Origin: Sphingobium sp. Ant17
Lineage (GTDB): Bacteria > Pseudomonadota > Alphaproteobacteria > Sphingomonadales > Sphingomonadaceae
Assembly: GCF_000588875.1 (NCBI RefSeq)
Contig: NZ_JEMV01000015.1
Span: 1-64,000 of the forward strand
Length of the DNA stretch: 64,000 bases
Reading direction: 5' to 3'
Under the pieces are notes generated by a model. It ran no database searches. It was given only the letters and a program-made list of their open reading frames with translations, and was not told the origin of the DNA. A program made the translations under genes and the position numbers. Within the stretch, counting starts at the first letter, position 1; each line of letters starts with the position of its first letter. Below are positions 1 to 64,000 of this stretch, piece by piece.

Positions 1-2
1 CC

Positions 3-261
3 GATGCGACCGCATCGCTGACGCAGATGTTCGGGCGATGTGTGGGAATGGACCGGCAGCGCCTATCACGCCCCCATCCAGGTTCAAGGCAGCGCCGGCG
101 CGATCGGCGAATATAATGGCAAGTTCATGTCGGGCCAGTTCGTGCTGAAGGGCGGCAGTTGCGCTACGCCGCGCGGGCATGTGCGGGCGAGCTACCGCAA
201 TTTCTTTTACCCCCATCAACGCTGGCAGTTCACCGGACTGCGCTTGGCGAAGGATCTGTAA
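3..261 (+). CDS. egtB: Ergothioneine biosynthesis protein EgtB, 3' end
   Basis: This is the C-terminal 85 or so residues of the iron-dependent sulfoxide synthase EgtB, which joins cysteine or glutathionyl sulfur to trimethylhistidine in ergothioneine synthesis. The visible part is the formylglycine-generating-enzyme-like fold: [10 protein letters not shown], then [15 protein letters not shown] and WQFTGLRLA, which are typical of the end of EgtB. The gene enters from the left edge in frame 3 (LTQMFG). A GGG at 33-35 where GG is expected shifts the frame, so the rest reads from frame 1. The stop is TAA at 259-261. It sits five bases before egtD, so the two form an operon. The frameshift is probably a sequence error. 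Confidence 0.85.
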
Positions 262-266
262 CGACC

Positions 267-1245
267 ATGCTGCTGACAGACGACGCACCGACCGCAACCC
301 AAGCGGTCGATCCAGCCTTTCGCCGCGACATCGTCGATGGCCTGTCTCGCCAGCCCAGCGACGCCACCCATCTGTCTATGACCGGCATGGGTCGGAATTG
401 TTCGAGGCGATCACCGACCTGCCCGAATATTATCCCACACGCACCGAAACGGCGCTGCTGGAGCAGCATGGCCCGGACTTTTGCCGAGGGCATGGGGAGA
501 AGGCCGCGCGGTCGTGGAGTTCGCGCGGGGCAGTTCGCGCAAGACCCCGCATCTGCTGCGCGCCATCGCGCCGGGGGCCTATGTGCCGATCGACATCAGT
601 GGCGATTTCCTGCGGGCGAGCAGCGCGACCCTGGCGCAGGCTTTCCCCAATCTGCCGGTGATCCCGCTGGAAGGCGATTTCAACCAGCCGCTGACGTTGC
701 CCCAAAAGCGATCGGGGGCGATGCCCCCGGCTTGGCTTTTTTCCCCCGGATCGACCATCGGCAATATGGAGCCGGACGCGGCGGTCGATCTGCTGCGCGC
801 GATGCGCCGTGTGCTGGACGATGCGTCGGTCGCCGATGGCGCGATGCTGCTGATCGGGATGGACCGGATCAAGGATCAAGACCGGCTGATCGCCGCCTAT
901 GACGATGCTGCGGGCGTGACAGCGGCGTTCAACCTCAACCTGATTACGCGGATCAACCGCGAGTTGGAAGGCGACCTGCCCATTGATGGCTTCGCCCACC
1001 GCGCGCGTTGGAACGATGCCAAGGCGCGGGTCGAGATGCATCTGGAAGCGGTGCGGCCGCTGCACTTCCATGTTGCGGGCCAAGCGTTCCGCATGGCGCG
1101 GGGCGAGACGATTCACACGGAAAGCAGCCATAAATATGGCGTTCGCGACGGGCGGCTGTTGCTGCGGTCGGGCGGTTGGGAGCCGGTGCGGGAGTGGACC
1201 GACGCCGATGGACTGTTTTCGCTGATTCTGGCGCGGGCGGGGTAG
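267..1245 (+). CDS. egtD: L-histidine N(alpha)-methyltransferase EgtD (three frameshifts)
   Basis: EgtD transfers three methyl groups from SAM to the alpha-amino group of histidine to give hercynine, the first ergothioneine step. After ATG 267 the protein reads VDGLSRQPSDAT, then SELFEAITDLPEYYPTRTE, VEFARGSSRKT, the SAM-site DISGDFL, and FFPGSTIGN-like FSPGSTIGN, all in family order. To read it through, the frame must change three times: one base is missing near 366-370, one T is extra near 479-483 (TTTT), and one G is extra near 494-498 (GGGG). After correction the length is about 325 aa, normal for EgtD. Because the indels cluster in the first 500 bases with the egtB one, low consensus quality is more likely than a decayed gene. 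Confidence 0.85.
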
Positions 1246-1367
1246 TGGTCGGCCTGGCGGGCGAAAAAGATCGCATATTTGGTAGCAAAGAGAAAAGACT
1301 TCGACAGGCTCAGCCCGGACGGATGTAGGATTGATGCGTCGGGTAGAGTTTTAGCGAGGAAACTGTC

Positions 1368-2413
1368 TCAATCGGCAACCTGGGCCGTCCAGGTCGGAAT
1401 CCAGTGCCATACCCCCCGACATTCGCCCATGCTGGTAGCTTCGACCAGGCGGAAACGGGTGCCGTCCCAGACATAGGCTTCGCTGCCGCCACAATCGCCA
1501 ATGCCGCGCCCTTTGGCGAAACTGTCGAGGCGGGATTTTTCAGGCGTCCAGCCGACATTGACCAGGGTGGGATGCGTGTCATCGCCAAGCCAGCCGGGCG
1601 CAGCGTCGAAGGGAGCGAAGCGGAAGCTACGGCGACCGGCTATGCCGCTGGCGATGACCGGAACCGAGGTGGCGTTATAGGCACCTGATCCGCAGGGGAC
1701 GAGAACCAGCGTTTCGGTCTTGCTGAGGCGATGCAACTGCGGGCTTTGGTCGCTGCGTATCTCCCCAGTGCATCGGGTAAAGGTCAGAAGTTTGGCCAGT
1801 TCCTCACGCCAGAGGGGTGCTGGCGCTGCGCCGTTCGGCACGGGTGCGCGGCGGATGCGTGGGGCGGCAGGCGCGGGCTTGACCGCAGCCGGACCCAAAG
1901 GGCCAGTTGCGACCAGGGCGGTCATGGTGCCCGCCCTACCCTGGCGCGCATCCATATAGCGCAGCGCCGCGGCCGATCCGGCGAGCGAGGGCGTGCCCCA
2001 TGATTTGCTGCCGGCGCGGACTGTCATCGTCGATCCGCGTGCCATCGCAATGGCGAGGGCTGCGGCCTGTGGTCCCCGAACCTTTGCTTCGCCATCGCTT
2101 GCGCGGGCCGTCGCGATCGTGCGCCATCAATCTGGAAGCTGACATCGGTCAGGCCCCTGCCTTCCCGGCTGATCCAGATTTCGGCGGAAGCCTCCGGTCC
2201 GGCATCGCGCGCAACGCCGATCATCAGCGGGACGTCCGGCCAGTCGGCCCGTTCGGGCATCAGCGCGACCGCTTCGCATCGGTTGCGATTGTCGCAGCCG
2301 ATGGTCCAGTCCTTGTAGGTTTCAAGCGACCCCGGCTTTGGTGCCTGCGCCAGAACAGGCGGTGATGCCAACAGGGCCGTCAGCGCTGCCGCGAAAACTG
2401 TCTTTGCTTCCAT
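1368..2413 (-). CDS. DUF1176 family exported protein (one frameshift)
   Basis: A periplasmic protein of unknown function. It begins with a signal peptide (MEAKTVFAAALTALLASPPVLAQA) and continues with SLETYKDWTIGCDNRNRCEAV, the characteristic start of DUF1176 proteins. The second half contains the C-terminal part of the family: ELAKLLTFTRCTG, a Cys pair, and VWHWIPTWT near the end. The two halves lie in different frames. A single missing base near 2060-2090 joins them into about 348 aa, the usual family length. A typical consensus error is the likely cause. It stands alone downstream of the nucleoside permease, reading the same way, with a 67-base gap. Confidence 0.7.
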
Positions 2414-2480
2414 GGGTTAACCATAACCGACTTGCGGACTCGGCGGTAGTATTTTCGTTACGATAGCAAAAGGACCGGCA

Positions 2481-3805
2481 TCAGCGCAGACTGAGCATCA
2501 GTCCGGCGAGCGCCGCGCTCATGAGGTTGGCGAGACTGCCTGCGACGAGCGCTTTCAGCCCCAACCGTGCAATCATCGGTCGTTGGTTGGGGGCCAGGTT
2601 GCCAGTCACCGCCATCTGGATCGCGATCGAACTGAAATTGGCGAAGCCGCACAGCGCGAAGGTGACGATGGCGATCGTCGCGGGCGACAAGGCGTCCTGC
2701 ACCTGTCCAAGGTTGATATAGGCGACGAATTCGTTGAGCACGACCTTCGTTCCGAACAGGCCGCCAGCCACCTGTGCTTCTTCCCAAGGGATGTTGAGCA
2801 GATACATGATCGGCGAGAAGACATAGCCAAGCAGCATCTGGAAGCTGAGATCGGGATAGCCGAACCAGCCACCGATACCGCCCAATATGCCGTTGGCGAG
2901 CGCGACCAACGCGACGAAGGCCAGCACCATCGCACCGACCGCGACGGCGAGCTTCACCCCGGTCTGCGCGCCCTGGGCGGCGGCCATGATGAGGTTGGCG
3001 GGTTTTTCTTCGTCATGGCTGGCGACGGGCATGGGTTCACCCGGCGTACCTTCGGGCAGCAGCGCGGCCGGGCCGACGCCGCTGATCCGCATTTCGGGCA
3101 AGGGGACGTCGGGCGTGTCGCCCAGTGGCAATTCGCCCTGCACCGGCACATGCGGGTCGGGCATCATGATCTTGGCCATCAATAGCCCACCAGGCGCGGC
3201 CATGAAGCTGGCGGCGAGCAGATAGTCGATGCGGATACCCATGGACGCATAGGCAGCAAGGATGGTGCCTGCGACCCCGGCCATGCCGCTGGTCATCACG
3301 GTGAAGAGTTGCGAGGGGGTGAGCGCGGCCAGATAGGGGCGGATCACCAGCGGACTTTCGCTTTGTCCCACGAAGATATTGGCCGCCGCGCAGAGGCTTT
3401 CGACCTTCGACACGCCCGTCACCGCCTCGATCGCGCCGCCGACCCAACGGACGATGAATTGCATCACGCCCAGATAATAGAGGATCGACACCAGGCTGGC
3501 GAAGAAGATGATGACTGGCAACGCGGCGATGGCGAAGCTGGCACCGCCGATTTCGGGGCTGGCAAGCGGGCCGAAGATGAAATCGGTCCCCGCCTGCGCA
3601 TAGCCCAGCAGGTTTGACACCCCCTTCGACATGCCAGCGATGATCGTGCGCCCGGCGGGCACATAGAGCACCAACAGCGCGATCCCCGCCTGCAACAGGA
3701 ACGCCGCGCCGACGACGCGCGGTTGATAGCGCGGCGATCGGACGAGAGGGCGAGAGCAACGGCGAGAATGAGCAGGATGCCGGCAAGGCCGATGAGAAGA
3801 TGCAT
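2481..3805 (-). CDS. nupC: NupC-family concentrative nucleoside transporter (one frameshift)
   Basis: An inner-membrane symporter that takes up nucleosides with H+ or Na+. Family features include many hydrophobic helices, the FGPL segment followed by FFASLVSILYYLGVMQ, the sodium/nucleoside-site region VGQSESPLVIRP, and the C-terminal GFANFSSIAIQMAVTGNLAP with RLGLKALVAGSLAN. The N-terminus (MHLLIGLAGILLILAVALAL) is in another frame: a base is missing in a C run near 3718-3722, where NPRVVGAA would be expected. Corrected length is about 441 aa. A central hydrophilic loop with many Pro and acidic residues (about residues 215-265) is longer than in E. coli NupC. Confidence 0.8.
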
Positions 3806-3908
3806 GAGGCGCTTTCGGCAGGTGGAGGATGGTCGGGGCGACTATATGAGCGGGGCAGCGGCATGGCCAGCCGCTTTGCCAGGCAACGCGATCAGGGGAA
3901 CTGCGCGC

Positions 3909-4076
3909 CTATTTGGCCTTGCTGGCGTCCTGCTTCGCCTTGTGCGCGGCCAGCAGCGCGTCGATTTCGACGATGCGCAAGCGTTGGGGGGTATCCTTGG
4001 CCAGCCCCTTGAGGCGGCATTCGGCCCAGAGGGCGCGGCGTTCGGCGGTCAGCGCCTTGAGGTAGAGGTCGGCCAT
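3909..4076 (-). CDS. Small hypothetical protein, 55 aa
   Basis: A short, highly charged helical protein (MADLYLKALTAERRALWAE at the start, ending QDASKAK). It starts at an ATG preceded by AAAGGA at a good ribosome-binding distance. The sequence is rich in Ala, Leu, Lys and Arg with a possible coiled coil from residue 7 to 50, and has no membrane segment or cysteine motif beyond one Cys. It lies leftward between typA and the nucleoside permease, separated from typA by a palindromic repeat. I do not recognise a family. The clean start signal and protein-like composition support it being real. Confidence 0.55.
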   Translation of the reverse strand: MADLYLKALTAERRALWAECRLKGLAKDTPQRLRIVEIDALLAAHKAKQDASKAK

Positions 4077-4126
4077 ATGGGATTCCTTTCAATAGGAAAA
4101 GGGCGGGAGCGCTGTAACGCCCCTGC

Positions 4127-4181
4127 CCCTCCACCATCGGCTTTGCCGATGGTCCCCCTCCCCGAGCTTGCTCGGGGAGGA
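4127..4181. repeat. Composite palindromic extragenic repeat
   Basis: Two adjacent hairpins. The first is ACCATCGGC-TTT-GCCGATGGT (4133-4153). The second is CTCCCCGAGC-TT-GCTCGGGGAG (4158-4179). The same design (a GGTGGAGGG-type block, an ACCGGC/GCCGGT hairpin and a CTCCCC/GGGGAG hairpin) recurs at 11441-11556, so this is a dispersed REP-like element. It directly follows typA on the leftward strand and could also stop its transcript. Confidence 0.75.
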
Positions 4182-4185
4182 TTGA

Positions 4186-6006
4186 TCAGGCCGCCTTCGA
4201 GCGGCTCATGCGCTTGCGCTCGTTCGGGTCGAGCCAGCGCTTGCGCAGACGGATGGTCTTGGGCGTGACTTCGACGAGCTCATCATCGTCGATATAGGCG
4301 ATGGCCTGTTCCAGCGTCAGCTTCCATGGCGGGGTCAAACGAACGGCGTCGTCCTTGCCGCTGGCACGGAAGTTGGTCAGCGCCTTCGACTTCATCGGGT
4401 TGACTTCGAGGTCATCGGGCTTGGCGTTCTGGCCGATGATCATGCCTTCATACAGCGCTTCGCCCACGCCGACCATCAGGATGCCGCGTTCTTCGAGCGG
4501 ACCCAGCGCATAGGCATTGGCTTCGCCCGACCCGTTGGAGATGAGGACGCCATTCTTGCGGCCTTCGATCGTGCCCTTGTGCGGGCCGTATTTCTCAAAC
4601 AGGCGGTTCATGATGCCGGTGCCGCGCGTGTCGGACAGGAATTCGCCATGATAGCCGATCAGGCCGCGCGAAGGCGCGGAGAAGGTGATGCGGGTCTTGC
4701 CACCGCCCGAGGGACGCATGTCGGTCATCTCGGCCTTGCGCAGGTTCATCTTCTCGACGACCGTGCCGGAAAATTCATCATCGACGTCGATCATGACGGT
4801 TTCATACGGCTCGGTCTTGTTGCCGTCCTCGTCGGTGCCGAACAGCACGCGCGGGCGGCTGATCGACAGTTCGAAGCCTTCGCGGCGCATCGTTTCGATG
4901 AGCACGCCCAGCTGCAATTCGCCGCGACCCGCGACTTCGAAGCTGTCCTTGTCGGCGCTCTCGGTCACTTTGACTGCGACGTTCGATTCGGCTTCGCGGG
5001 CGAGGCGATCGCGGATCATGCGGCTGGTGACCTTGGTGCCTTCACGGCCGGCCATCGGCGAATCGTTGACGGCAAAGCGCATCGAGAGCGTTGGCGGATC
5101 GATCGGCTGCGCCTGGATCGGTTCGGTCACCGAAATGTCGCAGATGGTGTTGGCAACGGTCGCGACGGCAAGCCCCGCGAGCGAGATGATGTCGCCAGCC
5201 TTGGCTTCATCGACGGGCACGCGATCGAGACCCTGGAAGGACATGATCTTCGACGCACGACCGGTTTCGATGACCTTGCCGTCCATGTCGAGTGCGTGGA
5301 TCGCCTGGTTCACCTTGACCGAACCGCTGGTCACGCGGCCGGTGAGGATGCGGCCGAGGAAATTGTCGCGGTCGAGCAGCGTCACCAGGAAGGTGAAGGG
5401 CACGCCGTCGACTTCCACGGCGGGCGCGGGCACGTGATCGACGATCTTCTGGAACATCGGACGCAGTGTGCCCTCACGACGGGTCGGGTCTTCGCTGGCA
5501 TAGCCGTTGCGGCCCGAGGCGTAGAGGACGGGGAAGTCGAGCTGTTCGTCGGTGGCTTCAAGGCTCACGAACAGGTCGAACACTTCGTCCAGCACTTCCT
5601 GGATACGTTCGTCGGGGCGATCGACCTTGTTGACGACGACGATGGGCTTCAAACCCAGCGCCAGCGCCTTGCCGGTCACGAACTTCGTCTGCGGCATCGC
5701 GCCTTCGGACGAATCGACCAGCAGGATCACGCCATCGACCATCGAGAGAATGCGTTCGACTTCGCCGCCGAAATCGGCGTGGCCCGGTGTATCGACGATA
5801 TTGATGCGAGTGCCTTCCCACTCGACCGAGGTCGGCTTGGCGAGGATGGTGATGCCGCGCTCTTTTTCAAGATCGTTGCTGTCCATCGCGCGCTCTTCGA
5901 TGCGCTGATTCTCGCGGAAGGTGCCGGACTGGCGGAAAAGCTGGTCGACGAGGGTGGTTTTGCCGTGATCGACGTGCGCGATGATGGCGATATTACGCAG
6001 GGACAT
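4186..6006 (-). CDS. typA: Translational GTPase TypA/BipA
   Basis: A ribosome-binding GTPase of the elongation-factor class, involved in large-subunit assembly and stress adaptation. The G motifs are clear: P-loop AHVDHGKTT near residue 9, switch region RGITILAKP, DTPGHADFGGEVER, and NKVDRPDER. Domains II-V follow, and the TypA-specific C-terminal domain includes GRGELQLGVLIETMRREG and PSRGLIGYHGEFLSDTRGTG. I start it at the ATG giving MSLRNIAIIAHVDHG, because GAAGG lies seven bases upstream. A start 10 codons earlier is open but has no such site. Length is 606 aa, normal for the family. It is divergent from telA. Confidence 0.95.
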   Translation of the reverse strand: MSLRNIAIIAHVDHGKTTLVDQLFRQSGTFRENQRIEERAMDSNDLEKERGITILAKPTSVEWEGTRINIVDTPGHADFGGEVERILSMVDGVILLVDSSEGAMPQTKFVTGKALALGLKPIVVVNKVDRPDERIQEVLDEVFDLFVSLEATDEQLDFPVLYASGRNGYASEDPTRREGTLRPMFQKIVDHVPAPAVEVDGVPFTFLVTLLDRDNFLGRILTGRVTSGSVKVNQAIHALDMDGKVIETGRASKIMSFQGLDRVPVDEAKAGDIISLAGLAVATVANTICDISVTEPIQAQPIDPPTLSMRFAVNDSPMAGREGTKVTSRMIRDRLAREAESNVAVKVTESADKDSFEVAGRGELQLGVLIETMRREGFELSISRPRVLFGTDEDGNKTEPYETVMIDVDDEFSGTVVEKMNLRKAEMTDMRPSGGGKTRITFSAPSRGLIGYHGEFLSDTRGTGIMNRLFEKYGPHKGTIEGRKNGVLISNGSGEANAYALGPLEERGILMVGVGEALYEGMIIGQNAKPDDLEVNPMKSKALTNFRASGKDDAVRLTPPWKLTLEQAIAYIDDDELVEVTPKTIRLRKRWLDPNERKRMSRSKAA

Positions 6007-6200
6007 GTCTTGCCTTCGGGATATGTGTTGGCCCACGCCGACACAAGGTCACGCAGAGGCTTCGGCCGCGCCCCTACAGGAAATGACGCGTTGCGGCAAG
6101 AGCGGGGCAGTAGCCAAGCCAACGGGCCGGTGCCTTCGCGCTTCCCATCGTGGGGCGCGGCCCCTATCATTACGACGACGATTGCGCCTTGAAGCGCAGG

Positions 6201-6220
6201 TGTTCTATATCAATATAACA
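6201..6220. promoter_or_regulatory. AT-rich dyad before telA
   Basis: TGTTCTATATCAATATAACA is an imperfect palindrome (7 of 10 base pairs symmetric) just upstream of the telA ribosome-binding site AAGGAG. Its AT content stands out from the surrounding GC-rich DNA. It could be a repressor site or overlap the telA -10 region. No regulator can be named from the sequence. Confidence 0.35.
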
Positions 6221-6234
6221 CCCAAGGAGATAGC

Positions 6235-7458
6235 ATGGCTACCACTGCGCCCACCGCGACCCAGACCGCGACTGCCGATATGTTGAACCTGACTGCGCCC
6301 GATCCGGTGCCCGTCGTCGCGGCCGACAAGGCGGCGGGGCTGGTGCCGATCGACGAGGCGAAGAAGTCGAAGCTGGACGAGAAGGTCGATGCCTTCATCG
6401 ACGATCTGGTGGCGCAGGATGCCAACAGCCCGGAATTCGGGGTGCGGGTCGACCAGCTGACCAATATGGGACGCAAGGAAATCGCCGAGGCGGCGGGGCA
6501 TAGCAATCGCTTCCTCGACCGGCCCGTGCGCGCAATGGACAGCGACACCAAGGTCGGCGCGGACCTCGCCGAACTGCGCCGCACGGTCGAGGATCTGGAC
6601 CCCGGCAAGCGCGGCAATCTGCTCGCGCCCAAGAAGCTGTTCGGCATCATCCCGTTTGGCAACAAGATGCGCGACTATTTCGACGGCTATAAAAGCGCGC
6701 AGGGGCATATCAACGCGATCCTGGGGTCGCTGGCCAGCGGCAAGGACACGCTGATCAAGGATAATGCCGCGATCGACGTCGAGCGGCAGAATATGTGGCA
6801 GACCATGGGTCGGCTGGAACAGATGATCCATATCAGCAAGACGATGGATGCGCGGCTGGAGGCCAAGGCGCTGGAGCTGGATTCGAACGATCCGGCCAAG
6901 GCCAAGGCGATCCGCGAAAGCGCGCTCTTCTACATCCGCCAGCGGACGCAGGATCTGCTGACCCAGATGGCGGTGACGGTGCAGGGCTATCTCGCGCTCG
7001 ATCTGGTGAAGAAGAATAATATCGAATTGGTCAAGGGCGTGGACCGCGCCAGCACGACCACGGTCGCGGCCCTGCGGACGGCGGTGACGGTGGCGCAGGC
7101 GCTGGCCGGGCAGCGGCTGGTACTGGAACAGATCAGCGCGCTCAACACCACGACCGCCAACATGATCGATCGCACCGGCGAATTGCTGAAAAGCCAGACC
7201 GCACAGATCCACGAACAGGCCGCGTCCAGCACGATCCCGATCGAAACGCTGCAACGGGCGTTCCAGAATATCTATGACACGATGGACAATATCGACGCAT
7301 TCAAGATGAAGGCGCTGGAGAATATGAAAACGACGGTGACCACGCTGTCGGGCGAGGTGGAGAAGTCCAAGGGCTATATCGCGCGGGCGCAGGGCCAGGC
7401 CGAGGCAGCGCGCGACGTGCGGGTGGACAATTCGCTGTTGAGCGCGATCGAGGGGTGA
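6235..7458 (+). CDS. telA: TelA-family toxic anion resistance protein
   Basis: A cytoplasmic, mostly helical protein of the TelA/KlaA family (PF05816), linked to tellurite and other toxic-anion or envelope-stress tolerance, biochemical role unknown. Recognisable segments are the central PFGNKMRDYFDGYKSAQGHI and ALFYIRQRTQDLLTQMAVTVQGYLALDLVKKNN, followed by GVDRASTTTVAALRTAVTVAQAL, the family core. Length 407 aa is typical. An AAGGAG lies seven or so bases before the ATG. Downstream is a two-helix membrane protein, matching the usual pairing of telA with an XpaC-like or membrane partner, so the two probably act together. Confidence 0.85.
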   Translation: MATTAPTATQTATADMLNLTAPDPVPVVAADKAAGLVPIDEAKKSKLDEKVDAFIDDLVAQDANSPEFGVRVDQLTNMGRKEIAEAAGHSNRFLDRPVRAMDSDTKVGADLAELRRTVEDLDPGKRGNLLAPKKLFGIIPFGNKMRDYFDGYKSAQGHINAILGSLASGKDTLIKDNAAIDVERQNMWQTMGRLEQMIHISKTMDARLEAKALELDSNDPAKAKAIRESALFYIRQRTQDLLTQMAVTVQGYLALDLVKKNNIELVKGVDRASTTTVAALRTAVTVAQALAGQRLVLEQISALNTTTANMIDRTGELLKSQTAQIHEQAASSTIPIETLQRAFQNIYDTMDNIDAFKMKALENMKTTVTTLSGEVEKSKGYIARAQGQAEAARDVRVDNSLLSAIEG

Positions 7459-7485
7459 GGATGATCCGCCTCCGTCTCCATTCGC

Positions 7486-7542
7486 TTCGAGCGTGTCGAG
7501 AAGCGGCTCGTGCAATGCCTGTGTTTCTCGACTTCGCTCGAA
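7486..7542. repeat. Inverted repeat of the TTCGAGC-TGTCGAGAA family
   Basis: TTCGAGCGTGTCGAGAA (7486-7502) is followed after 22 bases by its imperfect inverse TTCTCGACTTCGCTCGAA (7525-7542). The same unit builds the perfect palindrome at 14232-14295. It lies between telA and its downstream partner and could form a hairpin in the shared transcript. Confidence 0.65.
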
Positions 7543-7561
7543 ACGAACGGAGGTTGCCGCT

Positions 7562-8272
7562 ATGAGCCGGTCCGATCGCGTCTTAGCCGATGCCGAAGCC
7601 GTGCTGCGCCGCCATAGCGAGCGCGGGCAGAGCCTGACTGCGCGGGCGCGGCAGCGGCGCAATGCGGGGCTGATGCGCAAGGTCAAATATGCGTTCTGGG
7701 CTGTGCTGGCGGTGGTGCTGGGCAGCGCGGTCGCGGGATTCGTGCTGCCGCTTGGCATAACGGGCGTCATGATCGCGTTGGGCGTGATGATCGCTGCGCT
7801 GCTGCTGATCGCCCTGTTGCCGACGGAAACACGGGTCAAGTCCGAAGCGCTGGCGCAGACACCGCTCACCGCCCTGCCCCTCCAGACCGAAATCTGGCTG
7901 GAGAATCAGCGCAAGGCATTGCCTGCGCCCGCCATCACGCTGGTTGACAGTATCGGCGTCAAGCTGGAGACGCTGGCACCGCAGTTGGAACGGCTCGACC
8001 CGCAAGACCCGGCCGCGCAGGATGTGCGTCGCTTGCTGGCCGACCATCTGCCCGAGCTTGTGACCGGCTATCAATCCATCCCCCAGCCGATGCGGCGCGC
8101 AGAGCGAAACGGGCGGGTGCCCGAACAGCAGTTGGTCGACGGGCTAGGCGTGATCGACGCGGAAATCGCGCGGATGAGCGAACAGTTGGCGAGTGGCGAC
8201 CTCAACAAGCTGGCGACGCAGAACCGGTTTCTGGAACTGAAATATCAGGAGGCGAAGGAATTGGGGGCGTAA
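7562..8272 (+). CDS. TelA-associated membrane protein
   Basis: A 236-aa protein with a basic, helical N-terminus (residues 1-41), two closely spaced membrane helices (about 42-62 and 65-87) and a long helical cytoplasmic C-terminal part. That topology and its place about 100 bases after telA suggest the XpaC-like partner found with TelA in many bacteria, but the sequence similarity is too weak for me to assert the family. The last third (VTGYQSIPQPMRRAE through QLVDGLGVIDAEI) is predicted to be a helical bundle. The start ATG 7562 is chosen because it begins just after the intergenic inverted repeat. Confidence 0.65.
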   Translation: MSRSDRVLADAEAVLRRHSERGQSLTARARQRRNAGLMRKVKYAFWAVLAVVLGSAVAGFVLPLGITGVMIALGVMIAALLLIALLPTETRVKSEALAQTPLTALPLQTEIWLENQRKALPAPAITLVDSIGVKLETLAPQLERLDPQDPAAQDVRRLLADHLPELVTGYQSIPQPMRRAERNGRVPEQQLVDGLGVIDAEIARMSEQLASGDLNKLATQNRFLELKYQEAKELGA

Positions 8273-8290
8273 GGCCCCTGTCCTTCCCCC

Positions 8291-8446
8291 ATGATCCACC
8301 TTACCCTTATCATCGTCGATTTTCTGACGGGCCTGATCGCGGCCGGGGCATGGGCACTGGCATCGGCGGGTGGCGCGATCGCGGCGGTGGTCGCTAGTGG
8401 GGTGTTGGGGGTATCTTTGTTCCGGCGTTGGCGGCGAAGGGGCTAG
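8291..8446 (+). CDS. Small membrane protein, 51 aa
   Basis: A short reading frame of almost entirely hydrophobic residues (IIVDFLTGLIAAGAWALASA, then AAVVASGVLGVSLF) ending in a strongly basic tail RRWRRRG. It looks like a one- or two-pass inner-membrane peptide with a positive cytoplasmic end. It starts 18 bases after the telA partner gene, so it may be the third gene of that operon. No clear ribosome-binding site precedes the ATG, and it overlaps the convergent PilZ gene by four bases. No family recognised. Confidence 0.4.
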   Translation: MIHLTLIIVDFLTGLIAAGAWALASAGGAIAAVVASGVLGVSLFRRWRRRG

Positions 8447-8775
8447 TCCCCGCGCACCACGCGATCGACGGTGAGCTGCGGCAGGGGCAGGTCGAAATGG
8501 ATGCCGAAGCGTTTGGCGCGCACCCACATGACCCGGGCCGCGACACCCAATGTGCTGGCTTCGATCAGGACATGGTCGCCCACGCATGGCGGGCTGTCGC
8601 AATGCGCCAGCGCGCCGGTTGCCGACAAGTCGAGCAAATGCGCCCGTACCGCGTGCCCTTGGATACGCAGCAGAACAGGTTCAAACAATTTGAGCCGCGT
8701 CGCACGACGCGCCGCGCCGAGATGATGATTTTCCAGCAATCCTATGCCTCCCGGTGGGGGACACAACCAAAGCAT
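8443..8775 (-). CDS. PilZ domain protein
   Basis: A single-domain PilZ protein of about 110 aa, a fold that usually binds cyclic di-GMP. The N-terminal ARRATRLKLFEPVLLRIQG resembles the RxxxR start of the PilZ motif (RRATR), followed by the hydrophobic beta strands and LLDLSATGALAHC, which corresponds to the D/NxSxxG motif. An open upstream extension begins with TTG, and I prefer the internal ATG at 8775. It overlaps by four bases, tail to tail, with a small membrane-protein reading frame. Targets are unknown. A GGDEF cyclase in the same window (49381-51162) is one possible source of the ligand. Confidence 0.7.
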   Translation of the reverse strand: MLWLCPPPGGIGLLENHHLGAARRATRLKLFEPVLLRIQGHAVRAHLLDLSATGALAHCDSPPCVGDHVLIEASTLGVAARVMWVRAKRFGIHFDLPLPQLTVDRVVRGD

Positions 8776-8823
8776 CGGCCATCCGTTCCCTCGCAATCAG
8801 CGTCAGGAGAGCATTAACCCTCT

Positions 8824-9546
8824 TTACCCCTCATTGAGGGCGCAGGGGACGATGCTCGCCGGATCGGGGCGCGCGGCAATACGGCGGAAACGGGCGAAAT
8901 AACCACCCGCAGTTGGCTTGGGAATCAATTCTTCCATGCGGAACCCCATGGCCGCCAGTTCGCAGGCGAGCAGGCGGGGCGGTGTCCCATGCTGGTCGGT
9001 CGGCCGATTGGCATCAACGACGATCAGTTCGCCATCGTTTTTGAGCGCCGGAGACAGGTGCCACAGGAAGGCATAGGGCTCGGCGATCTCATGATACATA
9101 TGCACCATGAAGATGCGGTCGAAGCTGTTTTCGGGCAGGCGCGGATCTTCGGGCGCGCCGAGTTTGACGCTGACATTATCCCATTTTTCGCGGGTGATAC
9201 GGCGCGACAGCGCCTCGATCACTTCAGGCATGATGTCTTCGGCCAACACGCGGCCTTCCGCCCCCACGCGCGCCGCGAGGCGCACGGTATAATAGCCCTC
9301 CCCGGCGCCAATGTCGGCTACGGTCATGCCGGGGCGGATGCCCGCCCGGTCCATGATATCGTCCGCCTCATGCACGCGGTCGCGCGCTTCCTCGCTGGAC
9401 CAGCGGGTCGAAACGATCGGCGCAACCGGCCGATCGGCCTGGGGAAAGGGTTGGGCGGCGGCGGCCCGCTTGGTCCCGTCGCCCGGCGACAGCATGTCGC
9501 AGGCGGCCAGCAGGACGGAAATGCCCACCAGCGCCAGGCGCATCAT
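8824..9546 (-). CDS. Lipoprotein class I SAM-dependent methyltransferase
   Basis: The protein starts with a lipoprotein signal (MMRLALVGISVLLAAC, lipobox LLAAC), which is unusual because methyltransferases act with cytoplasmic SAM. The catalytic core shows GMTVADIGAGEGYYTVRLAARVG (motif I) at about residue 75, LAEDIMPEVIEAL, and IFMVHMYHEIAEPYAFL. The family is common in sphingomonads and planctomycetes as an exported methyltransferase of unknown substrate. Its start overlaps the stop of prfB by one base (TGATG), so it is translated as part of that operon. Confidence 0.75.
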   Translation of the reverse strand: MMRLALVGISVLLAACDMLSPGDGTKRAAAAQPFPQADRPVAPIVSTRWSSEEARDRVHEADDIMDRAGIRPGMTVADIGAGEGYYTVRLAARVGAEGRVLAEDIMPEVIEALSRRITREKWDNVSVKLGAPEDPRLPENSFDRIFMVHMYHEIAEPYAFLWHLSPALKNDGELIVVDANRPTDQHGTPPRLLACELAAMGFRMEELIPKPTAGGYFARFRRIAARPDPASIVPCALNEG

Positions 9547-10673
9547 CAGTCGACATCCTCCACATCGACCGTCTCGCCTGTCACCTTTTGCGACAAAGCG
9601 GCAGCCATGAAGGGATCGAGCGCGCCGTCCAGAACATCGTCGGGCGCGGTCGATGTGACCCCGGTGCGCAGATCCTTCACCAGCTGATAGGGTTGCAGGA
9701 CATAGGAACGGATCTGATGACCCCAGCCAATTTCCGTCTTGGCCGCATATTCACCCGCCGTGACGGCTTCGCGCTTGGCCAGTTCAGCCTCGTAAAGGCG
9801 CGCCTTGAGCATGTTCATCGCGGTGGCGCGGTTCTTGTGCTGCGACCGGTCATTTTGCGACGCGACGATGATGCCCGACGGGACGTGGGTGATGCGGACG
9901 GCCGAATCGGTGGTGTTGACGTGCTGACCACCTGCGCCCGATGCGCGATAGGTGTCGATCTTGAGGTCGCTTTCCTTGACCTCGATATCGATATCGTCGT
10001 CGATCACCGGATAGACCCACACCGACGAGAAACTGGTGTGGCGGCGCGCGGCGCTGTCATAAGGGCTGATGCGGACCAGGCGGTGGACGCCGCTTTCGGT
10101 CTTGGCATAGCCATAGGCATTTTCGCCCTTGATCAGGAAGGTCGCGGACTTGATGCCCGCCTGATCGCCGGCCTGATAATCGACCAGTTCGACCTTATAG
10201 CCGCGCCGTTCCGCCCAGCGGCGATACATGCGCGAGAGGATTTCGGCCCAGTCCTGGCTTTCGGTGCCGCCAGCGCCGGCGTGAATTTCGAGATAGGTGT
10301 CGCTGGCGTCGGCTTCGCCCGCCAACAAGGCCTTGATCTTGTCCACATCGGCGCGGTCGGCCAGCGCCTTTAGCGAGGCGATGGCTTCGCTCACCATATC
10401 CTCATCACCCTCGGCCTCGGCCATTTCGATGAGTTCGGCATTGTCGGACTTTTCAGAAGCGATCGCGCGGGTCGCGCCGATCGCGCTGTCCAGCCGGGTG
10501 CGTTCGCGCATGACTTCCTGCGCCAGCTTCGCATTGTCCCACAGCGTCGGATCTTCGACGCGGGCGTTCAACTCGTCAAGGCGGCGCAACGCGCGGTCCC
10601 AGTCGAGGAAGCGGCGCAACAGGTCCAGCGCGGCGTCGATACGATCGATATATTGCTGCGCTTCGGCGCGCAT
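9546..10673 (-). CDS. prfB: Peptide chain release factor 2
   Basis: RF2 recognises UGA and UAA stop codons and releases the finished peptide. The reading frame is continuous: the programmed frameshift near codon 26 used by many bacteria is absent, as expected in most alphaproteobacteria. The catalytic GGQ is in SGAGGQHVNTTDSAVRITH. The anticodon-like SPF of E. coli RF2 appears as SPY in VRISPYDSAARRHTSF, a common alphaproteobacterial variant. Length is 375 aa. It is followed, with a one-base overlap, by the lipoprotein methyltransferase. Confidence 0.95.
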   Translation of the reverse strand: MRAEAQQYIDRIDAALDLLRRFLDWDRALRRLDELNARVEDPTLWDNAKLAQEVMRERTRLDSAIGATRAIASEKSDNAELIEMAEAEGDEDMVSEAIASLKALADRADVDKIKALLAGEADASDTYLEIHAGAGGTESQDWAEILSRMYRRWAERRGYKVELVDYQAGDQAGIKSATFLIKGENAYGYAKTESGVHRLVRISPYDSAARRHTSFSSVWVYPVIDDDIDIEVKESDLKIDTYRASGAGGQHVNTTDSAVRITHVPSGIIVASQNDRSQHKNRATAMNMLKARLYEAELAKREAVTAGEYAAKTEIGWGHQIRSYVLQPYQLVKDLRTGVTSTAPDDVLDGALDPFMAAALSQKVTGETVDVEDVD

Positions 10674-10786
10674 AGTCTCATCTCCAAGTGACGGCGGCCC
10701 GGCCGACGCTGCACGCTCCTTAGCGCGTCGCGGCGGGCTTGTCGAAGCGCGCTTCCTTCCCGATGCCGGGCCGGTTCGTCAAGCAC

Positions 10787-11434
10787 TTAGCCCTGGGTCA
10801 CGCTCTCCAGCACGGCGGCGCGCAATTCGGGGATGCCCATGCCCTTTTCCGCCGACGTCGCGATGATGTCAGGATGGGCGGCGGGACGCTTGCGGATCGC
10901 GGCGGCCGTATCGACGAACACCTGTTCCAGTTCGCTCGCCTTGATCTTGTCCGCCTTGGTCAGGATGATGCGGTAGCTAACCGCAGCACCATCGAGCATG
11001 TCGAGCATGTCGGTATCGACCTCCTTGATGCCGTGACGGCTGTCGATCAGGACCAGGGTGCGCTTGAGCGCGGCGCGACCACGCAGATAGTCGTTCACCA
11101 GGAACTTCCATTTGCGCACCACGTCCTTGGGTGCCTTGGCATAGCCATAGCCCGGCATGTCGACAAGGCGGAAGCGCAGCGGTTCGCCGACGTCGAAGAA
11201 GTTGAGTTCCTGGGTGCGGCCCGGCGTATTCGATGTGCGCGCCAATGTGTTGCGGTTGGTCAGCGCGTTGAGCAACGAGGATTTGCCGACATTGGAGCGG
11301 CCCGCAAAAGCGACTTCGTTCACCGCCATGTCGGGTAGGAATTCCAGGGCAGGCGCGGATTTGAGGAAGGCGATCGGGCCGGAAAAGACCTTGCGCGCTT
11401 CTTCGATGATGTCGGCGTTATCCATATCAGTCAT
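10787..11434 (-). CDS. engB: Ribosome biogenesis GTP-binding protein EngB/YihA
   Basis: An essential GTPase (YihA/EngB, circularly ordinary Era-type) needed for 50S subunit assembly. G motifs are clear: [14 protein letters not shown] (P-loop, about residues 45-58), [11 protein letters not shown] (switch I), [12 protein letters not shown] (DxxG region) and LTKADK (NKxD type). Length 215 aa is typical. It is the gene after yidC in the leftward ribosome/membrane-insertion cluster, separated from it by a composite palindromic repeat that may affect transcript levels. Confidence 0.95.
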
Positions 11435-11440
11435 CTTTCA

Positions 11441-11556
11441 TTCCTCCCCCGCAAGGGGAGGGGGACCGGCGAAGCCGGTGGAGGGATGTCCCGCTATCGA
11501 GAGGGCGACACCCCTCCGTCTGGCCTGCGGCCAGCCACCTCCCCTGCCAGGGGAGG
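11441..11556. repeat. Composite palindromic extragenic repeat
   Basis: A 116-base block made of successive hairpins: CTCCCC-CGCAA-GGGGAG (11444-11460 region), ACCGGC-GAA-GCCGGT (11465-11479), TGGCC-TGC-GGCCA (11521-11533) and CTCCCC-TGCCA-GGGGAG (11539-11555). The two outer hairpins are nearly mirror copies, giving the look of a pair of REP elements in opposite orientation. It fills the engB-yidC gap and shares its design with 4127-4181. Confidence 0.75.
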
Positions 11557-11569
11557 ATGGGCGTCATGG

Positions 11570-13272
11570 TCACTTCGCGACTGCCACGCTCAGCGCGGGG
11601 TGGCGTTTGTAGAGCCACCATTGTTGCGCCATCGACAGACAGTTGTTGGTGATCCAGTAGACCAGCAGGCCTGCCGCGAAGGGGGCCATGATGAACATCA
11701 TCATCCAGGGCATGATCGAGAAGATCTGCTGCTGCATCGGGTCCATCTGGGCCGGGTTGAGCTTGAACTGCAACCACATCGAAATGCCGAGCAGCACCGC
11801 CAGCACTCCGATCGCCAGGAAGGACGGCGGGGTGAAGGGCAGCAGGCCGAACAGGTTGAGGATGTGCAGCGGATCAGGCGCGGACAGATCCTTGATCCAC
11901 AGCACGAAGGGCTGGTGCCGCATTTCGATCGTCAGCATCAGCACCTTGTAGAGGGCGAAGAAGATCGGGATCTGAATGAAGATGGGCAGGCAGCCCGCGA
12001 GCGGGTTGACCTTCTCCGTCTTGTAGAGCGCCATCATCTCCTGCTGGAGCTTGGGCTTGTCGTCCTTATACTTCTCTTGCAGCAGCTTCATCTTGGGCTG
12101 CACCGCGCGCATCGCGGCCATGCTGGCGAACTGACGCTGGGCGACGGGGAACATCAGCGCCCGGACCACGAAGGTCAGGCAGATGATGGCGACGCCGAAA
12201 TTGCCGAGCGTTTCGAACAGCCAGTGGAGCAGCGCGAAGATCGGCTGTTCGAACCAATAGAACCAGCCCCAGTCGATCGCACGGTCGAACAGCTTCACGC
12301 CATCGCGCTCATAGGCCTGGAGCGTTTTGACTTCCTTGGCCCCGACGAACAGGCGCTGGGTCTGCGTGACGGCCTTGCCGGGCGCGAGCATGGTCGAGCC
12401 GAGCGCGACATCGGCCTGATATTGGGTGCCAGCCCCTTTACGGAACTGGCCCGCGAAATCGGCATCCTTGCCCGGCACGAGCGCGGAGAGCCAATATTTG
12501 TCGGTAAAGCCGATCCAGCCACCCTTCGACTGGAACTCGCGGGTCGAGGGGCCTTCGTCGAGATCGCTATAGTTGACGTCGTAATTGGCAGCGTTGTTGA
12601 ACACGCCCATCGGCCCGATATGGATGGTCCAGGTGTCGGGATCCTTGGGCACGCCGGTGCGGCTGATATAGCCATAGGCTTCACGCCAACCGTGCCGGCA
12701 CCGCTGTTCGACACTTTCTGCGCGGCGGTGATCATGTAATTTTCATCGACCGACAGACGGATTTCGAAAAGCTGGCCCGCACCATTGTTCCACGTCAGGG
12801 TGACGGGGCTGGTGGGCGTCAGCGCGCTACCCTGGGCGGTCCAGACCGTATCCTTGTTCGGGGTCTTGAGCCCCTCCCCCTGCCAGCCGAAGCCAGCGAA
12901 ATAGGCATCCTGCGTTCCGGCCGGGCTGTAGAGACGGACGTCGGCGGAATCCTTGGCGATCGTTTCCTTGTAGGTCGGCAACACGATGTCATCGATGCGC
13001 GCGCCCTTGAGGTTGATCGAGCCAACCAGCTTGGGCGTGCGGATGGGGACGCGCGGGCCTTCCTTCAGCACGACGGCGCGGTCGCGAATCGCGGCGGGGC
13101 TGTCGGCGGCCGGGTCCGCAGCGGGGTTGGCGACCGGGGTGGTCTTGCCCCCTTCGATCCGGGTGACCGGCGGATTGGCGGTCGGAAAGAAATAGCCCGA
13201 TACATAGGGCCAGCCAAACAGGATCGCTGCGGTCAGCAAAACCGCGAGAATGATATTCTTCTTGTCGTCCAC
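11570..13272 (-). CDS. yidC: Membrane protein insertase YidC (one frameshift)
   Basis: YidC inserts and folds inner-membrane proteins, with or without Sec. The N-terminal signal anchor (MDDKKNIILAVLLTAAILFGW) leads to the large periplasmic domain. The conserved C-terminal membrane region includes WGWFYWFEQPIFALLHWLFE, GNFGVAIICLTFVVRALMFP with its hydrophilic-groove Arg, and MMMFIMAPFAAGLLVYWITNN. The periplasmic domain is split by one missing base near 12677: VGVKPYGYISRTGVPKDPD is the expected join. The restored length is about 567 aa. Because yidC is essential, the break is almost surely an error in the sequence. Confidence 0.93.
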
Positions 13273-13305
13273 GCTATTCGGCTCCGCCGTCTCTTGTGTC
13301 TTGGG

Positions 13306-13518
13306 TCAAGGAACCGGGTCATAGCCCGACCCGCCCCATGGGTGGCATCGCATTAGCCGCTTGCCCGCCAGCCAGCTACCCTTGATCGCGCCATATTTGC
13401 GGATCGCGAGAATCGCATATTCCGAGCAGGAGGGCGCGAAGCGGCAGGAGGGCGGCAGGATGCGCGACGGGCCAAGTTGCCAGGCGCGCGCGATCAGGAT
13501 GAGCAGGCGGCCGATCAC
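13306..13518 (-). CDS. yidD: Membrane protein insertion efficiency factor YidD
   Basis: A 70-aa amphipathic membrane-associated protein that helps YidC-dependent insertion. The family signature [19 protein letters not shown] is present at about residues 25-43, followed by [25 protein letters not shown], the conserved end. The start ATG overlaps the rnpA stop (ATGA, 13515-13518), so the two are translationally coupled in the usual rpmH-rnpA-yidD-yidC order. Confidence 0.95.
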
Positions 13519-13931
13519 GGGACTTTGCCCCGGTCGCCGCCCTCGCCCCCGCCCTTGCCCCGGCCATGCCCCGCCCGCGCGCCATGGCGCGGCGGGCTGT
13601 CACCCGCTTCCGGGGCGCGCGCGATCTTGCCCAGCGCCTTTTGCAATTCGGTACGCAGCAGGGTGAAATCGCGCTCGATCCCGCCATCGCGGCCGATCAG
13701 CACATGGTCTGCTCCAGCAAAGCCATGGAGCGGCAATAATTCGCGCGCGAGAACGCGAAAGCGGCGCTTCATCCGGTTACGGATGACGGCGCCGCCCACT
13801 TTTTTCGTGACCGTGATGCCGAATCGCATCGCCGGATCGCCATCGGCACGGTCGCGCACCAGCAGGACGAAGCCCGGCATCGGTGCGCGCTTGCCGCGAT
13901 TGGCCGCCAGAAAATCGGCCCGCCTGCCCAT
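13515..13931 (-). CDS. rnpA: Ribonuclease P protein component
   Basis: The protein subunit of RNase P, which cuts the 5' leader from tRNA precursors. The basic core [30 protein letters not shown] contains the RNR signature (VIRNRMKRR). The C-terminus is an unusual Gly/Arg-rich extension. I start it at ATG 13931 ([15 protein letters not shown]). This ATG lies in the loop of a short hairpin, CCTGCC-ATTATG-GGCAGG, which might limit translation. The frame stays open further upstream but only by overlapping rpmH. It lies 32 bases after rpmH. Confidence 0.9.
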
Positions 13932-13963
13932 AATGGCAGGCGCGGTCGACGGCGGCCGCTCGA

Positions 13964-14098
13964 TCAGGCGCTCAGGCTCTTGCGACCGCGCGCACGACGG
14001 GCGCGGATGATGTTGCGGCCGCCGGGGGTCGCCATGCGGGCGCGATAACCGTGACGGCGCTTCCGAACCAGATTGCTCGGCTGAAAAGTGCGCTTCAT
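13964..14098 (-). CDS. rpmH: 50S ribosomal protein L34
   Basis: The 44-aa ribosomal protein L34, too short to be easily seen by length alone. It begins [20 protein letters not shown] and ends with the basic [13 protein letters not shown], both conserved family ends. It is the first gene of the rpmH-rnpA-yidD-yidC-engB cluster. A strong terminator for the gene before it (14137-14164) separates it from the DsbA-like gene, so the rpmH promoter must lie in about 14099-14140. Confidence 0.97.
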
Positions 14099-14136
14099 CG
14101 TTCATTCCTCAAAAAACAACTAGAGAATCGGGCGTG

Positions 14137-14164
14137 ACAAAAAAGGGCCGCCAAAGCAGCGGCC
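14137..14164 (-). terminator. Rho-independent terminator after the DsbA-like gene
   Basis: On the leftward strand GGCCGC-TGCTTTG-GCGGCC is followed by C and six T residues. This is a textbook intrinsic terminator for transcripts coming from the DsbA-like/M48 protease genes, and it insulates the rpmH cluster. Confidence 0.85.
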
Positions 14165-14231
14165 GCAAGTCAGGGTGCGTCCGATAGGCAAAGGAGGGGT
14201 GGAAGTCAATGGTGGAGCTTGGTGCCGGTTA

Positions 14232-14295
14232 CCGTTCGGTTCGAGCTTGTCGAGAACTCTGGCGCCAGAGTTCTCGACAAGCTCGAACCGAACGG
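14232..14295. repeat. Perfect 64-bp palindrome
   Basis: A 32-base arm and its exact reverse complement abut with no spacer, centred between 14263 and 14264. The outer part is CCGTTCGGTTCGAGCTTGTC and the centre is CTCTGGC-GCCAGAG. The unit is the same as the half-repeat seen at 7486-7542, and a related sequence (GACTTCGACAGGCTCAGCCC) is at about 1297-1316. It lies just after the stop of the DsbA-like gene. Confidence 0.95.
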
Positions 14296-14303
14296 AGACA
14301 CGA

Positions 14304-15071
14304 TTATTTCCCGCGCGCGGCTGCGACGCCGTTCTTGAGCGCGTCATAGCCGACCGCACCGTTCAGCACCTGGCCGCCGATCACGAAGGTCGGCGTGCCG
14401 CTCGCCTGCAGTTTCTGGGCAAGCGCGATGTTGGACTGGATTTCGGCGTCATATTTGCTCGATGCGATGGCGGCTTCGGCGTCGGCCTTGCTGATCTCCG
14501 CCTTGCCCGCTGCATTGATGATGCTGTCACGCGTCACCCGGCCCGCGCCATACAGCGCCTTATGATAAGCCATATATTGGCCGCGTTCGGCGGCGAGCAG
14601 CGAGACCTTGGCCGCGTCGCTGCTTTCTTCCGACAGGATGGGGAGTTCGCGATAGACGACCTTCACCTTGGGGTCGGCGGCGACCAGTTTGGCAAGGTCG
14701 GGCAGCGAGGCACGGCAATAGCCGCAGGCATAGTCGAAAAATTCGACCACGGTGACGTCGGCATTGGCCGCACCTTCCCACGCCCCGGCATAGGGTTTTT
14801 CAAGCGCGGCGCGGTTGTCGGTGATGGTGGTCGACATCCGGTTGGCCTGCAATTTTTCGATCGCCTGCGGAATGATTTCGGGATGGTCGAGAATATAGTC
14901 GTGGACGATCTTTTCGATCGCTGCCTTATCCGTAGCGGCAACGGTCGCGGGTGCCTGCACAGCGAGCGCGGTGCCGGCGGCCGCCGCGATAAAGGCAAAA
15001 GCGCCAAGGGTCATCTGGATCGTCCTGTTGGAAAGGGCCGCGCGAAAGCTGGGCCGGGGCTGGTCTGTCAT
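14304..15071 (-). CDS. DsbA-family thioredoxin-fold protein, membrane anchored
   Basis: A periplasmic thiol-disulfide oxidoreductase. Residues 18-38 form an N-terminal membrane anchor or signal (IQMTLGAFAFIAAAAGTALA). A helical segment follows (about 50-90), then the DsbA fold with the active site CGYC at residues 116-119 and the cis-proline loop SGTPTFVIGG near the C-terminus. This arrangement resembles the Com1/BdbD or ScsC-type proteins of alphaproteobacteria rather than E. coli DsbA. It is immediately downstream of the M48 protease gene (two bases apart), so the two are likely co-expressed and both serve envelope protein quality. Confidence 0.85.
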   Translation of the reverse strand: MTDQPRPSFRAALSNRTIQMTLGAFAFIAAAAGTALAVQAPATVAATDKAAIEKIVHDYILDHPEIIPQAIEKLQANRMSTTITDNRAALEKPYAGAWEGAANADVTVVEFFDYACGYCRASLPDLAKLVAADPKVKVVYRELPILSEESSDAAKVSLLAAERGQYMAYHKALYGAGRVTRDSIINAAGKAEISKADAEAAIASSKYDAEIQSNIALAQKLQASGTPTFVIGGQVLNGAVGYDALKNGVAAARGK

Positions 15072-15073
15072 CT

Positions 15074-16441
15074 TTATCTTTTCTTCCGCTGCTGCTCGAT
15101 CACCGCGCGCGAGGTCATGGCGATATCCTGCGCCCGCAGATAGTCAACCGTGCCCTGCTGCAACCCCTGCATCGCCGCGTCGGCGCTGCGCAGCGCCATG
15201 GGATGCTGGCCCATCATCGCATAGCGTTCCGCCGTCGCCAGCGCAGCGCGCGGCGTATCACCACGGCGGGCATAGACCACGCCCAGCTGATACCAGGCGA
15301 AGGGATTTTCCCGGTCGCGCGCCACCGCAATGCGGAGCACATCTTCGGCTTCGGCGAAATTGGCTTCATCTTCCGTCGCGATCAGCGCATGGGCGAGCAG
15401 GACGGAGATAAGCGGCTGGTTGGTGAGCTTCACCGCTTCGCGCAAGGGGCCTACCGCGTCCTTTGGACGACCGCTTTCAAGCAATATCTGGCCCTTGAGC
15501 TCCAGAAAATAGGGGTCGTTCGGCGCAGCGGCGAGCAGCGCATCGGCCTCGTACAAGGCGCGCTGTGGGTAGGCGCTTTTGTGCCAGGCATAGGCCCTGG
15601 CATAATGGGCCGGGATCGACTGGTCGCTTTCGGGATATTTGATCAATGTCTGCGTCGGTTCGGACACGAAGCCGACCAGCTTGGCCTTGATCCGTTCGAA
15701 CCGGGCTTCAAGCTGCGGGTCGATCGGCTTGTCCCAGGCGGGATCGACGGTATAGACTTCGCGCAGCACATTGATGCGCTCGCCCGACAGCGGATGGGTG
15801 CGGCCGTAGCTATTGTCCTGCGGAATCGCGAGGCGATATTCCTGATTTTGCAGCTTCTTGAAGAATTCCAGGCTGCCTTTGCCACTGACACCCGCAGCGC
15901 TCAGATAGCGGGCGCCCGCCAGATCGGCCGAGCTTTCCTGCCCGCGCGAAAAGGCCAGAAACTTGCTCATCGCCGCCTGCTGGCCAAGGCCCATGATGCC
16001 CAACCCTGCTTCCGCGCCGCCCGCCGCGATCGCGGCCGCGCCCAGCACGAGGCTAAGCAGCGTCACGCCAGTGGCTTCGCGCATGCCTTCGCCGAAGCGG
16101 ACGATATGCCCGCCCTCGATATGGCCCAGTTCGTGCGCGACCACGCCCTGCACCTGGTTCACATTGTCCGCCTGCGCGATCAGTCCGCTATGCACCCAGA
16201 CATATTGGCCGCCCGCGACGAAGGCGTTAATTTCGGGGTCGTTGATGACCATGATCTCGACATTGCGCGGCTGCATGCCTGCCGCCTTGACCAACGGAGC
16301 GGACATATCCGCCATGAAGGCTTCGGTTTCGGCATCGCGCAATATGCTTTGCGCCAACGCGGGACGCGCGACGCTGGCAAGGGCCAAGGCCGCGAGCGCG
16401 ACGAGTTTCAACCGGCCCCGCATCAGCAGTGACCGTGGCAT
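15074..16441 (-). CDS. M48 family periplasmic metalloprotease with TPR tail (BepA-like)
   Basis: A secreted zinc protease with a signal peptide (LVALAALALASVARPALA). The M48 zinc motif HELGH is in VQGVVAHELGHIEGGH at roughly residue 120, and the third ligand Glu is in SSADLAGARYLSAAG-type context (QESSADLAGA). The C-terminal half is helical repeats of TPR type (PNDPYFLELKGQILLESGR, NPFAWYQLGVVYARRGD). This is the layout of BepA/YfgC, which checks outer-membrane protein assembly. I start at the ATG giving MPRSLLMRGRLK, since the open frame upstream is not signal-peptide-like. Confidence 0.85.
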   Translation of the reverse strand: MPRSLLMRGRLKLVALAALALASVARPALAQSILRDAETEAFMADMSAPLVKAAGMQPRNVEIMVINDPEINAFVAGGQYVWVHSGLIAQADNVNQVQGVVAHELGHIEGGHIVRFGEGMREATGVTLLSLVLGAAAIAAGGAEAGLGIMGLGQQAAMSKFLAFSRGQESSADLAGARYLSAAGVSGKGSLEFFKKLQNQEYRLAIPQDNSYGRTHPLSGERINVLREVYTVDPAWDKPIDPQLEARFERIKAKLVGFVSEPTQTLIKYPESDQSIPAHYARAYAWHKSAYPQRALYEADALLAAAPNDPYFLELKGQILLESGRPKDAVGPLREAVKLTNQPLISVLLAHALIATEDEANFAEAEDVLRIAVARDRENPFAWYQLGVVYARRGDTPRAALATAERYAMMGQHPMALRSADAAMQGLQQGTVDYLRAQDIAMTSRAVIEQQRKKR

Positions 16442-16587
16442 GTGGGAGAGCAGACCATCACCGCCGCGCGGTGCCATGGTCGCCCTGAACGGCGCGTGAA
16501 GCGGGGCGAAATGAAAAGCGCCGCTGCGCTCCGGTCGGGACCGGCAGGGCAGCGGCGCTTGTTCATGGCTGTGGCGTCCCGTCCGGC

Positions 16588-19287
16588 TTATTGGCCGAAA
16601 GTGCGCTGCCACCAGCCGCGACGGGGCGTACCGTCTTCATTCTGGCCGTCTTCATTCTGGCCGCCTTCATTCTGGCCGTTGTCCCCATCGCCTGCAGCGG
16701 CGACGGGTTCGGCAGCGGGTGCCGGTTCGGCCGGCGTCGACTCGACAGGCGCAGGCGTTTCAACTGCGGCATCGGGTGCCGCATCCTGCGCGACGGTGTC
16801 CGCCTTCTTACGGCGGGTGCGCTTGGGCTTGGCCGGCGCTTCCTCGGCAGCAGGGGCCTCGACGGCGGCAGCCGCTTCGATCTGCGCTTTGGTGCGGCGG
16901 GTGCGCTTGGGCTTAGCCGGGGCTTCGGCTTCGACAGGCGCTTCCTCGGCAACAGCCGGTTCGGCCGGTGCTGCGACGGTCTCCGCAACCGCTTCGACCT
17001 CAGCCTTGGGCTTGCGGGCGCGCGGGCGACGGCGGGTCTTGGGGGCTTCCTCTGCGGCAACCTCCTCGACGGGCGCTGCCTCGACCGGCGCATCTTCCGC
17101 AACCGGCTCGGCATCGGCCGATTCGGTGGCTTCCGCGCTCACCGCTTCTTCACCGCCTTCGCGACGGCGACGACCGCCACGACGACCGCGACGACCGCGA
17201 CGACGTGCGCCGCCTTCCTCTTCGTTGCCGTCATTGGCTTCGACGGGCTCGGCTTCGGCTTCACCCTCTGCGTCGGCATCGGCTTCGCTATCGCTATCGA
17301 CAGCATTTTCGTCCTCGGCAGCGCCTTCGGTCTGGCCATCTTCGCGCGATCCACCACGACGGCGACGACGGCGGCGGCGGCGGCGGCCGCCGTCGCGATC
17401 CTCACCCCGATCCGCGCGATCGGTCGCTTCAGCCGGGGTTTCGGCTTCCTCGGCCTCTTCTTCCTCGACTTCGGCTTCTTCCTCGTCCTCGACAACATCG
17501 AAATCATCTTCGTCTTCGGGAAGCGGGGCGTAGCTTACGACGCGCTCGGGCCGCGGGCCGCTCGCCTCGACCGACATGCGCGCACCTTCGACTTCGCCAT
17601 CGGGCAGGATTTCGATCCGCACGCCATAGCGCTGCTCGATCTCGTCCAGTTCGCGACGCTTGTTGTTAAGAACGTAGAAGGCCGCTTCCTGGCTGGCACG
17701 CAGCGTGATGCAATTGCCGCGACCACGGGCCGCTTCCTCTTCCAACATGCGCAGCGCCGACAGGCCTGCCGACGAGGCGGTGCGGACAAGGCCAGTGCCT
17801 TCGCAATGCGGGCATTGGCGGGTCGAGGCTTCCAACACGCCGGTGCGCAGACGCTGGCGGCTCATTTCCATGAGGCCGAAGCCCGAAATGCGGCCGACCT
17901 GGATGCGGGCGCGATCGTCGCGCAGCGCTTCCTTCATCGCCTTCTCGACCTTACGGATGTTGGAGTTATTCTCCATATCGATAAAGTCGATGACGACGAG
18001 GCCCGCCATGTCGCGCAGGCGCAACTGGCGCGCAATTTCGCGCGCGGCTTCCAGGTTGGTGGCGACGGCGGTCTGTTCGATGCCATGTTCGCGGGTCGAG
18101 CGGCCCGAGTTGATGTCGATCGACACCAAAGCTTCGGTCGGGTTGATGACCAGATAGCCGCCCGATTTCAGCTGGACGACTGGATTATACATGGCGGCCA
18201 ACTGATCTTCGACGCTGGCGCGCTGGAACAGCGAAACAGGGTCGGCATATTGCTTCACCCGGCGCACATGGCTCGGCATCAGCAGGCGCATGAAGTCCTT
18301 GGCGGCGCGATAGCCTTCCTCGCCTTCGACGATGACTTCCTCGATATCCTTATTGTAGATATCGCGGATCGCCCGCTTGATGAGGTCGCTGTCATTGTGG
18401 ATCAGTTCAGGCGCAGCGGCCTGCAGCGTCTTTTCGCGGATCTCGTCCCACAGGCGGGCAAGGTAATCGAAGTCGCGCTTGATTTCCGGCTTGGTGCGCT
18501 GAAGTCCGGCGGTGCGGACGATGCAGCCCATGGACGACGGCAGTGCCATTTCGGCGATGATCGTCTTCAACCGCTTGCGATCGGCCGCGTTGCTGATCTT
18601 GCGCGAAATACCGCCGCCATGGCTGGTGTTCGGCATCAGCACGCAATAGCGGCCGGCCAGCGACAAATAGGTGGTCAGGGCCGCGCCCTTGTTGCCGCGT
18701 TCTTCCTTGACGACCTGGACCAGCAGCACCTGACGGCGCTTGATGACGTCCTGAATCTTGTAACGGCGGCGCAGCGCCATGCGCTTGCGGCGCAGTTCTT
18801 CGGCAGCGTCATCGCCGGGCTTGCCGCGACGGCCCCGGTTCGGGCGACCGCCTTCGGACGCCTCGCCCTCAGCGGCGTCACCCTCGGGTGCGCTGTCTTC
18901 ATCATCGTCATGATGATGGGTCGCCTCGACGATCTCGACGCCCTCGCCATCCTCGTCCTCATCGTCGAAGTCGGCGCGCAGCGCGGCCTCTTCTTCGGCA
19001 TGCTCACGCTCTTCGCGCAGCAGGGCTTCGCGATCTTCGCGCGGGATCTGGTAATAGTCGGGGTGGATTTCGCTGAAAGCGAGAAAGCCGTGGCGGTTGC
19101 CGCCATAATCGACAAACGCTGCCTGGAGCGAGGGTTCGACCCGCGTCACCTTGGCCAGATAGATATTGCCCTTGAGCTGCTTGTGCTCGGAGGATTCGAA
19201 GTCGAATTCTTCGATCCGGTTACCTTTGACGACCGCGACACGGGTTTCTTCCCGGTGGCGCGCGTCGATCAGCATACGCATTGTCAT
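16588..19287 (-). CDS. rne: Ribonuclease E
   Basis: The endonuclease that starts decay of most mRNAs and organises the degradosome. The S1 domain is split by a large acidic insertion (about residues 88-165, with runs of E and D and a HHHDDDED stretch), typical of alphaproteobacterial RNase E. The DNase-I-like catalytic part has VSIDINSGRSTREHGIEQTA and GLVVIDFIDMENNSN. The zinc link is RQCPHCEGTG. The long C-terminal half is disordered, Arg-rich then Ala/Glu/Pro-rich, and ends RRGWWQRTFGQ. This matches the GWW motif shown in Caulobacter to bind PNPase. Length 899 aa. The start is set at MTMRMLIDARHREETRVAV. Confidence 0.95.
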   Translation of the reverse strand: MTMRMLIDARHREETRVAVVKGNRIEEFDFESSEHKQLKGNIYLAKVTRVEPSLQAAFVDYGGNRHGFLAFSEIHPDYYQIPREDREALLREEREHAEEEAALRADFDDEDEDGEGVEIVEATHHHDDDEDSAPEGDAAEGEASEGGRPNRGRRGKPGDDAAEELRRKRMALRRRYKIQDVIKRRQVLLVQVVKEERGNKGAALTTYLSLAGRYCVLMPNTSHGGGISRKISNAADRKRLKTIIAEMALPSSMGCIVRTAGLQRTKPEIKRDFDYLARLWDEIREKTLQAAAPELIHNDSDLIKRAIRDIYNKDIEEVIVEGEEGYRAAKDFMRLLMPSHVRRVKQYADPVSLFQRASVEDQLAAMYNPVVQLKSGGYLVINPTEALVSIDINSGRSTREHGIEQTAVATNLEAAREIARQLRLRDMAGLVVIDFIDMENNSNIRKVEKAMKEALRDDRARIQVGRISGFGLMEMSRQRLRTGVLEASTRQCPHCEGTGLVRTASSAGLSALRMLEEEAARGRGNCITLRASQEAAFYVLNNKRRELDEIEQRYGVRIEILPDGEVEGARMSVEASGPRPERVVSYAPLPEDEDDFDVVEDEEEAEVEEEEAEEAETPAEATDRADRGEDRDGGRRRRRRRRRRGGSREDGQTEGAAEDENAVDSDSEADADAEGEAEAEPVEANDGNEEEGGARRRGRRGRRGGRRRREGGEEAVSAEATESADAEPVAEDAPVEAAPVEEVAAEEAPKTRRRPRARKPKAEVEAVAETVAAPAEPAVAEEAPVEAEAPAKPKRTRRTKAQIEAAAAVEAPAAEEAPAKPKRTRRKKADTVAQDAAPDAAVETPAPVESTPAEPAPAAEPVAAAGDGDNGQNEGGQNEDGQNEDGTPRRGWWQRTFGQ

Positions 19288-19805
19288 TTATGATTCTCCG
19301 GCGATGGCGGTCGACGGCGCTGGGCCGGGCCACCATGCGATAGTGAAGGGACGGCCGCCTGCGCGCCGGTGAGGGCGCGGATGTCGGCATCGTCCGGGTT
19401 AGATGGAAAAATTGCGCGTCTGCTGCGTCGGCAGGGCCGGACATGGCACCGGGCCGAACCAACCACGCCGCGACGCCCGTTGCCGGGGTCAGCGTGGATG
19501 GAAATTCATGCCTCATGCAGCGTCAACCTGTTCATAACATCGGCGCGGCGGCGCGGATCGCGCCAACCAGCCGTCTTCTTGGGCCTGCGCTGCGCCGTAT
19601 CGAAACGGCGGACATTGCAGGAATGTGAATGGGTAGCAGCCAAAGCGGTAGGGAGCAACGGTTGCGGGAAATATTATGTCGTGGAACCAGCCCGCCAGCC
19701 GCCTTCTGCCTCACCATGGTGAAAATCGCGTTAACCTTGTCATTTTACCGGGCCACAAGACGTCAATGCTTAATCGGATGTTTAGCGTGGGGACGCTGGA
19801 CGGAT
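19288..19805. other. Divergent intergenic region between rne and the amidase gene
   Basis: This 518-base gap has no convincing reading frame. By analogy with other bacteria the rne transcript probably has a long leader here that serves feedback by RNase E, but no conserved structure can be recognised by eye. It includes an AT-richer patch at about 19715-19745 (GTTAACCTTGTCATTTTACC) that may hold the rightward amidase promoter. Confidence 0.4.
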
Positions 19806-21095
19806 ATGAGCAGCATGAAATTTGGCTGGACGGCTGACCGGGCGGCGTTGCACAAGCGGCGCATGTCCCTGAGCTTTGCCCTGGCGAGTATGATCGCCCT
19901 GTCGGCTCCCGGTATCGCCGGTGGTATTGCCGGTGTGATCGTGCAGGATGATCGGGTCGTCGTCCGCTTCGACGATCGGGTGAACGGCGCGTCGGCCTTC
20001 CTGCTGGATACGCCGCGTCGGATCGCGCTGGATATCGACGGCGCGCAGGTGGGACGCAACCAGTTCGCCCCCGGCGGCAGCGCGGTTGCGGCCGTGCGGC
20101 AGGGCCAGTTGAACGACGACACCGCCCGCGTGGTGCTCGACCTCGTCGGCCCTGCCACGGTGGGTCAGCCACAGATCGCGGCAGACGGCAAATCTTTGAG
20201 CTTCGCGCTTCAGGGCGTGACCGATAGCCGCTTCCGCAGCGAAGTCGGCAGGGGCCGGATGCGGTTCGGCGCGCCTGCCGCCATGGCGGCGCGCCCGCAA
20301 AAGCGCCTCCATTCGATCACCGTACCCATCCCGCCATCGGCGCGGGGCGTCGCCCTGCCCCCGGTCGAAGGATCGCGCGATGGCGCGCGACCGCTGGTGG
20401 TGATCGATGCGGGTCATGGCGGTCATGATCCGGGTGCCGTCAACAAGGAACAGGGCAAGCGCGAGAAGGATGTGACGCTGGCGATCGCACAGGCGATCCG
20501 TGATCAGCTCGTTAAATCGGGCCGGGTGCGCGTGGCACTGACGCGCGACGATGACAAATATCTGATCCTGCAGGAACGCTATGGCATTGCGCGCAAGCTG
20601 GGCGCGGACCTGTTCATCTCCATCCACGCCGACGCGGCGGAGAATACGCAAGCGCAGGGCGCGACCGTCTATACCCTGTCGGAAACCGCATCCGACCGCG
20701 AGGCGGCACGACTGGCGGCGCGGGAAAACAAGGCCGACATCCTCAACGGCGTCAATCTGGGCGGACAGTCGGGCGATGTCTCCTCGATCCTCATCGACCT
20801 GACCCAGCGCGAATCGCTCAACATTTCGGCCAGCTTCGCCCGACTGCTCCAGCGCGAAGCAGCGCCCTATGTGCCGTTCCGCAGCAGCTATCACCGCTTT
20901 GCGTCGCTAATGGTGCTCAAGGCCCCGGACACGCCATCGATCCTGTTCGAGACCGGCTATATCAGCAATGCCGACGACGCGGCGTTTCTATCATCGCGCG
21001 AGGGCCAGTCGCAGATCGCGCGCGGTGTGGCCCGCGCGATCGAGGTCCATTTCGCCCGCAAGCTGGCGATGCGCGGCGGGACGGCGGGTGGGTAA
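19806..21095 (+). CDS. N-acetylmuramoyl-L-alanine amidase, AmiC type
   Basis: A periplasmic cell-division amidase that cuts the stem peptide from peptidoglycan to separate daughter cells. After a signal peptide (LSFALASMIALSAPGIAG) comes an AMIN domain (about residues 38-130: VIVQDDRVVVRFDD to RIALDIDGAQV). The zinc-dependent Amidase_3 domain follows: VVIDAGHGGHDPGAVN (His ligand), REKDVTLAIA (Glu), LFISIHADAAEN (His) and LFETGYISN (catalytic Glu). About 429 aa from ATG 19806. The PBP1A gene follows 61 bases later. Confidence 0.9.
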   Translation: MSSMKFGWTADRAALHKRRMSLSFALASMIALSAPGIAGGIAGVIVQDDRVVVRFDDRVNGASAFLLDTPRRIALDIDGAQVGRNQFAPGGSAVAAVRQGQLNDDTARVVLDLVGPATVGQPQIAADGKSLSFALQGVTDSRFRSEVGRGRMRFGAPAAMAARPQKRLHSITVPIPPSARGVALPPVEGSRDGARPLVVIDAGHGGHDPGAVNKEQGKREKDVTLAIAQAIRDQLVKSGRVRVALTRDDDKYLILQERYGIARKLGADLFISIHADAAENTQAQGATVYTLSETASDREAARLAARENKADILNGVNLGGQSGDVSSILIDLTQRESLNISASFARLLQREAAPYVPFRSSYHRFASLMVLKAPDTPSILFETGYISNADDAAFLSSREGQSQIARGVARAIEVHFARKLAMRGGTAGG

Positions 21096-21156
21096 GACCA
21101 TCGCGCGTCGATCCATACTGGCGTTGCCCGCGATTTGACCCTAGAGCCTCGTACCC

Positions 21157-23692
21157 ATGGAAGAGGCCAGCCCCGATACCGCCCCGTCATCCTTTGCCTA
21201 TCGCCTGCGCCGCGACGCCAGTGGCGTGACGGACGTGTTGCGTAGCCTGTGGCAGCGCCGCCTGGTCCGCTGGGGCGCGATAGTGCTCGGCGCGTTTCTG
21301 ACCGCCTGCCTGTTATTCTGGCTGATCTTCGCACGCGGTCTGCCCGATGCGGCGACGCTGCTGGAATATGAGCCGCCGCTGCCGACCATCGTGCGCGACA
21401 TTAATGGCCAGCCGGTCCACAGCTATGCCCGCGAACGGCGCGTCCAGCTGCAATATAGCGATTATCCGCCGCTGCTGATCCGCGCCTATCTGGCGGCGGA
21501 AGACAAGACCTTCTTCGAACATCATGGCGTCGATATTCCGGGCTTTGCGGGCGCGGTGGTCGATTATGCGAGCAAGCTCGGCTCCGGCCAGCGCGCGCGC
21601 GGCGGTTCGACGATCACCCAGCAGGTCGCCAAGAATCTGCTGATCGGCGATGAATATTCGCCCACGCGCAAGGTGAAGGAGATGATCCTCGCCTACCGCA
21701 TGGAAAATGTCCTGAGCAAGCAGCAGATCCTGGAACTCTATTTCAATCAGATCTTCCTTGGCCGGAACGCTTACGGCGTGCAGGCGGCGGCGCGCGCCTA
21801 TTTCAACAAGGATGTCGCCGACCTCGCCCTGCATGAAATGGCGTATCTGTCGATCCTGCCCAAGGGTCCGGCCAATTATCGCCCCGAGAGCGAAAGCGGC
21901 ATGGCGCGCGCGCTCGACCGGCGCAATTGGGCGCTGGGCGAGATGGTGAAAAGCGGCTGGATCACGCCTGCGCAACGCGATGCGGCGGCGGCGCTGCCGC
22001 TGGGTACCGTCGCCACGCATAGTTCGAGCTTTGATGCGCGCGCGGGCGGCTATTATATGGAGGAAGTGCGTCGCCGCCTGATCGGCCTGTTCGGCGAGAA
22101 GGCGGAGGATGGCCCCAACAGCGTCTATGCCGGTGGCCTGTGGGTACGCAGCCCCTATGATCCAGTGGTACAGGACAGCACCGCCAGCGCCCTGCGCAAC
22201 GGCCTGCTGCGCTTCGATGCCGGGCGGGGCTGGTCCGGGCCGGTAGCCAAGATCAAGATCGACAATGGCTGGGAACGCGAATTGGCGGCGAGCTATATCG
22301 ACGTCGATTATGCCGAATGGCGCGTCGCCGTCATCATCAGTCGCACGTCGTCGGAAGCGCAGATCGGCTTTGCCGACGGCAGCACCGGCACGTTGCCCGC
22401 CGCCCAAGCGCAAATGGCTTATCGCAAGAGCGGTGGCCCCGCCTTTTCCGCGATGAAGCCCGGCGACCTGATCGTGGTGGCGCGTAACGGTGCCAACTGG
22501 GCGCTGCGCAACATTCCCGAAGTGTCGGGCGGCATGGTCGTGGAAGAAGTTCATTCGGGTCGTATTCGCGCGATGCAGGGCGGGTTCGACGCGCGCCTCT
22601 CTTCCTACAACCGCGCGACGCAGGCAATGCGCCAGCCCGGATCTACGATCAAACCCTTCGTCTATGCCGCCGCGCTGGACAGCGGAATGACCCCCGCCTC
22701 CATCATCGTCGATGGCCCCTTATGCGTCTATCAGGGCGCGGGCTGGGGCAAAAATGCTTCCGCAACTTTTCGGGCGGCAGCGCCGGGCCGCAGACGATGC
22801 GCTGGGGCGTGGAGCAATCGCGCAACCTGATGACCGTGCGCGCCGCAAGCCAGACCGGCATGGAAAAGGTCGTGCGCACCATCAAGGGGATGGGGATCGG
22901 CGATTATCAGCCTATCTCTCCTTCGCGCTCGGCGCGGGCGACACGACGGTGGAGAAAATGGTCAACGCCTATGCCGCACTCGCCAATCAGGGTCGGCAAT
23001 TCCCGTCCAAGGTCATGGATTATGTGCAGGACCGGCGGGGCAAGGTGATCTGGCCCGAGCGCTGGCGGCCGTGCGACGGGTGCAACATGGCGAACTGGGA
23101 CGGCAAGCCGATGCCGCGCTTCGGCATGGAGGGCAAGCAGGTGATGAACCCCATGACGGCCTACCAGGTCGTCCACATCACTGAAGGCGTGGTCCAGCGT
23201 GGCACCGCGACGGTGCTGGCGGATTTGAAGCGCCCGCTATTTGGGAAGACCGGCACCACCAACGGCCCGACCAATGTGTGGTTCGTCGGCGGATCGCCAG
23301 ACCTCGTCGCGGGGGTCTATATCGGCTATGATCAGCCGCGCAGCTTGGGCGGTTGGGCGCAGGGCGGCCGCATCGCCGCGCCGATCTGGAAAGCGGCGAT
23401 GGCCCCGATCTTGGAGACGATGCCCAAGACGCCCTTCGTGGCACCGGCGGGCATCCGCATGGTGCCTATCGACCGGCGGTCGGGCAAGCGCGTCTATGGC
23501 GCCTGGCCGACCAGCGAGCCGAAAGCCGCCGTCATCTGGGAAGCCTTCAAGCCCGAATCGGAACCGCGCCGCACCATCCGCAAGGAAGAGGCCGAGGCGC
23601 AGGCCAAGGTCGCCGCTGCCAAGGCCGCGTCCAGCCAGCGCCGCCACCGGACCGACAGCGACTTTTTGCAGGATCAAGGCGGGATTTACTAA
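21157..23692 (+). CDS. mrcA: Penicillin-binding protein 1A (two frameshifts)
   Basis: A bifunctional class A PBP that polymerises and cross-links peptidoglycan. A single membrane anchor (about residues 38-60) precedes the GT51 domain with AAEDKTFFEHHGVDIPGF, RGGSTITQQVAKNLL and LFLGRNAYGV-type motifs. The transpeptidase has SxxK in QPGSTIKPFVYAAALDS and KTG in FGKTGTTNGPTNVWFVGG. The frame breaks twice: one A is missing in the A run at 22751-22756, and one base is missing near 22908-22916 (QPYLSFALG expected). The restored length is about 845 aa, as in other sphingomonads. Both losses look like consensus errors. Confidence 0.9.
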
Positions 23693-23694
23693 GG

Positions 23695-24102
23695 GTGCAG
23701 CGGGACAGCCGCGCCCGGCAGATTGCCCGCATCGTCCTGGCGCTGGCCTATTTCGTGGCAGGCGTGGCGCATTTGCGGTCACCGGATGGCTTCATCGCGA
23801 TCACGCCCGATTGGGTGCCCTTCCCCGCCACCATCATCTGGCTGACCGGGATGGCGGAAATTGCCGGCGCAGTGGGCTTGATGCTGCCGCCGCTGCGCCG
23901 AGCCGCCGGTATCGGGCTGGCGCTCTATGCCTTGTGCGTGTGGCCGGCCAACATCCACCATGCGCTGAGCGACATTCCGCTGGGCGGGGTGCATCTGAGC
24001 TGGTGGTATCATGGGCCGCGTTTGGCGTTGCAACCGGTGTTGATCTGGTGGGCCTTGTGGGTTGGCGGCGTCACCGATTGGCCGTTCGCGCGGCGGCGCT
24101 GA
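23695..24102 (+). CDS. DoxX-like four-helix membrane protein
   Basis: About 135 aa with four hydrophobic helices: IARIVLALAYFVAGVAHL, ATIIWLTGMAEIAGAVGLML, AAGIGLALYALCVWPAN and LQPVLIWWALWV. The GVAHL...PDxxIAITPDWVPFP region is typical of DoxX/DoxD-like proteins, which are of uncertain function but are often linked to redox or sulfur chemistry. The likely start is GTG 23695, three bases after the PBP1A stop, so it is co-transcribed with it. Confidence 0.75.
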   Translation: MQRDSRARQIARIVLALAYFVAGVAHLRSPDGFIAITPDWVPFPATIIWLTGMAEIAGAVGLMLPPLRRAAGIGLALYALCVWPANIHHALSDIPLGGVHLSWWYHGPRLALQPVLIWWALWVGGVTDWPFARRR

Positions 24103-24182
24103 CCTCCTACTATCAGGCGATTGTCTTTTGAGGGCAGCGCCCTACTGTGCGCTCCCCTGACCGACGATCATAAGAGAGAGCG

Positions 24183-26231
24183 ATGACCCGGCACCTCCCC
24201 TGGATAGCAATGGCGATCATCGGCGCGGTAGCGCTGAGCGTGGTGGCGGTGTCGCGGGGCGAGGCCGTCAATGCGCTGTGGATCGTGGTCGCGGCGGTCA
24301 GCAGTTTCCTGGTCGCCTATCGCTATTATGCGCTGTTCATCGCACGCCATGTGATGCGGCTCGATCCGTCGCGGCCGACGCCCGCCGTGCGCCGCGCCGA
24401 TGGGCTCGATTATGTCGCAACCGACCGCAGCGTGTTGTTCGGCCATCATTTCGCGGCGATCGCGGGCGCGGGACCGCTCGTCGGCCCAGTGCTGGCGGCG
24501 CAGATGGGCTATCTGCCCGGCACACTGTGGATCATCGTCGGCGTCGTGCTGGCGGGCGCGGTGCAGGATTTCATGGTGTTGTTCATCTCCATGCGCCGCG
24601 ACGGCAAGTCGCTGGGCGAACTGATCCGCATGGAAATGGGCCAATGGGCCGGGACGATCGCGCTGATCGGCGCGTTTATGATCATGGTCATCATCCTCGC
24701 GGTGCTGGCGCTGATCGTCGTCAAGGCGCTGGCCGAGAGTCCTTGGGGCATGTTCACGGTCGCGGCGACCGTGCCGCTGGCGATGTTCATGGGCGTCTAT
24801 ACGCGCTGGATCCGGCCGGGCAGGATCGGCGAAGTGTCGCTGCTGGGCCTTGTCGGGCTGCTCGCCGCGATCGTCTATGGGCAGGCGATTGCCGCCTCGC
24901 CGGTCTGGGGGCCGATCTTCACCTTTACGCCGGTGCAACTGTGTTGGATTTTGATCGGCTATGGCGCGGTGGCATCGGTGCTGCCGGTGTGGCTGTTGCT
25001 GGCGCCGCGCGATTATCTCTCGACTTTCCTTAAGATCGGGGCGATCGCGGCGCTGGCCATCGGCATCGTCATCATGGCCCCGCCGCTCAAAATGCCCGCG
25101 CTGACGCAGTTCGTCGACGGCGGCGGGCCGGTGTGGTCGGGCGGCCTCTTCCCCTTCCTGTTCATCACCATCGCCTGCGGCGCGGTGTCCGGTTTCCATG
25201 CGCTGATTTCCAGCGGCACCACGCCCAAGCTGATCGCCAGCGAAGCCCATGCGCCGATCATCGGCTATGGCGCGATGCTGATGGAGGCGTTCGTAGCGAT
25301 CATGGCGCTGGTCGGCGCGTCGATTTTGGACCCCGGCATCTATTTCACGATGAACAGCCCCGGTGCGATCATCGGCACTGATGCGGCGAGCGCATCGGCC
25401 GCCGTCACCGCCATGGGCTTCCCGATCTCGGCCGACCTCATCACCCAGACGGCGAAGGATGTCGGCGAGCATAGCATCATTTCGCGCACAGGCGGCGCGC
25501 CGACGCTGGCGGTGGCGATGGCGGAAATTTTCAGCCATGTCGTCGGCGGCCCAGCGATGAAGGCCTTCTGGTATCATTTCGCCATCCTATTCGAGGCGCT
25601 GTTCATCCTGACCGCGGTGGATGCGGGCACGCGCGCCGGGCGCTTCATGCTGCAGGATTTGATCGCGCTGGCGGTGCCGTCGTTCAAGGAGAGCAAGAGT
25701 CATGTGCCGGGCATCGTCGCGACCGCGATGACGGTCGCGGCCTGGGGCTTCTTCCTCTATCAGGGGGTCACCGATCCGCTGGGCGGGGTGAATACGCTGT
25801 GGCCGGTCTTCGGTATTTCGAACCAGATGCTGGCGGCAATCGCGCTGATGCTGGCGACGGCCGTGCTGTTCCGCATGAAGCGCGACCGCTTCGCCTGGGT
25901 CACGATGATCCCGACCGCCTGGCTGCTGGTCTGCACCCTGTCGGCAGGATGGCTCAAGCTCTTCTCGCCTGACCCTAAGCTCGGCTTCCTGGCCCATGCA
26001 GCCAAGTTCGGCGCGGCGGCGGACAAGGGCGAGGTGTTGGCCCCGGCCAAATCGATGGCGGAGATGGAGCGCATCATCTTCAACGACCGGATCGACGCGG
26101 CGCTGGTCGCGCTATTCCTCGCGGTGGTCTTGTCGCTGCTGGTCTTCACGATCCGCACCTGCCTCGCCGCGCGCCGCAGCACGGAGCCGACCGCGCAGGA
26201 AATCCCCGCGCAACTGGCGCCGACGGCATGA
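24183..26231 (+). CDS. cstA: Carbon starvation protein A (pyruvate/peptide transporter family)
   Basis: A large inner-membrane transporter of the CstA family, whose E. coli members CstA and BtsT take up pyruvate or peptides. The sequence has many helices and the conserved stretches VATDRSVLFGHHFAAIAGAGPLVGPVLAAQ, DFMVLFISMRRDGKSLGE and SGTTPKLIASEAHAPIIGYG, all family hallmarks. Length 682 aa is normal. AGAGAG lies just before the ATG. The stop overlaps the next start (ATGA), coupling it to the YbdD-type protein, as in many proteobacteria. Confidence 0.93.
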   Translation: MTRHLPWIAMAIIGAVALSVVAVSRGEAVNALWIVVAAVSSFLVAYRYYALFIARHVMRLDPSRPTPAVRRADGLDYVATDRSVLFGHHFAAIAGAGPLVGPVLAAQMGYLPGTLWIIVGVVLAGAVQDFMVLFISMRRDGKSLGELIRMEMGQWAGTIALIGAFMIMVIILAVLALIVVKALAESPWGMFTVAATVPLAMFMGVYTRWIRPGRIGEVSLLGLVGLLAAIVYGQAIAASPVWGPIFTFTPVQLCWILIGYGAVASVLPVWLLLAPRDYLSTFLKIGAIAALAIGIVIMAPPLKMPALTQFVDGGGPVWSGGLFPFLFITIACGAVSGFHALISSGTTPKLIASEAHAPIIGYGAMLMEAFVAIMALVGASILDPGIYFTMNSPGAIIGTDAASASAAVTAMGFPISADLITQTAKDVGEHSIISRTGGAPTLAVAMAEIFSHVVGGPAMKAFWYHFAILFEALFILTAVDAGTRAGRFMLQDLIALAVPSFKESKSHVPGIVATAMTVAAWGFFLYQGVTDPLGGVNTLWPVFGISNQMLAAIALMLATAVLFRMKRDRFAWVTMIPTAWLLVCTLSAGWLKLFSPDPKLGFLAHAAKFGAAADKGEVLAPAKSMAEMERIIFNDRIDAALVALFLAVVLSLLVFTIRTCLAARRSTEPTAQEIPAQLAPTA

Positions 26232-26413
26232 GCGGGTTGCTCGACACGCTGCGCCAGACCGCACGGCTGATGGTGGGGATGCCCGACTATGACGCCTATC
26301 TGCGGCATCGCGAGGCGCATCATCCGGGGCAGCCGGTGATGGACCGAACGGCGTTTTTCCGGGACCGGCAGGAAGCGCGCTATGGCGGGAAGAATGGGGG
26401 GCGGTGTTGTTAG
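26228..26413 (+). CDS. YbdD/YjiX family protein
   Basis: A 61-aa protein of the DUF466/YbdD family, found directly after cstA-type transporters. Diagnostic residues are the GMPDYDAYLRHREAHHPGQPVM stretch (read as GMPDYDAYLRH then HHPGQP) and the DRTAFFRDRQEARYG segment with a Cys-Cys end. Function is unknown, although in E. coli it is needed with the transporter. Start overlaps the cstA stop by four bases. Confidence 0.9.
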   Translation: MSGLLDTLRQTARLMVGMPDYDAYLRHREAHHPGQPVMDRTAFFRDRQEARYGGKNGGRCC

Positions 26414-26455
26414 GGGGGTGAAGCGCCGAATTGCAGACGTTATATTGTTACAGTT

Positions 26456-26692
26456 TCAGGAGGTAAGGCCCGAGATGCATATCAACGCGAAGGCTCCTGC
26501 CAAAAAACAATAGAAGCCAATCGCGAACCAAAAGGCAAAGGGCCGCGCATCACGGTAGATCCAAGGCGTATCTATGAAATTGCGCCAATAAACCTTGCGC
26601 TCTTTGACGGCTATACATGCATAAATCGCGAGAGCGATAGACACGCCTGCCCCAAATATGAAGGCGACGATATGTTCTAACGGTTCAGACAC
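26456..26692 (-). CDS. Hypothetical two-helix membrane protein
   Basis: A 78-aa protein from a GTG at 26692 (VSEPLEHIVAFIFGAG) with two membrane helices, about HIVAFIFGAGVSIALAIYAC and FWFAIGFYCFLAGAFALICI, separated by a charged loop KERKVYWRNFID. The frame is open up to 26779, but that part would run through a palindromic repeat. Its base composition is more AT-rich than its neighbours, and it sits next to the IS30 element, so it may have been acquired or be a remnant. No ribosome-binding site is evident. I do not recognise a family. Confidence 0.5.
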   Translation of the reverse strand: MSEPLEHIVAFIFGAGVSIALAIYACIAVKERKVYWRNFIDTPWIYRDARPFAFWFAIGFYCFLAGAFALICISGLTS

Positions 26693-26754
26693 ATCCGCAT
26701 GATTAGCATCAAATTCGCTCTTGGTCGAGCGTCGGCTTCCCACCACTTGCAGCC

Positions 26755-26775
26755 ATGCCGGGCTTGACCCGGCAT
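26755..26775. repeat. Palindrome ATGCCGGG-CTTGA-CCCGGCAT
   Basis: A perfect 8-bp stem with a 5-base loop. A second copy of the same palindrome, lacking its outer AT on one side, abuts the right end of the IS30 element at 27847-27864. Confidence 0.8.
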
Positions 26776-26825
26776 CCATTGGCTCTTGGGTCCGGCGTAA
26801 TCGAGGGGTCGAGGCTAATGGACCC

Positions 26826-27846
26826 CTGTGAGTTCACAAACGAAGTGCAACACCTCACACAGGTGCTGCCATGTCGAACTACAGCCAGTTATCGATTGAG
26901 GAGCGATGTTCGATTGCCCGGCTTCGCGAAGCCGGGCAATCGATCCGCAAAATCGCTGCAACTCTGGATCGCCAGCCGTCGACCATCGCGCGGGAGTTGA
27001 AGCGCAATGCCGGTTCCAAGGTCGGCTACCAACCTGCCTACGCGCAAGCGCAGGCAAATGCCCGGCGCTGGTCAGGGACCAGGCTGGAGCGCGACGATGC
27101 CTTGCGCGAGACAATCCTTGATCGCCTCGCCCAAGGCTGGTCACCCGAGCAGGTCGCCGGGCGCCTTGCTCATGAAGCAGGGCGCAAAGTCATCAGTCAC
27201 GAGACAATCTACCGCTTCGTCTACGCCCAGCTCAAACGCACCAATGACCGGCGATGGCGCTTCTATTTGCCGCGCGCCAAGTACAAGCGCGGCTGGAGAA
27301 CCAAGGGCGGCTGGCCCCGCTACGCTGACCGCCCATCCATTCACGACCGCGATGAAAACATCGCAAGCAGGCTGGAGGCGGGTCATTGGGAAGCCGATGC
27401 CATGCTCTTCTCGATAGCTGGGCAGGCCATTCTCGTCGCCCACGAGAGACATTCACGCCTCACCATCGCCGTGCAGCAGAACAGCCTGAAAGCCGATCCT
27501 GTGGCAGCTACCCTTGTCCGGATGCTCCGCCCCATGCCCGCCGATCTGCGACAATCGATCACCTTCGACAACGGAACTGAGTTCAGCCGCCACCAGTTCA
27601 TTGCTAGCCAACTCGGCCTCAACGCCTACTTCTGCGATCCCCGCGCACCTTGGCAGAAAGGCGGCGTCGAAAACGCCATAGGTCGCCTGCGACGAAATCT
27701 ACCCCGCAAAACAAACCTCGAAACCTTGCCTGGCAAAGCCATCGACGCCATCATCGCAAACTACAATAACACACCCAGAAAATGCCTCGGCTTCAAAACT
27801 CCAGCCGAAACATTCATCCCGTTGCACTTCCAATGTGAATCCACAG
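26826..27846 (+). mobile_element. IS30-family insertion sequence, complete
   Basis: About 1.02 kb, bounded by imperfect 26-bp inverted repeats. The left end is CTGTGAGTTCACA followed by GAAGTGCAAC (26826-26851). The right end read inward is CTGTGGATTCACA followed by GAAGTGCAAC (27846-27821). One transposase gene fills the space. Both sides show CC at the border, which could be a 2-bp target duplication, but the flanks are too simple to be sure. Intact ends and an intact gene suggest a recent, possibly active copy. Confidence 0.85.
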
Positions 27847-27866
27847 CCGGGTCAAGCCCGGCATGA
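26871..27866 (+). CDS. IS30-family transposase
   Basis: A DDE transposase of 331 aa. The N-terminal helix-turn-helix is LSIEERCSIARLREAGQSIRKIAATLDR followed by QPSTIARELKRN, the classic IS30 opening. The catalytic triad is visible: Asp in GHWEADAMLF, Asp in ITFDNGTEFSRH, and Glu in WQKGGVENAIGRLRR with the conserved spacing. The last few codons run past the right inverted repeat into the flanking palindrome, so the natural C-terminus may come from host sequence. The gene is intact and the inverted repeats surround it. Confidence 0.93.
   Translation: MSNYSQLSIEERCSIARLREAGQSIRKIAATLDRQPSTIARELKRNAGSKVGYQPAYAQAQANARRWSGTRLERDDALRETILDRLAQGWSPEQVAGRLAHEAGRKVISHETIYRFVYAQLKRTNDRRWRFYLPRAKYKRGWRTKGGWPRYADRPSIHDRDENIASRLEAGHWEADAMLFSIAGQAILVAHERHSRLTIAVQQNSLKADPVAATLVRMLRPMPADLRQSITFDNGTEFSRHQFIASQLGLNAYFCDPRAPWQKGGVENAIGRLRRNLPRKTNLETLPGKAIDAIIANYNNTPRKCLGFKTPAETFIPLHFQCESTAGSSPA
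27847..27864. repeat. Palindrome abutting the IS30 right end
   Basis: CCGGG-TCAAG-CCCGG followed by CAT. It matches the palindrome at 26755-26775 in reverse, but its outer AT (left arm) is missing where the IS begins. This suggests the IS inserted at the edge of a repeat copy. Confidence 0.65.
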
Positions 27867-27896
27867 CGGCGTGCGGGGAGGCCTCCTTCGCGCCCC

Positions 27897-28814
27897 TCAT
27901 CGCATCCGATTGAACCCCGCCACCATGCCGGCCGTGATCGATAGCGCAATCTCCGCGGCGCCGATCGCGCCGATGTCGAGGCCTGCGGGGCCGTCGATGC
28001 GGACCAGATCGTTTGGACCGAAGCCTTGTCCCGCCAATCGCTCCAGCCTTGCCGCATGACTTTTGCGCGAGCCGAGCGCCGCGATGTAGCCGGTCGGCGC
28101 GCGCAGGGCGGCGGCCAGCGCGGGGTCGTCGATCTTGATGTCGTGGCTGAGCGTGACCACGGCGGTCGATTCGCCGGGGAAGCGCGCGACGATGGCGTCG
28201 TCGGGCCAGCGGTCGTCCAGTTCGACGCCAGGGAAGCGTTCGGCGGTCAGGAAGCGGCCGCGCGGGTCAATCAGCACCGGGGCCACGCCGATCGCCTGCG
28301 CCAGCGGCACGAGCGACTGGGCGATCTGCACCGCGCCGACGATCAGCAGGCGGCGGGGCGGATCGTAGCGGTTGAGGAACAGTCCCTCCCCGCTCCCTTC
28401 CTGCGTCGCGCCGGTCGCCAGGTCGGTCACCAGCGTGACCGCGCGGCCGCGCGCGCTGGCCGTGTCGATCCGGTCGAACAGGTCGGGGGGAAAGCCACCC
28501 TCCCCCACCGGCTGGACCAGCACCGCGATCTCGCCGCCGCAGGGCAGGCCGACATCCCACGCATCGCCATCGGCCACGCCATAGGTTTCGACATGCGCCG
28601 CGCGGCCTGCGATGACTTCGGCGGCGCGCTGGAGCACGTCGGTTTCGACGCAACCGCCGGAAATGCTGCCTTCGAACCGGCCGTCTTCATGGACGATCAT
28701 ATGGCTGCCGCGCGGGCGCGGGGCCGATCCCCAGGTCGATACCACTGTCGCCAGCGCCAGCCGCGCGCCGTGCCATTCCAAGCCCTTGCGGATCACCGCG
28801 CCATTGTCGTTCAC
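27897..28814 (-). CDS. XdhC/CoxI family molybdenum-hydroxylase maturation protein
   Basis: XdhC proteins bind molybdenum cofactor, promote its sulfuration and hand it to xanthine-dehydrogenase-family enzymes. The N-terminal XdhC/CoxI domain has STWGSAPRPRGSHMIVHEDG and SGGCVETDV. The C-terminal Rossmann-type domain has LLIVGAVQIAQSLVPLA, VTLSHDIKIDDPALAAAL and IAALGSRKSHAARLERL. I start at GTG 28814 because AAAGGAG lies seven bases upstream. That gives 305 aa. No molybdenum hydroxylase large subunit is nearby: the only related gene in the window is a 2Fe-2S subunit at 58069. Confidence 0.85.
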   Translation of the reverse strand: MNDNGAVIRKGLEWHGARLALATVVSTWGSAPRPRGSHMIVHEDGRFEGSISGGCVETDVLQRAAEVIAGRAAHVETYGVADGDAWDVGLPCGGEIAVLVQPVGEGGFPPDLFDRIDTASARGRAVTLVTDLATGATQEGSGEGLFLNRYDPPRRLLIVGAVQIAQSLVPLAQAIGVAPVLIDPRGRFLTAERFPGVELDDRWPDDAIVARFPGESTAVVTLSHDIKIDDPALAAALRAPTGYIAALGSRKSHAARLERLAGQGFGPNDLVRIDGPAGLDIGAIGAAEIALSITAGMVAGFNRMR

Positions 28815-28855
28815 ACCGATACTCCTTTGGCGCACAGATAGGGTGGCCTCACCAC

Positions 28856-29524
28856 CTACACCAGACGCCTGCCGGTCCAGACGACGCGGCCGACGATGTC
28901 CACCAGCGCCGGGTCGATATCGGCCCAGTCGGGATAATGGACATTGTCGCTGACCACGCTGAACCGGCCCCGCAGCGGTCCGATGGCGATCCGCTTGACC
29001 ATCAGAACGCCGTCGAGCCGCAGCACATAGACGCCATCGCGCAACCGCAGCGCGTCATCATCATGATCGACCATGATGTCATCGCCATCGCTGAGCGTCG
29101 GGGCCATCGATTCGCCATCGACGCGGATGATGGACACGCGCTGCGGCCGCACGCCCAGATGCCGCAGCCACTGCGCGTCGAACGCCATGACACCCGCTGC
29201 GCGCTCATCCTCATCCAGCGTACCACCGCCCGCCGACGCGCCCAGCGCCAGCCGGGGCACGGCGACCACGGCAGGCAGACTGCGCATCCGAGCGGCGGCG
29301 GCTATGGGCACGGCCGCGCCGCCCAGCATCTGTTCGGAGACGCCGAAATAGCGGGCGAGCACACGGCGATCATCCTCGTCCAGTTTGCGCGGTGTCCCGC
29401 GCTTGATGAACTGCTGGATATAGGCGGGATTGCGGCCGATCAGGCGGGACAGATCGGCATAATTCTCCCCCCGATCGGCGATCAGCCGTTCCAGCGCGGT
29501 GCGAGCGTCCTGCGAGTCATCCAT
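28856..29524 (-). CDS. S24-family repressor (XRE-type helix-turn-helix plus peptidase S24 domain)
   Basis: A LexA/CI-like regulator of 222 aa. The N-terminal helix-turn-helix (about residues 20-50) includes ENYADLSRLIGRNPAYIQQFIKRG. The S24 domain has the catalytic Ser in RVDGESMAPTLSDGDDIMVD and the general-base Lys in LDGVLMVKRIAIGPL, both with correct spacing. Members of this group respond to DNA damage or stress by self-cleavage. I start it at MDDSQDARTALE, as the longer open frame lacks protein-like sequence. It is divergent from a two-gene operon, with paired TAGG/CCTA palindromes between them. Confidence 0.85.
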   Translation of the reverse strand: MDDSQDARTALERLIADRGENYADLSRLIGRNPAYIQQFIKRGTPRKLDEDDRRVLARYFGVSEQMLGGAAVPIAAAARMRSLPAVVAVPRLALGASAGGGTLDEDERAAGVMAFDAQWLRHLGVRPQRVSIIRVDGESMAPTLSDGDDIMVDHDDDALRLRDGVYVLRLDGVLMVKRIAIGPLRGRFSVVSDNVHYPDWADIDPALVDIVGRVVWTGRRLV

Positions 29525-29550
29525 GGACCATCCATTACTGATAAGATTTT

Positions 29551-29594
29551 TCCTAGACAAGTAGGAAATTGCCTTTGAAATAGGAATATACCTA
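29551..29594. promoter_or_regulatory. Paired operator-like palindromes
   Basis: TCCTA-GACAAG-TAGGA (29551-29566) and TAGG-AATATA-CCTA (29581-29594) lie in the AT-rich gap between the S24 repressor gene and the divergent operon. Their centres are 29 bases apart, close to three helical turns, which fits two repressor dimers on one DNA face. The spacing and location suggest self-regulation. Confidence 0.55.
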
Positions 29595-29640
29595 GCGGTT
29601 CGCGAGGGGTGAGTCGCCATGACAGGGGAGATTGAGGCGA

Positions 29641-29826
29641 ATGTTGTTGCGTATGATCGAGAAATTCCTTCGCCAGCACGAGATGCCGCCCACGACCTTC
29701 GGGCGGGCGAGCGTGCGCGATCCACGGCTGGTCTTCGACCTGCGTGGCGGTCGCGAGCCGGGCGATCGGATCAAGAGACGGATAGAACATTTCATGAACA
29801 CGTATCGCAGGAGCGTCGGTCAATGA
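29641..29826 (+). CDS. Small hypothetical protein, 61 aa
   Basis: Basic and helical (MLLRMIEKFLRQHEMPPTTF at the start, RRIEHFMNTYRRSVGQ at the end), with a PTTFGRASVRDPRLVFDLRGGR middle. It has no membrane segment. It is the first gene of a rightward pair divergent from the S24 repressor, and its stop overlaps the next start (ATGA), so translation is coupled. Its position downstream of the operator-like palindromes suggests that the repressor controls it. No family recognised. Similar small basic proteins are common beside such repressors in sphingomonads, but this is from memory. Confidence 0.65.
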   Translation: MLLRMIEKFLRQHEMPPTTFGRASVRDPRLVFDLRGGREPGDRIKRRIEHFMNTYRRSVGQ

Positions 29827-30194
29827 CAAGTATCGATCCGCATTTCGGCGCGGCAAAGCTGGTGCGAAATCAAGCGATAGAAAAAGGTGCGGCCGACCCG
29901 CTGCCGCGCCTGCTGGCGCAACTGCTCGCGCGGGCGGGTGACGGTGCGCGCGTCGAGCGGGCAACGAGCCGCCCCTGGGCCAGTGCCTTGTTCGAAGGGC
30001 GACGCCATGTCGTGCGGCTGGCAATCGGCGGGGCGGACGCGGCGGCGGACAAGGCGCGCCTGCTCGATGGGCTTAGCGAAGCGCAATGGGTGCTGCCCCG
30101 CCATTTCGTCGCCGATATCTGCGTCGATGAGGCGGGCGAGCGCGCCGACGGCCTTTGGGTGGAACTGTCGGCGCTGACGATCGAGGAGTGGTAG
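29823..30194 (+). CDS. Hypothetical protein, 123 aa
   Basis: A soluble alpha/beta-type protein: a helical N-terminus (residues 5-45), then RRHVVRLAIGGADAAADKARLLDGLSE, HFVADICVDEAG and GLWVELSALTIEEW. No signal peptide or known motif. It is translationally coupled to the 61-aa gene before it and presumably shares control by the divergent S24 repressor. The function is unknown. The conserved-looking ending (ALTIEEW) and normal codon use support it being a real gene. Confidence 0.7.
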   Translation: MTSIDPHFGAAKLVRNQAIEKGAADPLPRLLAQLLARAGDGARVERATSRPWASALFEGRRHVVRLAIGGADAAADKARLLDGLSEAQWVLPRHFVADICVDEAGERADGLWVELSALTIEEW

Positions 30195-30199
30195 GTTTC

Positions 30200-30631
30200 C
30201 TAGCGCGCCCGACCCGTCATGCTGCGCAGGGTGCAGAGCGCCGCGCGCAATGCGGCGTCAGTGTCGGTGTCGGGCGTCGCGCGCACCGGCACCGGCGTGG
30301 CGGGCGGCATATCGGCGAGCACCCGGATGCCATCATTGGGCACGGCGCGGCGACGGTGCGTCAGCCCCCGTTCCAGCCGCTCGGTCAGTTGGCCGACCGT
30401 AAGGCCATGGGTCGAGGGCAGCGGTGCGGGACTTGGCGCGGGCGCAGGGGACGCTTTGGCTTCGACGATCGGCGCGGGCTCCCCAGTTTCCGGCTCGGCC
30501 GCTGGTGCGGGAGGGCGCAGAAAGGCGGGTTGCGGCAGATCGGCCTCCGCGCCCGCCAATGGCGCAGCAGGCAAAGGAAAATCGGGCATTGGCCGGATTG
30601 CAGGCGCGTCCACCGCCCCATGCGCCATCAT
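30200..30631 (-). CDS. Pro/Ala-rich hypothetical protein
   Basis: About 143 aa. The first 90 residues are low-complexity Pro, Ala and Glu. The last 50 contain a more ordered part with LTVGQLTERLERGLTHRRR and ALRAALCTLRSM. No membrane segment. The start overlaps the stop of the upstream membrane-protein gene (ATGA), and both follow the glycosyltransferase, so this is the third gene of that leftward operon. Such tails often act in assembly of an envelope complex, but nothing specific can be claimed. Confidence 0.6.
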   Translation of the reverse strand: MMAHGAVDAPAIRPMPDFPLPAAPLAGAEADLPQPAFLRPPAPAAEPETGEPAPIVEAKASPAPAPSPAPLPSTHGLTVGQLTERLERGLTHRRRAVPNDGIRVLADMPPATPVPVRATPDTDTDAALRAALCTLRSMTGRAR

Positions 30632-31125
30632 TCCGCGCGTCCCGATTCGGGCCGCGCGAAAATATCGACGCCGTTCAGATCGCGACTGGCAAAGATCGGC
30701 GCACGCGCCGGGGCGTCGGGGTGGGCGTCGGCACGGCGTAGCGTCGGCGGCGCGCCGTCGATCGATTCAATGGAACGGCCCCGTGCCAAAGCGGCCCATT
30801 TGGAAAATGCGAAACCCATTTTACGTGCTCCCTTGGCGCGTTTGACGCGCGGCTTCTCTTCAATTGCTTCGGCCGCCACGGTTACGTCGCGCCGCATCGT
30901 CAATATGATCCCCACCACCATTATAGCGGCGAACAGGGCGATCAGCAGGCGGGCCTTGAGGCCCAGTGGCGGCGCGGCGGCGGGCAGCGCTTCGCTCAGC
31001 CCACTCGATGCCACCAGCATTTCGATCAGGCCCACCGGGGTCAGAATCACGGCCAGCGCAGCGACGATGCCGCCCAGCGCCGCCATGACCATGGTCCGAT
31101 CAGGTCTTGACCGTTCCGTCTTCAT
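30628..31125 (-). CDS. Two-helix membrane protein of the glycosyltransferase operon
   Basis: About 165 aa with two membrane helices, VMAALGGIVAALAVILTPVG near the N-terminus and LKARLLIALFAAIMVVGIIL, followed by a basic cytoplasmic part (PRVKRAKGARKMGF). No catalytic motif. It begins six bases after the glycosyltransferase stop and overlaps the next gene, so it is likely an accessory part of the same envelope-glycan or exosortase-linked system. Confidence 0.65.
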   Translation of the reverse strand: MKTERSRPDRTMVMAALGGIVAALAVILTPVGLIEMLVASSGLSEALPAAAPPLGLKARLLIALFAAIMVVGIILTMRRDVTVAAEAIEEKPRVKRAKGARKMGFAFSKWAALARGRSIESIDGAPPTLRRADAHPDAPARAPIFASRDLNGVDIFARPESGRAE

Positions 31126-31131
31126 GGCCGG

Positions 31132-32376
31132 TCAGGCCGCCGCTCGCGCGCCAACGGGGCACGCCAACAGCCGTTGATAGACGGGTTCATACCGCAGGAT
31201 ATTCGCCGACCAGTTGCGTTCGCGCTCGACAAAGGCGCGCGCCACGACGCGGCGCTCGTCCCACGGCGCGCGATCGGCAAGCAGGTCTGCCAGAGCGCGG
31301 GCGATGCTTGCCGGATCGTCGGGTGCAAAGAGCGTGCCGGTGACGCCATCCTCGATCAGTTCGCGATGCCCCCCGACGCTCGACGCGGCGACGAGTCGTC
31401 CCTGCGCCATCGCTTCCAAAGGCTTGAGCGGCGTCACCAGGTCGGTAAGCCGCATCGCCTTGCGCGGGTAGGCGAGGATGTCGACCTGCGCATAATAATG
31501 TTCGACCTTGTCGTGCGGCACGCGGCCGACGAAGACGATATGATCGGCAAAGGGCGACGCCATCGCTTGTTCGCGCAACGCCGATTCGCGCGGGCCACCG
31601 CCCACCAGCAACAGCTTCGCCCTGGGCCGGGCGCGCACGAGTCGCGGCATTGCGGCGATCAGGTCGTCCAAACCTTCATAATCGTAGAAGCTGCCAATGA
31701 AGCCGATCACATCGGCTCCCTGCAGTCCCAGCTTCGCCGCCAGCGCGGGATCGCGCGGGACGGGGTCGCCGAACTGTTCCATGTCGACGCCATTGGGCGA
31801 CACGATGATCTTGGCCGGATCGATGCCGCGCGCGATCAAGTCGCCCCGCAGTCCGTCGCAGATCACCGCGACCGCATCGGCGGCGCGCACGGCATGGGTT
31901 TCTAGCTGGCGGGTGAGCCAATAACGCGGACTGCCCTCCGTTCCGGTTCCGTTGCCGACTGCAGCATCTTCCCAAAAAGCGCGGATTTCATAGATTATCG
32001 GGATGCCATGCCGCTTGGCGACGCGCTGCGCCGCGATGGCGTTGAGCACTGGCGAATGGGCGTGGATGATGTCGGGTCGCCAGTCGCGCACCAGCGATTC
32101 AATCGCGTCGGCATGGGCGGCGATATCGCGCCATTCGCGAATCAGCGCGTTGCCGGTCGCGGGTTGCCCCGGCGTGCGGTGGAAATGGAGGCCATCTACC
32201 TCCTCTTCCAGCAGCGCCGTGCCGTCCAGCGGCTTTGGCGCGACATGGCGATGGCCGGTGATGCCACGCACCGCCCAGCCCTTCGCCATCTGCGCGCGCA
32301 GGATCGCACGGGTCCGAAAGGTGTAGCCGCTGTGGAGCGGGAGGCTGTGGTCCAGCACATGAAGGATGCGAGTCAT
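31132..32376 (-). CDS. Glycosyltransferase family 4, exosortase A-associated type
   Basis: A GT-B fold enzyme of 414 aa that transfers sugar from a nucleotide donor. The opening MTRILHVLDHSLPLHSGYTF followed by RTRAI is diagnostic of the glycosyltransferase subgroup found with exosortase A/PEP-CTERM systems (the group I know as TIGR04063). Other features are IIHAHSPVLNAIAAQRVA, IVSPNGVDMEQF, the donor-site FIGSFYDYEGLDDLI and PLKPLEAMAQGRLVAASSVGGHRE (the EX7E-type region). It heads a leftward operon with two accessory genes. Its partner ligase is divergently transcribed 92 bases away. Confidence 0.85.
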   Translation of the reverse strand: MTRILHVLDHSLPLHSGYTFRTRAILRAQMAKGWAVRGITGHRHVAPKPLDGTALLEEEVDGLHFHRTPGQPATGNALIREWRDIAAHADAIESLVRDWRPDIIHAHSPVLNAIAAQRVAKRHGIPIIYEIRAFWEDAAVGNGTGTEGSPRYWLTRQLETHAVRAADAVAVICDGLRGDLIARGIDPAKIIVSPNGVDMEQFGDPVPRDPALAAKLGLQGADVIGFIGSFYDYEGLDDLIAAMPRLVRARPRAKLLLVGGGPRESALREQAMASPFADHIVFVGRVPHDKVEHYYAQVDILAYPRKAMRLTDLVTPLKPLEAMAQGRLVAASSVGGHRELIEDGVTGTLFAPDDPASIARALADLLADRAPWDERRVVARAFVERERNWSANILRYEPVYQRLLACPVGARAAA

Positions 32377-32467
32377 AGCCAGCCCTGTTTGCCGGAAAAG
32401 GTTTAACGCCCCGTCAACTCTGTCTTGCTAGGAGAATCACGCGACTACCGGGAACCTTAAAAACGCC

Positions 32468-32590
32468 ATGATCGACACTTTATCCCTGCTGGTCAGTCAT
32501 GGCGTTATCCTGCTGGCGGCATGGCGGCTCTTGTCGCGCCCGGACCTCGACCGCGATCCTGCGCCGGAGAGCGAGACGGGCGATGCGTGA
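32468..32590 (+). CDS. Small membrane protein upstream of the O-glycosylation ligase, 40 aa
   Basis: MIDTLSLLVSHGVILLAAWR forms one short helix, followed by an acidic tail (RPDLDRDPAPESETGDA). It overlaps the ligase start by eight bases, so translational coupling is likely. The arrangement (a one-helix peptide fused in overlap to a multipass enzyme) looks deliberate. No family recognised. Confidence 0.5.
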   Translation: MIDTLSLLVSHGVILLAAWRLLSRPDLDRDPAPESETGDA

Positions 32591-33947
32591 CCTGTTCTTC
32601 CTCGCCTTTCTGGGCGTATTCTTTCTGATGGGGTTTCGGCGGCCGTTCCTGCTGGTTGCGGTCTATGCCTATATCGATATCGTCTCACCCCAGCGTTTGT
32701 CCTATTTCCTGCTTAATTCTATTCCCATCTCCTTCATTGCCTTTGGCGCGATGGTGGGTGCCTGGCTGGTGATGGACGACAAGAAGGATTGCCGATTCTC
32801 GGCGCGACAGGCGCTGATGCTCGTGCTGCTCGCCTGGTGCGGCTACACGACCATGACCGCCGATTTCCCGGTCGAGGCGCTGACCAAATGGAATTGGGTA
32901 TGGAAGGCGATCATCGCGGGCGTGTTCCTGCCGCTGGTGCTGCGCACCCGGTTGCGAATCGAGGCGATGACCGTCTTCATGATCCTGTGCGCCAGTACGA
33001 TCATCATCAATGGCGGCCTTAAGACCGCCTTGTCGGGCGGCGGCTATGGCGTGCTCAACCTGATGGTCGACAATAATAGCGGTCTGTATGAAGGCTCCAT
33101 CATCAGTTGCGTCGCCATCTCGCTGATCCCGCTGATCCTGTGGCTGACCAAACATGGCACCATCTTTCCACCTGACTGGAAAGTGAAGGCATTCTGCTAT
33201 TGCCTGTGCCTTGCCTGCCTGTTGATGCCGATCGGCACCGAAGCGCGCACCGGGCTGGTCTGTATCGTGGTCCTTGCGGGGCTGATGCTGATGCGCTCGC
33301 CCCGGCGCTTCGTCTATGGGCCGCTGATGCTGCTGGCGGCGTTGGTATCCATCCCCTTCCTGCCCGCCAGCTTCACGCAGCGGATGCAGACGATCGAAAA
33401 TCATCAGGGCGACGAAAGCGCCTCCACCCGCGTCGCGGTGTGGATGTGGACGCTCGACTATATAAAGGATCATCCAGGCGGCGGCGGCTTCGACAATTAT
33501 CTGCAGAACAGCTTCACCTATGTCGCGCGCAGTACGGTCAGCGACAGCGGCGGCAGTCGGTTGGAAACCCGCATCGTCACCGACAAGGGTCGGGCCTATC
33601 ATAGTGCCTATTTCGAACTGCTGGGCGAGCAGGGCTATTTCGGCTTTGCGGTCTGGGCGTTGATCCACCTCATCTGCTTCATCCGCACCGAATCGATCCG
33701 CCGCTTCTACCGCAAGCGTGACGGGCCGCAGGAGGCGTGGATTTCGCCCTTCGCGCTCGCGCTGCAACAGGGGCATATCATCTACATGATCGGATCGCTG
33801 TTCGTCGGAATCGCTTATCAGCCCTTCATCTTCATGATGCTGGCGCTTCAAATCGGCCTCGACACCTATCTGACCCGCAAGCGCAAGACGGCGGCTCAGG
33901 AGAATTTGGCCGCAGCACTGGTCGCGCGACAGGGCGTTCCGGCGTGA
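32583..33947 (+). CDS. Putative O-glycosylation ligase, exosortase A system-associated
   Basis: A multipass inner-membrane protein of 454 aa resembling O-antigen ligases/polymerases (Wzy-C fold). It opens MRDLFFLAFLGVFFLMGFRR and contains the subgroup features VYAYIDIVSPQRLSYFLLNS (DUF5935-like N-terminus) and IGTEARTGLVCIVVLAGLML. The periplasmic catalytic-loop region is GGGFDNYLQNSF followed by AYHSAYFELLGEQGYFG, with the H of AYHSAYFELLGE matching the ligase family. The family goes with exosortase A, which sorts PEP-CTERM proteins and is linked to exopolysaccharide, but no exosortase gene lies in the window. Confidence 0.85.
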   Translation: MRDLFFLAFLGVFFLMGFRRPFLLVAVYAYIDIVSPQRLSYFLLNSIPISFIAFGAMVGAWLVMDDKKDCRFSARQALMLVLLAWCGYTTMTADFPVEALTKWNWVWKAIIAGVFLPLVLRTRLRIEAMTVFMILCASTIIINGGLKTALSGGGYGVLNLMVDNNSGLYEGSIISCVAISLIPLILWLTKHGTIFPPDWKVKAFCYCLCLACLLMPIGTEARTGLVCIVVLAGLMLMRSPRRFVYGPLMLLAALVSIPFLPASFTQRMQTIENHQGDESASTRVAVWMWTLDYIKDHPGGGGFDNYLQNSFTYVARSTVSDSGGSRLETRIVTDKGRAYHSAYFELLGEQGYFGFAVWALIHLICFIRTESIRRFYRKRDGPQEAWISPFALALQQGHIIYMIGSLFVGIAYQPFIFMMLALQIGLDTYLTRKRKTAAQENLAAALVARQGVPA

Positions 33948-34651
33948 GCGGAGAATTGCGGGCACTCGGTCTGGTGCATGGGTTGATGCTGGGGCTGCTG
34001 CTGGCGTCGCCGATGATTGCGCCGGGGCTTTTTTCGGCGGGTGTCGGCGCGCTGTTCGTCATGGGCGGGTTTCAGTTGCGGCTGGCGGATCGACGCGGCG
34101 ACAGGCGCGGCGGCGTGGGACATTGGGTCAGCCATATTCGCATGGCCCCGCGACGGCTGATCCCCTGGGGCGCGACGGCGACCGTGGCGCTGATCGCGCG
34201 GCGGCCGGACCAGGCGCAGGCAATCGTGCTGGCAGCGTTGATATGCGAACTACTACTCTATCCACTGATCGCCCCAGCGATGGCGCGGCTCACGCGCGGC
34301 GGGGTCGTGGCGTTCGTGGCGCTGATGTTGCCATTATGCGGGGCGGACGATGGCACATTGCGGTATGCGAGCGCTTTCCTGATCGGCGTGGGTGGATGCG
34401 TCTTCTGGCTGCGCGGACCCGATGGCGATGGCCGGGCCTTGGGATGGGCGGTCGCCGGGCTAGGTAGCGCCATGCTGATCGCCATCCCCTTGCCTCAAGC
34501 GCGTCCCTTCGCGCTGATTGGCGGGACGTTATGCGCGACGCTAGCGCTCGCGCATTTGTCGGTGCTGCGCCGCCGCCCGGTGCCGTGGCACGGCGGCGGC
34601 GACGCATCGGTCAGGCCGCTACGCTGGCACCTTCGGTCACGGCCTTCGTAA
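33944..34651 (+). CDS. Polytopic membrane protein downstream of the ligase
   Basis: About 235 aa from a GTG that overlaps the ligase stop (GTGA). Roughly six to seven hydrophobic helices, for example LVHGLMLGLLLASPMIAPGL, LIPWGATATVALIA, IVLAALICELLLYPLIAPA and GRALGWAVAGLGSAMLIAIP. No recognised catalytic motif. Co-translation with the ligase suggests a role in the same glycan pathway. The end overlaps the convergent DJ-1/PfpI gene by about 40 bases, which is unusual, and an indel near the end cannot be excluded. Confidence 0.65.
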   Translation: MSGELRALGLVHGLMLGLLLASPMIAPGLFSAGVGALFVMGGFQLRLADRRGDRRGGVGHWVSHIRMAPRRLIPWGATATVALIARRPDQAQAIVLAALICELLLYPLIAPAMARLTRGGVVAFVALMLPLCGADDGTLRYASAFLIGVGGCVFWLRGPDGDGRALGWAVAGLGSAMLIAIPLPQARPFALIGGTLCATLALAHLSVLRRRPVPWHGGGDASVRPLRWHLRSRPS

Positions 34652-35165
34652 AGGCGTCGACAAAGGCGGGGATATCGTCGGGATTGCGGCTGGTGATGAT
34701 GTTGCCGTCGATCGCGACGGGCCGGTCGACGACGGTGCCCCCGGCGTTGGTCAAATCGGTGCGCAATGAGGGCCAGGACGTCACGGTACGCCCATCGACA
34801 ACGCCTGCCTCAATGAGCAGCCAGGGACCATGGCATATGGCGGCGACGGGCTTGCCCGCCTCGGCAAAGGCGCGGATGAGGGCGATCGCTTTGTCATTCA
34901 CCCGCAATGTATCAGGATTGGCAACGCCGCCGGGCAGGATCAGCCCGTCATAATCGTCCATGGACACGGCATCGAGCGTGATGTCGGGGGTGATGGTGTC
35001 GCCCTTCTCGTCATGCTTCATACCCTGGATCGGATCACTCTCGGGCGAGGCCAGGGTCACCTTGGCACCGGCTTTCATCAGTATGTCGCGCGGATCGAAC
35101 AGTTCGGATTGTTCGAAGCCGTCAGTCGCGATGATGAGAATATGGCTGTTTTCGATGGTCGACAT
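34611..35165 (-). CDS. DJ-1/PfpI family protein
   Basis: A class I glutamine-amidotransferase-like protein of 184 aa in the PfpI/YhbO group, associated with protease, chaperone or deglycase-like stress activities. Key features are ILIIATDGFEQSEL (with the conserved Glu), DYDGLILPGGVANPDTLRV, and the nucleophile elbow AICHGPWLLIEAG with the reactive Cys. I start at MSTIENSHILI because AAGGAG lies six bases upstream of that ATG. It is divergent from topoisomerase IB. Confidence 0.85.
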   Translation of the reverse strand: MSTIENSHILIIATDGFEQSELFDPRDILMKAGAKVTLASPESDPIQGMKHDEKGDTITPDITLDAVSMDDYDGLILPGGVANPDTLRVNDKAIALIRAFAEAGKPVAAICHGPWLLIEAGVVDGRTVTSWPSLRTDLTNAGGTVVDRPVAIDGNIITSRNPDDIPAFVDAFTKAVTEGASVAA

Positions 35166-35267
35166 GGTCGTCTCCTTCATGGGGGAATGGTCGCTGAACG
35201 GGTCGGAGCCACCATGGTTGCGGAACGAAGCGACGAACGACGGGTTTGGGGAGACGAGAAGGACGAT

Positions 35268-36275
35268 ATGCCCCATTCCTCTATAGTTCACGCCAATGAC
35301 AGCACCCCCGGTATCACGCGGCGCGCGCTGAAACGGGGTTGGGCCTATCGCGATGTCGATGGCGCGCGGATCACCGACCGGAACGAGATCGACCGGCTGA
35401 ACGCAATCGCCCTGCCGCCTGCCTATCGCGACTGCTGGTTCTGCCCCTCCCCCTATGGCCATATCCAAGCGACTGGCTATGACGATAAGGGGCGCAAACA
35501 ATATCGCTATCACCTCGATTTCCGGGCCGCGCGCGAAGCGGAGAAATATGCAGGATGCCCCAATTTCGGTCGCGCCCTGCCCAAATTGCGCGCCCGGCTG
35601 GAGGCGGACCTGTCGAAGCGCGGATTGCGCAAGGATCGCACCATCGCTGCGGTCATCCGCCTGCTCGACCTCGCCAAGTTGCGCGTCGGCAATGAACATT
35701 ATGCCACGACCAACAAGAGTTTCGGCGCGACAACGCTCCGCCGCCGTCACCTTGACCTTAGCGGCAAGTCGCTGACGCTGCGCTATCGCGCCAAGTCGGG
35801 CAAGCAGCAGCAATTGACCGTGACCGACAGCCGCCTGCTGCGCTTCGTGCGGCAGGTGCAGGATCTGCCAGGCCAGCACCTGTTCCAATATCTGCATGAG
35901 GAGGGCGAGGCACGGCCGATCACGTCGGGCGACGTCAACGCCTATATCGCCGATGCCATGGGCGGGCCGTTCACCGCCAAGCATTTCCGCACCTGGGGTG
36001 CGTCGACTATTGCCTTTGAAACGCTGGCGGCCGGGCATGTGTCATTGAAGGAAATGATCGACCCGGTAGCGCTGGCGTTGGGGAATACCCCCGCGATCAG
36101 CCGTAAATCCTATATCCATCCCGCGCTTATCGCCCTATGTAAGGAGGGGCAGGATGATTGGCGCGAGGGGCTTCGCCTTCCACGCCGCACCCGCTATCTT
36201 TCGCGAGAGGAACGCGGCCTGATCGCTTTTCTCGATGCCTTGGAGGCTTGCGCCCCGCTTGCGGCGGCCGCCTGA
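35268..36275 (+). CDS. DNA topoisomerase IB
   Basis: A bacterial (poxvirus-like) type IB topoisomerase of about 335 aa that relaxes supercoils through a 3'-phosphotyrosine. The N-terminal domain (WAYRDVDGARITDRNEIDRL, IALPPAYRDCWFCPSPYGHIQATGYD) and catalytic domain are typical. Active-site residues are Arg in LAKLRVGNEHYA, Lys in YRAKSGKQQQL, a Lys-rich FTAKHFRTWG, and the Tyr nucleophile in SRKSYIHPAL. GAGAAGGA precedes the ATG. An upstream-extended frame exists but is not used, as the family starts here. Confidence 0.9.
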   Translation: MPHSSIVHANDSTPGITRRALKRGWAYRDVDGARITDRNEIDRLNAIALPPAYRDCWFCPSPYGHIQATGYDDKGRKQYRYHLDFRAAREAEKYAGCPNFGRALPKLRARLEADLSKRGLRKDRTIAAVIRLLDLAKLRVGNEHYATTNKSFGATTLRRRHLDLSGKSLTLRYRAKSGKQQQLTVTDSRLLRFVRQVQDLPGQHLFQYLHEEGEARPITSGDVNAYIADAMGGPFTAKHFRTWGASTIAFETLAAGHVSLKEMIDPVALALGNTPAISRKSYIHPALIALCKEGQDDWREGLRLPRRTRYLSREERGLIAFLDALEACAPLAAAA

Positions 36276-36303
36276 ACCACGCTCACCAAGACTATAGGAC
36301 AGC

Positions 36304-37467
36304 ATGGCTATTATCAAAAACTCCGCCGTTTCGACCATAACCGTGCCTGCGCCCAATTTAGGCGCGATGTGGCGATCGACCAGCGACTGGCTGGCGATGC
36401 ATTATATTCAGATATTGATCGCGCTCGGTGTGGGCATTGCGATCTATCTGACGCTGACCGCGCTGCGGGGTATCGGGAAACGGCACAAAGGGAATCGCGG
36501 CGATCCGCTGGGGTACACCAATGTACTGGGTAGGGCCGCTGCGCGCACGACCCATTTCTTCATGGTTATGGTTTCGGCACGGCTGGTCGTTGGCTATGCC
36601 GATGCGCCTGCCCCCCTCTACAAGACGATTGCCTTCCTCTTCACCATCGCTGCCGTACTGCAATCCGCCTTGTGGGCGCGCGAAATCATATTGGGGCTGA
36701 TCGAGCGCAAGACGCTGGCGGAGGATGGCGGCGGCGAAACGCTGGCCAATGCGATGGGCCTTATCCGCATCTTGGTGAGCTTTGCCCTGTTCGCCGTGGC
36801 CACGATCGTCGTGCTCGATAATCTGGGGGTCAACGTCACCGGTCTGGTCGCCGGTCTGGGCATTGGCGGCATCGCCATCGGCTTGGCGGCGCAAGGCATA
36901 TTCTCCGACCTGTTCGCAGCGCTGTCGATCATCTTCGACAAGCCGTTTCGCCGGGGGGAGACGATCAATTATGACCAGACGACCGCCACGGTGGAAAAGA
37001 TCGGCCTCAAATCCACCCGGCTGCGCGCACTGACGGGCGAGAAGAAGGTTATTTCCAACGCCAATCTGCTGCAAAAGGAAATTACCAGCTATTTCACGCT
37101 GGACCATCGCCGGATCAAGTTCGCGATCGGCGTCATCTATCAGACCCCACCGGATGTGGCCGAGCAGATCCCGGATATATTGAAAGCGATCATCACCGAT
37201 CTGGGCGGGAATTTCGTGCGATCCGGCTTCATCGGATTCGGCGCGTCCAGTCTGGATTTCGAGGTCGAGTTCGACGTCTATCTGCCCGACTGGGACTCTA
37301 TTTACGTCATTCGCCACAAAGTGGGCCTTGCCATCCTGCGCCAGTTCAACGAGCGCGGGATTGAATTCGCCTACCCGACCCAGACCAGCTTCACGGCTGC
37401 GCCGGACGGACGGATGGTTTTACCCTATCCAGATGTTCAGACCGTGCGGCAGGTCGAGACGGGATAA
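36304..37467 (+). CDS. MscS-family mechanosensitive channel
   Basis: A small-conductance mechanosensitive channel of 387 aa. The membrane region has four or so helices. The pore helix is the characteristic VTGLVAGLGIGGIAIGLAAQ, followed by FSDLFAALSIIFDKPFRRGE. The cytoplasmic beta domain has VEKIGLKSTRLRALTGEKKVISNANLL and the alpha/beta domain ends VLPYPDVQTV. It releases solutes on hypo-osmotic shock. It begins shortly after topoisomerase IB (28 bases), with AGGAC before the start. Confidence 0.9.
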   Translation: MAIIKNSAVSTITVPAPNLGAMWRSTSDWLAMHYIQILIALGVGIAIYLTLTALRGIGKRHKGNRGDPLGYTNVLGRAAARTTHFFMVMVSARLVVGYADAPAPLYKTIAFLFTIAAVLQSALWAREIILGLIERKTLAEDGGGETLANAMGLIRILVSFALFAVATIVVLDNLGVNVTGLVAGLGIGGIAIGLAAQGIFSDLFAALSIIFDKPFRRGETINYDQTTATVEKIGLKSTRLRALTGEKKVISNANLLQKEITSYFTLDHRRIKFAIGVIYQTPPDVAEQIPDILKAIITDLGGNFVRSGFIGFGASSLDFEVEFDVYLPDWDSIYVIRHKVGLAILRQFNERGIEFAYPTQTSFTAAPDGRMVLPYPDVQTVRQVETG

Positions 37468-37482
37468 AGCCGACAGGGCGGA

Positions 37483-38463
37483 TCAGCCCAAACCCCATAG
37501 CGTGCCGGGTTGTAGCAGTCCTTCCTGCAAGACGCAGGCGCCAGGGCGATCACGGGCGAGCAGCAACGCCCCGTCCAGGTCGATCCAGTCTGCCCCCTGC
37601 GCCACCAGCGCGGCGGGTGCGATGCCCAGTGACGTACCGAGCATGCAGCCGACCATCAGCCGGAAGCCGCGCTCTTTCGCCTCGCGCGCCAGAGCGAGGG
37701 CTTCGGTCAGCCCACCCGCCTTGTCGAGCTTGATATTCACCGCGTCGAAATCGCCCAGTCGGTCGAGATCGGCACGGGTGTGACAGCTTTCGTCGGCGCA
37801 CAACGGCAGGGGGGCGTGAACACCCGCGAGCCGTGTTTCCTCACCATGGACCACTGGCTGTTCGACCATCTCCACCCCCAGAGCGGCCAGAGCGGCCGCT
37901 TCGGCAGCGATATCGCGATCATGCCAGCTTTCATTGGCATCGACGATCAGCCGCGCGGTGGGTGCGCCGCGTCGCACGGCAGCGACCCGGTCGCGGTCCC
38001 CCTCGCCCGTCAGCTTGCATTTGAGTAGCGCGAAGCCGCGTGCCGCCGCCGACCGCGCATCGGCCTCCATCTGATCGGGATCACCCAGACTGATGGTGAA
38101 GGCTGTCGGCAAAGGCGCAGGCGCAGGCGCTGCCAGTCCCGCCAGTTGCCAAACCGGGACGCCCGCCTGCTTCGCCGCCAAGTCCCACAAGGCGCAGTCG
38201 AGCGCATTGCGCGCCGCGCCGCGTGGCATGGCGGTCAGCAAGGCTTCGCGGTCCAGCGGTCCGGTATAGGCTCGCAAGGCCGCGACGCAGCCTTCCGCGC
38301 TTTCGCCCTCATAATAGATGGCCGTGCCTTCGCCTTGGCCGAAATGGGTGCCGTCGCCCACGGTGCAAACAACGACATCAACATGGGTCTTTGCCCCCCG
38401 ACTGATGACGAACGCCCCGGCCACAGGCCAGCGTTCAGCGGTCGCGGACACTATACGGATCAT
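37483..38463 (-). CDS. L-Ala-D/L-Glu epimerase (enolase superfamily)
   Basis: A dipeptide epimerase that recycles muropeptide L-Ala-D-Glu. Enolase-superfamily residues are in order: Lys pair in FALLKCKLTGEGD, metal ligands D in IVDANESWHD, E in VEQPVVHGEE and D in LCADESCH, and the second Lys in AVNIKLDKAGGL. Length 326 aa is typical. I start at MIRIVSATAERWP, because AGGA lies about eight bases upstream. An earlier ATG has no such site. It is divergent from the methyltransferase/anti-sigma-like gene. Confidence 0.85.
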   Translation of the reverse strand: MIRIVSATAERWPVAGAFVISRGAKTHVDVVVCTVGDGTHFGQGEGTAIYYEGESAEGCVAALRAYTGPLDREALLTAMPRGAARNALDCALWDLAAKQAGVPVWQLAGLAAPAPAPLPTAFTISLGDPDQMEADARSAAARGFALLKCKLTGEGDRDRVAAVRRGAPTARLIVDANESWHDRDIAAEAAALAALGVEMVEQPVVHGEETRLAGVHAPLPLCADESCHTRADLDRLGDFDAVNIKLDKAGGLTEALALAREAKERGFRLMVGCMLGTSLGIAPAALVAQGADWIDLDGALLLARDRPGACVLQEGLLQPGTLWGLG

Positions 38464-38564
38464 CGTGCTTTCCTGCGTCATCGGTTGACCATGAACGAGA
38501 CCGTCATATGAGCGAAACATAAAGTCCGGCATAGTCCTGCGATTCAACAAGGAGCCTATTTTCC

Positions 38565-39869
38565 GTGACATCCCGCGACCTGACCGGTTTCCTGCCTCTG
38601 AACGAAGCCAACACGGCACACAGCGACTGGCCCCGCCGCCTGTCGGACATGGCATGGCGCATCGGCTTTGGCGCCATCGGCTGGCCTTGGCTGCTTGCCA
38701 GCCTGTCTGGCGGACGCCCGGCGGACAAGCGCGCGTTGCTGGACGAGTTGGGCCTGCCCCATGATGCGCTGCCACATCTGGGCAGTTGGAAGGCCGATGT
38801 CGGCTTTCTGCGGCATATCGTGCGGGAGATTGCCCGGGTGCGGCCCGCCCATGTGGTGGAACTGGGTGCGGGCGCTTCCTCGCTGATCGCGGCGCGGGCG
38901 TTGCAATTGCATGGTGGTGGGCGCTTGCACAGTTTCGACCAACATGGCGGCTTCGTCGACGCGACGCGGCAATGGCTGGGCGATCATGCGATCGATGCCG
39001 ACATCCGCCATGCGCCACTGACGCATGAAAGCGCGGATTGGCCCGGTCGCTGGTATGCGCTGGAGGATGTGCCCGAGCGCATCGACCTGATCATCATCGA
39101 CGGTCCACCGTGGAGTGTGCATCCACTGGTGCGGGGCGCGGCGGACAGCCTGTTCGCACGATTGTCGCCCAATGGCGTGGTGTTGCTGGACGATGCCGCG
39201 CGCCCCGGCGAACGGATCGTCGCGCGGCGCTGGCGCGAGCGCTGGCCGCATATCGACTTTCGCCTGATGCATGACGGGACGAAAGGCACCCTGGTCGGCC
39301 GCCGCCGCGACCTGACAGCGCCGGTTGCCAATGATAATGACGATGGACGGTCGTGGCGGCACATGCGCCGTGCGGCGGCGATCGCCGCGCTCCTGGGCAT
39401 CGGCTGGATCGCGCGGGGCGAATTGGGGGAATTTCCCCAGAGCGCGCAGGCGAGCAGTTTTCTCGATGAAGCGGCGGCTTCGCGCCGCGCCGGGCTGTTG
39501 CGACAGGACATGGCTTCCCAGGTCGAAAGCGCGACCTTCGACCCGGCGGAAATCGAGCGGTCGACCGGGATTGTCCTGCCCCTTTTGCCCGGCGACTGGC
39601 GCGTGACCGACGTGCAGCTTTTCCCTACGAGCGACAGCCCCGCCATAGCGATGACGATCGTGACGCCCAAGGACGAAACGCTATCGCTCTTTGCCGATCG
39701 GGCCGAGACGCCCGCCGAAGCCACGCCGCTGGTCGCACGCCGCGCCGATGAAGTGGTCGCCTATTGGGAAGTCGGCACCATGGCCTATGCATTGACGGGC
39801 CGGGGCGATACACGCCGCGTCCTGCAACTGGCTGGCACCATCGCACCCATGGGCCGGACGCCCCATTGA
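38565..39869 (+). CDS. Methyltransferase/anti-sigma-factor-like membrane fusion
   Basis: One continuous 434-aa frame from a GTG preceded by AAGGAG. Residues about 60-245 form a class I SAM-methyltransferase: VVELGAGASSLIAARAL (motif I, near 98), LHSFDQHGGF, IDLIIIDGPPW (near 172) and GVVLLDDAARPGE. Residues 268-283 form one membrane helix. Residues about 290-430 (SFLDEAAASRRAGLLRQDM, STGIVLPLLPGDWRVTDVQL, VVAYWEVGTMAYALTG) resemble the periplasmic half of alphaproteobacterial anti-sigma factors, which normally carry a zinc-finger domain at the N-terminus. Here a methyltransferase takes that place. No sigma factor gene is adjacent. Domain identities are by eye. Confidence 0.65.
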   Translation: MTSRDLTGFLPLNEANTAHSDWPRRLSDMAWRIGFGAIGWPWLLASLSGGRPADKRALLDELGLPHDALPHLGSWKADVGFLRHIVREIARVRPAHVVELGAGASSLIAARALQLHGGGRLHSFDQHGGFVDATRQWLGDHAIDADIRHAPLTHESADWPGRWYALEDVPERIDLIIIDGPPWSVHPLVRGAADSLFARLSPNGVVLLDDAARPGERIVARRWRERWPHIDFRLMHDGTKGTLVGRRRDLTAPVANDNDDGRSWRHMRRAAAIAALLGIGWIARGELGEFPQSAQASSFLDEAAASRRAGLLRQDMASQVESATFDPAEIERSTGIVLPLLPGDWRVTDVQLFPTSDSPAIAMTIVTPKDETLSLFADRAETPAEATPLVARRADEVVAYWEVGTMAYALTGRGDTRRVLQLAGTIAPMGRTPH

Positions 39870-39900
39870 GGCTTTAGGGGCAGCCTGCTAAGCGCCGCGC

Positions 39901-41687
39901 ATGGAGGATGCCCCGCACACCACCGCCCGCGCCGACGCGCGCCCCGCCCTTGGCAGCCTGGCGATGCTGTGGCGGTTTGCGCGCCATTATCCAGGACGGA
40001 TCGCCGGGGCATTGGCCGCCTTGATCGTGTCGTCAGCGGCGACCTTGGGTATCCCAAGCGGCTTTCGCCTGGTGATCGACAAGGGGTTCATGGGCGGCGG
40101 GGACATCAGTCGCTGGTTCGAATATCTGCTGCTGATCGTGATCATCCTCGCGCTGGCGAGCGCGCTGCGCTTCTATTTCGTGTCCTGGCTGGGCGAACGG
40201 GTCGTCGCCGATATTCGCAGCGCCACGCAAGCCAATCTGCTGCGGCAGGCACCACGCTTCTTCGAGGAAAATCGTCCGTCCGAAATCGCATCGCGCATGA
40301 CCGCGGACACCGCCATCGTCGAGCAGGTGGTCGGATCGACCGTCTCGGTCGCACTGCGCAATCTGGTGACGGGCGTGGGTGGCCTCCTGTATCTATTCGC
40401 TCTGGCCCCCAAGCTCGCCGCATTGCTGTTGCTGGGTATTCCGGTCATCCTGGCGGTGCTCATAGGCCTGGGCCGCAAGGTGCGCGGCCTGTCGCGCGCG
40501 AGCCAGGACCGGTTGGCCGATGTCGGCAGCGTCACCAGCGAAGTGCTGGGCGCGATGAAGATCGTCCAGGCCTTTGGCCAGGAAGCGCGCGAGGCGATGC
40601 GCTTCGACGCCACCGTCCAGGCGGGTTTTGCGACCGCGCGCCGCCGGATCGCCCTGCGCGCGATCATGACGCAGTGGTGATCGCTTTGGTGTTCGGATCG
40701 ATCACCGCCGTCATGTGGCAGGGCGCGTTGGACGTGGCGGCGGGGCGGCTGTCGGGCGGAAGCATCGCGGCGTTCGTGCTGACCGGCGGGCTGGTCGCCG
40801 GTGCGTTCGGGTCGTTGTCGGAAAGCTGGGGCGACCTGCTGCGCGGCGCGGGGGCAGCAAGCCGCCTGCATGAGCTAATGAGCGCCACGCCGGATATTCT
40901 GCCGCCTGCCGTGCCCCTGCCCATCCCGGTGACCAGCAATGGCGCGCGCCTGACCTTCACCGACGTCCATTTCCATTATCCGACCCGGCCCGACCAGGCT
41001 GCGCTGAATGGAGTGTCGCTGGACATTGCGCCGGGGGAAACCGTGGCGGTCGTAGGTCCGTCGGGCGCAGGCAAGACGACGTTGATCCAATTGGCGCAGC
41101 GCTTCTACGATCCCGACCAGGGCGTCGTTCGGTTGAATGGCGTGGCCCTGCCCGATGCCGACCCCGCCGCTGCCCGCGCGATGATGGCGATAGTGCCGCA
41201 GGACAGCGTGATCTTCGCCGCCTCCGCCCGCGATAATCTACGCTACGGCCATTGGGACGCGAGCGACGCGCAGATATGGGACGCCGCCCGCGCCGCCAAT
41301 GCGGAGAGCTTCCTGCGCGCCTTGCCGCAGGGGCTCGACACATTCATGGGCGAAGGCGGCGCGCGCCTGTCGGGCGGACAGCGTCAACGGCTCTCGATCG
41401 CCCGTGCGCTGCTGCGCGATGCGCCGATCCTGTTGCTGGACGAAGCGACATCGGCGCTCGACGCGGAGTCCGAACGGCTGGTGCAGGACGCGTTGGGACG
41501 GCTGATCCAGGGACGGACGACGATCGTCATTGCCCATCGCCTTGCCACTATCCGGGCGGCCGACCGGATCATCGTGATGGATGAGGGCCGGATCGTCGAA
41601 CAGGGCGATCACGCCGCGCTGGTGGCGCAAGACGGGCTTTATGCGCGCCTCGCCAGCCTGCAATTTCAAGATACGCCCGCGGCCTGA
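39901..41687 (+). CDS. ABC exporter, fused permease and ATPase (one frameshift)
   Basis: An MsbA-like half-transporter of about 595 aa, one ABC type-1 membrane domain followed by one ATPase. Six membrane helices lie in the first 320 residues. The ATPase has Walker A GPSGAGKTTLIQ, Q-loop IVPQDSVIF, signature LSGGQRQRLSIARAL and Walker B ILLLDEATSALD. The frame breaks near 40668-40671, where one G or C is missing (MTAVVIALVFGS expected). Without correction it would end at a TGA at 40678. The substrate is unknown, probably a lipid or drug. Start ATG 39901 is 31 bases after the fusion gene. Confidence 0.85.
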
Positions 41688-41708
41688 CCAGGCAACACGG
41701 CCATCGCT

Positions 41709-42038
41709 TCACGTTCGGACGCTGGCCTCGTGCAGCTTCACGACATGATCCAATATGGCGGGATGGAGCGGCTGTTCGAAAGCGCACCCCGCCTCGTGGC
41801 CGCGCGTCCAGAGTATCCGCGCACGACGCCCCTCGAAACTTGGCAGCATGATCCACAATTCGCCGCCGGGCAGGAGTTTCATGAAGCTTTGCAGGCGAAA
41901 TCCGGAGACGGACAGATCCGCAATTGCGCTTTTGACCCAGGTTTCACCGGGACGTCGGACCTTCACGCTGATCCGCACATGACGGCGTTCGGCGGCGCGT
42001 GCCTTCTGGCTGGCTTGATTTGGTCGGTCGATACCCAT
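41709..42038 (-). CDS. PilZ domain protein
   Basis: About 110 aa with a basic N-terminus (ARAAERRHVRISVKVRR, containing the RRxxR-like ERRHVR), the PilZ motif IADLSVSGFRLQS (D-x-S-xx-G), and a C-terminal strand region (MLPSFEGRRARILWTRGHEAGCAFEQPL). It probably senses cyclic di-GMP. I start at MGIDRPNQASQK. Longer starts at 42068 or beyond lack clear signals. It is a separate, leftward gene lying tail to tail with the ABC exporter. Confidence 0.75.
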   Translation of the reverse strand: MGIDRPNQASQKARAAERRHVRISVKVRRPGETWVKSAIADLSVSGFRLQSFMKLLPGGELWIMLPSFEGRRARILWTRGHEAGCAFEQPLHPAILDHVVKLHEASVRT

Positions 42039-42149
42039 GGTGTGCGCTTCATTCCATCCAGACACCATTGTCGTGGATTGAGGTAAGGAAACGGTTAAAT
42101 TCTCGATCTTCTGAGCGTAGGCACTCCGCCTTGACGGCCGTATAGGAAC

Positions 42150-42179
42150 AAAAAAGGGGCCGCCCAACGGCGACCCCTT
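42150..42179 (-). terminator. Rho-independent terminator of the tonB-exbB-exbD operon
   Basis: On the leftward strand AAGGGGTCGCC-GTT-GGGCGGCCCCTT runs into six T residues (42150-42155). It lies about 90 bases after the last exbD stop, before the PilZ gene. Confidence 0.85.
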
Positions 42180-42270
42180 GATAGTCCGGCATAGTCATAA
42201 AGCCTGTCCTCAATCCCCGGCCCGCCAAAACGGGAAGCCCTGATCCAGGCAAGGAAAGAAGGATCAGCCT

Positions 42271-42693
42271 TTAGAAATTGCCATATTGTTCATTGCCGAC
42301 GAAACCCAATTTGGTGACGCCCGCCCGCTTGATCTCCGCCAGCACTTCATCAACGGTCACATAGCGGGTCTGCGCATTCGGCTGGAACTGAAGTTCCGGC
42401 TCGACGGGCAGACGCAGCGACTGTTGCAGATACTGGCGCAAGGTCAGCAGGTCGATAGGCGCGCCGTTCCAAGTGATGATCCCGGCTGCGTCGATCGCAA
42501 CCTTGTTCTTCACCGGATCAACCATGGGGGCGTCGCTTGTCGAATTCTGCGGCAGGTCGATCTTCACCGCATGGGTTTGGATCGGGATGGTGATGATGAA
42601 CATGATGAGGAGCACGAGCATGACGTCGATCAACGGCGTCGTGTTCATTTCCATCATCGGTTCGCCATCGTCGTTACCGGCGCTCATTGCCAT
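42271..42693 (-). CDS. exbD: ExbD/TolR-family protein (second copy)
   Basis: A 140-aa energy-transducing protein with one membrane helix. NTTPLIDVMLVLLIMFIITIP contains the critical Asp of the family, followed by a periplasmic domain (IDLPQNSTSDAP, ITWNGAPIDLLTLRQYL, VTKLGFVGNEQYGNF). It couples the proton gradient to TonB. It is the last gene of the four-gene leftward operon tonB-exbB-exbD-exbD and ends at the terminator at 42150. Two ExbD copies in tandem are common in this group. Confidence 0.93.
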   Translation of the reverse strand: MAMSAGNDDGEPMMEMNTTPLIDVMLVLLIMFIITIPIQTHAVKIDLPQNSTSDAPMVDPVKNKVAIDAAGIITWNGAPIDLLTLRQYLQQSLRLPVEPELQFQPNAQTRYVTVDEVLAEIKRAGVTKLGFVGNEQYGNF

Positions 42694-42741
42694 GGGGCGT
42701 ACTCCTAGAAATCACTTGCCTGTCGATATTACGAGCGACAG

Positions 42742-43227
42742 TTACATACGAACATTGTTCTGGCCCGGTTCAGGCTCGGAAATGAAGCCCACCCGCGGGA
42801 AACCAGCGCGCTGCATCGTGTAGATCGTACCACCAATGCACCGATAAGGCGTATTGATGTCGCCGCGGATATGCACTTCGGGCAGATCCTCAGGCGTCAT
42901 ATTTTCGATGCCGCCCACCTTCTTGATGTCCGCTTCCAGCTTGGCAACGGCACGGTTGAGCAGGTCTTCGGAATTGACCTTCGTCATATTCCAATACACC
43001 GCACAGCTGCCGTCTTCTGCTGGCATGATGGACAGCGAAACGTTTTCCGGCTTGGTCGTCGTCGGTTCGAACCGGACCTTGGGAAGATCGAGATCGACCG
43101 TCTGAAGCACGACAGGGACGGCGATCAGGAAGATGATGAGAAGCACCAGCATGACGTCGACGAGCGGCGTCGTGTTGATATCTGTGATCGGCTTTTCTTC
43201 GCCGGAGCCACCAACGCTCATTGCCAT
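42742..43227 (-). CDS. exbD: ExbD/TolR-family protein (first copy)
   Basis: 161 aa, with the membrane helix NTTPLVDVMLVLLIIFLIAVP, in which the conserved Asp provides proton coupling. The periplasmic part is longer than the second copy (EVHIRGDINTPYRCIGGTIYTMQRAGFPRVGF). Between them are 48 bases. The two copies share their start (MAMS, acidic stretch, NTTPL) and probably arose by duplication. They may form a mixed ExbD dimer, but this is inference. Confidence 0.93.
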   Translation of the reverse strand: MAMSVGGSGEEKPITDINTTPLVDVMLVLLIIFLIAVPVVLQTVDLDLPKVRFEPTTTKPENVSLSIMPAEDGSCAVYWNMTKVNSEDLLNRAVAKLEADIKKVGGIENMTPEDLPEVHIRGDINTPYRCIGGTIYTMQRAGFPRVGFISEPEPGQNNVRM

Positions 43228-43328
43228 TGATCAGTATCCTAACATGTCTGTCATTTTAGACCGCAAACGACGAGCGGGCGGTCTTGGGAGCCGAAGATGC
43301 GCGATGCATTCCCGGCTCCCATCCTTGA

Positions 43329-44099
43329 TCAGGCCTTGGTGGCGGTCGCAGGAACCGGCTTGCCAACCTGGGCAGGAGCAGGCGAACCGACAACCGGCTT
43401 CACCGCACCGTTCGAGACCATGTAACCCAGCAGATCGGTCGAGAAGGACGAGAGATCCTCGGCGATCGCCTTGTTGCGGCGCTGCAGGAAGTTGTAGGCG
43501 AGAACGGCAGGAACCGCGACGACCAGACCCAGAGCGGTCATGATCAGCGCTTCACCAACGGGACCGGCGACGGCGTCGATCGATGCCTGACCCGAAGCAC
43601 CGATCTTGATCAGCGCGCGGTAGATACCGATAACCGTACCGAACAGACCGACGAACGGCGAGGTCGAACCAACGGTCGCGAGGAAAGCGAGACCGCCGCC
43701 CAGCTTCCAGTTGATGGCGTTTTCCGAACGCGCCAGCGAACCGTGCAGCCAGTCATGGGCTTCAACGGGATCGGTCAGCTTGCTGTGCTGTTCCTGCGCG
43801 GCGATGCCATCATCGACGAGCTGCTTGTAGGCGCTGTTCTTTTCCAGCTTGGCGACGCCTTCCTTGAGGCTGTTCGAACGCCAGAAAGTCGTACGGACCT
43901 TCTTATACTGGTTGATGACCTTCTGCTGTTCGATCAGCTTCGTGAACAGAACATAGAAGGTGCCGACCGACATGCCGACCAGGATGATGAACACGGTCCA
44001 GGCGATGATGCCGCCCTGTTCGAGGGCTTCCATAAGGCCATAGGGGTTCGCGGCTTCCGCAGCGGGTGCGGCAGCGGCCGCAATGATGGAGTTCAACAT
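43329..44099 (-). CDS. exbB: ExbB/TolQ/MotA-family proton channel protein
   Basis: About 256 aa with three membrane helices: IIAWTVFIILVGMSVGTFYVLF near the start, and GGGLAFLATVGSTSPFVGLFGTVIGIY and GPVGEALIMTALGLVVAVPAVLAYNFLQRRN later. The second block is the conserved ExbB channel motif. ExbB with ExbD forms the motor that energises TonB. I start at ATG 44099 (MLNSIIAAA) with GGGAAG upstream. A TTG start two codons earlier is possible. It follows tonB by 72 bases. Confidence 0.93.
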   Translation of the reverse strand: MLNSIIAAAAAPAAEAANPYGLMEALEQGGIIAWTVFIILVGMSVGTFYVLFTKLIEQQKVINQYKKVRTTFWRSNSLKEGVAKLEKNSAYKQLVDDGIAAQEQHSKLTDPVEAHDWLHGSLARSENAINWKLGGGLAFLATVGSTSPFVGLFGTVIGIYRALIKIGASGQASIDAVAGPVGEALIMTALGLVVAVPAVLAYNFLQRRNKAIAEDLSSFSTDLLGYMVSNGAVKPVVGSPAPAQVGKPVPATATKA

Positions 44100-44171
44100 G
44101 ATCAAGACTTCCCTCTCAATGAGATCAAGCGAGGAGAAGGCGGCGCGGTGCGCCCACCTTCCCGTTCTGAA

Positions 44172-44832
44172 TTATTCCGGCAAACGCCAAGTGATACGAC
44201 CATTGTACGTGTCAGGCATTGCGTTGCATCCGAACCCTTGGCCGGGCTGAACCGCGCACGGCGGGGCAGCAGGCGGCAGGTCGCCTCGTCGAGATCGGAA
44301 TGACCGGTCGATGAGGTGATGGTGCAATCCGTGACGCGGCCATCAGGCCCGATCTGCAGACGGAACCCAGCCGTACCCGAACGTTCTTCGCGCTGCGCAC
44401 GGCTCGGATAGTCGGAGTCCGTCAACCAACCGCCTGGGTTACCGCGCGGCTTGGCCCGCGACGCAGCCTGAGGCGGCGGCGGCGGTGCAGCAGGCGGCGG
44501 CGGCGGTGCAGCAACCGGAACGGGATTGAACACCGGTGGGGGCGTCCGAACCGTCTGGATTGGTGGCGCAGGCGCCGGGGTGCGCACGATCGGCGGCGGA
44601 GCAACGACCGGCGGCGGCTCGATCGGCTGATCTGGCGGCGGCGGTGGCGGCTCTTCGTCCGGTGGTGGCGGTTCTTCCTTCACGTCGATCACGTTCAGCT
44701 GTTCTGCCGCTTGTTTGACATATTTCATGCCAAGGCCGGAGACGAAGGCATAGCCAAGAACAGCGTGAATCAGGCGACGATGATGATCGATATCGTGCGA
44801 CTCGATCCTTCCGAGTGGTCAGCATAGGCCAT
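44172..44832 (-). CDS. tonB: TonB-family energy transducer (two frameshifts)
   Basis: TonB spans the periplasm to drive outer-membrane receptors. The restored protein is about 220 aa. An N-terminal anchor (MAYADHSEGSSRTISIIIVA then LIHAVLGYAFVSGLG) is cut by a missing G/C near 44773-44775. The Pro-rich spacer (VIDVKEEPPPPDEEPPPPPP) and PPPPPAAPPPPP follow. The C-terminal domain (AGFRLQIGPDGRVTDCTITSS) breaks once more near 44228, and the correct end is PDTYNGRITWRLPE with TAA at 44172-44174. Without correction the frame runs on, as an artefact, into the exbB leader. It heads the exbB-exbD-exbD operon. Confidence 0.88.
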
Positions 44833-45086
44833 TCAGCAACGACACTCCTTAACTCATCTTACCAATGGGTTCTACAAATCAGCCAAAAACGACCCCAACC
44901 GTCCGGGCTCCCCCCGGTCAGCTTTGGCCCCTGTCCTTCTATTTGCTACCGAATGAACTCCTATCGCGGTGCAACGCGCCACGCAAACGCTTTATCGATA
45001 TGTTCATTTGCGGTTACCACTTCATATAGGAATGACTTGCCTGTGACATCCTTGCCACGGGCCAATAACACAGGACGAAGCTGACC

Positions 45087-45959
45087 ATGAAACCCGCCAC
45101 CCTGATCCGCAGCCTGCTGTCGCCATGCCTCATTTTGGCCGCAAACAGCGCCATTTTTCCGGCGTCGGCGCAGCAACGTCCTGTGATAGCGCAACCAGTT
45201 GGAGCCGCCGCCGGACTCACTTACGCCGACATCGTGGACCTGGCCGACGCGGCGCCGATGGTCGCAATTGTGCGAATCCGCAACATCATCGCCTTGAAGC
45301 CCGACCAGGCCACCGGGGTGGCGCCGGGTCATAAACGGCTCTTTGTAGAAGCCGATGTGACGAGTCTGATTCGGGGCGAGGCGGGAATCAGTCCGCTTGT
45401 GACCTATCTTTACGACGTCCGGCTCGACGCGCGAGGCAAGATACCCAAGCTCAAGAAAGCGCAGGTCATTCTGTTCGCGCGCCCAGCCGCCCGCCCTGGC
45501 GAGGTGCAGTTGATCGCCCCCGACGCCCAAATCCCTGCAACGCCGGTTCAGATCGACAGGGTCAAGTCCGTCCTGTCAGCGCTGGTCGCCCCCAATACGC
45601 CGCCGCGCATATTAGGCCTGGGCGACGCCTTCCATGTCGCGGGCACGATTGCCGGGGAAGGCGAGACTCAGATTTTCCTGCGAACCGAAAATGGCGACCC
45701 GGTATCGCTGTCGGTACTGCGCCGCCCCGGCCAGCCGCCGCGTTGGGCCGTTGCACTTGGCGAAATCGTCGATGAAGCCGCGCGGGCACCTGAACCCGGT
45801 ACGCTGCTATGGCATCGACTGGCGTGCAGCCTGCCCCCTGCCCTGCCCCCACGCGCGGTTCGGACCTTGGCCGTCGCCGACGCCGAGGCCGCGCGCGCCG
45901 ATTATCGCCTGGTGATCGACGCGCTGGGGCCATGCGAACGGACCCGCGCCTCTTCCTGA
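45087..45959 (+). CDS. Exported hypothetical protein
   Basis: A 290-aa secreted protein. The signal peptide is about MKPATLIRSLLSPCLILAAN through SAIFPASAQ. The mature part has regular strands (YADIVDLADAAPMVAIVRIR, GHKRLFVEADVTSLIRGE, VTYLYDVRLDARGKIPKL) with two Cys near the end (HRLACSL, GPCERTRASS) that may pair. It lies upstream of hom in the same direction with about 90 bases between. I do not recognise the family. The AGGACGAAG before the ATG supports the start. Confidence 0.7.
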   Translation: MKPATLIRSLLSPCLILAANSAIFPASAQQRPVIAQPVGAAAGLTYADIVDLADAAPMVAIVRIRNIIALKPDQATGVAPGHKRLFVEADVTSLIRGEAGISPLVTYLYDVRLDARGKIPKLKKAQVILFARPAARPGEVQLIAPDAQIPATPVQIDRVKSVLSALVAPNTPPRILGLGDAFHVAGTIAGEGETQIFLRTENGDPVSLSVLRRPGQPPRWAVALGEIVDEAARAPEPGTLLWHRLACSLPPALPPRAVRTLAVADAEAARADYRLVIDALGPCERTRASS

Positions 45960-46048
45960 GCCACAGACGGCAGCTTTTACTTGGACGCATGAGCACAGGC
46001 CGCTATCAGCCCGGCATTCATCATCTTCGCCAAGAAAGTGACGCCACC

Positions 46049-47353
46049 ATGACTAATCTGCACCGCCATGCCCCGTTGCGCGTCGCGCTCGTCGGTCTCG
46101 GCACGGTGGGCGGCGGGGTCATTCGGTTGCTCAACACCAATGGCGACCTGATTGCCCGGCGCGCGGGGTGCCCGATCCAGATCGTCGCCATTTCAGCGCG
46201 GGACCGGAACAAGGATCGTGGTGTGGACCTGTCGCCCTATGAATGGGTGGACGATATGAACAGCCTCGCCACCCGCGACGATGTGGATGTGGTGGTGGAA
46301 CTGATCGGCGGGTCGGATGGCCCTGCCCTCACCCTGGCGCGCCAGTGCCTGATCGCGGGCAAGCCGTTCGTCACCGCGAACAAGGCGATGCTGGCGCATC
46401 ACGGCCTGGACCTCGCGCGTCTTGCGGAAAAGGGCGGCATTGCGCTGAAATATGAAGCGGCGGTCGCGGGTGGCATCCCGGTCATCAAGGGGATGCGCGA
46501 AGGGGCTGCCGCCAACGAGATCGCCCGTGTCTATGGCATTCTCAACGGCACCTGCAATTATATCCTGACCACGATGGAGAAGGAAGGCCGGGGCTTCGAC
46601 GAGGTTTTGAAGGAAGCACAGGATTTGGGCTATGCCGAGGCGGATCCTGGCGTTGATATCGATGGGGTGGACGCCGCCCATAAGCTGACCATCCTCGCCA
46701 GCCTGGCGTTCGGCACTGAACTGGATTTCGACGCGGTCGCCACCACGGGCATCCGCCACGTTATCGCTGCAGACATCGCCGAAGCCGCAGCGCTAGGCTT
46801 CCGCATCCGGCTGGTAGGCATAGCGCAAAATGGTGCCGATGGATTGTTCCAGCGGGTCCACCCGATGCTGGTATCGCTCGACCATCCGCTCGCGCATGTG
46901 GACGGGTCGCTGAACGCCGTCGTGGCTGAAGGGAATTTCGTCGGACGCCTCTTCTTCCAGGGACGGGGCGCGGGCGATGGGCCGACCGCTTCGGCCGTGG
47001 TCGCCGACCTGATCGATGTGGCGCGCGACGAATATGGCGATGCCTTTGCCATGCCCGTGGCGGCCCTGACCCCGCAAAACACAGCCGACGCGGGCGCGCG
47101 CATCGGCCGCACCTATCTCCGCTTCATGGTCAAGGATCGTCCGGGCGTGCTGGCGGAGATCGCCGCGGCCACGCGCGACGCGGGCGTGTCGATCGAAAGC
47201 ATGATCCAGCGCGGCGCGCATCAGGATGACGGCGTGCTGGTCGCCATCGTCACCCATGCGGGCGAGGAACGCTGCATCCGCGATACGCTCGAACGGCTCG
47301 CCGGGTCGGATAGCCTGCTCGGCACACCGATGGTGATGCATATTCTCGACTGA
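46049..47353 (+). CDS. hom: Homoserine dehydrogenase
   Basis: Reduces aspartate semialdehyde to homoserine with NAD(P)H, the branch point to threonine and methionine. The NAD(P)-binding fold opens VALVGLGTVGGGVIRLL (residues about 11-27). The catalytic region has KPFVTANKAMLAHHG, KYEAAVAGGIPVIKGMREG and GTCNYILTTMEKEGRGF, and DPGVDIDGVDAAHKLTILA with the conserved Lys. A C-terminal ACT domain (about residues 355-420, FMVKDRPGVLAEIAAATRD) gives threonine feedback control. 434 aa. ATG 46049 is the family start. Confidence 0.95.
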   Translation: MTNLHRHAPLRVALVGLGTVGGGVIRLLNTNGDLIARRAGCPIQIVAISARDRNKDRGVDLSPYEWVDDMNSLATRDDVDVVVELIGGSDGPALTLARQCLIAGKPFVTANKAMLAHHGLDLARLAEKGGIALKYEAAVAGGIPVIKGMREGAAANEIARVYGILNGTCNYILTTMEKEGRGFDEVLKEAQDLGYAEADPGVDIDGVDAAHKLTILASLAFGTELDFDAVATTGIRHVIAADIAEAAALGFRIRLVGIAQNGADGLFQRVHPMLVSLDHPLAHVDGSLNAVVAEGNFVGRLFFQGRGAGDGPTASAVVADLIDVARDEYGDAFAMPVAALTPQNTADAGARIGRTYLRFMVKDRPGVLAEIAAATRDAGVSIESMIQRGAHQDDGVLVAIVTHAGEERCIRDTLERLAGSDSLLGTPMVMHILD

Positions 47354-47360
47354 TTGCCGC

Positions 47361-47828
47361 TCAATGTTGCCCGGCGCCCTTGAAGCGATCGAGCAATGGT
47401 GGTGGCGGGGCGAGGTCGGCATCGGGGTCGACGATGGCTGTGATGCTCTTCCCGATTATGTTGGCGGCTTTGAGGACGGACAGGCCACCCACGCAGCCGG
47501 CACCCTGCCCACCGGATACGCCGCAACTGCCCTGCTTCACCGGCGCGGCGGAGGCGCGTGGCGTGTCGCCGCGCATTGATGCGCCGCTGTCCGCCTCTTC
47601 ACGCGGGAGTGGCAGCCGCTCGCGCGCGTTGCGGTCCGCCTGGCTCTCGCCGCAGACCACGATGGCGTCGCCGCTTCGGTCGCATCGCCGAATCGCCTGC
47701 GTCTTGGTGCGATACATCGCCATCAGCGATTCGGTGTCACGCGCCAGCGCTACGCCGGGGTAGCCAGCGACAAGCAAGGTAGCGGAGAGGGTCAGGCGGA
47801 CCATGACGATAGAAGAGCAAGCAATCAT
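47361..47828 (-). CDS. Secreted hypothetical protein with a Cys-rich core
   Basis: About 155 aa from MIACSSIVMVRLTLSATLLV. It begins with a signal peptide ending near GYPGVALA, then CDRSGDAIVVCGESQADRNARERLPLP, a pattern I recall from many small sphingomonad secreted proteins, with paired Cys. The C-terminal half has GQGAGCVGGLSVLKAANIIG and a Pro-rich end. Function is unknown. A downstream ATG (MVRLTLS, 47804) is an alternative start, and no clear ribosome-binding site separates them. It is convergent with hom. Confidence 0.6.
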   Translation of the reverse strand: MIACSSIVMVRLTLSATLLVAGYPGVALARDTESLMAMYRTKTQAIRRCDRSGDAIVVCGESQADRNARERLPLPREEADSGASMRGDTPRASAAPVKQGSCGVSGGQGAGCVGGLSVLKAANIIGKSITAIVDPDADLAPPPPLLDRFKGAGQH

Positions 47829-47912
47829 GGCGGCATCATGGCCGGTGTTGCTCGACAAGATTGGGGCGACCGCCTATCGCCTGCGCCCATAAGAAAAGGC
47901 AGAGGAATGATG

Positions 47913-48896
47913 ATGGTGCAGGCAAGTTCGCCCCTTGATCGGGTATTGGTGTTGGAAATGGTCCGCGTCACCGAAGCAGCCGCGATCGCCGCGTCGAAGC
48001 TGATCGGCCGGGGCGATGAAAAGGCCGCCGATGCCGCCGCCGTCGAAGCCATGCGCCTGGCCTTCAATGACCTGTATATGGACGGCACCGTCGTCATCGG
48101 CGAGGGCGAACGCGATGAGGCGCCGATGCTTTATATCGGCGAAAAGGTCGGCAATGCGATCGGCACGGGTCCGCGAATCGACATCGCGCTCGATCCGTTG
48201 GAAGGCACCACTATCACCGCCAAGGCCGGGCCGAACGCGTTGGCCGTCCTCGCCATTGCCGAGGAAGGCGGCCTACTCAATGCACCCGACGTTTATATGG
48301 AGAAGCTGGCGGTCGGCCCCGGCTATCCCGACGGCGTCATCGATCTTAATCGGTCGGCCAAGGAGAATGTCGAGGCTGTCGCCGCCGCCAAGGGTGTTGA
48401 ACCAAGCGACATCATCGTGTGCGTCCTCGACCGGCCGCGCCATGAGAAGCTGATCGGCCAGCTGCGCGCCATTGGCTGCGGCATCATGCTGATCCCCGAT
48501 GGCGACGTGGCGGGCGTGATCGCCACCACCGACCCGGAAACGACGATCGACCTCTATATGGGGTCAGGCGGCGCACCCGAAGGCGTGTTGGCCTGCGCGG
48601 CGCTGCGCTGTGTCGGTGGTCAGTTCAAGGGTCGGCTGCTGTTCCGCAACGAAGATGAAAAGCAGCGCGCGCGCAAATGGGGCATCACCGACCTCGACAA
48701 GATTTATGACCTGAAGGAATTGGCCAAGGGCGATTGCATCTTCGCTGCCACAGGAGTCACTGACGGATCGCTGCTCGATGGGGTCAAGCGCTTGTCCGGC
48801 GGCAGGCTGACCACAGAAAGCGTAGTGATGCGCGCCAGCACCGGGACGGTACGCTGGGTGAAGGGCGAACATCGCAATAACCAAAAACCGCTCTAA
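47913..48896 (+). CDS. glpX: Class II fructose-1,6-bisphosphatase
   Basis: A Li+-sensitive, Mn2+-dependent FBPase for gluconeogenesis. Family motifs: VIGEGERDEAPMLYIGEKVG (metal ligands Glu/Asp) at about residues 55-75, IDIALDPLEGTTITAKAGPNALAV, and DGDVAGVI with TIDLYMGSGGAPEGVLAC. Near 327 aa from ATG 47913. Three successive ATG codons occur at 47907-47915. The third has the AGAGGA at the best distance. It follows hom, as in many sphingomonads, with the secreted-protein gene between on the other strand. Confidence 0.95.
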   Translation: MVQASSPLDRVLVLEMVRVTEAAAIAASKLIGRGDEKAADAAAVEAMRLAFNDLYMDGTVVIGEGERDEAPMLYIGEKVGNAIGTGPRIDIALDPLEGTTITAKAGPNALAVLAIAEEGGLLNAPDVYMEKLAVGPGYPDGVIDLNRSAKENVEAVAAAKGVEPSDIIVCVLDRPRHEKLIGQLRAIGCGIMLIPDGDVAGVIATTDPETTIDLYMGSGGAPEGVLACAALRCVGGQFKGRLLFRNEDEKQRARKWGITDLDKIYDLKELAKGDCIFAATGVTDGSLLDGVKRLSGGRLTTESVVMRASTGTVRWVKGEHRNNQKPL

Positions 48897-48928
48897 GTGC
48901 AGCGGTTCAGTGAGGGTGGCCCGGTCTT

Positions 48929-49306
48929 CTAACGCCCGGCGCGGTGATTGAGATCATGGCCCAGCGCGAGGATGGCGACGCCCACTAGCGTATAGATGCT
49001 TTCCTGCCAGCCATGGTCCATCGTCATCGCACCCGCCATGACGCCAAGCCCAAGCGAACCGATCGCGGCGGGCATCATGAAGCGGTGGACCATGGCACCA
49101 TGGCCAAGCGCGATCGCGCCCAACAGGATCGCCAGCACCAAGCCCACTTCATGGAACAGCGGGCTTTCGAAAATGCCGCCCGCGCTGGCCAGTACGCCGA
49201 GTACGACGGCGGTCAAGAAGCAGTGGGCCACACAAAGCCCAGACAGCGCCATCGCAATGCGATCGACGCGACCGGTCAGAAGGGATTGGCGGAGGGTCGA
49301 GGACAT
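48929..49306 (-). CDS. MerC-domain membrane protein
   Basis: A 125-aa protein of four hydrophobic helices in the MerC family. The motif LSGLCVAHCFLTAVVLGVLA in the first helix has the Cys pair (C-V-A-H-C), followed by GLVLAILLGAIALGHGAMVH and a C-terminal helix ending GHDLNHRAGR. MerC members carry mercuric ion, but chromosomal copies may handle other metals. I start at MSSTLRQSLLTGRVD. The AT-rich promoter region upstream (GTTACAACATTAC at about 49334-49346) might hold a metal-regulator site, which is not assignable. Confidence 0.8.
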   Translation of the reverse strand: MSSTLRQSLLTGRVDRIAMALSGLCVAHCFLTAVVLGVLASAGGIFESPLFHEVGLVLAILLGAIALGHGAMVHRFMMPAAIGSLGLGVMAGAMTMDHGWQESIYTLVGVAILALGHDLNHRAGR

Positions 49307-49380
49307 GCTCTCCACATAGGCCAAGCCAGCGTAGGTTACAACATTACATTGATATTTTTTACGCGACGATGATGGCGCCC

Positions 49381-51162
49381 TTAGGCAGCGAGACGGAAAC
49401 AGTTTCGACCGCTATGTTTGGCGCGATACAAAGCCTTGTCCGCCGCTTCCAACATGGCCGACCGAGTAGAGCTGCCGTCCAATTCGACCAGCCCAGCGCT
49501 GAAGGTGATGACGACATGCTTGCCGCCCGATACCGGGATTGGGTCGGCCAGTCGCGCGCGCAGCTGTTCGCACAACTGGCTCGCGCCATTGATGTCGCGG
49601 TCGGGCAGCAGGATAGCGAATTCTTCGCCCCCCAGTCGTCCGATACTGTCCCCGGCATGCAGGCCAGGCTTCAACCGATCGACAAAGGCGGTCAGCACCT
49701 CGTCGCCCACACCATGACCATGTTGGTCGTTGACCGCCTTGAAATGGTCGATGTCGATCAGCAGCAGGCTGGACCGCACACCCGTACCCGCGCGCAGGAT
49801 TTCCGCTTCCAGCTTTTCCAGAAAGGCGCGGCGGCTGTCGGCACCGGTGAGCGAATCGCGGGCGGCGACCTGTTGCAGTGCGCGCTGTCGTGCCTTGTGA
49901 CGCGACATATCGCGGATCGTGCTGATGACGCCGCTCGGTTGGCCCCGTTCATCGACAACCGCGCGTGTCACCATCTCACACCATTCCATCGCACCGATGG
50001 ATAGGAGCGGTCGAAACTCCACCGTGTGGATCGACCCCGGCCGTGTCAGCGCCCGACGGTGTGCGGCGACCACCTGGGGCCGGTCCTGCGGGTCCACCAG
50101 CTTGGCGGCCAATTGCCCCACCAGCAATTCCGGTGCGCACCCGATCTGTTCCATCGCTGAGGGCGAAGCATATTCGATCGTCCCGGTGACGCCGATATTG
50201 AGAACCACGTCGCCACTATGTTCGGCAATGGCGCGATACCGCGCTTCGCTGTCCCGCAACAATTGGTACAGCCGCCGTCGCCCGTTCAATTCAGCGGCGA
50301 CCGGCATCGACAACAGGAAACTGAACGCCAAATAAAATTGAAATGCCTGCACACGTTCGCCCATATCCGCGGATATAATCGTCAATGGCCCAACACCGGA
50401 CAGCGTCGCCATACCACCGATCAACGCCAAGATGACGATGGAGGCGGCCGCACCCATATGCCCGATGCGAAAGGCGATCAGTACCAGCGGCAAAAGCGGC
50501 GCAAAAAGCATCGGATACCGTGCCCAATAGAAGATATGCACGGTGACCAGCGTGAACAGTGCGAGCGTGCCGATCGCCTCAATCTTTTCCGCCCTGGACT
50601 TGTCGCGGCGCCAGCGGCGAAACTCCCCCTGCATCAACATCACCAATATCGGCGCACAGATCAGTCCGCCCAATGCATGGCCCGTGTACCATTGCAGCCA
50701 CGCCGCGCCGAACGACACTGGAGTCAACAGCGATGCCACTGCTGCCGCAGGCACGCCCGTCACCACATCGGCAACGACGCACAATGCCAGGATGAAAACC
50801 ATCAGCGGTCGGGTTGCCCCGATTGCCGGGCGGCCTGATAGGAAATGACGGCAGATCAGCGCTACGATCAGTGCTTCGGCCATGTTGATGATGGCCATTG
50901 GAATCGCCGCGAGCGGCCCCATGCCAAACAGGCTGGTGGACAGGGCACTCGCCGTCGCGCACGCCAGGACTATAGCGGGCCAGCGCCGGACCCTGGTGGT
51001 CAACAGCTTGGCCATCAAATAGGCGTTGGCGCCCCAAATGAAGGCCAACCCACCCTCGAAGCGCGAGAGCAACAAAGCAGAAGTTGCTGCGACAAAGTAA
51101 AGGCAACCGGTCGAAACCAGTGAAAACAAGGTCAGGGAAAGTCGAGAAGTGGAACGTTGCAT
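49381..51162 (-). CDS. Diguanylate cyclase with MASE1 and PAS domains
   Basis: A 593-aa membrane enzyme that makes cyclic di-GMP from two GTP. The N-terminal MASE1 sensor has about eight helices (residues 10-295). A PAS domain follows (about 308-425, ARYRAIAEHSGDVVLNIGVTG). The GGDEF domain is about 430-590, with LLLIDIDHFKAVNDQHGHGVGDEV and the active site RLGGEEFAILLPDRD. The A-site is GGEEF, which is active. The residues before it (LKPGLHAGDSIG) lack an RxxD inhibition site, so product feedback may be weak. The signal sensed is unknown. Confidence 0.93.
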   Translation of the reverse strand: MQRSTSRLSLTLFSLVSTGCLYFVAATSALLLSRFEGGLAFIWGANAYLMAKLLTTRVRRWPAIVLACATASALSTSLFGMGPLAAIPMAIINMAEALIVALICRHFLSGRPAIGATRPLMVFILALCVVADVVTGVPAAAVASLLTPVSFGAAWLQWYTGHALGGLICAPILVMLMQGEFRRWRRDKSRAEKIEAIGTLALFTLVTVHIFYWARYPMLFAPLLPLVLIAFRIGHMGAAASIVILALIGGMATLSGVGPLTIISADMGERVQAFQFYLAFSFLLSMPVAAELNGRRRLYQLLRDSEARYRAIAEHSGDVVLNIGVTGTIEYASPSAMEQIGCAPELLVGQLAAKLVDPQDRPQVVAAHRRALTRPGSIHTVEFRPLLSIGAMEWCEMVTRAVVDERGQPSGVISTIRDMSRHKARQRALQQVAARDSLTGADSRRAFLEKLEAEILRAGTGVRSSLLLIDIDHFKAVNDQHGHGVGDEVLTAFVDRLKPGLHAGDSIGRLGGEEFAILLPDRDINGASQLCEQLRARLADPIPVSGGKHVVITFSAGLVELDGSSTRSAMLEAADKALYRAKHSGRNCFRLAA

Positions 51163-51230
51163 GTTCCAACCTCTGATAGAGCGAGATTGTTAAAATTTAC
51201 TCTCGGTTCGTCGCACGCCCTGAATGGTCA

Positions 51231-51262
51231 AAGAAAACCCCCGGCGCAGATGCACCGGGGGT
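51231..51262 (-). terminator. Rho-independent terminator of katA
   Basis: On the leftward strand ACCCCCGG-TGCATCTG-CGCCGGGGGT is followed by TTTTC. It lies 26 bases after the catalase stop, before the cyclase gene start region. Confidence 0.8.
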
Positions 51263-51287
51263 CAGGCTTGTGTCCGCGATCCAGGTG

Positions 51288-52787
51288 TCAGGCGGACGCG
51301 TCGGCCATGGTCTGATCGGTCGGGGCCGAAATGGCGGGATTACGATTCTTGATCGCCACCCGCGCCGACCGCACACCCGCACCATAGTCCGGGTGAACCT
51401 GGTCAAACAGTGCGCACTGACGCTCTTCGATGAAGTCGGGGATGTCGCCCATCGCAGCAGCGATGTTGGCGAACAGACGTTCTTTCTGTCCGTCGTCAAA
51501 CAGATTGAACAGCGCGCGGGGCTGGCCGAAATCGTCATTGCCCTCGCGGTGGTTCCATCGATCCGCATCGCCGGAGATTTTAAGCGGCGGCTCGTCGAAG
51601 CGATGATCCTCGACCGGCCCGCCAAAGCTGTTGGGCTCATAATAGGCGGCCGGGTTGGGATTATTGGCGAAGAAACGCATCGCCCCATCCTTGTGATAAT
51701 GATTCACCGGACAGTGCGGGGCGTTGATCGGCAATGCTTCATAATGGGTGCCGATGCGATGGCGATGCGCGTCGGCATAAGCGAAGATCCGCGCTTGCAG
51801 CATCTTGTCGGGCGAAAAGCCGATGCCGGGCACGATGTTGGACGGGCTGAACGCCGCCTGCTCGATTTCAGCGAAATAATTGTCCGGGTTGCGGTTCAAT
51901 TCCATCACGCCAATGTCGATCGGCGGATAGTCGGCATGCGGCCACACCTTCGTCAGGTCGAACGGGTTATAGGGCGTCTTGTCGGCGTCCGCTTCTGGCA
52001 TGATCTGGACCTGCATTTTCCATTTGGGAAAATTGCCGGTCTCGATCGCCTCGAACAGATCCTCCTGCGTCGATTCGCGGGTACGGCCGACGACCTGCGC
52101 CGCTTCCTCATTGGTCCAATGCCGATGGCCTTGCATCGTCTTGAAGTGGAATTTGACCCAGAAGCGTTCACCCGCGTCGTTGATGAGCGCGAACGTATGG
52201 CTGCCATATCCGTTGATGTGGCGAATATCGGTCGGCAGGCCACGGTCGGACATCAGGATCGTCACCTGGTGCAACGATTCGGGCGACAGCGACCAGAAAT
52301 CCCACATTGCCGTGGGGGAGCGCAAATTGGTGCGCGGATGGCGCTTCTGCGTATGGATGAAGTCCGGGAATTTCAGCGGATCGCGCACGAAAAACACAGG
52401 CGTGTTGTTGCCAACGAGATCCCAATTGCCTTCCGGCGTATAGAATTTGAGCGCAAAGCCACGGACGTCACGCTCAGCGTCGGCAGCGCCCGCTTCGCCT
52501 GCCACCGTGGAGCAACGCAGGATCATCGGTGTCTGCGCGCCAGGCTGCAGCACCTTGGCTTTGGTATATTGAGAGATATCGCCGGTGATGGTCAACGTGC
52601 CATGCGCGCCCCATCCCTTGGCATGCACGACTCGCTCCGGCACCCGTTCGCGATTCTGGTGGGCCAGCTTCTCGATCAGCTGATAATCCTGCAACAGCAA
52701 GGGGCCGCGCGGCCCTGCGGACAGGCTGTTCTGATTGTCGGCAATCGGCGCACCAGCGCTCGTCGTCATGGTCGGCTTGTCGGCCAT
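51288..52787 (-). CDS. katA: Monofunctional haem catalase
   Basis: Decomposes hydrogen peroxide. Small-subunit (clade 3) type of 499 aa. Haem pocket residues: distal His in [12 protein letters not shown], Asn in [14 protein letters not shown], and the proximal Tyr ligand in [13 protein letters not shown], with [16 protein letters not shown] typical of the family. It starts at [12 protein letters not shown], where AGGAGG lies six bases upstream. A likely operator palindrome is at 52866. No KatG is present in the window. Confidence 0.95.
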
Positions 52788-52865
52788 AGTCATCCTCCTC
52801 GTCTTGGATGAGGAGAAGGATACGCCGTCAGGCAGTTCTGGCAAAACAGTATAAAGTGCGATGAA

Positions 52866-52884
52866 TGATCGATTTTATCGATCA
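52866..52884. promoter_or_regulatory. Palindrome upstream of katA
   Basis: TGATCGATTTTATCGATCA is a perfect 8-bp inverted repeat with a 3-base spacer, 79 bases before the catalase start. Symmetry and location fit a regulator site, perhaps a LysR-type OxyR box (ATC-N9-GAT). Assignment of OxyR is inference. Confidence 0.5.
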
Positions 52885-52924
52885 ATAGACAGCAACTGAT
52901 CAACCACCAAGATGGCGGCAGACG

Positions 52925-53302
52925 TCAGGCCTTTTCCAGCGTACATTGCAATGGATGCTGGTTCTGCCGGGCGAAATCCATCACCTGGTTCACCTTCGTC
53001 TCGGCCACTTCATAGCTGAAGATACCGCAGACGCCGACGCCCCGCTGGTGGACATGCAGCATGACGCGCGTGGCCTGCTCCATATCCATGCGGAAGAAAT
53101 GCTGAAGCACATGGACGACGAATTCCATCGGCGTGTAATCGTCGTTGAGCATCAGTACCTTGTAAAGCGAAGGCTTTTTTGTGCGCGTACGGGTACGGGT
53201 GGCGATACCGACGTTTGGACCACCTGGACCTTCGCCCTGGTCGTCCTGGTCCTGGCCCGCCATCGTCGCAGGGTCCGCATGGGCTGAGATGATGCTGTTC
53301 AT
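52925..53302 (-). CDS. clpS: ATP-dependent Clp protease adaptor ClpS
   Basis: ClpS delivers N-degron substrates to ClpAP. The core domain is here: [21 protein letters not shown] with the N-degron pocket residues (Asn, Asp, Asp, Met) and [39 protein letters not shown]. About 125 aa from [16 protein letters not shown]. The first 40 residues are disordered and unusually long. The usual clpA partner is not in the window. It lies between katA and the phasin gene. Confidence 0.93.
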
Positions 53303-53391
53303 GATGTAAGGGAATATGGCGATTTGTCCGGCCATGGCAAGGGGCCGATGGGGCAGGACGGGTGAGCCGCCCAGATTAGGGCATCAACGCG

Positions 53392-53427
53392 AAAGGGCAC
53401 CCTTCTCATGAGAGAAGAGCGCCCTTT
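53392..53427 (-). terminator. Hairpin terminator after the phasin gene
   Basis: AAAGGGC ... TTCTC-TCAT-GAGAA ... GCCCTTT forms a long, almost fully paired hairpin just after the phasin stop. There is no long T run, so it may act as a bidirectional structured terminator. Confidence 0.65.
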
Positions 53428-53454
53428 GCATTATAGGCGGAAAAACGCGGGCGC

Positions 53455-54327
53455 TTAGGCGGCCAGCGACTTCACCTTGTCGGTGACGAGCGTCACGCGC
53501 GCGGTCAGCGGTTGGGCGATGTCGCCAGCAACCTTCATCATCGCTTCGCTGTTCTTCGCGGCTTCCTTGGTGAACTCGTCGAAGCTGCTGGAGAGCATCT
53601 GGCTCTGGAGCTGGAAGAATTCGGTCGGCGTCTTGACGGTCGCGAAGCTCTTGAGCGCGGCGGTGGCCTTCTCGAAGTTCTTGCGGCTGTAGTCGACGGC
53701 TTCCTGGCTCATCGTTTCCATCGCCTTGGCGGCGATCTTGCTCGATTCGACCATGGCTTCGACATTGCCCTTGGCGATGTCGCTCATTTCTTCGATCGCC
53801 TTGGTCGACTTCTCGACGCTGGCCTTGGCCTTCTCGTTCATGTCGGCATAGGCGGTTTCGAACTTGGCCTTGGTGTCCTCGGCGAACTTCTTACCGTTTT
53901 CCATCACGTCATTCATGATCTTCGTTCCTTCTACAGCCGGCAGCGGCTTGGTTGCGGTCGTCTTGGCCTTTTTGTCGAGGCTCTGTGATGTATCAGCTTT
54001 GGGGGCAGCATCAGCGACACCCTCAATCTCCGGCTCCGGCATGGCATCCGCCGCCGTCGTCGCAGCGACGATCGCTGCCGGACTGGCTTCCTTAGCCTTC
54101 ACGGATTTCGCGGATGGATTGGCATCCATTGCAGGCACCGACTTCGCGGGGTTGGCGTCCATCGCCGGAACGCTCGATACAGCCTTGCGCGGCGGGGCAG
54201 GCTTCCGGGCAGCGGGCGTGGGCTCGATAGCCGCTTCAGCCGCCTTCAACGCTTCGCTCGCCGACAATGTCGCCGATCCGCTTTTACCGGGCTTGGCAGC
54301 GGCTCCAGTCTTTGGTGTAACAGCCAT
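53455..54327 (-). CDS. Phasin family protein
   Basis: A PHA-granule surface protein. The C-terminal 140 residues are a helical phasin domain (FAEDTKAKFETAYADMNEKA, AMETMSQEAVDYSRKNFEK, KTPTEFFQLQSQMLSSSFDE), as in TIGR01841-type phasins. The N-terminal 140 residues are a disordered, Ala/Lys/Pro-rich tail with the repeated block VPAMDANPAKS/SVPAMDANPSAKS. GGAGG precedes the ATG by six bases. It is downstream of phaC with a promoter-like region between, holding a 19-bp inverted repeat. It organises granule size and number. Confidence 0.85.
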   Translation of the reverse strand: MAVTPKTGAAAKPGKSGSATLSASEALKAAEAAIEPTPAARKPAPPRKAVSSVPAMDANPAKSVPAMDANPSAKSVKAKEASPAAIVAATTAADAMPEPEIEGVADAAPKADTSQSLDKKAKTTATKPLPAVEGTKIMNDVMENGKKFAEDTKAKFETAYADMNEKAKASVEKSTKAIEEMSDIAKGNVEAMVESSKIAAKAMETMSQEAVDYSRKNFEKATAALKSFATVKTPTEFFQLQSQMLSSSFDEFTKEAAKNSEAMMKVAGDIAQPLTARVTLVTDKVKSLAA

Positions 54328-54340
54328 GACCATCCTCCGT

Positions 54341-54403
54341 TTGTTGCACTGCACAATAAGCCCGCATATATGAAAATGCAAGAATTATTGTGCAGTGCAA
54401 CAA
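54341..54403. promoter_or_regulatory. Inverted repeat before the phasin gene, possible PhaR operator
   Basis: TTGTTGCACTGCACAATAA (54341-54359) and its exact reverse complement TTATTGTGCAGTGCAACAA (54385-54403) are separated by 25 AT-rich bases. Each arm is itself close to a palindrome around TGCACTGCA. PHA regulators of the PhaR group bind TGC-rich dyads before phasin genes. This reading is inference from position and motif. Confidence 0.6.
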
Positions 54404-54466
54404 AAGCGACATCTGCCGCCTGTCGCAGGAAAGGACCGCCTCACCGTGGGTTGTACAGGAAGCGGC

Positions 54467-56206
54467 TTATCCGCCCTTCACATAGCGCCCCGGCGCATCC
54501 TCGATGGCCTTGAGCCGCCCTTTGCCAGGCTGCCGCGCGCCCTTGACCGGCACGGTGCGCGAATCGATCGTTTCGAGCCAGCCGCGCCAGTCCGGCCACC
54601 AGCTTCCCTTCGTTTCCCTGGCCTGCGCGATGAAGGCGTGCAGGGTGGGCTGAGTATCGTCGCAGACCCAATATTGATATTTATTGGCGGCGGGCGGATT
54701 GATGACCCCGGCAATATGCCCCGATCCCGCCAGCACGAAACGGATCGGACCGGACAGATTTTCGGTCAGCTTCCACACGCTTTCGAGCGGCGCGATATGA
54801 TCTTCCTTGCCTGCCTGGACATAAGCGGGCGTTTGGACCGTCTTGAGGTCGATCGGTGTGCCATCGACACTGATCGCGCCCGGCGTGACCAGCAGGTTAT
54901 CGCGGTAGAGCTGGGTCAAATAATCGCGATGCCAGCGCGCCGGCAGGTTGGTCGTGTCGCCATTCCAGTAGAGCAGGTCGAACGGAGGATAATCCTGCCC
55001 CAGCAGGTAATTGTTGACGACATAGTTCCAGATGAGGTCGCGCCCGCGCAGCAGGTTAAAGGTCAGCGCCATATAGCGCCCATCAAGAAAACCGCCGGTC
55101 GATAGCTTGTCCACCAGCTTCATCTGTTCATCGTCCACGAACAGGGTGAGGTCGCCTGCCTTGCTGAAATCGACCTGCGCGGTGAAGAAGGTCGCGCTTG
55201 CCACCTTGTCCGCTTCGCCGCGTGCCGCAAGCAGCGCCAGCGTTGCCGCCAGCGTGGTCCCCGCCACGCAATAACCGATCGTGTGGACGCTCTTGACCTT
55301 GAGCAGATCACGCACGGTATCGATCGCATCGACTTGGCCGCGCAGGATATAATCGTCCCAGATCAGATCCTTCATGTCGGCGTCAGCGGATTTCCAGGAT
55401 ACCAGGAAGACGCTGATCCCCTGATCGACCGCCCATTTGACGAAGCTTTTTTCCGGGCTGAGATCAAGAATGTAGAAGCGGTTGATCCACGGCGGGAAGA
55501 TGATGAGCGGCGTTTCCAGCACCGTGTCCGTCGACGGCGCATAATGGATCAGCTGGTAGAGCGGGGTTTCATGGATGACCTTGCCCGGCGTCGCGGCGAT
55601 GTTGCGCCCCAGTTCGAACTGGGTGCCATCAGTATGGGTCAACTGCCCCTTTTCCATGTCGGCCAGCATATGCTGCAAGCCCTTGACCAGATTCTCGCCG
55701 CCGCTTTCGATCGTCTTTTGCACGACGGCTGGATTGGTCAGCGGGAAATTGGAAGGCGACAGAGCGTCCAGCATGCCACCCGTCGCAAAGCGCAGCTTGG
55801 CCTTCTGCTTGGGGTCCACGCCATCCACGGCATCGGCCAACCGGGTCATATAGTCAGACACCAGCAGATAGCTTTGGCGGATGATGTCGTAGAAGGGATT
55901 TTGCGTCCAGGCCGGGTCGGCGAAGCGGCGATCCTTGCGTGCGGCGGGGCTGTCGGCCGGGACGGGCACGGGTTCATCGCGCCACATGCCGCCCGAATCG
56001 AGAAAGCGCTGCCACATTGCCAGCCCTTCGTCGGCGAAACCGGACTGGATACGCGCCACGGCTTGCGGGTCGAAGGGCAGCGTCATGCCGGATGCACCCG
56101 CCGCCTGCTCCAGCATCAATTGCTGGGCGCGGCCGATCGCGTGCGTCCATTGCTGCATCTGGTCCAGCGTCGGCAGATGCGGCTCCATGATATCGACTTT
56201 ATCCAT
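54467..56206 (-). CDS. phaC: Class I poly(3-hydroxyalkanoate) synthase
   Basis: Polymerises 3-hydroxyacyl-CoA into PHA. The N-terminal domain (about 1-190) ends at LSPSNFPLTNPAVVQ, followed by the alpha/beta-hydrolase core. The catalytic Cys sits in the lipase-like box HTIGYCVAGTTLAATLALLA. The Asp in AGKEDHIAPLESVW and His in AGSGHIAGVINPP complete the triad. The WWPDWRGWL and QPGKGRLKAIEDAPGRYVKG end is typical of class I. 579 aa. AGGAGAG precedes the ATG. It is upstream of the phasin gene, with its own promoter assumed. Confidence 0.95.
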   Translation of the reverse strand: MDKVDIMEPHLPTLDQMQQWTHAIGRAQQLMLEQAAGASGMTLPFDPQAVARIQSGFADEGLAMWQRFLDSGGMWRDEPVPVPADSPAARKDRRFADPAWTQNPFYDIIRQSYLLVSDYMTRLADAVDGVDPKQKAKLRFATGGMLDALSPSNFPLTNPAVVQKTIESGGENLVKGLQHMLADMEKGQLTHTDGTQFELGRNIAATPGKVIHETPLYQLIHYAPSTDTVLETPLIIFPPWINRFYILDLSPEKSFVKWAVDQGISVFLVSWKSADADMKDLIWDDYILRGQVDAIDTVRDLLKVKSVHTIGYCVAGTTLAATLALLAARGEADKVASATFFTAQVDFSKAGDLTLFVDDEQMKLVDKLSTGGFLDGRYMALTFNLLRGRDLIWNYVVNNYLLGQDYPPFDLLYWNGDTTNLPARWHRDYLTQLYRDNLLVTPGAISVDGTPIDLKTVQTPAYVQAGKEDHIAPLESVWKLTENLSGPIRFVLAGSGHIAGVINPPAANKYQYWVCDDTQPTLHAFIAQARETKGSWWPDWRGWLETIDSRTVPVKGARQPGKGRLKAIEDAPGRYVKGG

Positions 56207-56350
56207 GGCCACTCTCCTCTTACCTGGTATCATTGCGTCGCACCGCTTTTTCTGGCGTGGCGCAGATTGCCCGGTTATAGCCAGATTGTGACGCGACAAC
56301 GGCGTGCGCCGCACTATTCCCTACCGAGAGCTTTCAGGAAAGCCCCTATA

Positions 56351-57558
56351 ATGTCCGAAGAATTCTACCGCATGAAGCGCCTGCCCCCTTATGTCATCGC
56401 CGAAGTGAATGCGATGCGGGCAGCGGCGCGCGCGGCGGGCGAGGATATTATCGACCTGGGCATGGGCAATCCCGACCTGCCGCCGCCGCCGCATGTCATC
56501 GACAAACTGATCGAGGTGGTGCGCAAGCCCGACGCCCATGGCTATTCCCAGTCCAAGGGCATCCCCGGCCTTCGCAAGGCGCAGGCCAATTATTATGGTC
56601 GCCGCTTCGGCGTTGATGTCCACCCAGAAACCGAGGTCGTCGTGACCATGGGGTCGAAGGAAGGATTGGCGAGCCTCGCCACGGCGATCACGGCTCCGGG
56701 CGATGTCGTGCTGGCCCCCAACCCCAGCTATCCGATCCACATGTTCGGCTTCATCCTGGCAGGCGCCACGATCCGATCTGTGCCGACGACGCCGGACGAG
56801 AATTATTTTCGTTCGCTCGACCGGGCGATGGCTTTCACCGTGCCGCGCCCGTCGATCCTGGTGGTGAATTATCCGTCGAACCCGACGGCCGAGACGGTGG
56901 ACCTGGCCTTTTACGAACGGCTCGTCGCCTGGGCGAAGGAGAACAAGGTCTGGGTCTTGTCCGACCTTGCCTATTCGGAGCTCTATTATGACGGCAAGCC
57001 GACGCCTTCGATCCTCCAGGTGCCCGGCGCGAAGGACATCGCGGTCGAGTTCACCTCGCTCAGCAAGACCTATTCGATGGCGGGCTGGCGGATCGGTTTC
57101 GCGGTCGGCAACAAGCAGCTGATCGCGGCGATGAGCCGGGTGAAATCCTATCTGGATTATGGCGCATTCACGCCGATCCAGGCGGCAGCCTGCGCGGCGC
57201 TCAATGGGCCGCAGGACATCGTGCAGAAGAACCGCGAATTGTATCACAAGCGCCGCGACGTACTGGTCGAAAGCTTCGGCCGCGCCGGGTGGGACATTCC
57301 TGCCCCGCCCGCGTCCATGTTCGCCTGGGCACCGTTACCACCTGCGCTCAAGGAGATGGGGAGTTTGGAATTTTCCAAGCAATTGCTCACCCATGCCAAG
57401 GTCGCTGTCGCGCCAGGCGTGGGCTATGGCGAGGATGGCGAAGGCTATGTCCGGATCGCCTGGTGGAAAATGAGCAACGGCTGCGTCAGGCGGCCAGAAA
57501 TGTGAAAAAATACCTCCAGTCGATGGGCATCAACACCCCGGCCAAGGGCGCAGCCTGA
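56351..57558 (+). CDS. alaC: Alanine-synthesising aminotransferase AlaC (one frameshift)
   Basis: A PLP class I/II aminotransferase of about 402 aa that makes alanine from pyruvate and glutamate. MKRLPPYVIAEVNAMRAAAR, DLGMGNPDLPPPPHVIDKL and the PLP-Lys in FTSLSKTYSMAGWRIGFAVG match AlaC-type enzymes. The PLP-phosphate and ring contacts are in VNYPSNPTAETV and SDLAYSELYYDG. The last 30 residues are in another frame. One C is missing near 57460, where RIALVENEQRLRQAARNVKK is the expected reading. Without correction the protein ends ARRPEM-like at 57505. Confidence 0.88.
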
Positions 57559-57580
57559 TAAGCAGGCGGACAGGATCGTG

Positions 57581-58072
57581 ATGAACGGCTTTATCTCCCT
57601 GCCCCAGGTTTCGCAGGTCGCCCAGACGATCCAGCTAGCGGTGGCACCCGTCTTTCTGCTCGCCGGGATCGGCGCGTTCCTCAATGTCTGTGCCGCGCGT
57701 CTGGCGCGGGTCATCGATCGCGCCCGCGTCATTGAAAAAGCCGTCATGGTGTCGCGTGGCGAGGAGCATGACCGCTTGGTCGGCGAAATCCGTGTGCTCG
57801 ATCGGCGGATGAGCGTGGTCAATGGCGCGATCTTCCTGTGCGTGGCGTCAGGCTGCGCTATCTGCCTGGTCGTGATCTTGCTATTCGCCTCCGAACTGGT
57901 CGATGCGCACCTCGGCACGGCGATCGCGATCCTGTTCATCCTGGCCATGTTGTTACAGGCAGCGGCATTCGGCACCTTCATTCAGGAAATCCGGCTGGCC
58001 GCCCGCACCATCCATATCCGCAATGAAGTTCTCTATCACAAGGCAGAGGCGGAGGAGGAAAGCGGGGCATGA
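57581..58072 (+). CDS. DUF2721 family membrane protein
   Basis: About 163 aa with three membrane helices: AVAPVFLLAGIGAFLNVCAARL, VNGAIFLCVASGCAICLVVILLF and LGTAIAILFILAMLLQAAAFGTF. The N-terminal LAVAPVFLLAGIGAFLNVCA then RLARVIDRAR is the DUF2721 signature. Function is unknown. Its stop overlaps the next start (ATGA), so it is co-translated with the 2Fe-2S protein downstream. AGGA is five bases before the ATG. Confidence 0.8.
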   Translation: MNGFISLPQVSQVAQTIQLAVAPVFLLAGIGAFLNVCAARLARVIDRARVIEKAVMVSRGEEHDRLVGEIRVLDRRMSVVNGAIFLCVASGCAICLVVILLFASELVDAHLGTAIAILFILAMLLQAAAFGTFIQEIRLAARTIHIRNEVLYHKAEAEEESGA

Positions 58073-58605
58073 CCCGCTTCACCGTCAATGATCGGCCGGT
58101 GCAATATCGCATGGACCCGGAAACCCCACTTCTGTGGGCATTACGCGATGCGTCGAACCTGACCGGCACCAAATATGGCTGCGGCACGGGCGATTGCGGT
58201 GCCTGCACGGTGGATATCGATGGTGAAGCGGTCCGATCCTGCCAGGTGACTATCGGCAAGACCGAGGGCCGGTTCGTCACCACGATCGAGGCGTTATCGC
58301 CCGATCGCGGCCATCCGCTGCAACAGGCCTTCGCTGCCGACAATGTGTCGCAATGCGGCTATTGCATCCCTGGTATGATCATGGCGGCGTCGGTGCTGCT
58401 GCGCCGGACCAGTGATCCGGGCGACGAGGAGATCGATGCGGCGATCACCAATATCTGTCGGTGCGGCATCTATCCCCGGTTGCGCGGCGCGATCAAAAGG
58501 GCGGGACGGATCATGCGCGGGGAAGAGCGGGTCGCCGCTACACCGCCCCCTGGCATCACGCCGGAAAATGCTTCAAAGACAGTGCCAGCGCTCGGCAAAC
58601 CCTGA
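58069..58605 (+). CDS. 2Fe-2S binding small subunit, isoquinoline 1-oxidoreductase type
   Basis: About 178 aa, with a plant-type ferredoxin domain (residues 1-75: KYGCGTGDCGACTVDIDGEA, then RSC) and the alpha-helical second 2Fe-2S domain (SQCGYCIPGMIMAA and NICRCGIYPRLRGAIKRA). This is the small subunit of molybdenum hydroxylases such as isoquinoline 1-oxidoreductase (IorA). Its usual molybdopterin-binding large subunit should follow, but here the next gene is the convergent phytochrome gene, so it appears orphaned. It might pair with a large subunit elsewhere. The C-terminus has about 30 extra residues. Confidence 0.8.
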   Translation: MTRFTVNDRPVQYRMDPETPLLWALRDASNLTGTKYGCGTGDCGACTVDIDGEAVRSCQVTIGKTEGRFVTTIEALSPDRGHPLQQAFAADNVSQCGYCIPGMIMAASVLLRRTSDPGDEEIDAAITNICRCGIYPRLRGAIKRAGRIMRGEERVAATPPPGITPENASKTVPALGKP

Positions 58606-58609
58606 ATGT

Positions 58610-61171
58610 TTAGTCGGACGCCGCGATCATCGGTCCCAAAGCCTGGGCGAGCGTCGTGCCCGAATAGGGTTTCTTGACCAGCACGATGTGCGCGAAGCGT
58701 TCGGGCAATTCCAGTCCGTCGCCATAGCCGGTGGCAAAGAGGAAGGGGATGCCCTTCTGTGTCAGCAAATCCGCCACCGGCAAGCTGGTTTCATGACCCA
58801 GGTTGAAGTCCAGTACGGCCAGATCGATCGACTGAACCAGGATCGCTTCATGCGCGCGACCGACGCTGGCGACGGTTGAGACGTCGGCTCCCAGATCGCG
58901 CAACGCATCCTCGCCGTCCATGGCGATAATCATATTATCCTCGACCAGCAGGACATTGCGTCCCCGCAGCAAGCCGGGCGTCACGGCAGTTACCGGCTTG
59001 GCCCGGTCCCGCGTCACGGCTTCGGGCAGGACCGAGACGATATGGCGCGCCGGAATGCAGAAATGCGCTTCGATCCCCGCCAGCCGATAATTGATGTCGG
59101 CATGGCCCTCCAGATCATAGGGGATGGAACGTTCGATGACGGTCGAGCCGAAGCCCCGGCGTGTCGGCGCGACCACCGCCGGGCCACCGCTTTCGGTCCA
59201 GTCGAGCAGCAGGCTGCCATCTTCATCCACGCGCCAGTCGATCGTCACCGTGCCACTATCCGACAGCGCACCATATTTGGCGGCATTGGTCAGCATTTCA
59301 TGGATGACCAGCGCCATGACCGTGAAACAGCCGGGCGTCAGCAACACATTGGGACCGGACAATTGCACCCGATCGCGGCGCTCGCCGAGATAGGCGCCCG
59401 CTTCCACCTCTATGAGGTCGTATAGACGCGCGGGACTCCAGCGATCGGCGGTGATCTGGTCATGCGCACGCGCCAGCGCATGGACGCGGCTTTCGAGCGT
59501 TCCGATAAATTCCTCGACCGTCGCTGCACTGTCGCGGGTCTGCGACAGCAGCCCGCGGATCAGAGAAAGGATGTTGCGGACGCGGTGGTTGAGTTCCGCG
59601 ATCAGCAGTTCCTGCTTCTCGTTCGCGCGCTGCCTTTCCTGATCGGCTGAGTCAGAGAGGCGCAGAACGACTTCGAGCAAGGCAGTGCGCAGCGCTTCGG
59701 CCACGCGCAATTCGGCAGGCGCAAAAGGCAGCGCTACGCCCTTGACCAGTTGCGACCAGCTTTCGAAGCTCTTGCGGGGGGACAGGCGAGGGCCGTTGGG
59801 GCCATATTCAATATGCTTGTCCGGCTGCCCGGCCCAGCGCACCGAGCGCAGTTGTTCAGCCCGGAACAGCACGACATAATCGCGCGGGCGACGCGATAGC
59901 GGAATCGCCAGCAGCCCGGCAGCGCGATCCGCATAAGCCGCCGCCTCTGGTAGCACCGAAGAGAGATTATCGGTGGTATAGACCTGACTGGCGGCGACCC
60001 TGTTCATCATCGTGACGATCGCCGAAAAATCCGCAGGTTCGGGTGCCAGCCCGGAAAAAGTCATCTGCCCGTCGATATAAACACCAACCCCATCTGCAGG
60101 GATGGTGTCGAAGATAATGTCGCCAAGCCAGCGGGCATTGGACAACAGGTCATGATCCTGCGCGACGGCCGCCATAAGCCGGTCGGCGACCTGCCGCGCC
60201 TTACCCTCGTAACTGGCGGTTTCGGCGCGTTCGCGGCTTTCGAGCATCATCGAGAAGATCTGGCCGAACAATTCGGCCGCGCTGCGCTGAGCGAAGGTCG
60301 GCAGGCGCGGGGCATAATGGTGGCAGGCGAACAGCCCCCATAGCTTGCCTTCGACGATGATCGAGATGGAGAGTGATGCCCCTACCCCCATATTACCCAG
60401 ATATTCGATATGGATCGGCGACACGGCGCGGGTGAGGCAAAGGGACATGTCGAGCGCCGCACCAGTCGGATCAAGCGCTGGTACGACCGGGACCGGGACC
60501 GCTTTCACGTCGGCGATCACGCGGAAGATGTTGCGCAGATAGAGCGCGCGCGCCTGCACCGGAATGTCCGATGCAGGGTAATGGAGACCATAGAAACTAT
60601 CGACGCCCAAACGCAGCGCTTCGGCTACGACCTCGCCGTCTCCGCCCTCGGCAAAGCGATAGACCATGACCCGATCAAAGCCAGTCAGCGCCCGCACCTG
60701 CCGCGCACCATCGCGCAGGAACGGGGCCATGCCTTCCACCTGGGACAGCCGAGAGACCATCGAGCGGACGATGCTGCTCGCCTCCATCTCATCGTGGGCG
60801 GCAGGCTCGCCCTCGATCACGACCAACTGGCCGGAAAAATGCACGGCGATGTCGAACGCCGGGCCGCCGTCCATCAGGGACAGCGCGAAGATGCGCTCAA
60901 CCGAATCGGGTCCGCGCAGCAGGGTGATGCGGTTGCGCAACGTGTGGATCGCGTCGGCGGAAAAGATGGTGCTGATCGGCCGACCCAGCATGCCGTCGGG
61001 TTCATGGCCGATAAAGGCAGCGCTGTTGGCCGACACGCGCGACACCAGCCAGTCGGCGGTCAGCGCGATCAGGAAGCCGAACGGCTGGATCGCGCCGAGC
61101 ACATGGATCGGCTCGCGGTCGCAATTGGTGAGATCGACGGCGAAGCCGGTCGCGGCATCGGCGTCAGCCAT
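58610..61171 (-). CDS. Bacteriophytochrome histidine kinase with C-terminal receiver
   Basis: A red/far-red light sensor of 853 aa. PAS: TNCDREPIHVLGAIQPFG, with the bilin-binding Cys at about residue 17. GAF: FYGLHYPASDIPVQARALYL contains the PASDIP motif, and the bilin-pocket His lies in SPIHIEYLGNMGVGASLSIS. PHY: the tongue motif PRKSF is in LSPRKSFESW. Then a HWE/HisKA_2-type kinase with ELNHRVRNILSLIRGLL (phospho-His) and IHEMLTNAAKYGALS. The C-terminal receiver has LVEDNMIIAMDGE, Asp in VLDFNLGH, and Lys in LVKKPYSG. It overlaps the haem oxygenase gene by eight bases. Confidence 0.95.
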   Translation of the reverse strand: MADADAATGFAVDLTNCDREPIHVLGAIQPFGFLIALTADWLVSRVSANSAAFIGHEPDGMLGRPISTIFSADAIHTLRNRITLLRGPDSVERIFALSLMDGGPAFDIAVHFSGQLVVIEGEPAAHDEMEASSIVRSMVSRLSQVEGMAPFLRDGARQVRALTGFDRVMVYRFAEGGDGEVVAEALRLGVDSFYGLHYPASDIPVQARALYLRNIFRVIADVKAVPVPVVPALDPTGAALDMSLCLTRAVSPIHIEYLGNMGVGASLSISIIVEGKLWGLFACHHYAPRLPTFAQRSAAELFGQIFSMMLESRERAETASYEGKARQVADRLMAAVAQDHDLLSNARWLGDIIFDTIPADGVGVYIDGQMTFSGLAPEPADFSAIVTMMNRVAASQVYTTDNLSSVLPEAAAYADRAAGLLAIPLSRRPRDYVVLFRAEQLRSVRWAGQPDKHIEYGPNGPRLSPRKSFESWSQLVKGVALPFAPAELRVAEALRTALLEVVLRLSDSADQERQRANEKQELLIAELNHRVRNILSLIRGLLSQTRDSAATVEEFIGTLESRVHALARAHDQITADRWSPARLYDLIEVEAGAYLGERRDRVQLSGPNVLLTPGCFTVMALVIHEMLTNAAKYGALSDSGTVTIDWRVDEDGSLLLDWTESGGPAVVAPTRRGFGSTVIERSIPYDLEGHADINYRLAGIEAHFCIPARHIVSVLPEAVTRDRAKPVTAVTPGLLRGRNVLLVEDNMIIAMDGEDALRDLGADVSTVASVGRAHEAILVQSIDLAVLDFNLGHETSLPVADLLTQKGIPFLFATGYGDGLELPERFAHIVLVKKPYSGTTLAQALGPMIAASD

Positions 61172-61703
61172 GCACAGCCGCCTGCTCTGGTGCACCGGCC
61201 CGCGCGAAGATGGAAAAGGCTGCCCTCGCGCCCTCCACGGCGTCGTCCAGCCAAGCGTCGTCGCCTTGTGGCGCGGCACTGTCGAGCGCCTGCTGGAACG
61301 CGATCCACTCGCCCTTGCCATGGACGGCGGAGAGATAGGCTGTCGGCAGGCCTGGCGCGACCTTTCGCGCCAACATCGCGCCGCCTAACCGCGATCCTTC
61401 GAGCGCATAGAGCAGCCCCCAGCGATAGCCCTCGCCCGAGCGATCCTCCAGCGGCAGGGGTTCGGGCATGGCTTGTCCCAGCGCAGCAATGTCCGATGCC
61501 AGCAGCGGCAGGCGCGGTGCAGCGGGACATGCAACCGGTTCCAGCGCACCCAAAGCGCGGGCATGGGCGGTCAGGAAGGCGCGATAGCCATCGGGCGAGT
61601 CAAGCGAATGGTCGGCGAACAGCCCATCGACCTGTCGATGATTGCCCGCCGTCGCATCGCGCAGGGCCAGGCGGATGTGGCCGACATGGGGAGATTTCTT
61701 CAC
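61164..61703 (-). CDS. bphO: Biliverdin-producing haem oxygenase
   Basis: Cleaves haem to biliverdin, the phytochrome chromophore. A 179-aa BphO-type protein. The proximal His is in LRDATAGNHRQVDGLFADH near residue 22, and the distal-helix motif is LLYALEGSRLGGAMLARKV with the conserved Gly residues. The stop overlaps the start of the phytochrome gene (61164-61171), so they are co-translated in the common bphO-bphP order. The rest of the upstream region (61704-61949) contains no gene and serves as a divergent promoter with the RcnB-like gene. Confidence 0.92.
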   Translation of the reverse strand: MKKSPHVGHIRLALRDATAGNHRQVDGLFADHSLDSPDGYRAFLTAHARALGALEPVACPAAPRLPLLASDIAALGQAMPEPLPLEDRSGEGYRWGLLYALEGSRLGGAMLARKVAPGLPTAYLSAVHGKGEWIAFQQALDSAAPQGDDAWLDDAVEGARAAFSIFARAGAPEQAAVHG

Positions 61704-61949
61704 GCGGCAGTCCTAGTGGGAGTTCATGACCGCTGCACTGATCTGGATCAGCTTTTTGGCCGATGCAGCACTAAACGCATGTACGGCGCAGGATAATGTG
61801 GATGATAGCAAGATGAACCATTGTGCATGGTTGCGTGCGTCCGATTCTTTCAAATGGCTGACGAACGGGTTCAGACACGCGACACACCGAACCGCCTAAT
61901 CATAAGTCATCAGGGCGCAGTTTGTGCCCCCATAAAGAAAGTCGGGACG
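61704..61949. promoter_or_regulatory. Divergent promoter region, bphO and RcnB-like gene
   Basis: A 246-base gap without a gene, with an AT-richer centre at about 61790-61870 (TAATGTGGATGATAGCAAG region). It must hold promoters for both directions. No specific operator is evident. Confidence 0.35.
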
Positions 61950-62897
61950 ATGTTCAGGAAGATGATGCTGGCGGGGTTGATGAGTGCGACATTGCTGAGC
62001 GGCATCGCGCCCGCCTATGCCCAAAATGAGCAACGCGAGCGCGGCAATCGCAGCGAGCGGATGCAACGTCCCGATCGTGGTGGTGGCGAGATGCGTGGCA
62101 ACCGCATGGCACAGCAGCGCCAGATGGTCGAACAACAGGCGCAGCGACCGCGCCGTGACATGGCCCGCCCGACCATGGCGCAACGAGCCCAGCAGCAGCG
62201 CGATCAACAGGCCGCCTCGCCGCGCACGGCCAATGCGATGGAACCCTATCGTCAGGATAGGCGAGAACAACGGCGCGCAGACCCAAGGGTTCGGGCCATG
62301 CCTGACCGCAATCTTCCTAACAGGGCCGTGACAGTTGGCCAACGCGAAGGCTGGCAGGATCGGCGCGAGGAAAGACGCGACGTGCGCCGGGACGTCCGCG
62401 ATGACCGGCGCGTCGATCGCCGCGACGTCCGTGACGACCGCCGCGATGATCGCTGGGACGGGCGCGACGACCGCCGAAACGACCGACGCTGGGATAATAA
62501 TCGCGGCTGGGTCGGCGGCGTTGGCAACAGCAACTGGAATAATGGCCGCCGCTATGATGACCGCACCCGTTGGAGCAACCAACGCCGTTGGGACAATGGC
62601 TGGCGGCAGGACCGGCGCTACGACTGGAACAATTATCGCAGCCGCAACGGCAACCAGTTCCGCATGGGCCGCTACGCCGCACCGCGGGGATGGGATTATG
62701 GCTATCGGCGCTTTTCGGTCGGGATCACCCTGTCCAGTCTGCTCTATGCCAATAATTACTGGCTGAACGATCCCTATGCCTACCGCCTGCCGCCCGCTTA
62801 CGGCACGCTGCGCTGGGTGCGCTATTATGACGACGCCATGCTGGTGGATGTCCGCGACGGCTATGTCGTCGACGTGATCCACGGTTTTTTCTGGTGA
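61950..62897 (+). CDS. RcnB-family exported protein, Arg/Asp-rich
   Basis: A secreted protein of about 315 aa with a signal peptide (MMLAGLMSATLLSGIAPAYA). The middle (residues about 120-190) is very charged, with repeats such as RRDVRRDVRDDRR and RRDDRWDGRDDRR, and then Asn/Trp/Tyr-rich stretches. The C-terminal YRLPPAYGTLRWVRYYDDAM followed by LVDVRDGYVVDVIHGFFW is the RcnB (nickel/cobalt homeostasis) domain. RcnB members in sphingomonads are usually smaller, so the repeat region is an expansion. A terminator follows at 62936. Confidence 0.75.
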   Translation: MFRKMMLAGLMSATLLSGIAPAYAQNEQRERGNRSERMQRPDRGGGEMRGNRMAQQRQMVEQQAQRPRRDMARPTMAQRAQQQRDQQAASPRTANAMEPYRQDRREQRRADPRVRAMPDRNLPNRAVTVGQREGWQDRREERRDVRRDVRDDRRVDRRDVRDDRRDDRWDGRDDRRNDRRWDNNRGWVGGVGNSNWNNGRRYDDRTRWSNQRRWDNGWRQDRRYDWNNYRSRNGNQFRMGRYAAPRGWDYGYRRFSVGITLSSLLYANNYWLNDPYAYRLPPAYGTLRWVRYYDDAMLVDVRDGYVVDVIHGFFW

Positions 62898-62935
62898 CGT
62901 GACGAGACTTCCTGATATGGCCTTCAGGAACCCCT

Positions 62936-62966
62936 GACCCCGGAGCGGCGACGCTTCGGGGTCTTT
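62936..62966 (+). terminator. Rho-independent terminator after the RcnB-like gene
   Basis: GACCCCGGAGC-GGCGAC-GCTTCGGGGTC forms a stem with a G-T or bulge mismatch, followed by TTTT. It lies 39 bases after the stop and separates the RcnB-like gene from the hydroxylase. Confidence 0.8.
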
Positions 62967-62999
62967 TCATGTGCCTGCGCTCTGTGGCAGGAGGCGGGC

Positions 63000-63677
63000 A
63001 TGACGGACATATTGGATGATGGCGGCATTCCCTCCCCTGCCCGCGCGCAGATCGGCGCAGGGGTGCGCGCGCGGTTGGAGCGCAATCCCATGGTCAGCCG
63101 GATCGACAGCGACCGGCTCGACATTTTTGGACGACAGGGGTTTTTGAGCCGCGAGGAATGCGCGGGCCTGCGCGCCATCATCGATGCGGGCGCGCAGCCA
63201 TCGACATTGTTTTCCGGGAGTGCGAGTGCGGATTATCGCACGAGCCATAGTTGCAACCTTGATCCGTTCGATAACCTGGTGCGGACGGTGAGCGATCGGA
63301 TCTGCGCGCTGACCGGGCTATCAAGCGACCATGGCGAAACCTTGCAAGGGCAGCGCTATGCGGCCGGGCAGGAGTATAAGGTTCATTGCGACTATTTCCC
63401 GGTCACCGCCGATTATTGGCAGCGTATGCGCACCAGTGGCGGGCAGCGTAGCTGGACTGCGATGATCTATCTATCGACCGTGGAAGCTGGCGGCGAAACG
63501 CATTTCCCGCATTGCGAATTCATGGTGCCACCGGTTGAAGGCATGCTGCTGGCGTGGGACAATATGGACCGCACGGGCGCGCCCAACGCCATGAGCCTGC
63601 ATGCGGCACGGCCAGTCGAGCAGGGCACCAAATATGTCGTCACGAAATGGTTTCGCGAACATCGTTGGGGCGCATGA
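63000..63677 (+). CDS. Prolyl-4-hydroxylase-like 2-oxoglutarate/Fe(II) oxygenase
   Basis: A 225-aa double-stranded beta-helix dioxygenase. Iron ligands are HxD in YKVHCDYFPVTADYW and the distal His in NAMSLHAARPVEQGTKYVVTKWFRE, with the Lys of GTKYV positioned for 2-oxoglutarate. GGQRSWTAMIYLSTVEAGGETHFP is typical of P4Hc proteins. It hydroxylates protein proline or a related substrate, unknown here. The ATG has GGAGG at six bases. It sits between two exported Arg/Asp-rich proteins. Confidence 0.85.
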   Translation: MTDILDDGGIPSPARAQIGAGVRARLERNPMVSRIDSDRLDIFGRQGFLSREECAGLRAIIDAGAQPSTLFSGSASADYRTSHSCNLDPFDNLVRTVSDRICALTGLSSDHGETLQGQRYAAGQEYKVHCDYFPVTADYWQRMRTSGGQRSWTAMIYLSTVEAGGETHFPHCEFMVPPVEGMLLAWDNMDRTGAPNAMSLHAARPVEQGTKYVVTKWFREHRWGA

Positions 63678-63826
63678 TCGCCGTTACAGTTTGCGACATA
63701 AATGACTGAAAACTGACAGTCTCATTCTCACATCGTTCAGGCGCGGAGCGGCATATCTCTGTGTGTTGGCAGCGGAACTGGAGCTTCCCCCTTCGGTTCA
63801 GCCGCCAGGCAAAATGGAGACGAGAT

Positions 63827-64000
63827 ATGCGTAAATTGATCATTCTGGGCCTGTTGGCCGCAACGGTTGCGCCGGGCGTTGCATCGGCGCAGTCCGCCCG
63901 CGAAGTCCGCCAAAGCCAGCGCGACCTGCGCGAAGAACAGCGCGACCTGCGTCAGGCGCAACGCTATGGCGACCGCCGCGACGTGCGGGACGAACGGCGC
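63827..64000 (+). CDS. Exported Arg/Asp-rich protein, RcnB-like, partial at window edge
   Basis: The first 58 codons only. A signal peptide (MRKLIILGLLAATVAPGVAS, cleaved near ASA) leads into a charged repeat (QRDLREEQRDLRQAQRY then GDRRDVRDERR). This is the same style as the RcnB-like gene 1.2 kb upstream, and the C-terminus probably holds the RcnB domain, but it is outside the window. GGAGA precedes the ATG. The 149-base gap before it has no gene. Confidence 0.7.
   Translation, partial: MRKLIILGLLAATVAPGVASAQSAREVRQSQRDLREEQRDLRQAQRYGDRRDVRDERR

Follow-up and report, generated by a model that had tools for sequence, protein, structure and literature searches.

A predicted O-methyltransferase fused to the sensory half of an ECF anti-sigma factor in Sphingobium and other sphingomonads

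In Sphingobium sp. Ant17, a single reading frame joins a SAM-methyltransferase to the membrane segment and periplasmic half of an ECF anti-sigma factor, with no sigma factor gene nearby. Tentatively, and with a probability of about 0.46, the product is read as an O-methyltransferase that is tethered to the membrane, has an envelope glycan or lipid as its substrate and would be adjusted by its anti-sigma-derived sensor module. The parts are known, and the combination appears to be new, above all in that four types of enzyme carry the same sensory half without a sigma partner. No such fusion appears in titles or abstracts among the matches listed from the open-access literature, a scope outside which lie most subscription papers and all bioRxiv preprints. 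Searches of the literature on Sphingobium anti-sigma factors with exopolysaccharide, and on sphingomonad glycolipid methylation with MsbA, returned nothing relevant. The gene lies in a stretch of 64,000 nucleotides that was analysed as a whole (the window) and has the following parts and neighbours.

37483 to 38481, minus strand: divergent neighbour of the DgcA / L-Ala-D/L-Glu epimerase type (start placed by eye; relative L063 scores above the DgcA cut-off)
38565 to 39869, plus strand: the fused gene, 434 aa, GTG start, stop included
38565 to 39317, plus strand: methyltransferase part, residues 1-251, presumably cytoplasmic (PF13578, O-methyltransferase fold, conserved motifs)
38628 to 38705, plus strand: predicted helix of the methyltransferase part, residues 22-47, that includes a hydrophobic stretch (model; hydropathy 1.2-1.6 in two fusions)
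39351 to 39413, plus strand: presumed single membrane segment, about residues 263-283 (hydropathy, model; charge net positive before it and net negative after it)
39444 to 39509, plus strand: helix after the membrane segment, residues 294-315 (model; aligned in anti-sigma factors)
39540 to 39842, plus strand: predicted RseB-CTD-like domain with an AYW signature, residues 326-426 (model; Foldseek and VIA)
39901 to 41687, plus strand: MsbA-like ABC exporter in two frames with a break near 40671, the next gene after the fusion (matches of relatives)

A preliminary description of this DNA had proposed one frame with a SAM-methyltransferase, a membrane helix and an anti-sigma-like half. This architecture is borne out by the frame itself, by the PF13578 match and by BLAST (E 1e-28): residues 1-251 make up the methyltransferase, and the C-terminal half comprises the membrane segment, the following helix and the RseB-CTD-like domain. 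GC3, taken over 40 codons at a time, lies at 0.70-0.85 along 38565-39869 and is even across the junction. A first search found a full-length match in 27 of 61 genomes, all of them in the window's genus (27 of 37, its own genome included). Among 94 genomes of the genus, the unbroken full-length fusion occurs in 54, again with the window's own; in three more it is frameshifted or cut by contig ends (G981, G983, G239), and in 37 a profile search found no fused copy, the genome counts of the profile searches being lower bounds because these scored 9-38 candidates per genome. The fusion is thus dispensable, given the size of this last group, which counts against the reading given above. The artefact that the preliminary description had wished to see excluded, two genes joined by assembly or annotation, has a negligible probability: the next gene is frameshifted near 40671 and the fusion itself is frameshifted in a few relatives, yet it runs unbroken through those 54 genomes and through other genera.

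A wider scan of named relatives, in which 80 of 106 were retained, gave 40 loci with an intact fusion, two with a frameshifted one (L074, L075), one cut by a contig end (L083) and 37 with the methyltransferase alone. The fused loci come mostly from Sphingobium, and others belong to Rhizorhabdus, Alteraurantiacibacter, Aurantiacibacter, Croceibacterium and a few further groups. The standalone methyltransferases are found mostly in Sphingomonas, Sphingopyxis and Erythrobacteraceae, and they stop where the linker of the fusion starts. Within the stretch examined, none of the 37 standalone loci encodes the C-terminal half, so that two adjacent genes in relatives, which would have spoken against a genuine fusion, are ruled out. 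The frameshifted fusions in some Sphingobium genomes (L074, L075; G981, G983) reflect either sequencing error or recent loss. Some Sphingobium genomes also hold a standalone copy of the methyltransferase (L032, L033, L039, L120), a frame of 256 residues that is about 51% identical and has lower GC3; these copies sit in a repeated segment whose flanking frames look transposon-like by eye.

Separate origins of this fusion were considered. A quick tree placed the fused rows in two spots, a result that a constrained test did not uphold. On the methyltransferase part, the tree with the fused enzymes as a single clade was 7.76 log units better. Since that tree is not rejected (p-AU 0.62), a single origin is favoured rather than demonstrated.

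The N-terminal half is probably a divalent-metal-dependent O-methyltransferase. Pfam Methyltransf_24 (PF13578) matches residues 98-210 with 38.3 bits against a gathering cut-off of 26.3 (E 2.6e-9); NCBIfam gave no significant match to the fusion. An alignment of 59 sequences, comprising the window's protein, 34 of the 40 intact fusions and 24 of the 37 standalone enzymes, keeps E99-L-G-x-G103, D125, D179-G-P-P and D209-D210 invariant. As both the SAM motif and the acidic positions are unvaried, the enzyme shows no sign of decay. The AlphaFold model of the whole protein has a pLDDT of 82.7 and a pTM of 0.60 and is poor around residues 250-294. With this model, Foldseek reached 8c9t_C, a cation-dependent O-methyltransferase, at E 3.3e-9, and VIA gave Z 19.4 to 8c9v (171 aligned, rmsd 2.3); COMT, SafC and MycF are among the VIA matches listed, and Z lies at 17-19 in the best 50 rows. 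The fusion has the predicted fold of these cation-dependent enzymes, with its own SAM motif and acidic positions conserved, and differs from them in its extra N-terminal hydrophobic helix and its C-terminal membrane and periplasmic module. D179, D209 and D210 are putative metal ligands, assigned from known motifs rather than from a superposition. The hydrophobic helix of residues 22-47 falls in the region common to the standalone relatives. Because these relatives align over it, the ancestral methyltransferase may already have leaned on a membrane.

The C-terminal half is homologous to the corresponding half of alphaproteobacterial single-pass ECF anti-sigma factors, which we take to be of the RsiW/COG5662-like group; the likeness takes in the membrane segment, the next helix and the periplasmic domain. 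BLAST with this half gave E 1e-28 to 7e-23 against seven anti-sigma factors. The matches in the window's genus are frames of 247-292 residues, and they are taken for anti-sigma factors because of their short N-terminal domain and the ECF sigma frames nearby. A profile built from 24 Sphingobium-type fusions only matched 69 frames that had been classed as anti-sigma (E 9e-41 to 4e-4); at E<1 it matched not one of 13,808 reversed frames. Had the half shown no likeness to anti-sigma factors, the preliminary description would have lost its basis; the likeness is strong. Class-wide, 68 of 387 genomes match the domain at E<=0.01 with gradually falling scores, and in the part of these that was classified nearly all matches are short frames with an ECF frame nearby.

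The two kinds of protein differ in what precedes the shared half and in what lies beside the gene. In the fusion, the N-terminal sigma-binding domain is replaced by the methyltransferase. The preliminary description had spoken of a usual cytoplasmic zinc finger being absent and replaced: the replacement stands, whereas the zinc finger does not prove usual in the relatives. The motif HxxxCxxC occurs in none of 54 anti-sigma relatives in the 110 residues before the shared domain (frames above 60 bits), and one relative has a zf-HC2 match below the cut-off. An ECF gene is present in 71 of 72 anti-sigma loci and in none of 85 enzyme-fusion loci, with flanks of about 1.5 to 6 kb per side; these are counts of loci and not of independent events, because some loci are the same place twice. 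Outside the 72, ten domain-bearing loci were left unclassed (L179, L182, L183, L188, L190, L197, L221, L222, L225 and L228), and an ECF frame is found in eight of them. For the window, the earlier remark that no sigma gene adjoins the fusion extends to its full 64 kb, in which two ECF queries found no ECF frame at E 1e-5.

The presumed membrane segment would place the C-terminal half in the periplasm. The membrane helix of the preliminary description, at residues 268-283, is a real hydrophobic stretch, yet it is short and weakly hydrophobic: the top 17-residue stretch is 271-287 with a mean hydropathy of 1.4, and the whole-protein model has a helix at 263-278. The charge difference across the segment fits an outside C-terminus in all 84 enzyme-fusion frames and all 47 anti-sigma frames counted, which score above 60 bits and have a long enough match. 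A single-pass inner-membrane protein with a cytoplasmic N-terminus and a periplasmic C-terminus is therefore the topology that we infer from sequence.

No family model names the periplasmic part. Searches of Pfam and NCBIfam with the C-terminal part gave no significant match (best DUF4245, E 0.03), the MucB_RseB model of Pfam did not match at E<=1, and sequence searches of the PDB gave one chance-level match each for the C-terminal half and the whole protein. Folded alone, the part is modelled with a pLDDT of 79.9 as a pair of helices followed by six strands and a closing helix. The structure prediction proposed in the preliminary description led to the C-terminal domain of RseB/MucB: RseB/MucB takes all of the first eight Foldseek ranks (E 2.0e-4 to 2.3e-3), and VIA on RseB residues 218-311 gave Z 8.2 (90 aligned, rmsd 3.0), a moderate match that may, by the tool's yardstick, reflect a common arrangement. 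The Thermotoga protein 1vr8 scores Z 8.0 against the same domain. The predicted fold aligns with about residues 218-314 of RseB at an identity of only 10-20%. The N-terminal lipid-binding domain of RseB/MucB is absent from the fusion, which has about 150 residues after the membrane segment, aligned to the C-terminal domain, and in the fusion the domain sits in cis on a membrane protein. In RseB/MucB, the first periplasmic helix of RseA/MucA is bound by the C-terminal domain, which starts at about residue 210, and lipid A is bound mainly by the N-terminal domain (PMC7400510). Because of this division of labour, docking and gating of a helix are a likelier role for the domain than binding a lipid directly; the lipid A pocket of MucB lies in the N-terminal domain (PMC7400510), which the fusion lacks, and this counts against the proposed reading. 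The RseB-CTD-like fold suggests that these anti-sigma factors may contain, in cis, a counterpart of the partner that RseA/MucA bring in from outside. SsdC of Bacillus subtilis is a further RseB-like protein that is anchored in the membrane and has been repurposed (PMC7769602).

Its distribution shows the sensory half to be separable: several enzymes that are unrelated to one another carry it, and no sigma gene lies close to them. A family-wide search of 397 genomes gave 64 domain matches in 55 genomes: 23 methyltransferase-24 fusions, 34 anti-sigma factors, three FkbM fusions, two Glyphos-like fusions and two unclassified frames, namely G406 (the same as L197) and the fragment G526. The module is found on three further kinds of enzyme.

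Loci L026, L027, L030, L031, L140, L193, L282 and L283: FkbM methyltransferase fusions
Loci L136, L231, L232, L278 and L279: sulfotransferase fusions
Loci L191, L192, L276 and L277: Glyphos_transf-like fusions

The FkbM assignment rests on PF05050 matches in the tested members L026, L031, L193 and L282. The sulfotransferase fusion (PF00685) is present in 2 of 60 genomes of its genus, the two being 85% identical. In the genus of the Glyphos-like enzyme, 2 of 14 genomes have the fusion, and relatives of the enzyme's N-terminal part occur in all 14; Glyphos_transf (PF04464) is matched by 9 of 12 aligned family members (best E 1.2e-7) and not by the fused protein itself. PRPP-synthetase matches of this enzyme were judged to be chance. 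Judged by its length and coverage, the frame of G987 also resembles an FkbM fusion. At L197:2036-3016, a copy of the module follows an unrecognised proline-rich N-terminal frame, which could be a frameshift or a further architecture. A tree of the domain (88 rows, 144 columns, several long branches) places the enzyme fusions in two places, with the methyltransferase-24, sulfotransferase and Glyphos-like fusions in one and the FkbM fusions among the anti-sigma factors, and thus implies at least two changes between anti-sigma factors and enzyme fusions. The place of the sulfotransferase is unsure because its row is long.

Gene neighbourhoods, called by greedy frame picking with one Pfam- or NCBIfam-tested member per cluster, add a partial context. 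An MsbA-like exporter lies downstream on the same strand in 32 of the 43 loci L042-L084, within 300 nt in 28 of them; the tested relative, L046, scores 770.4 with TIGR02204 (MsbA_rel), just below the cut-off of 780.4. No exporter was found in the stretch examined of the 37 standalone loci. Several fusions outside Sphingobium have none adjacent, and different genes stand next to those of Rhizorhabdus and of the Aurantiacibacter type. The exporter of the window is split in two frames and is intact in relative L042 (595 aa); the break is an assembly error or a true pseudogene. The FkbM fusion of L031/L281, which are the same place, adjoins a sulfotransferase and a group-1 glycosyltransferase, with formyltransferase and ATP-grasp genes beyond. 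Inspection by eye showed no glycan cluster around L278, L279, L276, L277, L280 or L282/L283. A group-1 glycosyltransferase-like gene also lies close to the anti-sigma loci L021-L025, L029, L284 and L285 (two tested with Pfam, the others by eye), and for one such gene that was scanned N-acetylglucosaminyl phosphatidylglycerol synthase is the best NCBIfam model, below its cut-off. As glycosyltransferase-like genes recur near these anti-sigma factors, the ECF system itself may serve envelope glycolipids.

FkbM methyltransferases, sulfotransferases and Glyphos-type enzymes often act on surface polymers or lipids. The enzymes that bear the module probably decorate cell-surface molecules, and an envelope substrate is favoured for the methyltransferase because of these companion enzymes, the exporter and part of the neighbourhoods. 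The glycan context is only partial, since L031/L281 has glycan-type genes and L276-L280 and L282/L283 lack them by eye; it also counts against the reading that the standalone relatives lack the module and that 16 of their 37 loci carry a purA-type gene (one member tested with Pfam), which is uninformative on glycans. In the proposed scheme, the cytoplasmic half of a single-pass inner-membrane protein would methylate, at the inner leaflet, the precursor of an envelope glycan or glycolipid. The periplasmic half would report the state of the envelope without a sigma factor and would adjust how active the enzyme is, where in the membrane it sits or whether proteolysis releases it; the control may be allosteric or may work through regulated proteolysis. 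In Sphingobium, the methylated product might be handed to the MsbA-like exporter encoded next. The coupling proposed in the preliminary description, of an envelope signal to methylation and not to the release of a sigma factor, fits these data because the fusion retains the sensory half, lacks both the sigma-binding half and a sigma gene, and has its counterpart in three other enzyme types with the same exchange.

The module may instead be a plain anchor that carries no signal and only tethers the enzyme near its substrate or exporter, which we regard as unlikely while giving it real weight. An anchor could well be common to several unrelated enzyme types, and a GW motif stands in the membrane segment of most enzyme fusions and is missing from most aligned anti-sigma factors. 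Yet a bare helix would do for anchoring, and about 140 residues beyond it have been kept. Across 30 aligned fusions and anti-sigma factors, A40, R50, P76, P79, W82, P125, A136-Y137-W138 (the AYW signature) and L147, numbered within the aligned piece, are invariant. It is this conservation of periplasmic residues that disfavours a mere anchor.

Proteolytic release, in which envelope stress would lead to cleavage of the module as in RseA/MucA and the freed methyltransferase would gain a changed access to substrate, is rather improbable. The membrane segment and the next helix are retained and align with those of anti-sigma factors, and MucB, whose C-terminal domain binds the anti-sigma helix, shields MucA from cleavage by AlgW (PMC7400510). 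Against release, the literature passages used for comparison describe no regulated proteolysis of this anti-sigma group. Very improbable is a decoy, in which the periplasmic domain would tune an ECF response by competing for a periplasmic partner that it shares with a true anti-sigma factor. Some genomes do combine both kinds; G009, for one, carries an ECF-linked anti-sigma factor of this group together with the fusion and an FkbM fusion. In the window's own genome, however, the only other domain match is at chance level (E 0.18), and for that reason no partner system of the group is seen there. The adjusted, membrane-tethered methyltransferase remains the preferred reading.

In the RsgI-type anti-sigma factors of Clostridium thermocellum, the sigma-binding half is reportedly kept and different sensing domains are attached to it. 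This compared case (PMC12203970) likewise shows recombination of anti-sigma halves; the present fusion, in contrast, retains the sensory half and exchanges the effector. The ECF case of Brucella involves a six-helix anti-sigma factor of the NrsF type, a different group (PMC8315932).

A broader proposal sees the sensor as a general plug-in, attached on two or more occasions to four or more kinds of enzymes that make or decorate envelope polymers, so that the signal would act directly on methylation, sulfation or glycerol-phosphate transfer and bypass transcription, with ECF-linked and enzyme-linked copies reading the same kind of signal. This proposal is possible, and we consider it doubtful rather than improbable. 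ECF anti-sigma factors are usually viewed as one unit, with a sensor outside and a sigma clamp inside. If the module still senses, the fusions would form a short circuit from the state of the envelope to its chemistry, with gene expression bypassed. Since copies of the module exist both with a sigma factor and without one, the enzyme fusions may also offer a handle on anti-sigma sensing, in which the read-out would be chemical, as methylation or sulfation, rather than a regulon.
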